42,950 bases of DNA from a virus, in IMG/VR virus record IMGVR_UViG_3300010151_000027, positions 1 through 42,950 of that record, one strand, 5' to 3'. Numbering within the stretch: position 1 is the first letter of the stretch; each line of letters starts with the position of its first letter. Below, in pieces: positions 1-42,950 of this stretch. Below the pieces are notes generated by a model. It was not told where the DNA came from, did not search any database, and was given only the letters and a program-made list of their open reading frames with translations. The position numbers and the translations under genes were made by a program.

Positions 1-21
1 TAACAATTAACAATTAACAAA
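1..21. repeat. Short tandem repeat (TAACAAT, three units)
   Basis: The window opens with three near-identical 7-bp units TAACAAT/TAACAAT/TAACAAA directly before the first start codon at 24. It is the whole visible leader of that gene, and no Shine-Dalgarno sequence is present. It may be an AT-rich translation-initiation region or a fragment of a longer repeat that begins outside the window. Confidence 0.5.
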
Positions 22-23
22 TT

Positions 24-476
24 ATGGCACGAGCTAAAAAAACTCCAATCTTCCAATACGGAATCGAAATCACAACCCCTCACTCAACTTTAATGTACGA
101 TCACAACAATCAAGTTTCAGCTATCATGAAGATTAATATTCTGAATGAATGGACTAAAATTTGGAATGCGTTTGTTGGTATAGAGGAGTGGGACTATGAT
201 TGGCACACTATTAAAGATATTAAATTTAAATCCTTTGATGTTGAAGCTTTTCAAAAAGCTATTTGCTATTCAGGATTTGGTTCTGGATTCTCTATCTTAG
301 ATGTATCAAATGATATTAAAACAACTGTTGAGGATGCTGAAAACTGGAGAATGCATGAGATGTATCAAGAGATGCATGAAGCAGGAATGGTACCAGCTAT
401 CGAGCATGAGATGGTTGGCTTTACTAATAACTATAATAAAGATAACGCTACTTATGCAACTTCAAAAGTTGCTTAA
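24..476 (+). CDS. Conserved-looking hypothetical protein, 150 aa
   Basis: An open frame of 150 codons starts at ATG 24 and ends in TAA. I do not recognise the family. The protein is soluble in appearance, with a basic N-terminus (MARAKKTP), a Trp-rich stretch around residues 42-60 (EWTKIWNAF, EEWDYDW) and an acidic, Met/His-rich helix around residues 100-130. There is no signal peptide or membrane segment. No Shine-Dalgarno motif precedes it; the leader is the AT-rich 7-bp repeat. It heads a run of small + strand genes of unknown role. A second ATG frame inside it (301-486) is a shadow. Confidence 0.75.
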   Translation: MARAKKTPIFQYGIEITTPHSTLMYDHNNQVSAIMKINILNEWTKIWNAFVGIEEWDYDWHTIKDIKFKSFDVEAFQKAICYSGFGSGFSILDVSNDIKTTVEDAENWRMHEMYQEMHEAGMVPAIEHEMVGFTNNYNKDNATYATSKVA

Positions 477-489
477 GAAGTGTTAATTA

Positions 490-499
490 TATATTTATA
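490..499 (+). promoter_or_regulatory. TATATTTATA motif upstream of gene at 515
   Basis: This is the exact 10-mer TATATTTATA, followed by TAATAGGAGG and the start codon at 515. It is one member of a recurrent motif found before many gene groups in the window. The reverse complement contains the T4 late-promoter box TATAAATA. Its role as a promoter on this strand is inferred from recurrence only. Confidence 0.45.
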
Positions 500-514
500 A
501 TAGGAGGTAGAGTT

Positions 515-742
515 ATGAGTTTTCACAAGCGTTACATTAGTAAAGAGAGTATCTTAGCACAGTATAGTCAATCCGGAATTGATGGTGTTAAAACGCATCT
601 ACGAGGGGCAGACGCACTGTTTTACAGTGATATGTTTAGCGGTGTTATAGTAGAGATGTATCATGGTATTAGTGATAGTTATGATATATCAGATGTGTGG
701 AGAGGTATAGAGCAAGAAATATTAAATGAATTACCTAATTAA
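515..742 (+). CDS. Small hypothetical protein, 75 aa
   Basis: A 75-codon frame has a strong Shine-Dalgarno sequence (AGGAGG at 502-507) eight bases before the ATG, and the recurrent AT motif just upstream, so expression is well supported. The protein is mixed alpha/beta in appearance and mildly acidic, with no cysteine and no membrane segment. I do not recognise it. It ends two bases before the next gene, so the two are probably co-transcribed and translationally coupled. Confidence 0.7.
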   Translation: MSFHKRYISKESILAQYSQSGIDGVKTHLRGADALFYSDMFSGVIVEMYHGISDSYDISDVWRGIEQEILNELPN

Positions 743-744
743 AT

Positions 745-981
745 ATGTATATAAACGGTAAGAAAATATCATTAGATCAACTACAGGTCTTTACTGACAA
801 GCTGTTAGTTTGCTTAATAGAGGATATGTATAAAACTGTAACTACAGAAGGTGTAGATATAATTTTTCCAGATGATGAATACCAACAGAAAAAATTAATT
901 AGGAAGATGCTCGAGTTCTATCAAGAACGAGAAGAGTATGAGAAGTGCGCAGTGTTATTTAAATTACAACCTACTGCATAA
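745..981 (+). CDS. Small hypothetical protein, 78 aa
   Basis: The start codon lies two bases after the preceding stop and has no Shine-Dalgarno sequence of its own, suggesting coupled translation. The product is a small, charged, probably helical protein with an acidic centre and the C-terminal stretch YQEREEYEKCAVLF, reminiscent of short regulatory or adaptor proteins of T4-like phages. No family can be named. Confidence 0.65.
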   Translation: MYINGKKISLDQLQVFTDKLLVCLIEDMYKTVTTEGVDIIFPDDEYQQKKLIRKMLEFYQEREEYEKCAVLFKLQPTA

Positions 982-1011
982 TTAACAACGTAATCAATTA
1001 AATTTATATAT

Positions 1012-1302
1012 ATGGCTTACAAAGCAAAAGATGTCGAAAGACCGATGAGTACAGATCGCCCAAAGTTCAACCCTGCAAAATACGGTAAAGTGTGGAACAC
1101 TATGTCATTTGAACATATGTGGAATCGCGTGCCTGTGGGTGAAGCAAAACAACCAGTAATCGGTAAATTACTTATCGGAGGTAAAGTGGTTGAGTTGACT
1201 TTCACTGAGTGTAATAAGTTGATCGAGACTTTAGAGGATGCTAAATATTCCTATAATGTCGGTACCCGATTAGGTAGATCAGATAATGGCTGGAAGATCT
1301 AG
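1012..1302 (+). CDS. Hypothetical protein, 96 aa
   Basis: The frame runs from ATG 1012 to TAG. The leader is purely AT-rich (AATTTATATAT abutting the ATG) with no Shine-Dalgarno motif. The protein has a basic, Pro-rich N-terminal 25 residues and a compact C-terminal part with GKLLIGGKVVELTFTECNKL, which reads as a small beta-hairpin plus helix. It ends RLGRSDNGWKI. An antisense frame covering 1017-1205 is a shadow. Function unknown; it is the last gene before a 133-base non-coding stretch containing a large stem-loop. Confidence 0.7.
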   Translation: MAYKAKDVERPMSTDRPKFNPAKYGKVWNTMSFEHMWNRVPVGEAKQPVIGKLLIGGKVVELTFTECNKLIETLEDAKYSYNVGTRLGRSDNGWKI

Positions 1303-1320
1303 TAAAAAATAATCTGAAAA

Positions 1321-1395
1321 TAATCATGTAAATAGTTGATTAATTGTAAAATATTCATTATATTATAAATCAATTAATAATTGTTTACATGATTA
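1321..1395. repeat. Long AT-rich imperfect inverted repeat (stem-loop)
   Basis: The 133-base gap between genes (1303-1435) holds a large inverted repeat. Outer arms TAATCATGTAAA (1321-1332) and TTTACATGATTA (1384-1395) are perfect 12-bp complements, and an inner pair ATTAATTG (1339-1346) / CAATTAAT (1371-1378) continues the stem. The loop is about 24 bases. No T-run follows the right arm, so it does not look like an intrinsic terminator. It could be an RNA 3'-end stabiliser, a processing site, a protein-binding site or a replication-related element. Confidence 0.65.
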
Positions 1396-1435
1396 ATAAA
1401 GATTAATCTGTAAAAAATAAAAAGGATTAAGTAAT

Positions 1436-1672
1436 ATGGAATTAATAGGGATATTTATATTCGGAGCAATCATCGGTAGCCTCACTACCTATTTATGGAC
1501 TAAAGGTCAAGTTAGTGATCTTATAATACAAAGATCATATCTGAAGAATTATATTAGTGGATTAGAAGATAATGCGAAACAAGCAAAAAGAAAAAAAGGT
1601 TACAAGTCTAGCAGACGACCTTCTAAGAAAGGTGGAGCAAGCAGATCAGTTAAAGGATCTAGCAAAGCGTAA
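1436..1672 (+). CDS. Small membrane-anchored protein with basic tail, 78 aa
   Basis: Residues 2-22 form a hydrophobic N-terminal segment (MELIGIFIFGAIIGSLTTYL), followed by a short amphipathic helix and, from about residue 50, a strongly basic, Ser/Lys/Arg-rich tail. The arrangement suggests an inner-membrane anchor with a cytoplasmic, nucleic-acid- or protein-binding tail. AAGGATTAAGTAAT before the start contains a modest Shine-Dalgarno (AAGGA). Its last 101 bases overlap the next gene in the +1 frame, so the basic tail may be constrained by overprinting. An alternative is that the true product is a frameshift fusion with the next frame, because GAAAAAAAGG (1590-1599) lies within the overlap. 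Function unknown. Confidence 0.6.
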   Translation: MELIGIFIFGAIIGSLTTYLWTKGQVSDLIIQRSYLKNYISGLEDNAKQAKRKKGYKSSRRPSKKGGASRSVKGSSKA

Positions 1673-1985
1673 TCCTGAAGAAGCAAGTCGTGTTAATACT
1701 ATTATAGATACTTTTATGAACCCAGGCTCTGATATATATCAGAAGCAGAAGGTATATGAAAAGATAGATATAATAACTGCTTTAATAGGTGATAATATTA
1801 GTATCGTGAAGCGTAGTGGTACTAGTCACTTTGATTGGACTGAGTATCAGTTAGATAGTAAGTTTGTGTTTAATATAAAGGCAGCTATATCAGCGACTGA
1901 TATAATTCAAGACGATGATTTAAGATATCTGAATGAAGTTTATAAAAAACATCAGCGATTAAATAAGATTTTCACTGAGAAATAG
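1572..1985 (+). CDS. Hypothetical protein overlapping the previous gene, 137 aa
   Basis: This 137-codon frame begins inside the preceding gene, in the +1 frame relative to it, and overlaps by 101 bases. The N-terminus MRNKQKEKKVTSLADDLLRK reads like a natural start, followed by helical acidic/basic sequence and a likely folded domain from about residue 45 (PGSDIYQKQKVYEKIDIITALIGDN). The Shine-Dalgarno is weak (AGAAG shortly before the ATG). I do not recognise the family. Either it is an independent gene with out-of-frame overlap or the downstream part of a slippage product. It ends just before the tmRNA gene. Confidence 0.65.
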   Translation: MRNKQKEKKVTSLADDLLRKVEQADQLKDLAKRNPEEASRVNTIIDTFMNPGSDIYQKQKVYEKIDIITALIGDNISIVKRSGTSHFDWTEYQLDSKFVFNIKAAISATDIIQDDDLRYLNEVYKKHQRLNKIFTEK

Positions 1986-1996
1986 ATATTTATTAA
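1985..1996 (+). promoter_or_regulatory. GATATTTATTAA motif upstream of tmRNA
   Basis: A variant of the recurrent ATATTTAT(A/T) motif lies directly after the preceding stop codon and about six bases before the first stem of the tmRNA acceptor piece. It is a plausible start signal for the tmRNA precursor, inferred from position and similarity only. Confidence 0.35.
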
Positions 1997-2001
1997 TGAC
2001 C

Positions 2002-2220
2002 GCTAATACTTTTATTAGCTGCTCTTTTGGACCCGGGTTCGATTCCCGGCATCTCCACTACTAAGTATTATTACAAAATGGGGATGACTGGTATTGACAG
2101 AGAGATAAGGATAGAAGGAAGGTTACGTATAACTGGCGAAACAGTTCACATGGCGATGGCTGCTTAACAGAGCACTCTGATCCAACGGTTGGAAGAGCAC
2201 GCCGTTAAAGCTCTGGAGGT
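2002..2220 (+). ncRNA. ssrA: Circularly permuted tmRNA (two-piece ssrA)
   Basis: The tRNA-like 3' half precedes the 5' half, the permuted order known from alphaproteobacteria and cyanobacteria. Acceptor piece: hairpin GCTAATA-CTTT-TATTAGC (2002-2019), GGAC (2029-2032), T-stem CCGGG/CCCGG (2033-2037, 2045-2049) with loop TTCGATT, acceptor strand CATCTCC (2050-2056), discriminator A2057, then CTA rather than an encoded CCA. After a 22-base spacer the coding piece starts with GGGGATG (2080-2086), which pairs with all seven acceptor bases, including a G-U at the third position that matches the alanine identity pair. A tag frame ends ATG-GCG-ATG-GCT-GCT-TAA (stop 2165-2167), likely tag (A)GETVHMAMAA. 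Helix CAGAGC/GCTCTG (2168-2173, 2210-2215) encloses a possible pseudoknot (CCAA/TTGG with AACGG/CCGTT). The 3' limit is approximate. Role: rescue of stalled ribosomes with degradation tagging. Confidence 0.88.
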
Positions 2221-2249
2221 GGTAGGTTAACGTATTAAGAGGTATGCAT

Positions 2250-2732
2250 ATGAGTACAATCAGTAACATAGATCCGTTCTGCTTACTAAATGGTAAGATG
2301 TATGATCAGTTATTTGACTATACTCAAGAAGAGTTATCAGACTTCCATAAAGCGGTGCACCCTGACATGTTATCAGAAGTATTTGATGTAGTAGAGAAGG
2401 AGCATAATTCACTAAAAACATCTACAGATATATCTAATTTACAGGATATAGTTGACTATATCAGTTCTCTCTCACCCACACAGTTAGATTTATTTGGTCA
2501 GTATATACAGGGAGACGTTGAGTTAGATACTAAGAGTACTGATACGTATCCATCACCAGTAGTTGAAATATTAGAAGGATATATCGCTATTAGTTCATCT
2601 AGTTTACAAGCATTAGATAAGTTTAAAGATCGATTAGTAGGTGGTGACATAACATGGGAGCATAGAATAAAAAAGCATGACGGTGTTACAATACATAGTT
2701 ATGTATTTAATATAAACGAAGGTAGTATATAA
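2250..2732 (+). CDS. Hypothetical protein, about 160 aa
   Basis: A frame can begin at ATG 2244 or ATG 2250. The Shine-Dalgarno AAGAGG (2237-2242) is one base from the first and seven from the second, so I choose 2250. The protein is acidic and mostly helical, with an N-terminal stretch NIDPFCLLNGKMYDQLFDYT and a C-terminal beta-rich part ending in FNINEGSI. A central segment SSLSPTQLDLFGQYIQGDVEL has helix-turn-helix-like spacing but no firm match. It lies between tmRNA and hsp20. Function unknown. Confidence 0.65.
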   Translation: MSTISNIDPFCLLNGKMYDQLFDYTQEELSDFHKAVHPDMLSEVFDVVEKEHNSLKTSTDISNLQDIVDYISSLSPTQLDLFGQYIQGDVELDTKSTDTYPSPVVEILEGYIAISSSSLQALDKFKDRLVGGDITWEHRIKKHDGVTIHSYVFNINEGSI

Positions 2733-2735
2733 ATA
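2728..2735 (+). promoter_or_regulatory. TATAAATA, T4-type late promoter box for hsp20
   Basis: This is an exact match to the T4 late-promoter consensus TATAAATA on the coding strand, overlapping the end of the preceding gene and the left arm of the inverted repeat, about 70 bases before the hsp20 start. In T4 this box is read by gp55 with the sliding clamp; the window encodes a gp55-like protein. Function here is inferred. Confidence 0.5.
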
Positions 2736-2746
2736 CAGGTAGGTTT
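2731..2746 (+). repeat. Left arm of 16-bp inverted repeat around hsp20
   Basis: AAATACAGGTAGGTTT is repeated in exact inverted form at 3242-3257, on the other side of the hsp20 gene. With a two-base gap the match continues through ATTACT, giving about 22 matched bases. No transposase is present between the arms. Confidence 0.85.
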
Positions 2747-2806
2747 ATTACTATTATTATTATTTTAGAAAATATAAATTAATTAAAATCATCTAAGGAG
2801 ATTACT

Positions 2807-3238
2807 ATGACAACAATCTTGAATGAACGCGTCTTTCCGACGGATCTACTTTTCAGAAACTTTTTCGATAACAACTCTATGTTTGAATCATATGTAGAGA
2901 ATAAACCAAATTATCCAGTTGATATTAAAATGGGAGATGAATGTCTCTGTTTTGATATTGCATGTGTTGGGTTAAAGAAAAAAGATATTGACATTACAAC
3001 TGAGGGTAACTTACTTAAAGTTGTATATAAGAAGCCATCTATTGAATCTAATCCATCAGATATCGATGCTTGTGAGTATATACATAAAGGTATTACAAGA
3101 AAAAGCTTTGATATGGGATGGAAGATAAGTCCAAAATACGACTTAACTGCTATAGAAGCTCACATGGAGGCTGGGTTATTAACATTAACAATCCCTACAT
3201 CAGAGGATTGTTTACCAAAAACGGTTATAATTAAGTAA
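2807..3238 (+). CDS. hsp20: Small heat-shock protein (Hsp20 / alpha-crystallin family)
   Basis: The 143-residue protein has the small heat-shock layout: a short hydrophobic N-terminal arm (residues 1-35, with LLFRNFFDNN), an alpha-crystallin domain from about residue 36 (YPVDIKMGDECLCFDIACVG), the hallmark AHMEAGLLTLTIP near residues 122-134, and a C-terminal I-x-I type end (KTVIIK). The family holds unfolding proteins in a refoldable state without ATP, as oligomers in the cytoplasm. Hsp20 genes are known in marine T4-like phages. The start has a clear Shine-Dalgarno (AAGGAG) and the leader contains a T4-type late box. The gene sits alone between 16-bp inverted repeats, just downstream of tmRNA. 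The likely role is to protect phage or host proteins during infection. Confidence 0.9.
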   Translation: MTTILNERVFPTDLLFRNFFDNNSMFESYVENKPNYPVDIKMGDECLCFDIACVGLKKKDIDITTEGNLLKVVYKKPSIESNPSDIDACEYIHKGITRKSFDMGWKISPKYDLTAIEAHMEAGLLTLTIPTSEDCLPKTVIIK

Positions 3239-3241
3239 TAA

Positions 3242-3257
3242 AAACCTACCTGTATTT
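3242..3257 (-). repeat. Right arm of 16-bp inverted repeat around hsp20
   Basis: AAACCTACCTGTATTT is the exact reverse complement of 2731-2746 and begins four bases after the hsp20 stop codon. Together the arms bound a 527-bp segment that contains only hsp20 and its leader. Confidence 0.85.
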
Positions 3258-3283
3258 TTAAAAAACGATATATATATTAATAT

Positions 3284-3751
3284 ATGAAGAAGTCAATTGA
3301 ATATTACACTGAATATAAGAACGGTGTTAGGTTTATGGAATGTAAATGCTGCGGCGCAATGAATCAAGTTTGTGAGAATACAACAGGAATTAAATGCGAC
3401 GTATGTGTTAGAGAAGATTATAATAAACAATTCCCATTTACACCAGCTACTAGATATGTACCAAGTGGTAAGCCTAGAGGTTGGAAATTTATGAAAGAGT
3501 ACGTGCATAAAGACGGAACAGTTTATCATAGAGGTGTTGAGCAACCTAAATTGAAGGGAACATTAAAACCAACTACAGTAAAGCAAAAGCCAAAGAAACC
3601 TAAACTAAGTAAAGGTCAGAAGGCGCAGTTATATAATGAGACATTATCTAAGATTCATAGTCTCAAAAAACAATTATCAAAAGCCAAATTTAAAAAGGAT
3701 CAACGGCGACTTACATCAGAAATTAAGAAGTTACAGAGAGTTATTAAATAA
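3284..3751 (+). CDS. Zinc-ribbon protein with lysine-rich tail, 155 aa
   Basis: Residues 20-41 carry two cysteine pairs (C20-x2-C23 and C38-x2-C41), a treble-clef or zinc-ribbon arrangement. A conserved-looking middle follows (PSGKPRGWKFMKEYVHKDG, residues about 66-84), and from residue 100 a long Lys-rich, helical tail with repeated K-x-x-K spacing, likely a coiled coil or nucleic-acid-binding helix. This suggests a small DNA- or RNA-binding protein. The AT-rich leader lacks a strong Shine-Dalgarno. Similar zinc-ribbon proteins occur in marine T4-like phages, but I know no assigned function. Confidence 0.75.
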   Translation: MKKSIEYYTEYKNGVRFMECKCCGAMNQVCENTTGIKCDVCVREDYNKQFPFTPATRYVPSGKPRGWKFMKEYVHKDGTVYHRGVEQPKLKGTLKPTTVKQKPKKPKLSKGQKAQLYNETLSKIHSLKKQLSKAKFKKDQRRLTSEIKKLQRVIK

Positions 3752-3808
3752 GTTGTATGTATTAAATTATTTTCTTATATTATAGAATATAATAGGATAG
3801 GAGACATA

Positions 3809-4036
3809 ATGAATAAACTTATTTTTGAGCGATGTAATATAGAAGAGATGAATACAGTACGAGAGCCAGTTCGTATTGTTTTTGAACTTGAGTCTAATCT
3901 TGAGATTGGAGAGTTTAAAAGATGTTGTAAGCGATTGGCACAAGCAATGGGATACAGTGATGTTAATATCACACGTGAGTTTGGAGTAGATGGAGAGAGA
4001 GGTAATCCCGCACAATTAAAATTATTACTAGGTTAG
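3809..4036 (+). CDS. Small hypothetical protein, 75 aa
   Basis: The start is preceded by GGATAGGAG, a good Shine-Dalgarno. The 75-residue protein has a beta-strand-like N-terminus (PVRIVFELESNLEIGEF) and a helix with two adjacent cysteines (KRCCKRLAQAMGY). It ends two bases before the HD-domain gene, so the two form one translation unit. Two antisense frames across it (3767-4015, 3775-3972) are shadows. Function unknown; it might be a partner of the HD enzyme. Confidence 0.7.
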   Translation: MNKLIFERCNIEEMNTVREPVRIVFELESNLEIGEFKRCCKRLAQAMGYSDVNITREFGVDGERGNPAQLKLLLG

Positions 4037-4037
4037 T

Positions 4038-4796
4038 ATGTTAAATGAAAATGAAATAGCCCGTAATTGGGAAAACTTAATGGAAGTAATCGACGTTGAG
4101 TTTACAGGTGAGAGGAAGGATTCTTTAATAAAGATGTATAACTTCTTTCAAGATAGAATGATGTTAATGCCGGCTTCTAGTTTCGAGCATTACCATAACT
4201 GCTTTGCAGGTGGATATGTTGATCATGTATTACGTGTAATGGATTGCGCTAATGCTGTATATGAAAACTGGCAAGCACTCGGATCAAATTGTACAGGATA
4301 CACTCGCGAAGAGTTAATGTTTGCTGCTCTTAATCATGATTTAGGTAAGGTAGGTACACAAGAGTTGGAGATGTATAAACCTAATCCATCTGATTGGCAT
4401 AGAAAAAATCAAGGTAAGATTTATGAGATAAATCCAGCAATACCTTTTATGTCTGTACCAGATCGATCTTTACTACTATTACAAGAGTTCGGTATTAAGT
4501 TCACGCAGAATGAGATGATGGGTATTAAGCTACACGATGGTATGTATGATGAAGCTAATAAACCTTACTTCGTAGCATTTAGACCGGAATCAAGAATGAG
4601 AATTAATCTACCTATTATACTACATCATGCTGATCATATGGCATCACAGATAGAGTATGAGAATTGGAAGTATTCAGATACAACTGCTGTGGTAGAATCA
4701 AAACGTAAGGTTAGGAAGTCGAGTCATAAAACTATTAGTAATTCATCTGAATCAGCGACAGAGTTGTTTAAGGATTTATTCGGAGATAGTAAATGA
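4038..4796 (+). CDS. HD-domain metal-dependent phosphohydrolase
   Basis: The 252-residue protein contains the HD signature: an early His (HNCFAGGYVDHVLRV, residues about 53-67), the metal-binding pair H100-D101 in ALNHDLGKVG, and later histidines (LHDGMYDE; LHHADHMASQ). HD enzymes hydrolyse phosphate esters of nucleotides, including dNTPs, ppGpp or cyclic nucleotides; the substrate cannot be read from the sequence. The C-terminal 45 residues are Ser/Lys-rich and probably flexible. It overlaps the next gene by four bases (ATGA). Related HD proteins occur in marine T4-like phages. Possible roles are nucleotide-pool control or removal of a signalling nucleotide. Confidence 0.85.
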   Translation: MLNENEIARNWENLMEVIDVEFTGERKDSLIKMYNFFQDRMMLMPASSFEHYHNCFAGGYVDHVLRVMDCANAVYENWQALGSNCTGYTREELMFAALNHDLGKVGTQELEMYKPNPSDWHRKNQGKIYEINPAIPFMSVPDRSLLLLQEFGIKFTQNEMMGIKLHDGMYDEANKPYFVAFRPESRMRINLPIILHHADHMASQIEYENWKYSDTTAVVESKRKVRKSSHKTISNSSESATELFKDLFGDSK

Positions 4797-5071
4797 TATT
4801 AACAATTATACTATGTGTGGTGACGCTTGTATGTTTACTTGTTATATGGAATTTACTCCGTAAGATAGAGGGTATAGAAGATGCTTATAAAGATGTAACA
4901 ACTACTAATATAATATTATATGAGTCATTAGAAAATACTTATAAGAAGATGCAGGAAATAGATGATAGAGGTATTTTCGAATCAGATGATGAGACTGGAG
5001 CTGTGTTTACGCAATTACGTGATACATTAGAAGTTGCAAGTGTAGCACTACAAGGAGATATGAATGAGTAG
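4793..5071 (+). CDS. Single-pass membrane protein with coiled coil, 92 aa
   Basis: Residues 2-24 are a strong hydrophobic segment (ILTIILCVVTLVCLLVIW), followed by a helical region and the acidic motif IDDRGIFESDDETGAVF (about residues 56-72). The start ATG overlaps the upstream stop (ATGA) and the stop overlaps the sigma-factor start by eight bases, so it is translated as part of the HD-sigma operon. I recall similar small anchored proteins with this acidic motif in marine T4-like phages, but none with a known function. Confidence 0.75.
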   Translation: MILTIILCVVTLVCLLVIWNLLRKIEGIEDAYKDVTTTNIILYESLENTYKKMQEIDDRGIFESDDETGAVFTQLRDTLEVASVALQGDMNE

Positions 5072-5846
5072 ATTATCTCCTGTCACAGAGTTTTATGCTA
5101 ATCTAGAGAAAAAGCGTGAAGAAGAGTTGCAGCGTCAACTACTTACACAGCATGAAGGTGTTAAGCGGAAACGAGGTCGCCCTAGGAAAAATAAGATGTA
5201 TTTTACACAGGATACGGAGGATGCAATCATCGCATATAATACAGAGTCGGATGATATATTACGCAATAAAGTGTTTAATGAATATATACATCACCCGCTA
5301 TTTAAAATGACAGAGAGCTTAATACATAGGTATAAGTTTTATCACTTTAATGCACCTACTCAAGATGTTCAATATGAGGTAATAGCCTTTATATTAGAGA
5401 AGTTACCTAAGTATACTCAAGGTAAAGGAAAAGCATTTTCTTACTTTAGCATTGTTGCGAAAAATTATCTTATTCAGAATAATTATAAGCATTATAATCG
5501 TAAAAAATCCAAAGCACCTATATTAGAAATAGATAATAAACGAAGTGTTGTTAATGAGGTTATACGAGAGGAAACATTATCTGAAACACAGGATTTCTTT
5601 CATTTATTTATAACACACTGCACAGATAATATCGATACTATTATTAAGTATAAGAGAGATATACCGATCGCTTATGCTTTATTAGAGATATTTTCAAATT
5701 GTCACAATATAGAAACATATAATAAAAAAGCTTTGTATATTATGGTTCGAGAGATGGTAGATGTTAAAACACAATACATTACTCGAGTTGTTAATATATT
5801 GAAAGATGAGTATAGTAGATTATACTCAATCTACAAATGTAGATAA
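5064..5846 (+). CDS. gp55: Late-transcription sigma factor, T4 gp55-like, with AT-hook
   Basis: The 260-residue protein resembles the divergent sigma factors of marine T4-like phages. From residue 46, YFTQDTEDAIIAYN begins the sigma region; a region-2-like block follows (HHPLFKMTESLIHRYKFYHF) and KGKAFSYFSIVAKNYLIQNN matches the core-binding/promoter-melting helix of sigma-70 region 2. It would direct host RNA polymerase to phage late promoters. The N-terminal 44 residues are unusual: a charged coiled coil (KKREEELQRQ) and an AT-hook-like KRKRGRPRKN (residues 34-43, RGRP core). Assignment rests on remembered family patterns, not alignment. It closes an operon with the HD protein. Confidence 0.7.
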   Translation: MSRLSPVTEFYANLEKKREEELQRQLLTQHEGVKRKRGRPRKNKMYFTQDTEDAIIAYNTESDDILRNKVFNEYIHHPLFKMTESLIHRYKFYHFNAPTQDVQYEVIAFILEKLPKYTQGKGKAFSYFSIVAKNYLIQNNYKHYNRKKSKAPILEIDNKRSVVNEVIREETLSETQDFFHLFITHCTDNIDTIIKYKRDIPIAYALLEIFSNCHNIETYNKKALYIMVREMVDVKTQYITRVVNILKDEYSRLYSIYKCR

Positions 5847-5850
5847 ATTA

Positions 5851-5896
5851 GGAGGCTCCTTAACTAGCCAATAATGGCTTAACTAAACAAGAGGAG
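5851..5896 (+). promoter_or_regulatory. Structured leader before the beta-barrel gene
   Basis: The leader contains a hairpin AGCCA-ATAA-TGGCT (5866-5879). CTCCT (5856-5860) is complementary to AGGAG in the Shine-Dalgarno GAGGAG (5891-5896), so alternative pairing could mask the ribosome site. A leader of similar design precedes the next gene at 6384. The regulatory role is inferred. Confidence 0.4.
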
Positions 5897-5903
5897 AAAA
5901 TTT

Positions 5904-6314
5904 ATGAGAAAGTTAATTTTAACAATTACATTAGCATGTGCGTCATTAATGGCGACACAAGCACAAACAAAAGGTGACTGGTACGTTGGTACTGGTGATG
6001 TTGCAAACGTTGCTTGGACTGAGTGGTCAGTAACACCTACAGTTGGATATGCAGTGACAGACGCATTAGTATTAGGAGCATCTGTTTCACAAGTAGCTGA
6101 CGAATCTATGAATGTAGATGTGAATGTGAGATATTTCTTTAGAGGATATTTCGCATGCCTAGAATCTAACTTAAATTTGGATACTCAGGACATGAGTATC
6201 GGTGTTGGTAAAATGTTTACATTACGCGAAGGTGTATATGTAGACCCAAAAATCGTTTATGATACGGAGATGCAAACTACGAACCTAGGTTTAGGGTTCG
6301 GGTTTAGATTCTAA
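5904..6314 (+). CDS. Secreted outer-membrane beta-barrel-like protein, 136 aa
   Basis: A classic signal peptide (MRKLILTITLACASLMATQAQ) ends at TQAQ|T, followed by KGDWYVGTGDV and alternating hydrophobic/polar strands (VTPTVGYAVTDALVLGASVS; VNVRYFFRGYFACLESNLNL). The C-terminus GLGFGFRF ends in Phe, the hallmark of beta-barrels inserted by the BAM machinery. Mature length is about 115 residues, enough for a small barrel of six to eight strands. Host small OMPs of Bacteroidetes look like this, and similar proteins occur in marine phages. It may alter the infected cell's surface, for example in superinfection exclusion or envelope stress, but this is inference. It has a strong Shine-Dalgarno and a structured leader. 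Confidence 0.75.
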   Translation: MRKLILTITLACASLMATQAQTKGDWYVGTGDVANVAWTEWSVTPTVGYAVTDALVLGASVSQVADESMNVDVNVRYFFRGYFACLESNLNLDTQDMSIGVGKMFTLREGVYVDPKIVYDTEMQTTNLGLGFGFRF

Positions 6315-6330
6315 GTTTATAATAAGCGAG

Positions 6331-6377
6331 CTTCCTAATGGGTAATATTGCCCAATAACTAATTTAAAAAGAAGGAG
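6331..6377 (+). promoter_or_regulatory. Structured leader before the membrane-protein gene
   Basis: The near-perfect palindrome TGGGTAATATTGCCCA (6339-6354, one G-U) is preceded by CTTCCTAA (6331-6338) and followed by ATAACTAA and the Shine-Dalgarno GAAGGAG (6371-6377). The order of elements mirrors the leader at 5851-5896, suggesting a shared control of two envelope-protein genes. Confidence 0.4.
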
Positions 6378-6383
6378 ATAATT

Positions 6384-6608
6384 ATGGATTCAGTAATTAA
6401 GTATGTTACAGGATTTTTTGGTGGATTAGGTGCTATTTTTATGGCAGCAATTCCAGTAACAATTCTGTGGAACGTCTTAACTGGTGGTACTATATTCGGT
6501 ATGGATGTGGTTGCTAATCTTACAAATCTCATCAATCGCTTAGGTGAAGGTGGATTTGTTGGACTAGTCGTATTAGTACTGGTTGTATCATTCTTTACGA
6601 AGAAATAG
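6384..6608 (+). CDS. Small two-helix membrane protein, 74 aa
   Basis: The 74-residue protein has two hydrophobic segments, about residues 10-32 (GFFGGLGAIFMAAIPVTILW) and 54-71 (EGGFVGLVVLVLVVSFF), separated by a short Asn/Gly loop, and ends FFTKK. The size and topology would fit a holin-like or pore-forming peptide, but a better holin candidate exists at 37114. It shares a leader design with the upstream beta-barrel gene and is followed by a strong terminator, so the two form an envelope-protein unit. Confidence 0.7.
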   Translation: MDSVIKYVTGFFGGLGAIFMAAIPVTILWNVLTGGTIFGMDVVANLTNLINRLGEGGFVGLVVLVLVVSFFTKK

Positions 6609-6632
6609 TTTTTGAATGATAAGTAATAAAGG

Positions 6633-6660
6633 AAAAGCGCTATTTATAGCGCTTTTTTTT
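6633..6660 (+). terminator. Rho-independent terminator
   Basis: The stem AGCGCTA-TTTA-TAGCGCT (6636-6653), flanked by A-run and T-run that extend the pairing, is followed by eight or more Ts. It is the only textbook intrinsic terminator I found in the window and separates the early/membrane genes from the tail module. Confidence 0.92.
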
Positions 6661-6665
6661 ATTTG

Positions 6666-6675
6666 TATATTTATA
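6666..6675 (+). promoter_or_regulatory. TATATTTATA motif at head of the tail module
   Basis: The exact 10-mer lies just after the terminator and about 14 bases before the start codon at 6690, with AAGGAG in between. Its position directly after a terminator and ahead of a long structural operon is the strongest support in the window for a promoter role. Confidence 0.55.
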
Positions 6676-6689
6676 TATAAGGAGTAAAT

Positions 6690-7040
6690 ATGAGTGAAGA
6701 GTCACAAGAAATATTTAAAGGTAAGTCATTTGAAAGCTTATTAGAAGACATATATAATAATTCTAAAAAGAAAGAAGCGCAGATACAAATCTTAATTACA
6801 GAATTAAAACCAATGATTAAGAATATTGGAGACGCAATAATTATTGTTCCTTTAATTAAAGATTATATGGAAATTGCTGTAAAGAATGATGAAGCTTTAA
6901 TTAAAATGGCAGCTATTGTTCAGAAGGCACAGAATAGATCAGTAGGTGGAGAAGGTGGATTGATGTTAACAGAGCAAGAGAAGCGTCAGTTAATGGAAGA
7001 AGTAGAGAAAGTAGGTAGTAGTGTCAAAGTACGTAAATAA
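6690..7040 (+). CDS. Hypothetical protein at head of the baseplate operon, 116 aa
   Basis: A 116-residue, mainly helical acidic protein with a perfect Shine-Dalgarno (AAGGAG). Residues 28-75 form amphipathic helices (KEAQIQILITELKPMIKNIG; PLIKDYMEIAVKNDEALIKMA), and a Gly-rich linker (VGGEGGLML) leads to a charged C-terminal helix. I recall proteins of this type just upstream of baseplate hub genes in marine T4-like phages, which suggests a structural or assembly role, but I cannot name one. Its 3' end overlaps the next gene by 20 bases. Confidence 0.7.
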   Translation: MSEESQEIFKGKSFESLLEDIYNNSKKKEAQIQILITELKPMIKNIGDAIIIVPLIKDYMEIAVKNDEALIKMAAIVQKAQNRSVGGEGGLMLTEQEKRQLMEEVEKVGSSVKVRK

Positions 7041-8043
7041 ATATAAATCGAAATCTAGAGTAGATAGAGATCAATCTAGGATAATCGATACACCTGTAGC
7101 TAATCCTGTAACTTTAGGATCTGTTATTGATGTTATATCTCAAAACGGGAGGAGTATTGGAGATATTTTAGTTGCTGTAAAAAATGAAGATGGTACATTT
7201 ACGAATAAAGTTGCCTCATGTATGTCACCACACTTTATATCACTACCATTACCAAACGAACGAGTATCATTAATAAAGGATAGTACAACTGGTAAGTGGT
7301 ATTATATGACATCATTATCTAACCGTGGATTTGTTAATCACATGGGTAATGCTGCTAAGCGAGTATTTCAGCAAGATACTTCCGACCTGTATCATGGAAA
7401 GACGTTTATACCATCCCCCGCTTTACGATCTCTCAACATACATGAAGGTGATACCATCATACAAGGAAGAAGCGGTCAGAGTATTCGCTTTGGAAGTAAA
7501 TGGGAATCAGTGAATACACCTTGGAATGCAGATAGTGATGAAGGATTACCTATTATAGCAATTCGCTCAGGTGTATCACAAATCGAAAATTTAGATACAG
7601 ATTTCTCTTCAATATACTTAACATCTGGTCAAACACTACCTATAGTGCTTAAAAGTCAAATACCATCATCATACACAAAGCCGGATCTATATAATGAAAA
7701 TCAAATTGTTGTAACTAGTGATAGATTGATGCTATATAGTCAAGAAGATAGTATCATACTATCAAGTGCTAAAGATGTTGGTATATCAACTGATAAATGG
7801 GCAATAGATGTAACTACCTTAGTAGATCAGCTAACAGAATTATCTACTCTTGTAATTCAGCTATCAGAGCAAGTGTATCAGCAGGGGCTAAATTCTGCTA
7901 CTTCAACACACATTGGTAACCTAGGTGCACCAACATCTCCACCATCCAATGCACCAAATTTTTCACAGATAGCTACACAAGCGAGTACAATTAAGAGTCA
8001 GTTGCAACAAGTTAAAAATAAGTTAGATAATATGAAACAGTAA
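7021..8043 (+). CDS. gp5: Baseplate hub/spike protein with OB-fold, T4 gp5-like
   Basis: The 340-residue protein begins at GTG 7021 with GTAGGTAGT as a weak ribosome site; no ATG is available until about residue 68. Residues 25-95 resemble the phage OB-fold of central-spike proteins (NPVTLGSVIDVISQNGRSIG, then LPLPNERVSLI). HEGDTIIQGRSGQSIRFGSK (residues 141-160) is a recurring motif of gp5-type hub proteins in marine T4-like phages, followed by DFSSIYLTSGQ. The C-terminal 80 residues are helical (LTELSTLVIQLSEQV). No lysozyme domain or triple-stranded beta-helix repeat is visible, so it is shorter than T4 gp5. Role: central baseplate hub around the tail tip. Confidence 0.75.
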   Translation: MSKYVNKYKSKSRVDRDQSRIIDTPVANPVTLGSVIDVISQNGRSIGDILVAVKNEDGTFTNKVASCMSPHFISLPLPNERVSLIKDSTTGKWYYMTSLSNRGFVNHMGNAAKRVFQQDTSDLYHGKTFIPSPALRSLNIHEGDTIIQGRSGQSIRFGSKWESVNTPWNADSDEGLPIIAIRSGVSQIENLDTDFSSIYLTSGQTLPIVLKSQIPSSYTKPDLYNENQIVVTSDRLMLYSQEDSIILSSAKDVGISTDKWAIDVTTLVDQLTELSTLVIQLSEQVYQQGLNSATSTHIGNLGAPTSPPSNAPNFSQIATQASTIKSQLQQVKNKLDNMKQ

Positions 8044-8055
8044 TTATAACTTTCA

Positions 8056-8065
8056 TATATTTATT
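8056..8065 (+). promoter_or_regulatory. TATATTTATT motif upstream of gene at 8088
   Basis: A one-base variant of the recurrent 10-mer lies in the 44-base gap before the gene at 8088, with GAGGAGG between motif and start codon. Late-signal role inferred. Confidence 0.4.
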
Positions 8066-8087
8066 ATATGATACCTGAGGAGGATAT

Positions 8088-8459
8088 ATGAAATCAAAAC
8101 AATTAGCACAGATAATCCGTAAATTAGTGAAAGAAGAAGTGAAGAAGGAGATTCGTAGTTTATTAACAGAGTCTAATAATACACCTACTCCACAGACACG
8201 TACTAAATCTAAAAAGTATACACAGAATTCTGCATTAAATGATATACTTAACGAAACAGTTCAGTCAACAAATTACGATACATTGAAGACATTTAATGCA
8301 TCGGATGCACGAGCAGGATTTACTTCAATGCAGCAAAGTAATCCTATACCCGATAAAGATATTAGCGGTGCACCGATGAATCCGAGTAAAGTAACACCAG
8401 ATGTAATGAAAGCATTAACACGTGATTATAGAGAACTAGTAAAGAGATTTGATAAATAA
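8088..8459 (+). CDS. Hypothetical tail/baseplate-associated protein, 123 aa
   Basis: The Shine-Dalgarno GAGGAGG precedes the start. The protein opens with a charged helix (KQLAQIIRKLVKEEVKKEI), typical of small phage structural or scaffold-interacting proteins, then a Thr/Pro/Gln-rich linker (residues 32-45) and a C-terminal half with DARAGFTSMQQ and a final helix. It ends three bases before the gp25 gene and is surely co-expressed with the baseplate. Function unknown. Confidence 0.7.
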   Translation: MKSKQLAQIIRKLVKEEVKKEIRSLLTESNNTPTPQTRTKSKKYTQNSALNDILNETVQSTNYDTLKTFNASDARAGFTSMQQSNPIPDKDISGAPMNPSKVTPDVMKALTRDYRELVKRFDK

Positions 8460-8462
8460 GAT

Positions 8463-8867
8463 ATGCCAAATAAAAAGATAAATCCGTTAGATTTTAAAGA
8501 CGATATAGCTATCGGTGTAGGATTACCTATGAATTCTGATGTAGGTGGGTTTAAGTTAAACTATACAACAGAAGATCAGATACATTCTAATCTAAAGAAT
8601 TTAGTATTGACTATGAAAGGTGAGCGAGTAATGCATCCTACATTTGGATGTGGACTCTATCAAATATTATATGAACCTGCTATAGAGGGGGATTTATCAT
8701 TAGTAGCATTAGAGGCAGTTAGAGAATCTATTGCAGAATGGATGCCATATGTAACTGTACTAGATGCTGCTGTTACATTTGATAATAATACAGCAAATAT
8801 ATTAATTAGTTATGAAGTTAAAGAATTAGATATTAATAAGATTTTAAGTATGAGTGTTAAGGTGTAA
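8463..8867 (+). CDS. gp25: Baseplate wedge subunit, T4 gp25-like
   Basis: The 134-residue protein matches the GPW/gp25 family in length and layout: TTEDQIHSNLKNLVLTMKGE (residues 35-54) then RVMHPTFGCGLYQILYEP (55-72), the conserved 'GER-x-P-x-F-G-x-G-L' block, followed by an alpha/beta C-terminal part ending in beta-strand ILISYEVKELD. The fold resembles gp25 and other small wedge proteins that nucleate the sheath on the baseplate. Adjacent to gp6, as in many T4-like phages. It begins ATGCC three bases after the preceding stop. Confidence 0.92.
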   Translation: MPNKKINPLDFKDDIAIGVGLPMNSDVGGFKLNYTTEDQIHSNLKNLVLTMKGERVMHPTFGCGLYQILYEPAIEGDLSLVALEAVRESIAEWMPYVTVLDAAVTFDNNTANILISYEVKELDINKILSMSVKV

Positions 8868-8869
8868 TA

Positions 8870-10741
8870 ATGACTAAAGTAACAAAAGACGTAAAGTACA
8901 TCAATAAAGATTTCTCTGAATTTAGATCAAATCTCGTTGAATTTACTAAAAATTATTTTCCGAAAACATATAATGACTTTAATGAATCATCTCCAGGTAT
9001 GATGTTCATTGAATTAGCATCTTATGTTGGAGATGTGTTATCGTACTATACAGATTATGCGATGAAAGAGACCATGCTCCAGCATGCACAAGAAACAAAA
9101 AATATATATAATATCGCACAGACCTTCGGTTATAAACCAAAATTAGCATCATCAGCTAACGCTAGTGTTGATGTATTTCAACTTATACCTAGTACAGGTA
9201 CAGGTGCATCATCGAAGCCTGATTATGATTATGCGTTTACCCTCGAAGCAGGAGCACAGCTTAATACATCAAACAATATTATGTTTAGAACATTAGAGCC
9301 AGTAGATTTTAATCAATCAAGCTCAGTATCCCCTACAGATGTATCTGTATACCAAATCAATTCAACGACAGGTCAACCAGAAAAGTATTTATTAAAAAAA
9401 TCAACACCTGTCATTAGCGGTGAGTTGCGAACTAAAACAGTCACGGTAGGTAGTGGAGTTCCGTACTTTAAAGTATTAGTTGATGATGCTAATATAGTAG
9501 GTATTCAATCTGTAATAGATAGTGATGGTAATACATGGTATGAAGTTCCATATTTAGCTCAAGATACAATATTCGGTGAGTCTGTAAATACAGAAGCACA
9601 GGATCCTAATTTATCAACGGATAAAGTTGTAGCACCATATATATTGAAGTTAATAAAGACGTCGCGTCGATTTATAACACGTGTGACAGAGCATAATAAA
9701 ATCGAGTTACAGTTTGGTTCTGGAATATCATCAAACCCAGATGAAGAGATAATACCTACACCTACAAATATAGGTTCCCCACTACCTGGTGGTAAAACTA
9801 ACTTAGATACATCATTCGACCCAGCCAACTTCTTATATACTAATACGTATGGACAGTCACCTCAAAACACTACATTAACTATTACATATATTGTTGGTTA
9901 TGGTTTGAGTGCTAATGTATCGAGTAAAACGATAACAAATGTAACATCAAAAACAACTACATTTGATGCATCCAAGGACTTAACCGTTATTGCAAAAAAC
10001 GCAGCTATCGCTTCCCTTGAAGTAAATAATCCGCTACCTGCAACTGGAGGTACTAGTGTTGAATCGTTAGAGGAAATTAAAAATAATGCACTAGCTCATT
10101 TTGGTACACAAAATAGGATGGTTACGAAAGAGGATTATATAATACGAGCCTTATCTACTCCTAGCAGGTTTGGTAACATAACTAAAGCGTATATTGCAAC
10201 AGATGAACAGTTGTCTAGTGATAATATACCTGTAAACAATCCATTAGCAGTCAACATGTATGTACTCGGATATGATAAGAATAAAAACTTAACACCAGTA
10301 ACTACAAGTACTAAACAAAATCTAAAAACATATCTATCGCAATATAGAATGTTAACAGATGCGATCAATATAAAAGATGGTTATATCGTAAACTTTGGTA
10401 TTGATTTTGAGATAACATGCTTAGCAAATCAAAACTCACAAGCAGTATTACTAAAATGTGTACAAGCACTTAAAGATAAATTTAGTATAGATAAAATATC
10501 ATTCAGTACACCTATTATAATAAAAGATATATATTTAGCAATTGCTAATGTACATGGTGTACAATCTGTTATTGATGTACAACTTATAAACTATTACGAT
10601 GTAGATAGCGGATATTCAGGTAATAGTTATTCATTCGAATCTGCAACTCATAAAGGGGTAATATACCCGTCATTAGACCCATCTGTATTTGAGATAAAGT
10701 ATCCAGATACAGATATACGAGGTCGCGCAGTGACATATTAA
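8870..10741 (+). CDS. gp6: Baseplate wedge subunit, T4 gp6-like (baseplate J family)
   Basis: The 623-residue protein shows the gp6/gpJ signature near its N-terminus: FNESSPGMMFIELASYVGD followed by VLSYYTDYAMKETMLQHA (residues about 37-74), then IAQTFGYKPK. A central beta-rich part carries EEIIPTPTNIGSPLPG, and the C-terminal third contains ESLEEIKNNALAHFGTQNR and VTKEDYIIRALS, the conserved J-type block (about residues 400-430). gp6 dimers cross-link the six wedges into the inner baseplate ring. The start lies two bases after the gp25 stop. Length is close to T4 gp6 (660 aa). Confidence 0.93.
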   Translation: MTKVTKDVKYINKDFSEFRSNLVEFTKNYFPKTYNDFNESSPGMMFIELASYVGDVLSYYTDYAMKETMLQHAQETKNIYNIAQTFGYKPKLASSANASVDVFQLIPSTGTGASSKPDYDYAFTLEAGAQLNTSNNIMFRTLEPVDFNQSSSVSPTDVSVYQINSTTGQPEKYLLKKSTPVISGELRTKTVTVGSGVPYFKVLVDDANIVGIQSVIDSDGNTWYEVPYLAQDTIFGESVNTEAQDPNLSTDKVVAPYILKLIKTSRRFITRVTEHNKIELQFGSGISSNPDEEIIPTPTNIGSPLPGGKTNLDTSFDPANFLYTNTYGQSPQNTTLTITYIVGYGLSANVSSKTITNVTSKTTTFDASKDLTVIAKNAAIASLEVNNPLPATGGTSVESLEEIKNNALAHFGTQNRMVTKEDYIIRALSTPSRFGNITKAYIATDEQLSSDNIPVNNPLAVNMYVLGYDKNKNLTPVTTSTKQNLKTYLSQYRMLTDAINIKDGYIVNFGIDFEITCLANQNSQAVLLKCVQALKDKFSIDKISFSTPIIIKDIYLAIANVHGVQSVIDVQLINYYDVDSGYSGNSYSFESATHKGVIYPSLDPSVFEIKYPDTDIRGRAVTY

Positions 10742-10752
10742 GGTAATGTGAT

Positions 10753-11832
10753 ATGATATATTCAATATTTCCATCCAAAGATGCGACATTATATGAGCAG
10801 AATGGAGCAATGAACAGTGGTATAGATGAGATACTAGAGTTAACTAAAATAGTGTCTGCATCTAATACACCAAATATATTCAATACACGTATTGCAATAG
10901 ATTTCGATACTACCGATATATCTGCATCTGTAGCTTCTGGTGAAATAGCAAGTCCATTAGGAGAATCACCGAAATTTTATTTAAAAGTATTTAATGTATC
11001 ACAAGATCAAGTACCATATGAATATACGCTAGCAGCTATGCCAATATCAGAATCGTGGTCTATGGGGTTAGGTAGATCGACAAACGACCCTGTAACTAAA
11101 AATGGTGTTAGCTGGGTATATAAAGATGATTACGTAATAGGGAATGAATGGAGATCAGCTGGTGGCTCTACTTACACATCATCTGAGTTTGTGATAGCAC
11201 AAACGTTTAATAATACATCCGGTGATATAAATATGGATGTTACATCTATTATAACTGGATCATGGAGCGGTGGTAGTATATCAAACTTAAACAATGGTAT
11301 ATTGATAACACGATCAGGCTCACAAGAGACAGACGGTATAAGGTATGGATCACTAAAGTATTTCTCAAACGAGACGCATACTATATATCCACCTAGATTA
11401 GAAGTTAAATGGGATGACTCTAGTTTTAATACAGGGTCCTTAACAGCACTTGACAGTGATAATATAACTATATCTAATACTAATCTACAGAGTGAATATA
11501 GCGAACATGCGAAAGTAAGAGTTAAGTTATTAGCTAGAGAATTATATCCTACTAAGACATACACTACAGCTAGTGTATCAGCATCACCTAAATATATACC
11601 GTCATCATCATATTATTCGATAATAGATGCATCTACGGATGAGATTATAATACCTTTTGATACATTATATACTAAGATAAGCGTAGATATAAATGGAAAT
11701 TACTTTAATTTATGGATGAATAGCTTGCTACCGGAACGATTATATAAAATAGGAATTAGAGTAGACCATAGGCAGTACACAAACCAGCAAGAATATTTTA
11801 CTTGCCCAACCCTCTTTAAGGTTAATAGATAA
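10753..11832 (+). CDS. Tail/baseplate structural protein, 359 aa
   Basis: The protein is beta-rich, Ser/Thr-rich and low in Cys. It opens MIYSIFPSKDATLYEQNG, resembling the start of DNRLRE-type structural modules ('dat-i-y' beta-sandwich), with ISESWSMGLGRS (about residues 97-108), WSGGSISNLNNGILI (about 170-184) and a C-terminal second domain with KVRVKLLARELYPTKTY. It lies between gp6 and further structural genes and overlaps the next gene by one base (TAATG). I recall homologues in marine T4-like phages annotated only as structural proteins. Its position suggests an outer baseplate wedge component. Confidence 0.75.
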   Translation: MIYSIFPSKDATLYEQNGAMNSGIDEILELTKIVSASNTPNIFNTRIAIDFDTTDISASVASGEIASPLGESPKFYLKVFNVSQDQVPYEYTLAAMPISESWSMGLGRSTNDPVTKNGVSWVYKDDYVIGNEWRSAGGSTYTSSEFVIAQTFNNTSGDINMDVTSIITGSWSGGSISNLNNGILITRSGSQETDGIRYGSLKYFSNETHTIYPPRLEVKWDDSSFNTGSLTALDSDNITISNTNLQSEYSEHAKVRVKLLARELYPTKTYTTASVSASPKYIPSSSYYSIIDASTDEIIIPFDTLYTKISVDINGNYFNLWMNSLLPERLYKIGIRVDHRQYTNQQEYFTCPTLFKVNR

Positions 11833-13112
11833 TGGCAACTAGCGGAGCAAATAACGAGGCACAGCAAACTTCCCGTGAATCTGAGACTATAGATACTTCG
11901 TATCCATATAACGTTGCAGATGGTTGGGGATCAAATGTGCTATTGCATAATGATAGAGTTATTGTGACTGATGAACCATCATCCCCTACCAACGCTGGTA
12001 TAGCTCGTAGGTTAAATGAAGCACGTGGAATAGATTATGATATCTTACAAGAACATATTGATGATACTATATATGAGTTAATACCAACACCACCACCATT
12101 GCCTAATAAACCACCTGAAAGCGGTAGAGAGCCTGATGGAAGAGGATATTGGGTTAATAAACTTATTGTTGCTAATTGGTATGATATATATGAATCAGGC
12201 GGCTCAACTAATCCTGAAAAAGATGTACACGCTGGTTGGACAAGAAGATGGGCTCATGATAGACCTGCAAGATATGGAATAAATCCAAAATATAGATTTT
12301 ATACAGGCGATAATCCACTTTTTTATATATATAATCCTACAAGCCATTATGACCCAAATTTATCTACAGCTGATGGACATGATGGATGGAAATCAATTTT
12401 TCAGCGTGTGTTACCCGATTCAATTATATGGAAGATAAATGGACAAGAAGTGCATAGAGGTAATTATTTACAACTCTTTAATGTAAAAAAAGCTGATGCT
12501 GAAAAATTATTAACAGTTGATATTAATAACGCTGCCGGTACATTATCACAAACTATTATGTTTGAGATAAAAGATTCTGATGATTTTGGTGATGAAGAGA
12601 GTTTATCTGCAAAATATCAAGGGTTTTTTAGCTATAATCCTACAATAGATTCAAACAGAGGTAAAGCTGAATGGAGAGAAGATCCTAGATATCAACCTAG
12701 ACGTGTTAAGTTTCAAATACATTGGAATAACTATGGTAATGGTAAAAACAAAAAACGTAACTTTAACGATAGAAAACCATCTATAAAAATTGATGGAGTT
12801 CAGATGGTAAATAACCTTGTAGATGAAAACGGTAACCTAATAGACATACCAAACGGTGTTTATGCTGAGCAAGGAAGACTTGATTATGTGGAAGATAAAT
12901 GGATAAGAAGTGCATATACGTTTTATTTTGAAAAGCCGCCCGGGCCTTTATCATTAGAAATATATACAGACTTTAACATTGTTAAAAGCTGGAAACGAAA
13001 AAAACGTAGATTTTATAGAAATTATGAATATACTATTGATTTAGATTCATCTTTAGATGATGTTATAGATTTAGGTATTATTAACGTAGGTAGTGAAGAT
13101 GGGGATAGATAA
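11832..13112 (+). CDS. Probable baseplate/tail structural protein, 426 aa
   Basis: The 426-residue protein starts at an ATG overlapping the upstream stop by one base and overlaps the next start in the same way. A Ser/Thr/Glu-rich N-terminus is followed by a Pro-rich linker (ELIPTPPPLPNKPPESGR, about residues 78-95) and a Trp/Tyr-rich region with many aromatic-Gly motifs (GYWVNKLIVANWYDIYESGG; GWTRRWAHDRPARYG). The C-terminal 150 residues are basic and beta-rich (RRVKFQIHWNNYGNGKNKKR). No known family is recognised. The overlaps and location argue for a structural role in the baseplate periphery. Confidence 0.7.
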   Translation: MATSGANNEAQQTSRESETIDTSYPYNVADGWGSNVLLHNDRVIVTDEPSSPTNAGIARRLNEARGIDYDILQEHIDDTIYELIPTPPPLPNKPPESGREPDGRGYWVNKLIVANWYDIYESGGSTNPEKDVHAGWTRRWAHDRPARYGINPKYRFYTGDNPLFYIYNPTSHYDPNLSTADGHDGWKSIFQRVLPDSIIWKINGQEVHRGNYLQLFNVKKADAEKLLTVDINNAAGTLSQTIMFEIKDSDDFGDEESLSAKYQGFFSYNPTIDSNRGKAEWREDPRYQPRRVKFQIHWNNYGNGKNKKRNFNDRKPSIKIDGVQMVNNLVDENGNLIDIPNGVYAEQGRLDYVEDKWIRSAYTFYFEKPPGPLSLEIYTDFNIVKSWKRKKRRFYRNYEYTIDLDSSLDDVIDLGIINVGSEDGDR

Positions 13113-16100
13113 TGGCTAAGCAAACAAATACAGAGAGCGGTGATAATCCACCAGCTGGATATACTCCTAATCCACCTAATCCGAACTATGTACCTACATC
13201 GCCTACTACTAAGGATACACCTGATCCTGATCCAACAGCATATGTAGATGGTAATAGTATTGTATACCTAAGTAACGATATACATAACGACATGCGATAT
13301 GCACCATTACAGCGCGCAGCTAATAATCAAGACCTAGACTACGTTTTATTTGAAGCATTTAGTAGAAATAAAAAAATTGGATCAGTCACTGTTAATATCA
13401 CTGATCCAGTATTGACAATAACTAATTCGAGTTTAGATTTAAATTTAGTATCTATTATTCGAGATAAGTTAGGTCTAGGAAATGGGCAGTATGACATACG
13501 CGTATGTATGTATAGAAATTATGTATATACTCAAGATTCAGAAACAAATGAAATTCTTGAAACTGGTACAGTTCAGATAGAAGAGATATCATCAACTCGT
13601 CATGAAATTAGAGTAAAGCCTACACTACAAAAATTCAATAATTCTATTGCTGAATGGGGTGATACGTCACCTAAGCAGAGTGATTTTGATTATGATGTAA
13701 TATGGCCAGCTATACTAAAAAATACATCGCAAAATATATCACTAATTTCAACAAATTGGCAGAGTATTGAGTTTGATGATGAAGTAGGTCTAGACCATGT
13801 AGTATTTAGATTAGTAGATCCACTCCCTAAGAGTGTTAAGGTTGGTAATAAACTACAAATAACACGAGATTTAATATCACCGTATAGTATTCCTGTTATA
13901 GTTGACTTCGAAGTAGATTTATTCAGTGAATTTACACAACTACGAGGTCCACATTTTAAAGCTATTGATGTTAAAGATAAGCCTTCTAGATCAACAATGT
14001 TTGAGACTTGGGATAGCATCATTGGCTCTGATTCAGCAACAAGTCAGCGAGTTATTGATAAGTATATAAGCGGATCTGATGACTCGGAACTAAGTATTGA
14101 TTACCGATCATACGATAACTTTGTACATTTTAGCTCCGCAGCTGAGCGCTTAAAAAACTTTAAGTATAAGCTAGAGTTGATAGAGCAATATACATCGCAG
14201 TCTGGAGTTGTTACTACTGTACAAGCAGGATTAGATGAAACTGAAGCGACTGGTTCAGCTGAATTTATTCAAAATAAAGCAATGTATGATTCAAAGCGAG
14301 ATGGTGTAATAAGCGGGTTTGATGGGTATGAGAAATATTTATACTATGAATCACATTCTACGGAAACTAATACGTATGGGACATTCCCAGCTGCTACATG
14401 GCCAAAGCATACATCTGAAAAGCCATATACTCAAATGCACACCACTGGTTCAGAAGCTGTTACATGGTATAACTCACAACTAACATCTGCATCACTACAT
14501 GATGATACAAACATTAGTATACTACGTAATACAATACCATTACATATTTTACAAGATTCCAATAGCGATAGTTATGTGCTATTTGTAGATATGATTGGAC
14601 AACATTTTGATACACTCTATAATTATATATCACATATAACATCAGTTACAGATAGAGGAGAGTCTATCTATACTGGTATGAGTAAGGATTTAATATATGA
14701 CACTGCTAAGTCATTTGGCTGGAATCTACAATCTGGATTTGATACCAGTAAGCTATGGGAATACGCATTAGGTACAGATGAAACTGGAAGCTACAACTCA
14801 GGTACCACATATGTTACGAAAGAGTCATATTCACATGAAGATATTGAGAAGCAAACCTGGAAACGTATTGTAAATAACATCCCATATCTCCTTAAAACTA
14901 AAGGTACAGCTCGTGGTATAAAAGCATTACTCAATACCTATGGTATACCAAATACTATACTACAAATACAGGAGTACGGTGGTCCAACTCCTGTGAGAGT
15001 AGCAGATGCACGACGTGAAATTGAAAAATTCTCATATGCATTAGACTTCTCTGGATCGAGCCATATTAGTACAACTCATACAAAAGTAGATGCTGATAAA
15101 GAGGGTACATCGTTTACGAAAACTTCAACTAATCGATACCCATCGATGTATGAATTTAGGTTTGATACACACACAACACAAAGTATGCATTTAGTATCTA
15201 CTGAAGCAACATCGAGTGATGGTGTAGATGGTGACGGCTTTAGTAGATTTGAAGTTATATTAGAACACTCTAGTTCCGCATCTGCTACATCTAGTTACTG
15301 TAATTATGGTAGATTAGTATTTAAGCTCAATAATACATCATCAACTGTAATATCAACAGACTATGCTCCATTTTACGATAATGATTGGTGGAATGTATCA
15401 TTCGGTACTAAAGACTATGTAGACGGCCCAACCGATACAGGTCTTACCACGTTTGAGATTCGTTATGCTAAAATTGGTGAACACGCTGATAGTATAACAC
15501 ATACCGGGTCTGCAACCGCTATACCAGCTGGTGTACCATATGCATTAAGCTATAATGCAGCTTGGGGTAATGCAGGAAACATGCTATGGGGAGGTACGGG
15601 ATCAGGGTATAGTAATGCTACGTACAACCCATTCACAGGTTCAATGCAAGAAATTCGAGGTTGGGCAGAATATATAGGTGATAGTGCTTTCCACCAACAT
15701 GCCTTATCACCAATATCAATAGTAGGTGATACAGTACAAATGGGATATAATGATTTAATTATGAGACACCCATTAGGTACTGATAATCGAACATATAATC
15801 ACTCAACTACAACTGTATTACAGCCAACATCATCACTACCTAATGTTAATAATAGATTACCGTTCACTTCTGGTGAAGATACTGACGCAACATTTGTAGG
15901 CTGGCCTGACTCTACACCGTATAGTAATAAATCAGAAACATATTACGTTAGTGTACCAACAGGTATCGGTCCGAGAGCCCATGATAATAAAATACGAATT
16001 GAAAGTAACAGTTTGGAAGGAACGAGTTTAGCTCATGATATGAGTTTTGAAACATCACCATTTGACACAAACGCTTTAGATACAGATGATATTTCTATTG

Positions 16101-16927
16101 CTCTATCACCTCAAGATCAGATTGATATGGATATTGCAATGCAATTCGGCGGATTCTCTCTAGATGATTACATCGGTGACCCTCGCGATAGATTCAAAGG
16201 AGAATACAGATCACTACGTGATACGAAAAATTTATACTTTAAAAAATACGATAACAAGTATAATATATGGGCTTTCATACGATTATTAGGATTCTTTAAC
16301 ACTGGAATATTTAAGCAGATTGAATCACTACTTCCTGCTCGAGCCGATGCAACTGTTGGTGTAGTGATACGACCTACTATACTAGAGAGGGTAAAGATTA
16401 AGACTGATGTATCTATGTCTTTCGAAGATATGTATCATACAGGCAGTATTGGATCTAGTGTAACAGTAGTAGGAAGTAATATATCACAATCATTCAATAA
16501 TACAGATTTCTTAATACATACTACTACAATCAACACGGGAGTTAGAGCTAGTAACCCTACGTATGATATATATAGACAGGGTAGTGAGTATCAATACGGA
16601 AACTACACTGGCTCTAGCGTACAACCATTTGTGTCAGGTAGTAATGATGCACAAAGAAACTTAGGTACATTTAGTGGATCATTATCAGGATCACATCCAC
16701 AATATATGTATTCCAGAGGCCTTGAGAACCTTATAGTATACGGCTGTAGAATGACTTCACCGGATTTTAATGAATCGAGTCCTGATACAATAGATGGTGC
16801 ACCTGTGGTAGAGTTTATATTAACAAATCCAAATAGGTTAACCGTAAGTAGTCCATCAGCTATGTCCCCTACACAACGAGGGGGTAATCAGTCAGGTGGA
16901 CCAATATCTGAAATAACAGTAAGATAA
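13112..16927 (+). CDS. Large tail/baseplate protein with lectin-like domain, 1271 aa
   Basis: The largest gene in the window. Residues 8-45 are Pro/Thr-rich (PPNPNYVPTSPTTKDTPDPD). A helical block at about residues 478-615 contains SYVLFVDMIGQHFDTLYNYI, GMSKDLIYDTAKSFGW and NIPYLLKTKGTARGIKALLN, a pattern I know from large structural proteins of marine and Bacteroidetes phages and resembling tail-protein-I-type modules. From about residue 638 (YALDFSGSSHIS) to 845 (NPFTGSMQEIRGW) the sequence looks like a concanavalin/LamG beta-sandwich. The C-terminal 300 residues include a baseplate-like section (RFKGEYRSLRDTKNLYFKKY). Probably an outer wedge or fibre-attachment protein; exact T4 equivalent (gp7/gp8/gp10) uncertain. 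Confidence 0.75.
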   Translation: MAKQTNTESGDNPPAGYTPNPPNPNYVPTSPTTKDTPDPDPTAYVDGNSIVYLSNDIHNDMRYAPLQRAANNQDLDYVLFEAFSRNKKIGSVTVNITDPVLTITNSSLDLNLVSIIRDKLGLGNGQYDIRVCMYRNYVYTQDSETNEILETGTVQIEEISSTRHEIRVKPTLQKFNNSIAEWGDTSPKQSDFDYDVIWPAILKNTSQNISLISTNWQSIEFDDEVGLDHVVFRLVDPLPKSVKVGNKLQITRDLISPYSIPVIVDFEVDLFSEFTQLRGPHFKAIDVKDKPSRSTMFETWDSIIGSDSATSQRVIDKYISGSDDSELSIDYRSYDNFVHFSSAAERLKNFKYKLELIEQYTSQSGVVTTVQAGLDETEATGSAEFIQNKAMYDSKRDGVISGFDGYEKYLYYESHSTETNTYGTFPAATWPKHTSEKPYTQMHTTGSEAVTWYNSQLTSASLHDDTNISILRNTIPLHILQDSNSDSYVLFVDMIGQHFDTLYNYISHITSVTDRGESIYTGMSKDLIYDTAKSFGWNLQSGFDTSKLWEYALGTDETGSYNSGTTYVTKESYSHEDIEKQTWKRIVNNIPYLLKTKGTARGIKALLNTYGIPNTILQIQEYGGPTPVRVADARREIEKFSYALDFSGSSHISTTHTKVDADKEGTSFTKTSTNRYPSMYEFRFDTHTTQSMHLVSTEATSSDGVDGDGFSRFEVILEHSSSASATSSYCNYGRLVFKLNNTSSTVISTDYAPFYDNDWWNVSFGTKDYVDGPTDTGLTTFEIRYAKIGEHADSITHTGSATAIPAGVPYALSYNAAWGNAGNMLWGGTGSGYSNATYNPFTGSMQEIRGWAEYIGDSAFHQHALSPISIVGDTVQMGYNDLIMRHPLGTDNRTYNHSTTTVLQPTSSLPNVNNRLPFTSGEDTDATFVGWPDSTPYSNKSETYYVSVPTGIGPRAHDNKIRIESNSLEGTSLAHDMSFETSPFDTNALDTDDISIALSPQDQIDMDIAMQFGGFSLDDYIGDPRDRFKGEYRSLRDTKNLYFKKYDNKYNIWAFIRLLGFFNTGIFKQIESLLPARADATVGVVIRPTILERVKIKTDVSMSFEDMYHTGSIGSSVTVVGSNISQSFNNTDFLIHTTTINTGVRASNPTYDIYRQGSEYQYGNYTGSSVQPFVSGSNDAQRNLGTFSGSLSGSHPQYMYSRGLENLIVYGCRMTSPDFNESSPDTIDGAPVVEFILTNPNRLTVSSPSAMSPTQRGGNQSGGPISEITVR

Positions 16928-16938
16928 TTTTAAAAATG

Positions 16939-16948
16939 TATATTTATA
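16939..16948 (+). promoter_or_regulatory. TATATTTATA motif upstream of gene at 16976
   Basis: The exact 10-mer occurs in the 48-base gap before the gene at 16976, with a GGAG ribosome site (ATGGAGTAACAG) between it and the start. Position is ideal for a transcription start about 20 bases before the gene. Confidence 0.5.
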
Positions 16949-16975
16949 ATATATAACGAAACATGGAGTAACAGA

Positions 16976-17626
16976 ATGGGATATTTAGATAATAGTAGTG
17001 TAACAGTTGATGCTGTATTAACAAAGCGAGGAAGAGAATTGCTTGCAAAAGGTCAACTGAATATAACAAAATTTGCGTTAGGTGATGATGAGGTAGATTA
17101 TAATTTATGGGATCCAAATCATACTTTAGGGTCTAATTACTATGGTCAAGCTATTGAAAACTTACCAATGCTAGAAGCGTTCAGTAACGATCCACAGACA
17201 TTGAAGTTTAAATTAATGACACTACCGAAGAATACACAAATTCTACCTATAGTAACATTAGCAGAATCTTCTGTAGTATTAACTACCCCAGGTCAGTCAT
17301 CAGTATTGTCACCACAAACAAGTAATATAACAGATGGTAACTCACAGCTAGGATATACATTCACGATTTCAAACGCGGATATTATATCACTAGGAGCAGA
17401 TACATTACCAGCTAATAGTAATGTATTAAACGTAAGTCACACTCCTGATGGTAATCAATCATCGCATACTATTACAGCTTTAAAAGCTCAATTAACTGCT
17501 CGATCAATTACAACAACACAGACAACTACATTAACTATTACAGCTAATGAAACAGGTGGATCTATAACGATACCAGTAACTGTTAACGCAGATACTGTAT
17601 TAACATCAGGACAATCTGTACTATAA
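16976..17626 (+). CDS. Conserved phage structural protein, 216 aa
   Basis: The N-terminus MGYLDNSSVTVDAVLTKRGR, followed by ELLAKGQLNITKFALGDDEV and DYNLWDPNH, is a recurring signature of a structural protein of marine T4-like phages. The 90-residue N-terminal domain is followed by a Ser/Thr-rich, repetitive beta part (TSNITDGNSQLGYTFTISNA) that resembles an Ig-like or fibre segment. It likely belongs to the tail or a fibre-connection element. The gene has its own AT motif and Shine-Dalgarno and starts the next sub-operon. Confidence 0.78.
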   Translation: MGYLDNSSVTVDAVLTKRGRELLAKGQLNITKFALGDDEVDYNLWDPNHTLGSNYYGQAIENLPMLEAFSNDPQTLKFKLMTLPKNTQILPIVTLAESSVVLTTPGQSSVLSPQTSNITDGNSQLGYTFTISNADIISLGADTLPANSNVLNVSHTPDGNQSSHTITALKAQLTARSITTTQTTTLTITANETGGSITIPVTVNADTVLTSGQSVL

Positions 17627-17636
17627 AGGATAACAA

Positions 17637-18698
17637 ATGACAGCATTTACTAATTTTGAATTGGACGATATAGTAGAAGGGAATGTAGCAAAGAATGTAA
17701 CATCTACACTATTTTCAGGTGGAGCATCATCACTAACTTCATTTTTTACATCATCTGCGCAAACAGCATCAGCAGCCGGAACATATTACTGGGATGTATA
17801 TGATAAGGTAACTACAGATGCATCAGCAGAAGTACAATTTCAAATATCATACGGACATTATGCAGGATCTGGATCTGCAACACCTAGTGGTGCAACGACA
17901 GGTATTCAACCTACCCGAGCAGTGTATAGTCAATTTAGAAATATACTGGTGGCAAATCCAACACCTACTACGAAATTCTCTATGACTGATAATCATAATT
18001 GTGATAGAATGATATTCTTCACATTTAATAGAGCTCGATTTAAAGAGCAAGTAGACGTAGGTAATTGGGAACTAAGATTATCAGGATCAGCTGCAGCTGG
18101 TAATCCATTTACTTCTGGACAATACCTAGGTTTAATTGACGACAGTACTGTATCTAGTGGAACAACAGAAAATGGTCATAAAGTATATAACATAGTAAGT
18201 GGATCAGGTACAACTCTGTACGAGACAGGTAGTGCTTATGAATACTACGGAAAAGTATATCCAGAGCTTGGTATATTAGCTTTAAATGGAGATAGAATAC
18301 TGAGCTCATCAACAGGTAACACCTATGAAGGTACATCAAGTTTAAAGCTCACCGGTGGTGATAGCGCGGATGCTTATGATGAGGTAAATGAAAAGATATT
18401 TTTATCTATTAACTCTGGCTCTTATTTCTCCGGTAGAGCTGATGAAGATGTATCATCTACACACTACTTTGTACGAGCTAAAAATAGTAAATATAATTTC
18501 ACAAGCAATGATACATTTACAACAGGATCAGCAGGTCAAGTTAGACATACATCTATGATAGGTGATCCACAGGTATACATTACAACAATCGGGCTATATA
18601 GCGATGCCAACGAATTAGTTGCAGTTGCAAAATTAAGTAAACCGTTGCTTAAAAACTTTGAGCGAGAGGCTACAGTACGAGTTAAGTTAGATTATTAG
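17637..18698 (+). CDS. Tail structural protein with shared C-terminal module, 353 aa
   Basis: The start follows AAGGATAACAA. The first 60 residues are Ser/Ala-rich (VTSTLFSGGASSLTSFFTSS); a folded core has YYWDVYDKVT, RAVYSQFRNILVAN and RMIFFTFNRARFKEQVD, then beta-rich sequence. The C-terminal 75 residues (from YFVRAKNSKYNF through QVYITTIGLYSDANELVAVA to the end) are clearly related to the end of the next gene's product, indicating a common attachment or capping module. A structural protein of the tail/baseplate; exact role unknown. Confidence 0.75.
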   Translation: MTAFTNFELDDIVEGNVAKNVTSTLFSGGASSLTSFFTSSAQTASAAGTYYWDVYDKVTTDASAEVQFQISYGHYAGSGSATPSGATTGIQPTRAVYSQFRNILVANPTPTTKFSMTDNHNCDRMIFFTFNRARFKEQVDVGNWELRLSGSAAAGNPFTSGQYLGLIDDSTVSSGTTENGHKVYNIVSGSGTTLYETGSAYEYYGKVYPELGILALNGDRILSSSTGNTYEGTSSLKLTGGDSADAYDEVNEKIFLSINSGSYFSGRADEDVSSTHYFVRAKNSKYNFTSNDTFTTGSAGQVRHTSMIGDPQVYITTIGLYSDANELVAVAKLSKPLLKNFEREATVRVKLDY

Positions 18699-18708
18699 GA
18701 GGCTATAA

Positions 18709-20556
18709 ATGTCAAGGTTTACGTACAAGGCGCTTGATTCTAAGAAGTCATCTGCAAAGAAGTATACTGCTCATAAGTCGTGGACTATTACTGATGAAAC
18801 AGCTACTACATATGGTGTTGTTCCGTTATCAGGATCATACGCGTCATCCTCATTCGAAACAGCACCTGGATTAAAAACTAATGATATATATCAACGTTTA
18901 GTTTTCGATTCAATACATCATCTATATTATGCAGACCCAAACAATTCTCATATATCGAGTGATAGTGAATTTATGGGTGAGCAGCATAGAGAGTTATTAT
19001 CTGATATACAAGTATTTTCAATACCATCAAACATTTATGGTGATAGAATTGTACCCGGTAGTGTTTATCTAGATGTTGGACCTATAGATTTTTGGGATGA
19101 TGGAAAAGGTAATTTATTAAGTACATACTATCTTCAAAAACATCACACCCTTCCCCCCTATCACATGCTAACATATGGTTGGCCACCTAATCCGGATAGT
19201 ACTTTTATATATATATCTTTTGATAGTGAGCGAGATAACCCTGTGGGAGATACATTGCCTTCTACTTTAAAATCGAAAGGTGAGAATGTAAATAGATATC
19301 CTACATGTCAAAACACTATATCTGGTTTTGGTAGAAAGTTAAGTACTCAATTGTCGTATCACCCTCTTACTCATCGTGCAGCAGAACTATCAGGTACAGC
19401 ATCTATAGATTCTGGTTCAGAAAGTGTAATTGAAATACAAAATACCACAGGTATAGATAATTGGAATTCTGATTTTGCTATTAGTTGTTGGGTTAAAATA
19501 CCTACATCACAGAGTGTATCATCAAGCTTTACAGGTCCATTACTACCAGGGACACAACGCACGTTAGAATCTCACACTGAAAATGTAATCGCTACAAGTA
19601 GAGGATTTATAGATAATCCAGGTCACAACTCTATAATCCCTTGGGAGATATCCGTCGTAAATGATGGTATCGGTACTGATGCTGTCGGTAAAATATACGC
19701 GAGACGTGGCCAGTATGATGATGTAACATTACTAACATCTAGTTTATCTCATAATATAACTGGATCAGAAGATGTTTGGACACATGTCCTATTTCAAAAA
19801 ACAGGATCTGAATTACAGCTTTTAGTAAATAGTGGTTCAACAACTAACCATGCAGAATACTCCTGGTGGAGGGTAGGAAACAACACTAGTAGTGTTGCTA
19901 TGGCTACCGGATCAGATCCTTTGAGTAATATAGATATTATATCACATACTAATATATGTATAGGTGCACAACGTGCAGGTTATAAACAAATAAAGATAGG
20001 ATCTAAAGAAACTAGTACCCCGTCTGTTAAATATAACCCTGCATACATTAAACCATTATCAGCATCTATCGATGAGTTTACAATCTATAACCAAGCATTA
20101 AATAGTACACCAGCAAGTATAGATTCACTCAGCCGCAAAGGGCCTATAGAGAGTATGCATTTCTACGGTACACCGCATCCATATGTAGGTAATGTATTTT
20201 ATAATCATGGTATTATTACAATAACAGATAATTTTAGTACACAAGATGCTGAATTAGCTGCAAGTAATTATACACTTACATTTTCAGGTTCACATGATAT
20301 AACAGCACATTCTTATAAATGTACCGTTGAAGATGGTGAGTATAATATGACATTAAATCCGACAGCACGTCAAGGTAATAGTTTAAATAATCAACAACCT
20401 GCAGGCTTCGTTACTAGTTCTGACTTTACACCGTATATTACGACAATTGGATTATATAATGATAATAGCGAGTTATTAGCTATAGGAAAGTTAGCTCAAC
20501 CGGTAAAGAGTCCAAAAGATTTTGATATAACATTCATCGTTCAATTCGATACATAA
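18709..20556 (+). CDS. Tail structural protein with LamG-like domain, 615 aa
   Basis: A strong AGGAGG ribosome site precedes the start. The N-terminal 200 residues contain LVFDSIHHLYYADPNNSHIS and other aromatic-rich segments. Residues about 255-410 read as a LamG/concanavalin-like beta-sandwich (FAISCWVKIPTSQS; WTHVLFQKTGSELQLLVNSG), a fold often used to bind glycans. The final 40 residues (YITTIGLYNDNSELLAIGKL) match the end of the upstream protein, so the two probably share an attachment site or arose from a common module. Likely a tail decoration or receptor-contact protein. Confidence 0.77.
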   Translation: MSRFTYKALDSKKSSAKKYTAHKSWTITDETATTYGVVPLSGSYASSSFETAPGLKTNDIYQRLVFDSIHHLYYADPNNSHISSDSEFMGEQHRELLSDIQVFSIPSNIYGDRIVPGSVYLDVGPIDFWDDGKGNLLSTYYLQKHHTLPPYHMLTYGWPPNPDSTFIYISFDSERDNPVGDTLPSTLKSKGENVNRYPTCQNTISGFGRKLSTQLSYHPLTHRAAELSGTASIDSGSESVIEIQNTTGIDNWNSDFAISCWVKIPTSQSVSSSFTGPLLPGTQRTLESHTENVIATSRGFIDNPGHNSIIPWEISVVNDGIGTDAVGKIYARRGQYDDVTLLTSSLSHNITGSEDVWTHVLFQKTGSELQLLVNSGSTTNHAEYSWWRVGNNTSSVAMATGSDPLSNIDIISHTNICIGAQRAGYKQIKIGSKETSTPSVKYNPAYIKPLSASIDEFTIYNQALNSTPASIDSLSRKGPIESMHFYGTPHPYVGNVFYNHGIITITDNFSTQDAELAASNYTLTFSGSHDITAHSYKCTVEDGEYNMTLNPTARQGNSLNNQQPAGFVTSSDFTPYITTIGLYNDNSELLAIGKLAQPVKSPKDFDITFIVQFDT

Positions 20557-20557
20557 T

Positions 20558-20998
20558 ATGAGTCATTGGTTATATAAAGGGGAGATACTAAAAAAAGCTC
20601 CAGAAGAATATTTCGGTTTTGTTTATTTAATAAAAAATAAGAAAACAGGTAAGAAGTATATTGGTCGAAAGTATTTCGGGACAACTCGTCGTGTTAAAGT
20701 TAAAGGTAAGAAGAGACGTAAAGTTATACGGAAAGAATCTGATTGGGCAATATATGAAGGTTCATCTAAATCACTAATACAAGATATACAAAAATTAGGT
20801 AAGAATCATTTTGAGTTTACTATCTTAATAATGGGTGAAACTAAAGGTCAAGTTAATTACTTAGAAGAAAACATTCATCATAAATTTCACGTATCAGCTA
20901 ACAAAGACTTCTACAATGACTGTATAGGTCCACGTAGATTTGCGAAAGTTCGATTTGATGAAAGTGTAGCTAAAAAAATTAACGATATAGTTGTTTAG
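20558..20998 (+). CDS. GIY-YIG family endonuclease (Seg/homing type)
   Basis: The 146-residue protein has the GIY-YIG core: F21-V22-Y23 in GFVYLIKNKKTGKK and Y34-I35-G36 in KYIGRKYF, with R37 next to it, and the later acidic helix NYLEENIHHKFHV (about residues 100-112) supplying the metal-binding Glu. The N-terminus resembles phage 'MSHWLYKG...' Seg-like proteins. A basic insertion (RRVKVKGKKRRKVIRK) likely contacts DNA. Such free-standing enzymes cut DNA and often spread themselves between phage genomes; some act in genome exclusion. It starts two bases after a tail gene and lies between tail and replication genes. Confidence 0.85.
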   Translation: MSHWLYKGEILKKAPEEYFGFVYLIKNKKTGKKYIGRKYFGTTRRVKVKGKKRRKVIRKESDWAIYEGSSKSLIQDIQKLGKNHFEFTILIMGETKGQVNYLEENIHHKFHVSANKDFYNDCIGPRRFAKVRFDESVAKKINDIVV

Positions 20999-21024
20999 TT
21001 TGTAGAAAAATCATATATTATAGC

Positions 21025-21936
21025 ATGGGATTATTGAGTATACTAGAGACTGTGTTAGGACGGTCTAAGAAGACATCGGGAAACAATGTATCGTTTAAGT
21101 GTCCATGTTGCAACCACTATAAGCATAAGTTAGAGATTGATTTATCAACTCAATACTGGCATTGTTGGGTTTGTAATGCTAAAGGACGCAAATTATATAC
21201 ATTATTTAGAAAAGCAAATGCATCTAAAGTTCAAATAGGTGATTTAAACAAAGAAGTAGGTAGTTATACTCCTGTACGAGAATCTGCAGATAAATCCACA
21301 GTAATGCTGCCACCAGAATTCCAATTAATACTTAATGGTAATAAAAATAATCCCGAGTTTAGAAATGCGCTACATTATCTAAGAACACGAGGTATTACGA
21401 GAGAGGATATTGTTAGATATAATATAGGATACTGTGAAACTGGTGAATACGGTGGTATGATTATTATACCTAGCTATGATGTAGACGGTAAATTAAACTT
21501 CTTTACTGGTAGAACATATTATAAAGACGCATCGTTTAAACATAAGAATCCGAAGGTTAGTAAAGATATTATTGGATTTGAATTACTAATTAATTGGAGT
21601 GAGCCTATAACAATTGTTGAAGGAGCATTTGATGCAATTGCAGTGAAGAGAAATGCAGTACCATTGTTTGGAAAAATTGTTCTCGATAAACTAAAATCAG
21701 CAATAATAAGTAATAATGTTAAAACTGTATATATAGGACTAGATTCTGATGCTAGAGAGAAAGCATTAGATATATGTCAATATTTTATTAATAATGGTGT
21801 AACTGTATACCTTATAGAATTAGGAAATACAGATCCTAGTGAGTTAGGATATCCAGAGTTTACAAAACTATACAATACTACAAGTCCACTAACTGGTAGT
21901 AATTTAATGATGAGAAAGATGGGGATAATGAGTTGA
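21025..21936 (+). CDS. gp61: DNA primase, T4 gp61-like (zinc ribbon plus TOPRIM)
   Basis: The 303-residue protein has an N-terminal zinc-binding domain (C26/C29 ... C47/C50 in KCPCCNHY and YWHCWVCNAKG), a linker, and a TOPRIM catalytic domain: PITIVEGAFDAIAV (Glu near residue 199) and VYIGLDSDAREKA (Asp pair near residues 240-242), the canonical E...DxD metal ligands. It makes RNA primers for lagging-strand synthesis with the helicase. It is slightly shorter than T4 gp61 (342 aa). There is no Shine-Dalgarno of note. Its stop TGA overlaps the TTG start of the following nuclease gene, so the two are translationally coupled. Confidence 0.88.
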   Translation: MGLLSILETVLGRSKKTSGNNVSFKCPCCNHYKHKLEIDLSTQYWHCWVCNAKGRKLYTLFRKANASKVQIGDLNKEVGSYTPVRESADKSTVMLPPEFQLILNGNKNNPEFRNALHYLRTRGITREDIVRYNIGYCETGEYGGMIIIPSYDVDGKLNFFTGRTYYKDASFKHKNPKVSKDIIGFELLINWSEPITIVEGAFDAIAVKRNAVPLFGKIVLDKLKSAIISNNVKTVYIGLDSDAREKALDICQYFINNGVTVYLIELGNTDPSELGYPEFTKLYNTTSPLTGSNLMMRKMGIMS

Positions 21937-24900
21937 ATATAAAGAAGATTGATGTTGGATTTGATAAATTAAGCAAGATATTACATATCGCAGATATTCA
22001 CATCAGAAACTATCAAAGACATCAAGAATATAGGCAAGTATTCAAAGAGTTATATAGAGGTGTAGACGATTTACCGGAAAATACAATTATATATGTCGGT
22101 GGTGATATTGTACATAATAAAACAGATATTTCACCAGAGTTAATATCAATAACATCTGAGTTTTTAAGCAAATTAGCAGATAAACGACATACGATAGTTA
22201 TAACAGGTAATCATGATGCAAACCTAAATAATACAAGTAGACTAGATGCATTGACTCCTATTATCAACAATTTAAATCATCCACAGCTACACTATTTAAG
22301 AGATTCAGGTGTATATAATATAGCTAACGTACACTTTACAGTATTTAGTATATTTGACCCACCATCAGAGTTTATTAAAGCTGATACATTTAAAGCAGAC
22401 ACAAAAATTGCATTATTTCACGGTCCAGTAAAGTCATCTAAAACAGATATTGGATATGAAGTGACAGGTGAAGAATATACAGCTAATTTATTCGATGGCT
22501 ATGACTTATCTCTGTTAGGGGATATACATAAACGCCAGTATGTTGATAAAGAGAAGAAAATATGCTACCCTGGGTCGTTAATTCAACAAAATTTTGGTGA
22601 ATCGTTTAAGTATCATGGATATGCTGTATGGGATGTAGCAAAACGTAAGCCTAAGTATATAGATATATTAAATAAATATGGCTTTTACACTATTGATGTA
22701 AAGAATGGTGTGTTACCAAATATTGATGATATACCTAAGCAACCGCGATTAAGAATTAGAACAACAAACACTACAGAAGCGGAATTAAAGAGTATTATAA
22801 AAGATATTAAGAAGAAATGCCGTGTACATGATATAATTACTATAAAACAAGACAAAATAAAGGGCCAAGCTAGTACATCGCGCGCATTAACACGAGATGT
22901 TAGAGATGTAAACTATCAAAATAAACTTTTACAAGATTATATCGAAAAAAATCATGATATTGATGGTAGTATTATGCGTCGAGTTAAATCTATAAATAAA
23001 GCGCTAAATAACTTATTACTTAATGAAGATATTACCCGAAATGTTACTTGGAAGCTGAGACAATTTAATTTCTCTAATATGTTTAGTTATGGTGGAGGAA
23101 ATACTATAAACTTTGAAAAAGCTAAAGATGTTATTGGATTATTTGCCCCTAATCACGCAGGTAAGTCTGCAGTACTAGATTCACTAACATTTTGTATATT
23201 CGATAGATGTAGTAGAGGTAAATCTGCTGCAGATATAATGAATAACACTAAAAATACGTTTGAGTGTAAACTACATTTTGAAATAGATGGTACAGATTAT
23301 TTTATAGAGCGTAAAGCTAAGAGAATACTCAAAGGTTGGATGAAAGGTAAAGTTAGAGTTGATGTTGATTTTTGGTATGTAGATGAAGAAGGTAATAATG
23401 TATCATTAAATGGAGAGCAACGGAGAGATACGGATAAGAATATTAAAGGGTATCTAGGTGAATATGAAGACTTCATTCTAACAGCATTATCAGTTCAAAA
23501 TAATAATACTGGGTTTATAGATATGTCGCAATTTGAGAAGAAGGATTTATTATCTCAATTTCTAGATATAACAGTATTTGAACAACTGTATACTCTTGCT
23601 AATGATGAAATACGAGATGTACAAGCATTATTAAAAGATTTTGGTAGTACAGACTATTCACAGCAACTTATCGATGAAGAGGACAAGTTAGATAAAGATA
23701 CTATTCGGCACAATGCATATCAAAAAGAGAAGCAAGTCGTAGAAGATAAGATTAAATCGGTGCAAAAAGATATATTAAGTAAGACTAAGACTTTACATAA
23801 GAGAGTACCTCTTGATGATGTAAATGTATTAGAGTTAGAGTTATTAAATTTAGAAACTCAAGTAAATACTATAAGTTCTAGACTTGAATCTGATGAAAAA
23901 ATAGCAGCTGCTAATAAAGAAAAAATTAAAAAAGCTAATAAAATTTTATCATCGTATAACATTGATGACGTCAACGAACGCTATACAATATATAATGATA
24001 CAAAGCGTAATATTTCAACTTTAGAATCAAAGCGAGAGCGGTTAAAATTACAAGTAAAACATAAGTTAGAAAAGTTAGCAACAAATAGTGAGTTTGATCC
24101 TACTTGTGAGTTTTGTAGAAAGCGTGAGAGTGAATATATTGAAATGTCTAAAGCTGTTAAACTAGAACTTGACCATGATAAAGGTCACGTAGCGGAAGTA
24201 TTATCTGAGTTGAAAGTATATAATGAATATATTAATAATAATGATAATATTATCGATGATTATAATAAGGTGCAGCAGATTAATAATCTATTATCTGGAA
24301 TTGAGCGAGAGAGGAGCGCTGGTAGAATATCATACTATCAAGCTAAAGAAAAGAGAGATGTATTTCAGCAAAAAGCTAATGATATAAAAAAGAAGATAGA
24401 GAAGTATCATAGTAATATAAAAGCTATTGAAGAGAATAAAAAGATTAATGATATAATAGATACATTGACTAATCAAGAAAACACTCTTAAACATGAGCTA
24501 AACACTATTAATAGTAAGTGTCAGCTATGTTACAGTGATATAAAAGTTTGTAAAACAAATATCCGTAATATAAATAGTCATATAAAGAAGGCACATGAAT
24601 TAGAGATTAGACTTAAAGCGTATGAATACTATCTTGACGCAATTAAGCGAGATGGTATACCGTATGAAATAATATCAGATACATTACCATACATCCAAGA
24701 AGAAGTTAATAATATTTTATCACAAGTTGTTGACTTTGAATTAGAGTTTGATGTAGATGGTAAGAATATATTAACATATATTAAATATGGGGATAGCTCT
24801 TGGTCATTAGATATGACATCAGGTATGGAGAAGTTTATATCATCATTAGCTATTAGAGTTGCATTAATTAACATCTCTAATCTACCAAGGCCAACCTTCT

Positions 24901-25088
24901 TAGCTATTGATGAAGGATTTGGTAATCTAGATTCAAATAACATAAACTCAATCTCAATGTTATTTGATTACCTTAAAACAGAGTTTGATTTTATATTAAT
25001 TATATCACATATCGATATCATGAAAGATATGGTAGATGATGTTATTGAGATATCTAAACAAGGTAACTTAAGTAACGTTATTTACTAA
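21933..25088 (+). CDS. gp47-gp46: Fused Mre11-Rad50-type recombination protein (gp47-gp46)
   Basis: One 1051-residue chain carries both partners of the T4 gp46/gp47 (SbcCD, Mre11/Rad50) complex. Residues 1-330 are the nuclease: D21-x-H23 (HIADIHIRN), GGD58, GNHD (92-95), FHGP (about 162) and GDIHKRQ (about 196). Residues 365-1051 are the ABC-type ATPase: P-loop A405-PNHAGKS (K411), a long coiled coil with zinc hook C725-E-F-C728 near its midpoint, signature SGMEKF and Walker B LAIDEGFGNLD (D993-E994). A second CxxC (C863/C866) lies in the descending coil. It resects DNA ends for recombination-dependent replication. It starts at TTG 21933, overlapping the primase stop; T4 uses two separate genes. 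Confidence 0.92.
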   Translation: MNIKKIDVGFDKLSKILHIADIHIRNYQRHQEYRQVFKELYRGVDDLPENTIIYVGGDIVHNKTDISPELISITSEFLSKLADKRHTIVITGNHDANLNNTSRLDALTPIINNLNHPQLHYLRDSGVYNIANVHFTVFSIFDPPSEFIKADTFKADTKIALFHGPVKSSKTDIGYEVTGEEYTANLFDGYDLSLLGDIHKRQYVDKEKKICYPGSLIQQNFGESFKYHGYAVWDVAKRKPKYIDILNKYGFYTIDVKNGVLPNIDDIPKQPRLRIRTTNTTEAELKSIIKDIKKKCRVHDIITIKQDKIKGQASTSRALTRDVRDVNYQNKLLQDYIEKNHDIDGSIMRRVKSINKALNNLLLNEDITRNVTWKLRQFNFSNMFSYGGGNTINFEKAKDVIGLFAPNHAGKSAVLDSLTFCIFDRCSRGKSAADIMNNTKNTFECKLHFEIDGTDYFIERKAKRILKGWMKGKVRVDVDFWYVDEEGNNVSLNGEQRRDTDKNIKGYLGEYEDFILTALSVQNNNTGFIDMSQFEKKDLLSQFLDITVFEQLYTLANDEIRDVQALLKDFGSTDYSQQLIDEEDKLDKDTIRHNAYQKEKQVVEDKIKSVQKDILSKTKTLHKRVPLDDVNVLELELLNLETQVNTISSRLESDEKIAAANKEKIKKANKILSSYNIDDVNERYTIYNDTKRNISTLESKRERLKLQVKHKLEKLATNSEFDPTCEFCRKRESEYIEMSKAVKLELDHDKGHVAEVLSELKVYNEYINNNDNIIDDYNKVQQINNLLSGIERERSAGRISYYQAKEKRDVFQQKANDIKKKIEKYHSNIKAIEENKKINDIIDTLTNQENTLKHELNTINSKCQLCYSDIKVCKTNIRNINSHIKKAHELEIRLKAYEYYLDAIKRDGIPYEIISDTLPYIQEEVNNILSQVVDFELEFDVDGKNILTYIKYGDSSWSLDMTSGMEKFISSLAIRVALINISNLPRPTFLAIDEGFGNLDSNNINSISMLFDYLKTEFDFILIISHIDIMKDMVDDVIEISKQGNLSNVIY

Positions 25089-25094
25089 CACTTG

Positions 25095-25104
25095 TATATT
25101 TATA
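25095..25104 (+). promoter_or_regulatory. TATATTTATA motif upstream of fibre block
   Basis: The exact 10-mer lies 7 bases after the gp47-gp46 stop and 44 bases before the GTG start at 25148. It separates the recombination gene from the next structural operon, as expected for a new late promoter. Confidence 0.5.
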
Positions 25105-25147
25105 TACGATACTCGAGGTAGACTCAAGTAGATATATCGGAGAACAT

Positions 25148-27139
25148 GTGATACAGAGAAAAAATCCACATCTAGGACTCAATGAAGTGCCTGTACTTAT
25201 TTCAGATACAACTCAGTATTCTGAATACTTTAAAGTGTCTGATGTTCCTGACGAATTAACATCCGGTAAAAATAGTTTTAAAATATATGGTAATACATCA
25301 TTACTAAAAAATAACACAGAAATATTAGTCGAGGTTACTGATTCAAACGGAGTACCTATATACCATCACGTTAATAAGTATGTAGACTCTACAGGTAGAC
25401 GCGTTGTAGGTATATATGTGTATAATGATACTCCAGCAGGCCTCGGTAGAATAACAATATTAGGTGTAGCTAAGTTCCGACCAAACGGTAATCCTGTTTC
25501 ACGAGCGTGGGAAGATAAGTATAATATTAAGTGGACTACAGTGATACCTATATCACCAGAGAAAGACAATACATCAAGTATTATATTCAATCATGTTCCT
25601 GGAGCAGCTATTACAGAAAAAATTCGAGAATATCTTGAATATGAATTTGTTTCTGGTACAACAGTAACATCATCGACAGCAGGTACTATTACGTATTCAA
25701 ACACAGGTAACGGGGAAGCGTTTATAGATATAGCAGGTAATACATTTACATACGACATGACCGACTTACAGTTTACTAGTATAACTCATAACTATAGTTT
25801 ACCATCTACTACAGAACTCGCAATAGGTGAGACTTTAACATTCACACCGAATATTATATCTATTATAGATAATACACGAGTCCAGGTACAACCATGGGCT
25901 TTAGACGTCATATCCGAGGTAACAGTTGGAAGTACTACTAGAGGTTCAGAGCCGCTAACAACAGCAGTATCGTCTATACACGAGCCAAGCACATTTACTA
26001 CAAGTAATTTTACTATGACATGGACTCAAGCAGGTAGTTACATATCTGGATCTAATAACTCACAATCGTTTGCTAACATTACACTAAAAAACTTGGATCC
26101 TATATCAGGAGATGTATACGGTATAAAAACGTATGTTAAAAGCCAAGGCTTTAGCGCGTATACATTAGCTAGTGAGGATATATTAGAAGATAATGATATT
26201 TTTACTGATCCCGATAGTGTATTGCCATATGATAGTATGGGTAACTTCTTCACACAGAGTGTTGTTGCAAACTACTGGATATCTGAATCTGTAGGATTAA
26301 CACCTGCACATGGTAATCCTTTTGTATCACAATCTAATTTTCCTATAATGTCTGGAGTTACAATATCTGGGAGTGAGTTAATAGAAAATAGCTCATCGTA
26401 TATTAGATTTAAGAGCAGTCAAAGTGTTTCCTTATATAAAGAAAATGAGTATGCTATTACATTAGACGTGCAAGCTGAAAAAACAACAGATCAACAATTA
26501 CAATCAGAAATAGATATTTATGTATCAGGCTCTAATATAGGTGGTGATAGTAATCACGGTGAAAAACTAGGTACAATAAAAAGTGATCTCGAGTACTCAA
26601 CACCGCAAACTATGAATGTTTTTGGTAATAATGTAACATTTAGTAATATAGCGTCATCTCGCGGAAGTTCTAACGCATCATCAGGTACAGGTAGGTCTGG
26701 AGCAACCGCTACAGTACCCGCATCCTTTGAATCTAATACAGTAACTCCAGTACCTGTAAATAACGGAGTGGTAACTCGTCAGATGTTAGATCTAGCATTC
26801 ATACCACCATCAGATACAGACGCACATATAATATTCGTAGTAAGACAGGGGAAATGGCACATCGGTGATGTATCCATTCGTGGATCACGTCAAACAGGAT
26901 TTACACCAAATCATACATTCATTGAAGTTCCTATACCTACGATGCAAGCAGATGATGTATTAGATTTTAAGTTTGAGTTTGTCAACCCAGCTGGAGTTAC
27001 GAGTAATATAGTGCTGGAAAAGCTTGGAGTTGATTTTGGTGGGAGTAACTTATATATAGGTGGAAATAGTAACCAATTATCCGGATCGATAAGTATAGGA
27101 GATGGATTTGTATTAGAAGGATTTGACGGGACATTATAA
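25148..27139 (+). CDS. Large tail/fibre structural protein, 663 aa
   Basis: The start is GTG 25148, preceded by CGGAGAACAT (GGAG, five-base spacing). The sequence is Ser/Thr/Asn-rich and beta-dominated: an N-terminal adhesin-like domain (NSFKIYGNTSLLKNNTEILV), Ig-like stretches in the middle (SSSTAGTITYSNTGNGE-type), and a C-terminal part (HIIFVVRQGKWHIGDVSIRG; DVLDFKFEFVNPAG) typical of large fibre or appendage proteins in marine T4-like phages. There is no enzymatic motif. It overlaps the next gene by one base. Likely part of the long-fibre or baseplate-appendage assembly. Confidence 0.75.
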   Translation: MIQRKNPHLGLNEVPVLISDTTQYSEYFKVSDVPDELTSGKNSFKIYGNTSLLKNNTEILVEVTDSNGVPIYHHVNKYVDSTGRRVVGIYVYNDTPAGLGRITILGVAKFRPNGNPVSRAWEDKYNIKWTTVIPISPEKDNTSSIIFNHVPGAAITEKIREYLEYEFVSGTTVTSSTAGTITYSNTGNGEAFIDIAGNTFTYDMTDLQFTSITHNYSLPSTTELAIGETLTFTPNIISIIDNTRVQVQPWALDVISEVTVGSTTRGSEPLTTAVSSIHEPSTFTTSNFTMTWTQAGSYISGSNNSQSFANITLKNLDPISGDVYGIKTYVKSQGFSAYTLASEDILEDNDIFTDPDSVLPYDSMGNFFTQSVVANYWISESVGLTPAHGNPFVSQSNFPIMSGVTISGSELIENSSSYIRFKSSQSVSLYKENEYAITLDVQAEKTTDQQLQSEIDIYVSGSNIGGDSNHGEKLGTIKSDLEYSTPQTMNVFGNNVTFSNIASSRGSSNASSGTGRSGATATVPASFESNTVTPVPVNNGVVTRQMLDLAFIPPSDTDAHIIFVVRQGKWHIGDVSIRGSRQTGFTPNHTFIEVPIPTMQADDVLDFKFEFVNPAGVTSNIVLEKLGVDFGGSNLYIGGNSNQLSGSISIGDGFVLEGFDGTL

Positions 27140-27933
27140 TGGCTAACTTACGGACATCAAATTATAAGGGATTTAACTACGCATCCGGTTCAGCTGATGG
27201 AGCCGGTGGAGGTGTATTTTTATACTCTGGATCTATGGTATTAGATCCAGCTGGAACATTTACGAGCTACTCCGGTGTAGGTATGGAGCTTGTAGGTCAT
27301 AGTGAGTCGTACCTACGGTTTCAAAGCTCAACATCGTTATCACCAGGATTATTAGATGTTCGCACAGACAGCTTTTACGTAGGGAATCCTAATACACAAT
27401 TTATATCTGGATCAGGTGGATCTGTTGAAATATCATCTTCCAACTTCCATCTAACACCGACTGGTGATTTAACAGCATCTAATGCTACCTTCGATGGGTA
27501 TGCAGTTGCTAGAGCATTACGTCAAACAACATTAACTATTAATAGTGATAATTCTGATAAATATATTAAACACCAAACCATGGGAGGGGGTGTAGAAGTC
27601 ATAGATATATTTCTAGACGGCTCAGCAGGAGGAGACCAAACGAGCCATGTAATAATTGATTTAGATTGCATCACAAATGAAGATGACTTAACCGCCGAAG
27701 GTACTTCTGTAGAAGATAAAGATGGGGATGATCGAGATTGTGGAGCAATACGAAATATAACACCTATGTCAGCACTAGGAAGCTCTCAAATACCATTTAC
27801 AATTGAAGTAGCATCAAATAGAGACGTACAGCTGTACGTAGATACTGACACCCCAGCCAGCTTTGGAGCATCGTCTGACGCTTCAAATAAAGCATATGAC
27901 GACACCCCATGGTTGTCAACGGAGGAATTTTAA
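27139..27933 (+). CDS. Tail fibre protein, 264 aa
   Basis: Start overlaps the previous stop (TAATG). The Gly/Ser-rich N-terminus (YASGSADGAGGGVFLYSGS) and the segment SSNFHLTPTGDLTASNATF, typical of phage fibre shafts, are followed by a C-terminal globular part with a hydrophobic beta core and an acidic loop (EGTSVEDKDGDDRDCG) that could bind metal or the receptor. It sits directly upstream of a peptidase-S74 chaperone gene, which probably assists folding of this or a neighbouring fibre. Confidence 0.75.
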   Translation: MANLRTSNYKGFNYASGSADGAGGGVFLYSGSMVLDPAGTFTSYSGVGMELVGHSESYLRFQSSTSLSPGLLDVRTDSFYVGNPNTQFISGSGGSVEISSSNFHLTPTGDLTASNATFDGYAVARALRQTTLTINSDNSDKYIKHQTMGGGVEVIDIFLDGSAGGDQTSHVIIDLDCITNEDDLTAEGTSVEDKDGDDRDCGAIRNITPMSALGSSQIPFTIEVASNRDVQLYVDTDTPASFGASSDASNKAYDDTPWLSTEEF

Positions 27934-27934
27934 T

Positions 27935-28465
27935 ATGGCAGTAGCATTTTACAATTTAGCATCTGGTGGGATATATAAATTCAGTATTCAACCTATAGTT
28001 GATAGTTTACCTAAGATTAGACTTATTGGAGGTACAACACATCCTTTTGGACTTACATCAACTGCGAATTCTCGAATCGTAGGTGATTTAGATGTAGGTA
28101 ACTCTGCAGAAAGTGAAATTCGATGTACAGGAGATATAATAGCATTCAGCACATCGGATATTACTAAGAAGATTAATATAAAGCAAATTGAGCACCCTAT
28201 CGATAAGATACGTAAGCTTTCCGGTAATACATTTACTTGGGGAGATAATGCTAGTCCAACAAAAGTTGGTAAACATGATGTGGGAGTTATCGCACAGGAG
28301 GTACGAGATGTTCTTCCTGAGATAGTTCGAGAGGTAGATAATACATTATCTGTTCGATATGAAAAATTAATACCGCTACTAATAGAAGGAATTAAAGAGC
28401 AGCAATCTCAGATAGATGAATTGAAGCGTAAGGTGGAGGGTAAGTTATGCCAGTGCCAGGGTTAG
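27935..28465 (+). CDS. Peptidase S74 / endosialidase-type fibre chaperone, 176 aa
   Basis: The frame is open upstream from 27863, but the Shine-Dalgarno GGAGG (27921-27925) nine bases before ATG 27935 and the stop of the previous gene at 27933 favour 27935. The C-terminal 105 residues match the intramolecular chaperone of endosialidases: SDITKKINIKQIEHPIDKI, TFTWGDNAS, HDVGVIAQEVRDVLPEIV and YEKLIPLLIEGIKEQQSQID. The self-cleavage serine is probably S74 in STSD. These domains trimerise fibres and then cut themselves off. The N-terminal 70 residues look like a short fibre stub. It overlaps the next gene by 19 bases. Confidence 0.9.
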   Translation: MAVAFYNLASGGIYKFSIQPIVDSLPKIRLIGGTTHPFGLTSTANSRIVGDLDVGNSAESEIRCTGDIIAFSTSDITKKINIKQIEHPIDKIRKLSGNTFTWGDNASPTKVGKHDVGVIAQEVRDVLPEIVREVDNTLSVRYEKLIPLLIEGIKEQQSQIDELKRKVEGKLCQCQG

Positions 28466-29031
28466 GACAAGAAAAGAGTTTAAGAAGAATCAGTAAAGAG
28501 ATCTTAGGAGAAGAAGCCGTTTCAGATTATGACGACGAATTAAACGCTATAGAAATCTCGTCCCCACTTTCTTTAGAAGCTAAATCAACTCCTGAAATAA
28601 TGACAGTTGCAATAGATGCTGATCGCGCACCGAATTTAAATCAAGCAGCTCCACACGGCATGGATGAGTTTTCTGGTTATGAGAATGATGCATCTACAGG
28701 TACAAAAATAATATGTAATACAATATATAACTCAATGGGAACACAAGAATGGTATGATAATCGTGTTTTATGGAATAAACATTTAAACAATTATTTAACG
28801 CCATATCATCAAGTAGGATATTATAAAATATTTAAACCATTTACAAATTTAATGAGCAAAAATAAGCTTATATTTCGATTAGGTAAATATATGGCTAAGT
28901 GTAGAACAAGAGATATAAAGGCAGTAATGACTGATCAGCGTCGCTACTTACCTGGTATGTTAATTAGGTATATATTTGAACCAATATCATTTGCTATCGG
29001 TTATACAATTACAAAAGTAAAAGGGCAATAA
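28447..29031 (+). CDS. Hypothetical structural-block protein, 194 aa
   Basis: The start overlaps the S74 gene by 19 bases. The N-terminal 90 residues are acidic and flexible (EAVSDYDDELNAIEISS); the C-terminal half has a conserved-looking, basic, aromatic-rich segment (YHQVGYYKIFKPFTNLM; KYMAKCRTRDIKAVM; GMLIRYIFEPISFAIGYTI). This last motif I recall from unassigned proteins near tail-fibre genes of marine phages. A hydrophobic helix near the C-terminus could be membrane-interacting. Function unknown; possibly a fibre-assembly factor. Confidence 0.7.
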   Translation: MPVPGLGQEKSLRRISKEILGEEAVSDYDDELNAIEISSPLSLEAKSTPEIMTVAIDADRAPNLNQAAPHGMDEFSGYENDASTGTKIICNTIYNSMGTQEWYDNRVLWNKHLNNYLTPYHQVGYYKIFKPFTNLMSKNKLIFRLGKYMAKCRTRDIKAVMTDQRRYLPGMLIRYIFEPISFAIGYTITKVKGQ

Positions 29032-29991
29032 GTGGGATTATCATCAAAACATAAAGTTAAAGTAGAGTCAGGTGAAATACATTTCATACCATCTGGATCC
29101 ATAACTGCAGGAGTATCGCAAAGTGTAGACTCTGTAGCACAGCAGTATGTTGTTACTATGTCCGGAGCTACAGTATCACAGAGTTGGCTAGCTCCTATAT
29201 ATCAAACAGGATCATTCTGGTATTTAAAGCAGCCTGATGGATATGCCTTTAAAGTGTTTTACGTAAATCCATCATCATCATTTCAGCAAACAGGTAGTGT
29301 ACAAGGGTTAATAGATTATCCCCTCACTACACCGTCGAGTTCTGGAATACCTGTTGTACTGTCTTTAGGATCATCTGGATCTGAAGTTATTGCTCAAACA
29401 TATAGAGCGATAAAAAGACATCGCTACACTATAAATCGATTAACAGTATCTGCATCTAGTGAACACTTATTTATCACTAATACCATGACTGGAGTTCCAC
29501 CTGCAGACGATATAAGCTTTAGCCACGTATCATCATCGATAACATATAATGTAATCATAAGCGGGTCAGGGTTACCCAATCAACGCGCATCGGAAGGAAC
29601 TGCAACAACTGGTAGTAGTACGGTTAAGTATGCATTAACTCCAGGTGATAATAATTCAGCAACCCTCACTCTACCTAATTCACATTCACAAATGAATATT
29701 GTAGATGGATTTTACGGTATAAATGTAACTAATGCAGCTACCGGTTCACCTGTCTCACTACACGGTGGCTCACCAGTAGATTATGGTGATACGCTACCTA
29801 ACAATCCTTACATAAAAACGAATGCAGGTTTTGACGTTTTATTAGATAACGCTAATGCACATCATGATCATAAATTTAGAGTATGGACAGGTACTGGAAT
29901 TGCAACTATATCACCTGGATGGAAATTACTTGAAGTAGATAATTCTGGATCATTATGGATAAGTGGTAGTATGAGTGGTGGTACTTTTTAA
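29032..29991 (+). CDS. Tail fibre-like structural protein, 319 aa
   Basis: The GTG start at 29032 abuts the preceding stop codon (TAAGTG). The protein is Ser/Thr/Gly-rich with beta-repeat character throughout (SGSITAGVSQSVDSVAQQYV; SSGIPVVLSLGSSGSEVIAQ) and a Tyr/His region (TYRAIKRHRYTINRLTV, about residues 122-138). The C-terminus ends with ISGSMSGGTF, nearly the same ending as the 155-aa fibre protein at 30864 (NNMSGGTF), suggesting a common trimer cap or attachment end. Confidence 0.72.
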   Translation: MGLSSKHKVKVESGEIHFIPSGSITAGVSQSVDSVAQQYVVTMSGATVSQSWLAPIYQTGSFWYLKQPDGYAFKVFYVNPSSSFQQTGSVQGLIDYPLTTPSSSGIPVVLSLGSSGSEVIAQTYRAIKRHRYTINRLTVSASSEHLFITNTMTGVPPADDISFSHVSSSITYNVIISGSGLPNQRASEGTATTGSSTVKYALTPGDNNSATLTLPNSHSQMNIVDGFYGINVTNAATGSPVSLHGGSPVDYGDTLPNNPYIKTNAGFDVLLDNANAHHDHKFRVWTGTGIATISPGWKLLEVDNSGSLWISGSMSGGTF

Positions 29992-30001
29992 TAAATAGGA
30001 T

Positions 30002-30012
30002 GATATTTATAT
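30002..30012 (+). promoter_or_regulatory. GATATTTATAT motif abutting a start codon
   Basis: The recurrent motif ends at the base immediately before ATG 30013. A promoter with the usual spacing would start transcription inside this gene, so here it may act in translation initiation, or promote expression of the genes further down. Confidence 0.3.
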
Positions 30013-30309
30013 ATGGCTGATGGTATAGTAAATTGGGAAGAAGCTAACTTCACATGGAGTGATAACTCATATGTTTGGAGTTTAATATTAGAAATCGTTG
30101 AAAGCTCTAATGGTGGAGACGCTGTAAAGCGTAAGCTAGAGAAGCTTCCTGAAAAAGATAAGAAAAAGTTTATTCGACTAATCATGAGACGTAGAGGTAT
30201 TAAAATGTATAATGAACGGAAAGAAGTTAAAAATATTAAAGCATATGTAGAAGATGTAAAAATGATAGCTGAGGAGATAAAAGCTAATGTACAAATTATT
30301 CACGGATAA
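30013..30309 (+). CDS. Small hypothetical protein, 98 aa
   Basis: No Shine-Dalgarno sequence is present; the leader is the AT motif directly abutting the ATG. The N-terminus is Trp-rich (IVNWEEANFTWSDNSYVWSL), followed by a helical, highly charged region (VKRKLEKLPEKDKKKFIRLI) and ends in a long helix. It overlaps the next gene by 23 bases, so the two are coupled. The size and Trp-rich/charged pattern resemble small structural adaptor proteins next to fibre genes in marine phages; function unknown. Confidence 0.7.
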   Translation: MADGIVNWEEANFTWSDNSYVWSLILEIVESSNGGDAVKRKLEKLPEKDKKKFIRLIMRRRGIKMYNERKEVKNIKAYVEDVKMIAEEIKANVQIIHG

Positions 30310-30856
30310 ATCAGAACTATTTGAATGCACAATAGCATTAGAAGGTGCGAGCCTTAAAAAATCAGAAGCTAGATTAGTTGTTGAGACAAACGATTACTCT
30401 CTATTATTTAACGGTAAAATCGATTCTAATGGTAACTGTAAAATACCAATTAGAAAGTTAAAGGGCCTTATAGATGAAAACACTAAAGGTAGTATTCGAT
30501 TAGAAGTTATTGCAGAAGATACATTCTTTACACCTTGGGAAAATAATTTTCAAGTAGATGCTAGTAAAAAAGTTACAGTAGAAGTAAAATCAACTAAGTC
30601 GAAGGGCCCGGTTATGGAAGCAACAGTAAAGCAGGTAAAAGGTGATAATATTCTATTATCTGAGCGTGATCACATTGTAAATGTTTTTAAACTTTTAGTA
30701 AAGGAAAATATTAATATTAAAAACATATCATATAAAAAAGATTCATTAAATAATATAATTGCAACTTATTTAAATGAAAATAAAATTAATGACACTGAAA
30801 AAATAGTTCGCGGTGTTTTAAAAGTACTAGAAACTAAAAATAAAAAATGGTTATAA
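30287..30856 (+). CDS. Hypothetical structural or assembly protein, 189 aa
   Basis: The ATG lies inside the previous gene (23-base overlap) with GAGGAGATAAAAGC upstream as ribosome site. The first 100 residues form a beta-sandwich-like domain (LFECTIALEGASLKKSEARL; TPWENNFQVDASKKVTVEV). The C-terminal 60 residues are helical and Lys/Asn-rich (HIVNVFKLLVKENINIKNIS). I recall this N-terminal pattern from unassigned structural-block proteins of marine T4-like phages. Function unknown. Confidence 0.7.
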   Translation: MYKLFTDKSELFECTIALEGASLKKSEARLVVETNDYSLLFNGKIDSNGNCKIPIRKLKGLIDENTKGSIRLEVIAEDTFFTPWENNFQVDASKKVTVEVKSTKSKGPVMEATVKQVKGDNILLSERDHIVNVFKLLVKENINIKNISYKKDSLNNIIATYLNENKINDTEKIVRGVLKVLETKNKKWL

Positions 30857-30863
30857 AGAATAA

Positions 30864-31331
30864 ATGGCATCAGCAAATTTAACAGGTCAAAATATTCAAG
30901 ATACGTATCAGCGATTACTGCAGATATCAAGTAGCGGTGAAATTGTGAACGGTACTGGCTCACTAGCTACTATTACTGACCTAAGCGTATCTTCAACCGG
31001 ATCGTTCGGCCATGTGATATGTACATCAATTACAGCATCCACCGGGGACTTCGATGCAAATACAATCCGTATAGGTGGTACATCATTTAGCAAATCAGAT
31101 TTAGATTCATTAAAGGATGGTAAGTCGATTAGAACAGCTACATCAACTATTGGCGGAGAATCAATAAGCGATTACTTTAAAGCTAAAGCGTTTGTGTCAC
31201 CGACAACTGATATTACGTATATTAAATTAGGTACTGATCTAGTAGAGATAGCGGGAAACATAACATCATCAGGTAATATAAGTGCGAGCGGTGATATTTA
31301 TTTTAATAATATGAGTGGAGGAACATTCTAA
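30864..31331 (+). CDS. Short tail-fibre protein, 155 aa
   Basis: A helical N-terminal tip (ANLTGQNIQDTYQRLLQISS), typical of the phage-proximal attachment end of marine fibres, is followed by Ser/Thr/Gly shaft sequence and the repeat segment GNITSSGNISASGDIYF that recurs in the next protein. It ends MSGGTF. The next gene starts at the base after its stop. Together with the next gene it probably forms a multi-part fibre. Confidence 0.77.
   Translation: MASANLTGQNIQDTYQRLLQISSSGEIVNGTGSLATITDLSVSSTGSFGHVICTSITASTGDFDANTIRIGGTSFSKSDLDSLKDGKSIRTATSTIGGESISDYFKAKAFVSPTTDITYIKLGTDLVEIAGNITSSGNISASGDIYFNNMSGGTF
31261..31291 (+). repeat. Fibre repeat copy 1 (about 31 bp)
   Basis: This copy encodes the NITSSGNISASG-type segment and differs by four bases from copies at 31594-31624 and 32152-32182. 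The three copies lie in two neighbouring fibre genes in the same reading orientation. Confidence 0.7.
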
Positions 31332-33011
31332 ATGGGTAAAATACAATTAAAATACGGCTCACAGTCAGCTGTACCTAGTGGGCTATTAGATGGTGAATTT
31401 GCTATAAACTTAGACACACATCAGTTATGGTACGGCTCCGGCTCAGCAGTTCTGAGCGATATACGATTCGATAAAATAACAGCAGAACAGTATGTAATCT
31501 CTTCTTCTGTAACACACATGACAACTTCATTTAGTTCAGGTTCAACTGAATTTGGAGACACAGTTGATGACACCCACACATTTACGGGTAATATAACAGC
31601 CTCAGGTGATATAAGTGCAAGTGGTGAAATAAAAGCTAATACATTAGATATAGCTAGTACTTCAAATTTTGCAGATGACATTACATTAGGAGATGCTAAA
31701 AAATTAAAAGGTGCTAGAATAGTTATAAGCGCGTCTAATAATAATAATATATATGGTACTTCTATTTTCCACCAAAATGTTGACCTTAATGGTGATGTAG
31801 ATATAGATGGTACTACTACTTTAAATGGTGATTTAGTTTTTTCTGCAAATCAAGATATTTATGCTGCAGATGATTTTCTATTACGATCCAGTAACCAATC
31901 AACTACATTTTTTAAATTAGTTGGCGATGATGGCTTTCAAATAAATGCTAATGGAATACAAGTAGCTAATTTTACATCAGCAGGAGTTAAAATAAATGAA
32001 TTAGGAGCATCATCATGTGATTTCAGAATAGAAGGAGATACTGATACTCATTTATTCTTTACCGATGCAGGAGCTGATAAAGTAGCAATAGGAACTGATA
32101 CGGTTGGTAATTCTTTATTAACTATAGATGGAGATGCTACTTTAACCAATGTAACAGCCTCAGGTAATATAAGTGCAAGTGGAACTATATACACTGATAA
32201 TCTATCCTCACCAGGAAATGATCTTACAGTAGCATCGACCACAGTTACCATCACAGCAGGAACAGCTGGAGATGCAAATTTAATACTTCAGGCAGACACT
32301 GATAATAATGATGAAGCAGACAATCCATTTATGTTGTTTGAGCAAGATGGGGGAGCTATTAGATCTATAATAGGTCATACAGGAGCAAATACTCAATGGC
32401 CTGATGCAACTCCTTTAGCTGGTGGATTAAGTAATAATTTAGTAATAGGAACGACAGGTTCAGCTGGATATGGTAGAGGAATGCAATTTGCAGTGCTAAA
32501 CACAGTTGCAATGACAATTTCTGCTTCTGGTGCTGTAGGTATAGGAACCACATCTCCTACTGAACTTTTAACAGTTGTTGGGAACATAAAAGCAAGAGGT
32601 CGAAGATTTGACCCACCTAGTCACGTTGCGGGTACAAGTGAAGGTGATGTAGTTTATTTTGGTAGCACTACATCAATGGTAGCAGGATCAATATATCATT
32701 ATAATTCATCAGGTGCATGGGAATTAGCAGATGCCGATGATAATACAAAATCAGATGGATTATTAGGAGTAGCAATAGGAGCAGCTTCTGATCTTGATGG
32801 AGTATTGTTAAGAGGTATGGTCTCTTTAGGCCATGATGCAGGAGCAATAGGAGACCCATTATATTTAACAACTAACGCAGGATCAGGTAGTGCTACTGCA
32901 CCTTCAGGCAATGGTAATATAGTAAGAGTTATTGGGTATAAAATATACCACTCAACACAAGGTCAAATATGGTTTAATCCGGATAATACGTTTGTAGAGG
33001 TTAACGCATAA
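31332..33011 (+). CDS. Long tail-fibre protein with shaft repeats, 559 aa
   Basis: The first 45 residues (IQLKYGSQSAVPSGLLDGEF) match the common phage-fibre attachment motif 'LKRGT...P..L..GE-a-n'. The shaft contains repeated TASG(D/N)ISASG units (about residues 88-98 and 274-284) and collagen-like/beta-helix segments. A block near residue 400 (ASGAVGIGTTSPTELLTVVG) is typical of host-recognition fibres. The C-terminal 120 residues (SEGDVVYFGSTTSMVAGSIY; GDPLYLTTNAGSGSATAPSG; NIVRVIGYKI) form a capping head domain known in cyanophage and marine-phage fibres. Probably the receptor-binding fibre. Confidence 0.83.
   Translation: MGKIQLKYGSQSAVPSGLLDGEFAINLDTHQLWYGSGSAVLSDIRFDKITAEQYVISSSVTHMTTSFSSGSTEFGDTVDDTHTFTGNITASGDISASGEIKANTLDIASTSNFADDITLGDAKKLKGARIVISASNNNNIYGTSIFHQNVDLNGDVDIDGTTTLNGDLVFSANQDIYAADDFLLRSSNQSTTFFKLVGDDGFQINANGIQVANFTSAGVKINELGASSCDFRIEGDTDTHLFFTDAGADKVAIGTDTVGNSLLTIDGDATLTNVTASGNISASGTIYTDNLSSPGNDLTVASTTVTITAGTAGDANLILQADTDNNDEADNPFMLFEQDGGAIRSIIGHTGANTQWPDATPLAGGLSNNLVIGTTGSAGYGRGMQFAVLNTVAMTISASGAVGIGTTSPTELLTVVGNIKARGRRFDPPSHVAGTSEGDVVYFGSTTSMVAGSIYHYNSSGAWELADADDNTKSDGLLGVAIGAASDLDGVLLRGMVSLGHDAGAIGDPLYLTTNAGSGSATAPSGNGNIVRVIGYKIYHSTQGQIWFNPDNTFVEVNA
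31594..31624 (+). repeat. Fibre repeat copy 2 (31 bp)
   Basis: Identical to the copy at 32152-32182 in 30 of 31 bases. It encodes ITASGDISASG in the shaft of the long fibre. Near-identity at the DNA level, rather than only protein level, suggests recent duplication or conversion. Confidence 0.85.
32152..32182 (+). repeat. Fibre repeat copy 3 (31 bp)
   Basis: Direct repeat of 31594-31624 with one base difference, encoding VTASGNISASG. Copies 2 and 3 are 558 bases apart in the same frame, so recombination between them would delete exactly 186 codons and keep the gene open. Confidence 0.85.
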
Positions 33012-33012
33012 T

Positions 33013-33570
33013 ATGGCAACAGTAGTACTTAGACCAACATCGACAACATCTCAAACAGGATGGTCAGCTGATCCATACCCTAACGCTGCTGATGATGATA
33101 CAGGAACAAGTGTATCACAAAATAGTACAACTTGTGATTGGATAGCAGTATTAGAAGATTTAAATGGTTCTTTAAGTGGTGCTACAATAAATAGTTTTAC
33201 AATATCAGCAAATGGAAAAGCTGGTAGAGCTGGAGCTGCTGTTGCAGCGATGTCATTAATTCACAGTTCTGATGGGGAATTTGCTATTGAACATGAAAAT
33301 TGGACTACCACCCAAAATACACAAACAACAGCTGCTGTCAACAAACAACAAGATGGGTCAAGTGCTTTGACTTATGCATATATAAACAACTGTAGCGTTA
33401 GAATAGATCCAAATACTCAAGGTATAACATTATATGAATTATATGTAACAGTAGATTATACAGCAACCGCTCCAGGTTACAGTCATAATATAATGGGGTT
33501 AGCAGCAGCAAGTATAGGAAAAGTTAATTCACTGGCAACAGCTAATATAGGTAAAATAAGTGGAACATAA
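33013..33570 (+). CDS. Fibre-tip or appendage protein, 185 aa
   Basis: The protein is beta-rich (VVLRPTSTTSQTGWSADPYP; SLSGATINSFTISANGKAG) with a C-terminal tail SHNIMGLAAASIGKVNSLAT-ANIGKISGT that consists of two A(S/N)IGK(V/I) repeats, a pattern seen in marine-phage fibre and adhesin proteins. It starts one base after the long-fibre stop and is the last gene of the fibre block. A plausible accessory tip or chaperone-like cap for the long fibre. Confidence 0.75.
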   Translation: MATVVLRPTSTTSQTGWSADPYPNAADDDTGTSVSQNSTTCDWIAVLEDLNGSLSGATINSFTISANGKAGRAGAAVAAMSLIHSSDGEFAIEHENWTTTQNTQTTAAVNKQQDGSSALTYAYINNCSVRIDPNTQGITLYELYVTVDYTATAPGYSHNIMGLAAASIGKVNSLATANIGKISGT

Positions 33571-33592
33571 CTTGGTATATAGTATTTGTAGG

Positions 33593-33602
33593 TATATTTA
33601 TT
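33593..33602 (+). promoter_or_regulatory. TATATTTATT motif upstream of the nucleotidyltransferase fusion
   Basis: The motif lies three bases before ATG 33606, in a 35-base gap. No Shine-Dalgarno is present. A transcript starting a few bases downstream of the motif would be leaderless or nearly so. Confidence 0.35.
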
Positions 33603-33605
33603 ATT

Positions 33606-36044
33606 ATGGATAATAACTTAACATTAGGTACGTGGTTAGCAAATAATATAATTGAAGAAGCTAACTCTAATATAACAACCATTGTTGCTATCTACCCAGG
33701 TAGATTTCAACCTATGGGTAAACATCATGCACAAGCATATAAGTGGCTAAAATCTAAATTCAAAGATGCATATGTAGCAACATCAGATAAGGTTCAATTA
33801 CCTAAATCACCATTTTCGTTTAATGATAAGAAGAAAATAATAAGCTCGTACGGTATTAAAAATGTTGTAAAAGTTAAAAATCCTTATAAAGCAGAAGAGA
33901 TACTTAAGAAGTATGATCCTGAAACAACTGCTGCTGTATTTATGATCGGTGAAAAAGATCAGCAGCGATTAGGTGGTAAGTTTTTTAGACCATGGAAAGG
34001 TAAAGCTGAAGTTGGATATAAAGAAGGAGCTTATACAATTATTGCACCTCATGTATCATTAAAGGTGCCTGGATACGGAGAAATGTCTGGTACAGCTATT
34101 AGAACAGCTTTAGGAGCACCAACTATAACTGATGGTGATAGAGCTCGATTATTTAAACATATATTCGGCCATATGAAAAATTATAAGTTAATTACCAATA
34201 AGCTTAACGTAAATGAAAGCATCGGTAGATTTATAGATACAGGTGCAGTAACTAAAATTATTTCAGAGATGAATACAACAGGTGGTGCACCTCCAGTAGA
34301 TGATGGCCCACAAGGTTGGTATGGTCGACAATCAGCATATAAAGGAGCAACAAAACAAATTGCTGATAAAATGGGTTGGCAGATAATAAATTATTTATCA
34401 GGTGAAGAAGAAGTAATGCTAGAGCCGTCAAGATATAGAGGAGATACGAGGTCACCATCATTCTTCCCTGCAGGAGTTCCTGGAGTAACAACGCCCAGTA
34501 ATCCAAAAGATTACACGCAAACAAAAGCGTATAGTGCTTGGAGAAAATTTATTACAAAAATAGCTAGAGTAGCAGGTATGGAATTCTTAAACTTTTTAGA
34601 TGCAGATACTTCTAAGAAGGGAAAAACACCTACAGGTGAAAAAGTAAAAGAACCTAATAAAGTAGATAAGAACCCAAATACGGTAAAGGAAGATATTACT
34701 ATTCCTATTAAAGTTGGTGATACAATATTAGGTGGTAAGTTTAAAAACAAGCGAATTGTTGTAAAAACGATTAGTAAGAATGAGAAGGGTGATATATTAA
34801 TAAATGGTAGACCATTATTAAAGTATAGATTAGTAAATGAAGGATTGTTATTAGAAGGTGGAGCATATGGACATATGTCCCATCCATTTGATGATAAAAA
34901 TTTAACGTTTGGAGATTTCAAAAATATTATAAAACAATCTTTACAAGGTAATATAGATCTTGAATCAGCTGCTACAGAGAAAACGGATGGTCAAAATTTA
35001 TTTATTACATGGGATGGTGAATTAAAAGCAGCTAGAAATTCCGGTGATTTAAAGCGCGGTGGAATGGATTCAAAAGCTGTTGCTAAAAAGTTTTTAAATA
35101 GAGGTAATATTGAGAAAGCATTTAACTACGCTATGAATGATCTATCAAAAGCTATAGGTAAATTATCAGATAAGCAAAAATTGAAGATATTCAATAATGG
35201 TAATAACTGGGTGAATATGGAGATCATGTACCCTGCATCTGCTAATGTAATATCATATGATGCACCATATCTACAATTTCATAACGTACTAATGTATAAA
35301 GATGGTAAAGCTGTTGGTTCTGTATCAGATGGTGCTAGAATGTTAGCGGGAATGATTAAGCAAATAAACTCTAATATGCAAAAGAGTTTTAGTATTATCG
35401 GACCAAAGGTATTAAAAGTTAACCCACATCAAGACTTTAGCGACCGTCAAGATTACTTTTTAAAAAAATTACAAAAATTACAATCTAAGTTTAGTATGAG
35501 TGATTCAAATACATTAAATGAATATCATCAAGCTTGGTGGGAAGCTTTCATTGATAAGAAATTTAAAAAAGCTAATCCTACAATTAAGAGAGGGTTAGTT
35601 ACACGATGGGCATTTAATGACAAATCATATAGATTAGATAAGAAGAATATAGAAGATGAAACTCTATTAGCAGCTGCAAAAGAGTTTGATAAGCAGAAGC
35701 ATGTCGATCAAGTAAAGAAAAATATGTTCCCATTCGAAACATTATTCTTTGAATTAGGTGCAGAAGTATTGAAAAATGTTGAAGGATTTTTAGCAGTTAA
35801 TCCTGCTAAAGCTGTACAGAATGTACGTAAGCAAGTTGCAAAAGCTATTACAGATGTTAGAGGTGGTGGTGATATAAAGAAGATGAATAGATTAGTAGCA
35901 CAATTGAAAAAAATTAAAGCTATTGGTGGATTCAAAACAATTATACCATCAGAAGGATTAGTATTTATATATAAAGGTAATACATATAAATTAACAGGAT
36001 CATTTGGACCAGTAAATCAAATTGCTGGGATGATGACGTTTTAA
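33606..36044 (+). CDS. Fusion of NMNAT-like nucleotidyltransferase and ligase-like domain, 812 aa
   Basis: Residues 23-200 resemble the cytidylyltransferase/NMN adenylyltransferase fold: VAIYPGRFQPMGKHHAQAY (28-44; K39-H40-H41 in the HxGH-like place) and MSGTAIRTAL (about 160-169) in place of the ISTSxxR motif. The middle (220-425) has an aromatic-rich module (DDGPQGWYGRQSAYKGATK) and a small beta module (DTILGGKFKNKRIVVKTI). Residues 430-812 look like a covalent nucleotidyltransferase (ligase fold): E458-K459-T-D-G462 matches motif I KxDG, followed by RNSGDL and NWVNMEIMYP (about 532-541, motif IV-like Glu). It could adenylylate or ligate nucleic acid or make NAD-related nucleotides. The substrate is unknown. 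Confidence 0.7.
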   Translation: MDNNLTLGTWLANNIIEEANSNITTIVAIYPGRFQPMGKHHAQAYKWLKSKFKDAYVATSDKVQLPKSPFSFNDKKKIISSYGIKNVVKVKNPYKAEEILKKYDPETTAAVFMIGEKDQQRLGGKFFRPWKGKAEVGYKEGAYTIIAPHVSLKVPGYGEMSGTAIRTALGAPTITDGDRARLFKHIFGHMKNYKLITNKLNVNESIGRFIDTGAVTKIISEMNTTGGAPPVDDGPQGWYGRQSAYKGATKQIADKMGWQIINYLSGEEEVMLEPSRYRGDTRSPSFFPAGVPGVTTPSNPKDYTQTKAYSAWRKFITKIARVAGMEFLNFLDADTSKKGKTPTGEKVKEPNKVDKNPNTVKEDITIPIKVGDTILGGKFKNKRIVVKTISKNEKGDILINGRPLLKYRLVNEGLLLEGGAYGHMSHPFDDKNLTFGDFKNIIKQSLQGNIDLESAATEKTDGQNLFITWDGELKAARNSGDLKRGGMDSKAVAKKFLNRGNIEKAFNYAMNDLSKAIGKLSDKQKLKIFNNGNNWVNMEIMYPASANVISYDAPYLQFHNVLMYKDGKAVGSVSDGARMLAGMIKQINSNMQKSFSIIGPKVLKVNPHQDFSDRQDYFLKKLQKLQSKFSMSDSNTLNEYHQAWWEAFIDKKFKKANPTIKRGLVTRWAFNDKSYRLDKKNIEDETLLAAAKEFDKQKHVDQVKKNMFPFETLFFELGAEVLKNVEGFLAVNPAKAVQNVRKQVAKAITDVRGGGDIKKMNRLVAQLKKIKAIGGFKTIIPSEGLVFIYKGNTYKLTGSFGPVNQIAGMMTF

Positions 36045-36052
36045 GGAAGGTT

Positions 36053-36622
36053 ATGAAAAAAGGAATATCAGAAGCTAGAGTGCAGAGAATGAGGAATCTA
36101 ATCACTAAAAAATATGGTGATAAGACTCAAGTTAGATCTGGGTACACGAAAGGTAATTATAAACGACAGGAAGGTGATGTTTGGGAAGAGAAAGGTAAGC
36201 AGTGGACTATTAAGAATGGTATAAAGCGTACTATTAATACATTAAACTCTGCTCGAGAACATTATTCTGTACCATTATCTTGCCCTAAATGTTCAGGTAA
36301 AATGAGACATGAAGCTCACAAGCATACATATAGACGTTGGGGTATGTGCTTTATTTGTACATCCAAATGGGAACAGGAGATGAAAATTAGCGGTACATAT
36401 GATGATTTTATTAAAAGTATAGGAGATAAAAATTTTGATGTATGGCTAGCGGATGTAACGAAAGAATATTATGAGTGGTTAAGCTCACGTGATGCACAGA
36501 AATTTGTGACAGAAGCAGGTGATATAGAAGATTGGTCTGGAGGTAAATCAACAGATGAATTACGTAAAGAATTTGATGAGCAGGTAACTAAAATACAGGA
36601 AGCTAGAAATGAAAAAAAGTAA
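36053..36622 (+). CDS. Zinc-ribbon protein, 189 aa
   Basis: The start follows GGAAGGTT. The N-terminus KKGISEARVQRMRNLITKKY and the middle EGDVWEEKGKQWTIKNGIKR are patterns I know from small conserved proteins of T4-like marine phages. A zinc ribbon is formed by C77-x2-C80 (SCPKCSGKM) and C99-x2-C102 (MCFICTSKW), with His/Lys-rich sequence between. The C-terminal 70 residues are acidic and helical. Probably a DNA- or RNA-binding protein working with the upstream fusion; function unknown. It overlaps the next gene by 14 bases. Confidence 0.8.
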   Translation: MKKGISEARVQRMRNLITKKYGDKTQVRSGYTKGNYKRQEGDVWEEKGKQWTIKNGIKRTINTLNSAREHYSVPLSCPKCSGKMRHEAHKHTYRRWGMCFICTSKWEQEMKISGTYDDFIKSIGDKNFDVWLADVTKEYYEWLSSRDAQKFVTEAGDIEDWSGGKSTDELRKEFDEQVTKIQEARNEKK

Positions 36623-37112
36623 GTTAATGGAAATAATTCATCAAGAGATAGATCAATTAGTAGAAGCATCTATGTCTAAAAAATTTAAAAAAGCGACAGA
36701 AGCTCTTTATGATGTTCAATTAAAACAGCAGCAATTACGTAAACAATTTGTAGCTGAAAAAGATCCTAAAAAACGTGAAAAGATGAAAGCGGAGTTAATC
36801 AAGCTTCATAAAGTTGTTCAAAAAGTGCAATCTGCTTTCAATGCTGCTCTAATGCAAGAACCAGCTGGAGAGTTAGAAGAGTTAGATGTTCGTAAAACAC
36901 ATGGAGATAAACGAATTGATAATCCTGATACAGGTAATGTAGTGAAGCTACGAACTGCACTTAAAGCTCCTAAAGGGAGTAAAGTTTATAAGATCGCGAA
37001 AACAATGTATAGTAAGTTAGCTGAGACGCTAAGTCTTGATGAGTTACTAGAAAAGATTGTTTTTTATCGTGATAAGAATAATAAGTTGAGAAGATTCGAC
37101 GATAGGAAGTAG
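36609..37112 (+). CDS. Helical hypothetical protein, 167 aa
   Basis: ATG lies inside the previous gene (14-base overlap). Residues 1-90 are mainly charged helices (KKATEALYDVQLKQQQLRKQ; KREKMKAELIKLHKVVQKVQ) likely to form a coiled coil. A short Gly/Pro linker leads to a basic C-terminal part ending KIVFYRDKNNKLRRFDDRK. It ends one base before the holin gene. I cannot assign a function; its place next to terminase could fit a packaging accessory, but nothing in the sequence shows a small-terminase fold. Confidence 0.68.
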   Translation: MKKSKLMEIIHQEIDQLVEASMSKKFKKATEALYDVQLKQQQLRKQFVAEKDPKKREKMKAELIKLHKVVQKVQSAFNAALMQEPAGELEELDVRKTHGDKRIDNPDTGNVVKLRTALKAPKGSKVYKIAKTMYSKLAETLSLDELLEKIVFYRDKNNKLRRFDDRK

Positions 37113-37113
37113 T

Positions 37114-37509
37114 ATGGGTATATTGAATAAAATATTTGCAGGTGGAGCAGCTGAATTAGTAGAAGGTGTAGGTGGAGTATTAGATAACCTAACAACTACT
37201 AAAGCTGAAAAATTGGAAGCAAAACGTAAGATGCAAGAATTAATTGCTAACCATGAAGCTAAAATGGAGCAAAATATCACTGATCGATGGTCAGCAGATA
37301 TGAATTCAGATTCTTGGTTATCAAAAAATGTTAGACCATTAGTTTTAATCTTTTTAGTTGTATCAACTGTATTGATGATATTCATTGATGCAGGTGCAAT
37401 ATCATTTACAGTAGAGGAAAAATGGACTGATTTACTACAATTAGTTCTTATAACAGTTATTGGTGCCTACTTCGGTGGACGTACTATGGAAAAAAGAGGT
37501 AAGAAGTAA
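37114..37509 (+). CDS. Holin, 3-TM/GTA-release family
   Basis: The 131-residue protein matches the Holin_3TMs pattern (holins linked to gene-transfer-agent release): an N-terminal amphipathic helix (GILNKIFAGGAAELVEGVGG), a central coiled coil, the conserved WSADMNSDSWLSKNVRPLVL (residues 59-78), transmembrane segments about 76-92 and 104-120 (LLQLVLITVIGAYFGG), and a basic end (RTMEKRGKK). Holins open the inner membrane at the end of infection. No endolysin or spanin is recognisable in this window. Its start lies one base after the previous stop and it is followed by the terminase operon. Confidence 0.85.
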   Translation: MGILNKIFAGGAAELVEGVGGVLDNLTTTKAEKLEAKRKMQELIANHEAKMEQNITDRWSADMNSDSWLSKNVRPLVLIFLVVSTVLMIFIDAGAISFTVEEKWTDLLQLVLITVIGAYFGGRTMEKRGKK

Positions 37510-37528
37510 CTAAAACATCTTCCTAATA

Positions 37529-37538
37529 TATATTTATA
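37529..37538 (+). promoter_or_regulatory. TATATTTATA motif upstream of terminase
   Basis: The exact 10-mer lies six bases before the ATG of the terminase gene, which has no Shine-Dalgarno. With T4-like spacing the transcript would begin at or next to the start codon, giving a leaderless mRNA. Confidence 0.45.
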
Positions 37539-37544
37539 TATAGT

Positions 37545-39131
37545 ATGGCCAAACAAAGTATAAAAGAAGTAGTAGCTGCAGAGTATATAAAATGTGCTAA
37601 AGATCCGATATATTTCATGCGAAAATATTGTATGATTCAGCACCCTGTTCGCGGTAAGATTAAATTCGACTTATATCCATTCCAAGAAGATTCACTACTA
37701 CAGTTCAAAGATCATGATTATAATATCATACTAAAATCTCGTCAATTAGGTATATCAACTCTAACAGCGGGATATTCCTTATGGTCTATGATCTTTAACG
37801 AAGATTTTAACTGTTTAGTAATTGCAATTAAACAGGATACAGCAAAAAACTTAGTAACTAAAGTTAGAGTTATGCATGATTATCTACCTAGTTGGCTTAG
37901 ACCAGGAGTAGTAGAGGATAATAAATTATCTCTGAGAATGAGAAATGGATCTCAAGTAAAAGCTGTATCTAGTTCACCTGATGCTGGTCGTTCTGAAGCA
38001 CTATCATTGCTAGTAATTGATGAAGCAGCATTTATTGATAAAGTAGATGATATATGGACTTCAGCACAACAAACATTAGCAACTGGTGGTAAAGCAATTG
38101 TATTATCAACGCCTAATGGAACAGGTAACTTCTTTCATAGAACATGGATGAAAGCAGAAGCAAATGAAAATAAATTCAACACTATAAAATTACACTGGAC
38201 TGTACATCCTGAGAGAGAACAAGATTGGAGAGATGAGCAAGATGTTATTCTAGGTCCTGATCAAGCAGCACAAGAATGTGATTGTGATTTTATATCATCC
38301 GGTAACAGTGTAATTCCAGGACAATTATTAGAGTGGTTTAGATTAAATCAATGTAAAGATCCTGTTGAGAAACGAGGTCATGATGATGCGATGTGGATAT
38401 GGGAGTACCCTGATTATACACGCAACTACATTGTTGTAGCTGATGTCGCTCGTGGAGATGGAGCTGACTATTCAGCATTCCATATAATAGATATTGAAAC
38501 TGTTACACAAGTTGCTGAATATAAAGGTCAAGTTGGTGTTAAAGAATTTGGTAATATGTTAGTAAATGTTGCTAATGAATATAATGAAGCATTATTAGTT
38601 ATAGAAAATGCAAATATAGGTTGGGCAGCTCTCCAACCAGCAATAGATAGAGGTTATAGAAATTTATACTACACCTATAAACATGAAGGTGTAGTTGATC
38701 CAGAAGTACAATTACGTAAAGGTTATGATATGAAAGATAAGTCACAAATGGTACCTGGATTTACAACATCGAGTAGAACGAGACCACTTTTAGTTTCCAA
38801 ACTTGATATTTATTTTAGAGAAAAAGCCTGCATTGTGCGCTCAAAAAGGTTAATTGATGAACTATTCGTATTTATATGGAAAGGATCAAGACCAGAAGCG
38901 CAACAAGGGTATAATGATGATCTTGTAATGGCATATGCAATTGCTATGTATGTACGAGATACAGCATTAAAATTGCGTAATGAAGGATTAGAGTTAAACA
39001 AGCGAGCAATTGGATTAATGGGCTCGGCAACTGGACATGACGGAGTATATGGTCAGACAGATGCAAAAACTCATGATTCGTGGAATATGCAATTAGGTGA
39101 TGATCAAGAAGATTTAACGTGGCTTATATAA
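37545..39131 (+). CDS. gp17: Terminase large subunit, T4 gp17-like
   Basis: The 528-residue protein has both terminase domains. ATPase: adenine-binding YPFQ (44-47), Walker A S65-RQLGIST72 (KSRQLGIST, the variant P-loop of T4-like terminases), Walker B LLVIDEAAF (D159-E160) and coupling motif STPNGTGNFF (about 187-196). Nuclease (RNase H-like) from about residue 295: VVADVARGDGADYSAF (D300 and following acidic residues) and a late Asp in YNDDLVMAYAIA. It powers DNA translocation into the prohead and cuts the concatemer. Length is shorter than T4 gp17 (610 aa). It lies directly upstream of the portal, with neither sheath nor tube gene between. Confidence 0.95.
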   Translation: MAKQSIKEVVAAEYIKCAKDPIYFMRKYCMIQHPVRGKIKFDLYPFQEDSLLQFKDHDYNIILKSRQLGISTLTAGYSLWSMIFNEDFNCLVIAIKQDTAKNLVTKVRVMHDYLPSWLRPGVVEDNKLSLRMRNGSQVKAVSSSPDAGRSEALSLLVIDEAAFIDKVDDIWTSAQQTLATGGKAIVLSTPNGTGNFFHRTWMKAEANENKFNTIKLHWTVHPEREQDWRDEQDVILGPDQAAQECDCDFISSGNSVIPGQLLEWFRLNQCKDPVEKRGHDDAMWIWEYPDYTRNYIVVADVARGDGADYSAFHIIDIETVTQVAEYKGQVGVKEFGNMLVNVANEYNEALLVIENANIGWAALQPAIDRGYRNLYYTYKHEGVVDPEVQLRKGYDMKDKSQMVPGFTTSSRTRPLLVSKLDIYFREKACIVRSKRLIDELFVFIWKGSRPEAQQGYNDDLVMAYAIAMYVRDTALKLRNEGLELNKRAIGLMGSATGHDGVYGQTDAKTHDSWNMQLGDDQEDLTWLI

Positions 39132-39140
39132 AGGAATAAA

Positions 39141-40913
39141 ATGGCAGATAAAACATTTTTCGGAAGATTACAAACACTTTTTTCTACTAATACAATAGTA
39201 CGTAAAGTTGGTAAAAATAAGCTAAAGGTTATTGATGTTAATAGAGCACAAGCTACTAATAAATTAGCTACAAATAGGTTAGTCGATAGATATAATAAGT
39301 TGCACGGTACAACTGCGAACATGACTTATAATCAATATCAAACATTTCAAACACAACGTATTAATTTATTCACAGATTATGAATCAATGGATGAAGATTC
39401 TATAATATCATCTGCATTAGATATATACGCTGATGAATCTACTATGAAAAATGAGTACGGGGATGTATTGACTATAAAATGTGATGATGAAGAGATACAT
39501 GATATATTACGAAATCTATTCTACGATGTATTAAATATAGAATTCAATCTTTGGCCTTGGATTCGTAGCATGTGTAAGTATGGTGATATGTATCTTAAAT
39601 TAGATATAACAGAGAAATTAGGTATAACGAATGTTGCACCTATATCAACATATGAGATGATTCGTGAAGAAGGATTAGATGAAGAGCGTCCTGAATATGT
39701 AAAATTTACTCATGATATATCTATGGGTGGAAATGTTCAAACTGAAAAGACAGAATATGAAAATTATGAAATAGCGCACTTTAGATTATTATCTGATTCT
39801 AACTTCTTACCATACGGTAAATCGATGTTAGAAGGAGCTAGAAAGAATTGGAAACAATTAACTCTTATGGAAGATGCTATGATGATTCATAGAATTATGC
39901 GCGCACCTGAAAAGAGAGTGTTTAAAATTGATATAGGTAATATACCACCATCGGAAGTTGATAACTATATGCAAAAAGTTATTAATAAGATGAAGAAAGT
40001 TCCTTATGTAGATCCACAGACAGGTCAATATAATCTTAAATTTAATATGCAAAATATGATGGAAGATTATTATATGCCTATTAGAGGTGGTCAAAGTGGT
40101 ACTGAGATAGATACATTATCAGGAATGGAGTTCGGTGGAATTGATGATATCGAATACTTAAGAAATAGAATGTTTGCAGCATTAAAGATACCAAAAGCAT
40201 TCTTAGGATATGATGAAACTACAGAGGGTAAAGCAACATTAGCAGCAGAAGATGTTCGATTTGCAAGAACCATTGAGAGAGTACAACGTATTGTACTATC
40301 TGAATTAACGAAGTTAGCAATTGTTCATTTATACTCACAAGGATATGATAACGAAAAGTTAGCTGGATTTAGTTTAGATTTAACTAACTCATCTATGATA
40401 TATCAACAAGAAAAAGTATCTCTATGGAGTGAAAAGATATCATTAGCTGATAGTATCAAGGAAAATCAAATGCTTTCAGAAAATTGGATTTACGAAAAGA
40501 TATTTGACTTATCAAAAGAAGAGATAGAAAAAGAACGTGCTAATGTTATTGAAGATGCAAAGAGTTCGTTTAGAAAAACATCAATTGTAGATGAAGGTAC
40601 AGATCCTGCAAACCCACCAGAAGGTCCGGAAGAAGATGAAGATGATGATTTTTCATTTGAATCAGAAGGTGACATCGGCCGACCGCCTGAAGGAATAAAG
40701 TACGGTAAACAAGATCACATTCGTGGCAGAGATCCTTTAGGATCAGAAACGAGAAGTCGTGATGCACGAAATAAAGATAGATCCATTAAACATAAGTATA
40801 ATGGAAGTCCATTAGCTAGAGAATCTTTTGACGGATTAATAAAATCTATGAAGAAGTCTAGTTTGTTAAATGAAAATAATTTATTAAAAGATGAGTCTTT
40901 ATCAGATGACTGA
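39141..40913 (+). CDS. gp20: Portal vertex protein, T4 gp20-like
   Basis: The 590-residue protein carries the T4-type portal pattern: QRINLFTDYESMDEDSIISS-ALDIYADEST (about residues 70-100), NLWPWIRSMCKYGDMYLKLD (about 132-151), EYENYEIAHFRLLSDSNFLP-YGKSMLEGARK (about 205-235), RAPEKRVFKIDIGNIPPSEV and ALKIPKAFLGYDE. The C-terminal tail is strongly acidic (EGPEEDEDDDFSFESEGDIG) and then basic. Twelve copies form the DNA channel at one head vertex and bind the terminase. The start has GGAATAAA as ribosome site. Confidence 0.95.
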   Translation: MADKTFFGRLQTLFSTNTIVRKVGKNKLKVIDVNRAQATNKLATNRLVDRYNKLHGTTANMTYNQYQTFQTQRINLFTDYESMDEDSIISSALDIYADESTMKNEYGDVLTIKCDDEEIHDILRNLFYDVLNIEFNLWPWIRSMCKYGDMYLKLDITEKLGITNVAPISTYEMIREEGLDEERPEYVKFTHDISMGGNVQTEKTEYENYEIAHFRLLSDSNFLPYGKSMLEGARKNWKQLTLMEDAMMIHRIMRAPEKRVFKIDIGNIPPSEVDNYMQKVINKMKKVPYVDPQTGQYNLKFNMQNMMEDYYMPIRGGQSGTEIDTLSGMEFGGIDDIEYLRNRMFAALKIPKAFLGYDETTEGKATLAAEDVRFARTIERVQRIVLSELTKLAIVHLYSQGYDNEKLAGFSLDLTNSSMIYQQEKVSLWSEKISLADSIKENQMLSENWIYEKIFDLSKEEIEKERANVIEDAKSSFRKTSIVDEGTDPANPPEGPEEDEDDDFSFESEGDIGRPPEGIKYGKQDHIRGRDPLGSETRSRDARNKDRSIKHKYNGSPLARESFDGLIKSMKKSSLLNENNLLKDESLSDD

Positions 40914-40922
40914 TATTTATAA
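40912..40922 (+). promoter_or_regulatory. GATATTTATAA motif upstream of gene at 40950
   Basis: The recurrent motif begins at the portal stop codon, followed by AGAGTATAATAATATATAGGG and the start at 40950. Transcription start would fall in the 28-base leader, a good promoter geometry. Confidence 0.45.
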
Positions 40923-40949
40923 GAGTATAATAATATATAGGGATATACC

Positions 40950-41807
40950 ATGGCTTTAAAACATAGTAAAATTAAAAATGTAGGTGTATTATTCGAGCTA
41001 TTAACTCGTCAGATTACCTCTGACACGTTATCGAATAATAAAAAATCACCTGCAATTTCTATCATTAAAGAATACTTTAAGAAAGATACAGTATTAGCAA
41101 GAGAGTTAGATTTGTATAAAGCACTTCAACAGCAAAAATATACATCTGATGTAAAAGCGGAGCGGTTCATTGATATCGTTATTGCTGAATACGGTAAAAT
41201 AAGTCGTAATAAATCAAAGCGCGAAAAGTATAATTTAGTTCGTGAGATTAAGAAGCATTATAAATTAGATGACTTTTTTAAATCTAGAGTATCTAACTAT
41301 CGATTAAATGCATCTATCTTTAAGTTATTAGAGTCAAATATCACTAGTAATAACCCTACACAAATAATGAAGTGCAGATATAACATTATTGAACACATTA
41401 CAGGTACACATACATCTAATAAGCATGATAATGATACTGTACTTAATGAATATTCTAAACAAGAAAAAGACGTACGATTATTATCATATAAGATATTATT
41501 AGAAAAATTTAATACAAAGTATGGTAAGTTAAATTCTAGACAAAAATCTTTATTAAGAGAGTATATTAATAATATTTCAAATAGTTCGAAGCTAAAGAAA
41601 TATATGGTAAGTGAGATTAATATTATTAATAAGATTCTAGAGAAGTTAACGAAAAAAGTAAAAGATGATGTTGTTCGAGTTAAACTATCAGAAGTACAAA
41701 CTCAATTACATAATGTAAAGAGTGATTCCGTAATTAGAGATAAACATTTAGTATCAATGCTACGTTCTTATGATTTAATAAAGGAGTTAAAGAATGTCGT
41801 TAAATAA
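40950..41807 (+). CDS. Conserved head-cluster protein, 285 aa
   Basis: The N-terminus ALKHSKIKNVGVLFELLTRQ-ITSDTL is a signature I know from a conserved protein next to the portal gene in marine T4-like phages. The rest is helical and Lys/Asn-rich (SNITSNNPTQIMKCRYNIIE; KLKKYMVSEINIINKILEKL). Its place between portal and prohead protease corresponds to where T4 has prohead core genes 67 and 68, so a scaffold or core role is possible, but it is much longer and I see no sequence link. It overlaps the next gene by 14 bases. Confidence 0.75.
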   Translation: MALKHSKIKNVGVLFELLTRQITSDTLSNNKKSPAISIIKEYFKKDTVLARELDLYKALQQQKYTSDVKAERFIDIVIAEYGKISRNKSKREKYNLVREIKKHYKLDDFFKSRVSNYRLNASIFKLLESNITSNNPTQIMKCRYNIIEHITGTHTSNKHDNDTVLNEYSKQEKDVRLLSYKILLEKFNTKYGKLNSRQKSLLREYINNISNSSKLKKYMVSEINIINKILEKLTKKVKDDVVRVKLSEVQTQLHNVKSDSVIRDKHLVSMLRSYDLIKELKNVVK

Positions 41808-42261
41808 GAAGCTAGAAGAGCATATAAAGCGTATTGAAGAAACTGATGATTCATGGATTATTGAATATGGAAAATCAGAAGAAGAGATGAAAGAGATAAG
41901 TGTAACAGGCGGTGGAGAAGCATTTGATACCCCTTTAGCATTTAAGAAGAAGAAAAAGAAGAAGGATGATGATGTCAATGAATCTAAATTCATGAAGATA
42001 GCAAAACAATCATTCTTATCAGAAGCATCTTATAATGATTATAAAAGAGATACAACATTATCATCGAAGCAAAAAGTAAATAAAGCTATAAAAGAAATTA
42101 ATAGCAAATTATTTATGATTGAACGATTAGTTAGTCAGAATGTAAAGCTTAAGACAGAAGATGGAGTTGATGCAACTAAATATTGGAAGTCAACTAGAAG
42201 CAACTTATATAAGATATCAGAAAAAATGATTAGAATAAGTGAAAAGATAAGAAAATTTTAA
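41794..42261 (+). CDS. Head-cluster hypothetical protein, 155 aa
   Basis: The start follows AAGGAGTTAAAGA, inside the end of the previous gene. An acidic helical N-terminus is followed by the segment GGGEAFDTPLAFKKKKKKKD (residues about 39-58), a pattern that recurs in homologous head-cluster proteins, then helical charged sequence. The Lys run is encoded by alternating AAG/AAA. Likely a prohead core or assembly protein by position between portal and protease; not proven. Its stop overlaps the next start (TAATG). Confidence 0.72.
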   Translation: MSLNKKLEEHIKRIEETDDSWIIEYGKSEEEMKEISVTGGGEAFDTPLAFKKKKKKKDDDVNESKFMKIAKQSFLSEASYNDYKRDTTLSSKQKVNKAIKEINSKLFMIERLVSQNVKLKTEDGVDATKYWKSTRSNLYKISEKMIRISEKIRKF

Positions 42262-42395
42262 TGAAGACGAAGAAGAAAATACAGGAAGAGATAACATCTC
42301 AAGATATGCAAGCTATTCGAGCAGTAATTCGTAAAGAATTAGCTAGAATTTTCTTCGATTTATATAGAAAACGAACCATGTGGGAGAAATCATAA
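42261..42395 (+). CDS. Very small head-cluster protein, 44 aa
   Basis: A short frame (MKTKKKIQEEITSQDMQAIR ... ELARIFFDLYRKRTMWEKS) starts at an ATG overlapping the preceding stop by one base and ends one base before the protease start, filling the gap exactly. It is a charged helical peptide with aromatic residues at the end. Small helical proteins of this pattern occur at this place in marine T4-like phages, and T4 itself has a very small core protein (gp67) nearby. Position and coupling support a real gene; function is inferred. Confidence 0.7.
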   Translation: MKTKKKIQEEITSQDMQAIRAVIRKELARIFFDLYRKRTMWEKS

Positions 42396-42396
42396 G

Positions 42397-42950
42397 ATGA
42401 GAAGTCTATTAGTTGATTATACACCATTTCACGTTTCACCATCTGTGATCGCTGAGTCGCAGAAGGCAAATAACGGACGTGTTATTGTAACAGGAGTATT
42501 GCAGAGAGCAGGTGCACCAAATCAAAATGAACGAGTATATCCAAAATCAATTTTAGAACGAGAAGTTAGTAGATATAAAGAGCAGGAGATTACTCAACGA
42601 AGAGCGTTAGGTGAATTAGATCACCCTGAATCTTCTGTAGTTAATTTATCGAATGTTTCACATAATGTATTAGATGCATGGTGGGACGGTGATGATTTAG
42701 TAGGTGAGGTAGAGATTCTATCAACACCTGCAGGAAATATCTTAAAAGAACTTTTATCTATGAATATTACATTAGGTATTAGCTCACGTGGTTTAGGATC
42801 TGTTAAACAAATGGCAGAAGGTACTGTTGAGGTACAAGATGACTTTGAATTAGTTTGTTGGGACTTTGTATCTAATCCATCAACCCATGGAGCATTCATG
42901 AAACCAACAGGTATGAATGAATCAGTAGATAAGACAAAAACAAATAAATA
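42397..42950 (+). CDS. gp21: Prohead core protease, T4 gp21-like (reaches window end)
   Basis: The frame runs from ATG 42397 to the last base; the final two bases TA could begin a stop codon, so 184 residues are seen. Features match the T4-like prohead protease: LLVDYTPF, VIVTGVLQRAGAPNQNERVYP, RRALGELDHPESSVVNL with catalytic H76, NVLDAWWDGDDLVGEVEILS, LGISSRGLGSV with catalytic Ser (129/130), and DFVSNPSTHGAF. It cleaves scaffold and capsid proteins inside the prohead before packaging. The preceding portal and small core-like genes complete the head module, which presumably continues with scaffold and capsid genes. Confidence 0.93.
   Translation, partial: MRSLLVDYTPFHVSPSVIAESQKANNGRVIVTGVLQRAGAPNQNERVYPKSILEREVSRYKEQEITQRRALGELDHPESSVVNLSNVSHNVLDAWWDGDDLVGEVEILSTPAGNILKELLSMNITLGISSRGLGSVKQMAEGTVEVQDDFELVCWDFVSNPSTHGAFMKPTGMNESVDKTKTNK

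What the first reader, a model, noticed from the sequence alone, without database searches (positions are those of the whole stretch)
2002..2220. Circularly permuted, two-piece tmRNA gene in a T4-like phage
The tRNA-like 3' half lies upstream of the 5' half with a 22-base spacer. All seven acceptor pairs form between GGGGATG and CATCTCC, including a G-U at position 3. The T-arm is perfect, a tag frame ends in ...MAMAA-stop, and a helix plus possible pseudoknot follow the tag. CTA replaces an encoded CCA. Phage tmRNAs are uncommon, and a permuted one would point to host lineage and to phage control of ribosome rescue.
Basis: partly seen in the sequence, partly recalled or inferred. Interest (0 to 1): 0.87.

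Follow-up and report, generated by a model that had tools for sequence, protein, structure and literature searches.

The report
Compact two-piece tmRNA in Bacteroidota-type phage
The window holds a real gene for a split 'ribosome-rescue' RNA (tmRNA), one of a large virus-only family that is smaller than usual, lacks a normally near-universal fold (pseudoknot 1), and sits in phages that probably infect Bacteroidota, whose known members carry an unsplit tmRNA.

Summary
Window 1997-~2216 (+) is a circularly permuted tmRNA gene: Rfam RF04321 (tmRNA_permuted), 69.8 bits against a gathering score of 47, E=1.5e-11. Two-piece tmRNA in marine T4-like phages is already published (Melnitz, PMC9004378), so the broad idea is not new.

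New here:
(1) The window belongs to a distinct family: 109 IMG/VR stretches, 77 distinct full sequences. Cells gave no genuine member: in a scan of ~85,000 prokaryote genomes the only true match is a phage-like contig binned in a MAG.
(2) Acceptor stem, T-stem, a long P2 joining the two pieces, and a pseudoknot after the tag covary. G3-U70 holds in 77/77 members and an in-frame stop in 77/77.
(3) There is no room for pseudoknot 1: 56-62 nt (window 55) from the coding-piece 5' end to the resume codon, against 81-90 nt in most other viral permuted genes.
(4) Relatives bearing this tmRNA encode the T9SS type B domain typical of Bacteroidota; crAss-like and Chryseobacterium phages carry similar compact permuted genes.

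So the permuted form does not point to an alpha/beta/cyanobacterial host. Expression, processing and function are untested.

The parts
1986..1993 (+). ATATTTAT, late-promoter-like element of this phage
   Evidence: 9 of 16 copies lie in the 4.5% intergenic part of the window, all upstream of genes (binomial p 6e-9); TATTTAT at the same distance upstream of the tmRNA in 64 of 77 distinct family members
1997..2057 (+). acceptor piece (3' tRNA-like half) from P2 strand to discriminator A; both termini inferred
   Evidence: RF04321 match; alignment A1
1997..2001 (+). P2 distal strand UGACC, pairs with 2121-2125
   Evidence: covaries: 3 of 4 main pairs with changes on both sides; UGAUC/GAUCA, UGAAC/GUUCA, GAGUC/GACUC in relatives
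2009..2015 (+). P2 middle strand CUUUUAU, pairs with 2111-2117
   Evidence: 98.6% of cells paired, 4 of 7 pairs changed on both sides
2022..2026 (+). P2 proximal strand CUCUU, pairs with 2100-2104
   Evidence: 95.7% of cells paired, 4 of 5 pairs changed on both sides
2033..2049 (+). T-arm, 5 pairs and a 7-nt loop
   Evidence: 100% of cells paired, 2 pairs covary
2050..2056 (+). acceptor stem 3' strand CAUCUCC
   Evidence: 99.2% of cells paired; pair 3:70 is G-U in 77/77
2058..2079 (+). intervening segment, 22 nt, begins with CTA where CCA would be
   Evidence: CTA 47, CAA 20, CCA 7, other 3 of 77 distinct members
2080..2216 (+). coding piece (5' tRNA-like strand, P2, tag, H5, pseudoknot); 3' end not determined
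   Evidence: RF04321; alignments A1 and A2; model R1
2131..2146 (+). hairpin AACUG-gcgaaa-CAGUU around the resume codon
   Evidence: RNAalifold finds it on A2; AACC/GGUU in L046 and L047, which were found without any tag constraint; AACG/CGUU in MA9V-3
2135..2167 (+). tag reading frame GETVHMAMAA-stop; resume codon GGC preceded by UAACU
   Evidence: in-frame stop directly after Ala-Ala in 77/77 using UAA 52, UAG 21, UGA 4; ARAGORN tags GEQVE[ML]AMAA in relatives
2161..2174 (+). H5-like helix UGCU-uaacag-AGCA with the stop codon in its loop
   Evidence: GCU/AGC 21, GCC/GGC 18, GCG/CGC 3 exact pairings of 77; in the RNAalifold structure
2184..2214 (+). H-type pseudoknot: S1 2184-2188/2202-2206 (AACGG/CCGUU), S2 2194-2198/2210-2214 (AGAGC/GCUCU)
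   Evidence: S2 appears as GAAGC/GCUUC, GAGGU/ACCUC, GGGAU/AUCCC, GAGAC/GUCUC in relatives; mean pseudoknot score 14.7 against 9.7 for shuffles

Best explanation
This is a functional, phage-encoded two-piece tmRNA of a compact, pseudoknot-1-less, virus-borne lineage carried by T4-like phages of Bacteroidota. Proposed working: the gene is transcribed from the phage's own late-type promoter. Host RNase P cuts before G2080; host 3' processing removes the sequence after A2057 and the host CCA enzyme adds CCA, because CUA is encoded. The pieces stay joined by the acceptor stem and the long P2. G3-U70 directs charging with alanine. Host SmpB delivers the RNA to stalled ribosomes, translation resumes at GGC, and the nascent chain gets A-GETVHMAMAA for degradation by host proteases. 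The benefit would be keeping ribosomes free during late gene expression. Shown: gene order, conserved and covarying helices, conserved tag frame, Ala identity pair, no SmpB gene in the family records searched, promoter-motif enrichment, Bacteroidota marker in relatives that bear the gene. Inferred: transcription, cleavage, charging, tagging, timing, benefit.
For: RF04321 69.8 bits over GA 47. 109 viral stretches found by the family tag pattern against two in the genome collection: a chance match in a transketolase gene and a phage-like contig binned in a MAG. Covariation far above shuffles and slid controls and P2 permutation test 0/10,000. Stop codon 77/77 with three stop types, and synonymous third-position variation in the Ala codons. 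In-frame longer tags of about 36-37 codons in L046, L047, L053. G3-U70 77/77. Late-type motif at fixed distance in 64/77. No SmpB in 12 family or related records, while 10 of 14 control genomes ring. Host: T9SS type B domain in G001 and in L276's record; nearest isolates by terminase, portal and baseplate include Flavobacterium phage immuto, 45-56%; compact permuted tmRNA also in Chryseobacterium phage MA9V-3 and crAss-like phages.
Against: No RNA or protein data. PK1 is reported as needed for tagging by E. coli tmRNA, though a stable hairpin can replace it (PMC3968760), so a PK1-less form might be weak. ARAGORN does not call the window copy. An equally good nearest isolate is Microcystis phage Mel-JY01, so the host is not certain. 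Neither Mel-JY01 nor immuto has the gene, and 24 related viral records, all possibly fragments, lack it. The window itself has no T9SS domain. Shine-Dalgarno-like sites are frequent in the window but rare in immuto. Part of the tag conservation is due to the search pattern; stops, third positions and members are not.
Confidence: 0.74

Rival explanations
1. An ordinary two-piece tmRNA captured from an alphaproteobacterial (SAR11-like) host, as proposed for Melnitz; the phage infects an alphaproteobacterium.
For: Same gene order; Melnitz tmRNA matches alpha_tmRNA at 106.7 bits and is in a marine T4-like phage (PMC9004378).
Against: Alphaproteobacterial genes score 115-163 bits with RF04321 against about 60-70 for this family. 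The best older clade model for the window is beta_tmRNA at 47.5, below its cut-off of 84. The coding-piece model R1 finds nothing in 190 alphaproteobacterial genomes (no positive control in that set). No pseudoknot 1 and a GE... tag instead of ANDN.... T9SS domain and Flavobacterium/Chryseobacterium/crAss links.
Confidence: 0.1
2. A decoy or inhibitor: the phage RNA binds host SmpB, EF-Tu or stalled ribosomes and blocks or redirects host rescue, rather than rescuing.
For: Loss of pseudoknot 1; a tag-less phage tmRNA (DS6A) inhibits endogenous tmRNA in E. coli (PMC11915505). No phage SmpB.
Against: Tag frame and in-frame stop kept in 77/77, synonymous changes, and H5 pairing kept around the stop: selection acts on the translated tag, which a pure decoy does not need.
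Confidence: 0.1
3. A decaying passenger gene with no function in the phage.
For: Present in only part of the related phages; window copy is missed by ARAGORN.
Against: Strong compensatory change in P2, acceptor, T-stem and pseudoknot, and stop 77/77.
Confidence: 0.03
4. A regulatory RNA or leader of the downstream gene that only borrows a tRNA-like fold.
For: The tmRNA lies directly upstream of an ORF (2244 or 2250) with a ribosome-binding site at 2236-2242.
Against: The neighbouring gene is not tied to the tmRNA: records of its relatives L202-L208 have no tmRNA match.
Confidence: 0.03

Closest known systems
Two-piece tmRNA of Methylophilales phage Melnitz and pelagimyophages (PMC9004378)
   Same: Permuted tmRNA gene in a marine T4-like phage; no phage SmpB match.
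   Different: Melnitz matches alpha_tmRNA (106.7 bits) and has a glutamine riboswitch, a long intervening segment, an encoded CCA and an ANDN...ALAA tag. The window has none of these (CCA is encoded in only 7 of 77 family members) and no room for pseudoknot 1.
tmRNA_permuted RF04321, built from alpha-, beta- and cyanobacterial permuted tmRNAs (PMC11915505)
   Same: Gene order, acceptor stem, T-arm, tag after P2; scores above the cut-off.
   Different: About half the score of true alphaproteobacterial genes; 55-62 nt instead of about 84 nt before the resume codon.
tmRNA annotated in crAss-like phages (cr10_1, cr50_1, cr53_1, cr114_1, cr125_1) and Chryseobacterium phage MA9V-3
   Same: Permuted order; compact 5' region; CAUAACUGGC or AAACGG-type resume context; in three crAss-like copies the same ACGGC...GUCGUA pseudoknot.
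   Different: Different tags (GNNFVTDYT..., GNVIDINKYVAKLEVAA), longer intervening segments (a tRNA gene or an endonuclease gene in some), different phage type; coding-piece similarity alone is weak (E 0.008-0.1).
Cellulophaga phages phi38:1 and Calle_1
   Same: Bacteroidota phages with tmRNA.
   Different: Standard, unpermuted form (RF00023 86-88 bits).

Membership tests
Permuted (two-piece) tmRNA, RF04321 | Covariance-model score above the gathering cut-off | tested here: met
   69.8 bits, cut-off 47
Permuted (two-piece) tmRNA, RF04321 | 3' acceptor half lies upstream of the 5' half, short intervening segment | tested here: met
   2033-2057 before 2080-2167, 22 nt between
Permuted (two-piece) tmRNA, RF04321 | Alanine identity pair G3-U70 and T-arm | tested here: met
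   G-U in 77/77; T-stem 100% paired
Permuted (two-piece) tmRNA, RF04321 | Tag reading frame ending in Ala-Ala-stop | tested here: met
   GETVHMAMAA-stop; stop 77/77
Permuted (two-piece) tmRNA, RF04321 | P2 helix joining the pieces | tested here: met
   0 of 10,000 permutations reach own-pair energy
Permuted (two-piece) tmRNA, RF04321 | Cleavage into two mature RNAs, CCA addition, Ala charging, SmpB binding, tagging | not testable with these tools
   needs RNA and protein experiments
Typical bacterial tmRNA with pseudoknot 1 | Pseudoknot 1 between P2 and the resume codon | tested here: not met
   9 nt between P2 (ends 2125) and resume codon 2135 in the window; 5' end to resume codon 56-62 nt in ARAGORN-called family members against 81-90 nt in most other viral permuted genes. 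PK1 present in nearly all tmRNAs compared in PMC1168896
alpha_tmRNA RF01849 | Score above cut-off for the alphaproteobacterial model | tested here: not met
   not listed for the window even at E 1; best older-model hit is beta_tmRNA 47.5, cut-off 84
Melnitz-type tmRNA with glutamine riboswitch | Glutamine riboswitch (RF01739) at the 3' part | tested here: not met
   no match in 1400-2900 at E 1; found in Melnitz
Bacteroidota phage (host group) | Host-specific marker in tmRNA-bearing relatives | tested here: met
   TIGR04131 62.5 bits in G001, 41 bits in G043, cut-off 35; none in the window itself

The most novel reading that the evidence does not exclude
Phages of Bacteroidota carry a fourth, virus-borne lineage of two-piece tmRNA that arose by its own circular permutation, is shared by T4-like and crAss-like phages, and works without pseudoknot 1 although the hosts keep a one-piece tmRNA.
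Probability: 0.5. Interest if true: 0.78.

Novelty: new variant of a known kind. Interest (0 to 1): 0.64.

Why it matters
Two-piece tmRNA is described as confined to three bacterial lineages and mitochondria. A large virus-only family in phages of a fourth phylum would mean permutation happened, or spread, in viruses. It would also provide a natural tmRNA without pseudoknot 1, an element that lab work on E. coli found to be needed but replaceable. A cultured phage with a similar compact gene (Chryseobacterium phage MA9V-3) makes the question testable now. It also warns against reading host lineage from tmRNA gene form.

Tried and rejected
Megablast of window 1-25000 against phages: no match. 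blastn of the window tmRNA against phages: only short T-arm matches. L311, a genome hit of the tag pattern, is a chance match inside a transketolase gene. R1 hit in immuto L310 37621 (21.3 bits) has no acceptor piece and overlaps the end of an annotated CDS; treated as chance. Cellulophaga phages were first taken as permuted relatives; they carry the standard form. Tag strings of Bacteroidota cells recalled from memory (GE...) could not be found in the paper library, so descent from a Bacteroidota tmRNA is only a lead.

Full report
1. Observation. Rfam RF04321 (tmRNA_permuted) matches 1998-2167 over its full length with 69.8 bits, cut-off 47, E=1.5e-11. ARAGORN at default does not call the window copy, but in relatives it calls the permuted class in 89 of 112 loci with tags such as GEQVEMAMAA, which fixes the resume codon at GGC (2135 in the window; tag GETVHMAMAA).

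2. Prior art. PMC9004378 reports a two-piece tmRNA in the marine T4-like phage Melnitz and counts 53 two-piece genes among 133 phage tmRNA structures. PMC11915505 describes RF04321 and lists 79 unique phage tmRNA sequences. So permuted tmRNA in a phage is, as a kind, known.

3. A distinct family. Among those hits a subset shares a short 5' region and tags like GEQVELAMAA. A tag-based pattern finds 109 stretches in IMG/VR and, in the ~85,000-species genome collection, only a chance match in transketolase and a contig binned with a Nitrosopelagicus MAG. That contig gives a full permuted match (59.7 bits); its other ORFs look phage-like by eye, but I did not scan them against a family library. 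104 members have full context, 77 of them distinct. 51 non-redundant members are aligned as A1.

4. Structure. With the window-derived structure, 89.4% of cells pair (shuffles 80.4 +/- 0.4), 191 cells change on both sides (62.9 +/- 5.7), and sliding partners by one column drops pairing to 43-47%. The control is imperfect because the structure comes from one of the sequences and the sequences are related. A second test avoids the alignment: cofolding P2 strands from the same member gives -16.6 kcal/mol on average, strands from different members -12.8, and none of 10,000 permutations reaches the own-pair mean. P2 runs through three blocks; examples of compensation are UGACC/GGUCA, UGAUC/GAUCA, UGAAC/GUUCA, GAGUC/GACUC. 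After the stop there is an H-type pseudoknot with a conserved first stem and a strongly varying, compensated second stem. The stop codon sits in the loop of an H5-like helix with GCU/AGC, GCC/GGC and GCG/CGC versions. RNAalifold on the coding piece alone finds the resume hairpin, H5 and stem 1 of the pseudoknot.

5. Tag. The stop follows Ala-Ala in frame in 77/77, as UAA, UAG or UGA; the third positions of the Ala codons vary. Several other tag positions were fixed by the search pattern and are not counted as evidence. L046, L047 and L053, found without any tag constraint, keep the frame through an insertion giving tags of about 36-37 residues. G3-U70 is kept in 77/77. CCA is encoded in only 7 of 77; CTA (47) and CAA (20) dominate, so CCA addition would be needed.

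6. No pseudoknot 1. From the first G of the coding piece to the resume codon there are 55 nt in the window and 56-62 nt in family members called by ARAGORN, against 81-90 nt in most other permuted viral genes checked and about 84 nt in an alphaproteobacterial gene. After P2 only 9 nt remain in the window. PMC1168896 finds PK1 in nearly all tmRNAs, with Oenococcus oeni as an exception and mitochondrial tmRNA lacking it. PMC3968760 says tagging needs PK1 but that a hairpin can replace it. A hairpin around the resume codon is the candidate replacement here; that is inference. Other short forms exist (L034, L081, L101, L075), so compaction may have happened more than once.

7. Host. The window shows T4-like terminase, portal and baseplate proteins. 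Nearest isolates for three proteins are Microcystis phage Mel-JY01 (49-58%) and Flavobacterium phages immuto (45-55%). The tmRNA-bearing record G001 (portal 56% to the window) encodes a T9SS type B sorting domain, 62.5 bits, and L276's record one of 41 bits, cut-off 35. T9SS is known from Bacteroidota (general knowledge). Chryseobacterium phage MA9V-3 and several crAss-like phages carry permuted tmRNA with a similarly compact 5' region. The control Bacteroides genome rings with the standard model but not the permuted one. Shine-Dalgarno-like sites are frequent in the window (42%, shuffled 14%) and rare in immuto (5%), which argues somewhat against a typical Bacteroidota translation context. 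I put the Bacteroidota host at about 0.8.

8. Relation to other lineages. Alphaproteobacterial genes score 115-163 bits with RF04321; this family about 60-70. The coding-piece model R1 finds no match in 190 alphaproteobacterial genomes, though that search has no positive control. R1 hits three crAss-like coding pieces at full length with weak E-values of 0.008-0.1 while one chance hit scores 0.006, so homology with the crAss copies is likely from position and shared motifs but not proven by this score. An independent permutation in Bacteroidota phages is my most novel reading, not a result.

9. Expression. ATATTTAT occurs 16 times in the window, 9 of them in the 4.5% intergenic DNA upstream of genes including the terminase (p 6e-9). 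It lies at 1986, directly before the tmRNA, and TATTTAT is at the same distance in 64 of 77 members. I read it as this phage's late promoter.

10. Mechanism. See best explanation. Gene structure and selection on it are shown; transcription, cleavage, charging, SmpB use and tagging are inferred from tmRNA biology. No SmpB gene was found in 12 family or related records, so host SmpB would be used.

11. Verdict. Confirmed observation, partly supported interpretation, new variant of a known kind.

Noticed in passing
L046 1733-1940, L047 1932-2138 (-), L053 5908-6112: Family members with an in-frame insertion that lengthens the tag to about 36-37 residues while P2, stop and pseudoknot are kept.
   Followed up: partly
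L354 765-836; hits H76, H77 (cr56_1, cr113_1): crAss-like permuted tmRNAs with a tRNA gene (cr114_1) or an annotated endonuclease gene (cr56_1, cr113_1) lying between the two pieces.
   Followed up: no
L213, L268, L269, L274, L291 and others: Some family members have a 65-87 nt intervening segment containing an inverted-repeat-like insertion (ACTATATTCATTTAGATATAAT...).
   Followed up: no
window 2733-2746 and 3239-3255: Inverted repeat ATACAGGTAGGTTT / AAACCTACCTGTAT on both sides of an Hsp20-like gene (2807-3238).
   Followed up: no
window 1303-1435: Gene-free AT-rich stretch with an inverted repeat (AATCATGTAAA ... TTTACATGATT).
   Followed up: no
window 5904-6314: Small outer-membrane beta-barrel-like protein with a signal peptide ending ...MATQAQ (weak Pfam OMP_b-brl, E 1.5e-4, below the curated cut-off).
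   Followed up: partly
window 20558-20998: Protein matching PHROG 447, labelled NAD synthetase but also matching homing-endonuclease families.
   Followed up: no
L034, L081, L101, L075: Other compact permuted viral tmRNAs with canonical ANDN-type or GEK tags and 57-69 nt before the resume codon; possible separate losses of pseudoknot 1.
   Followed up: partly
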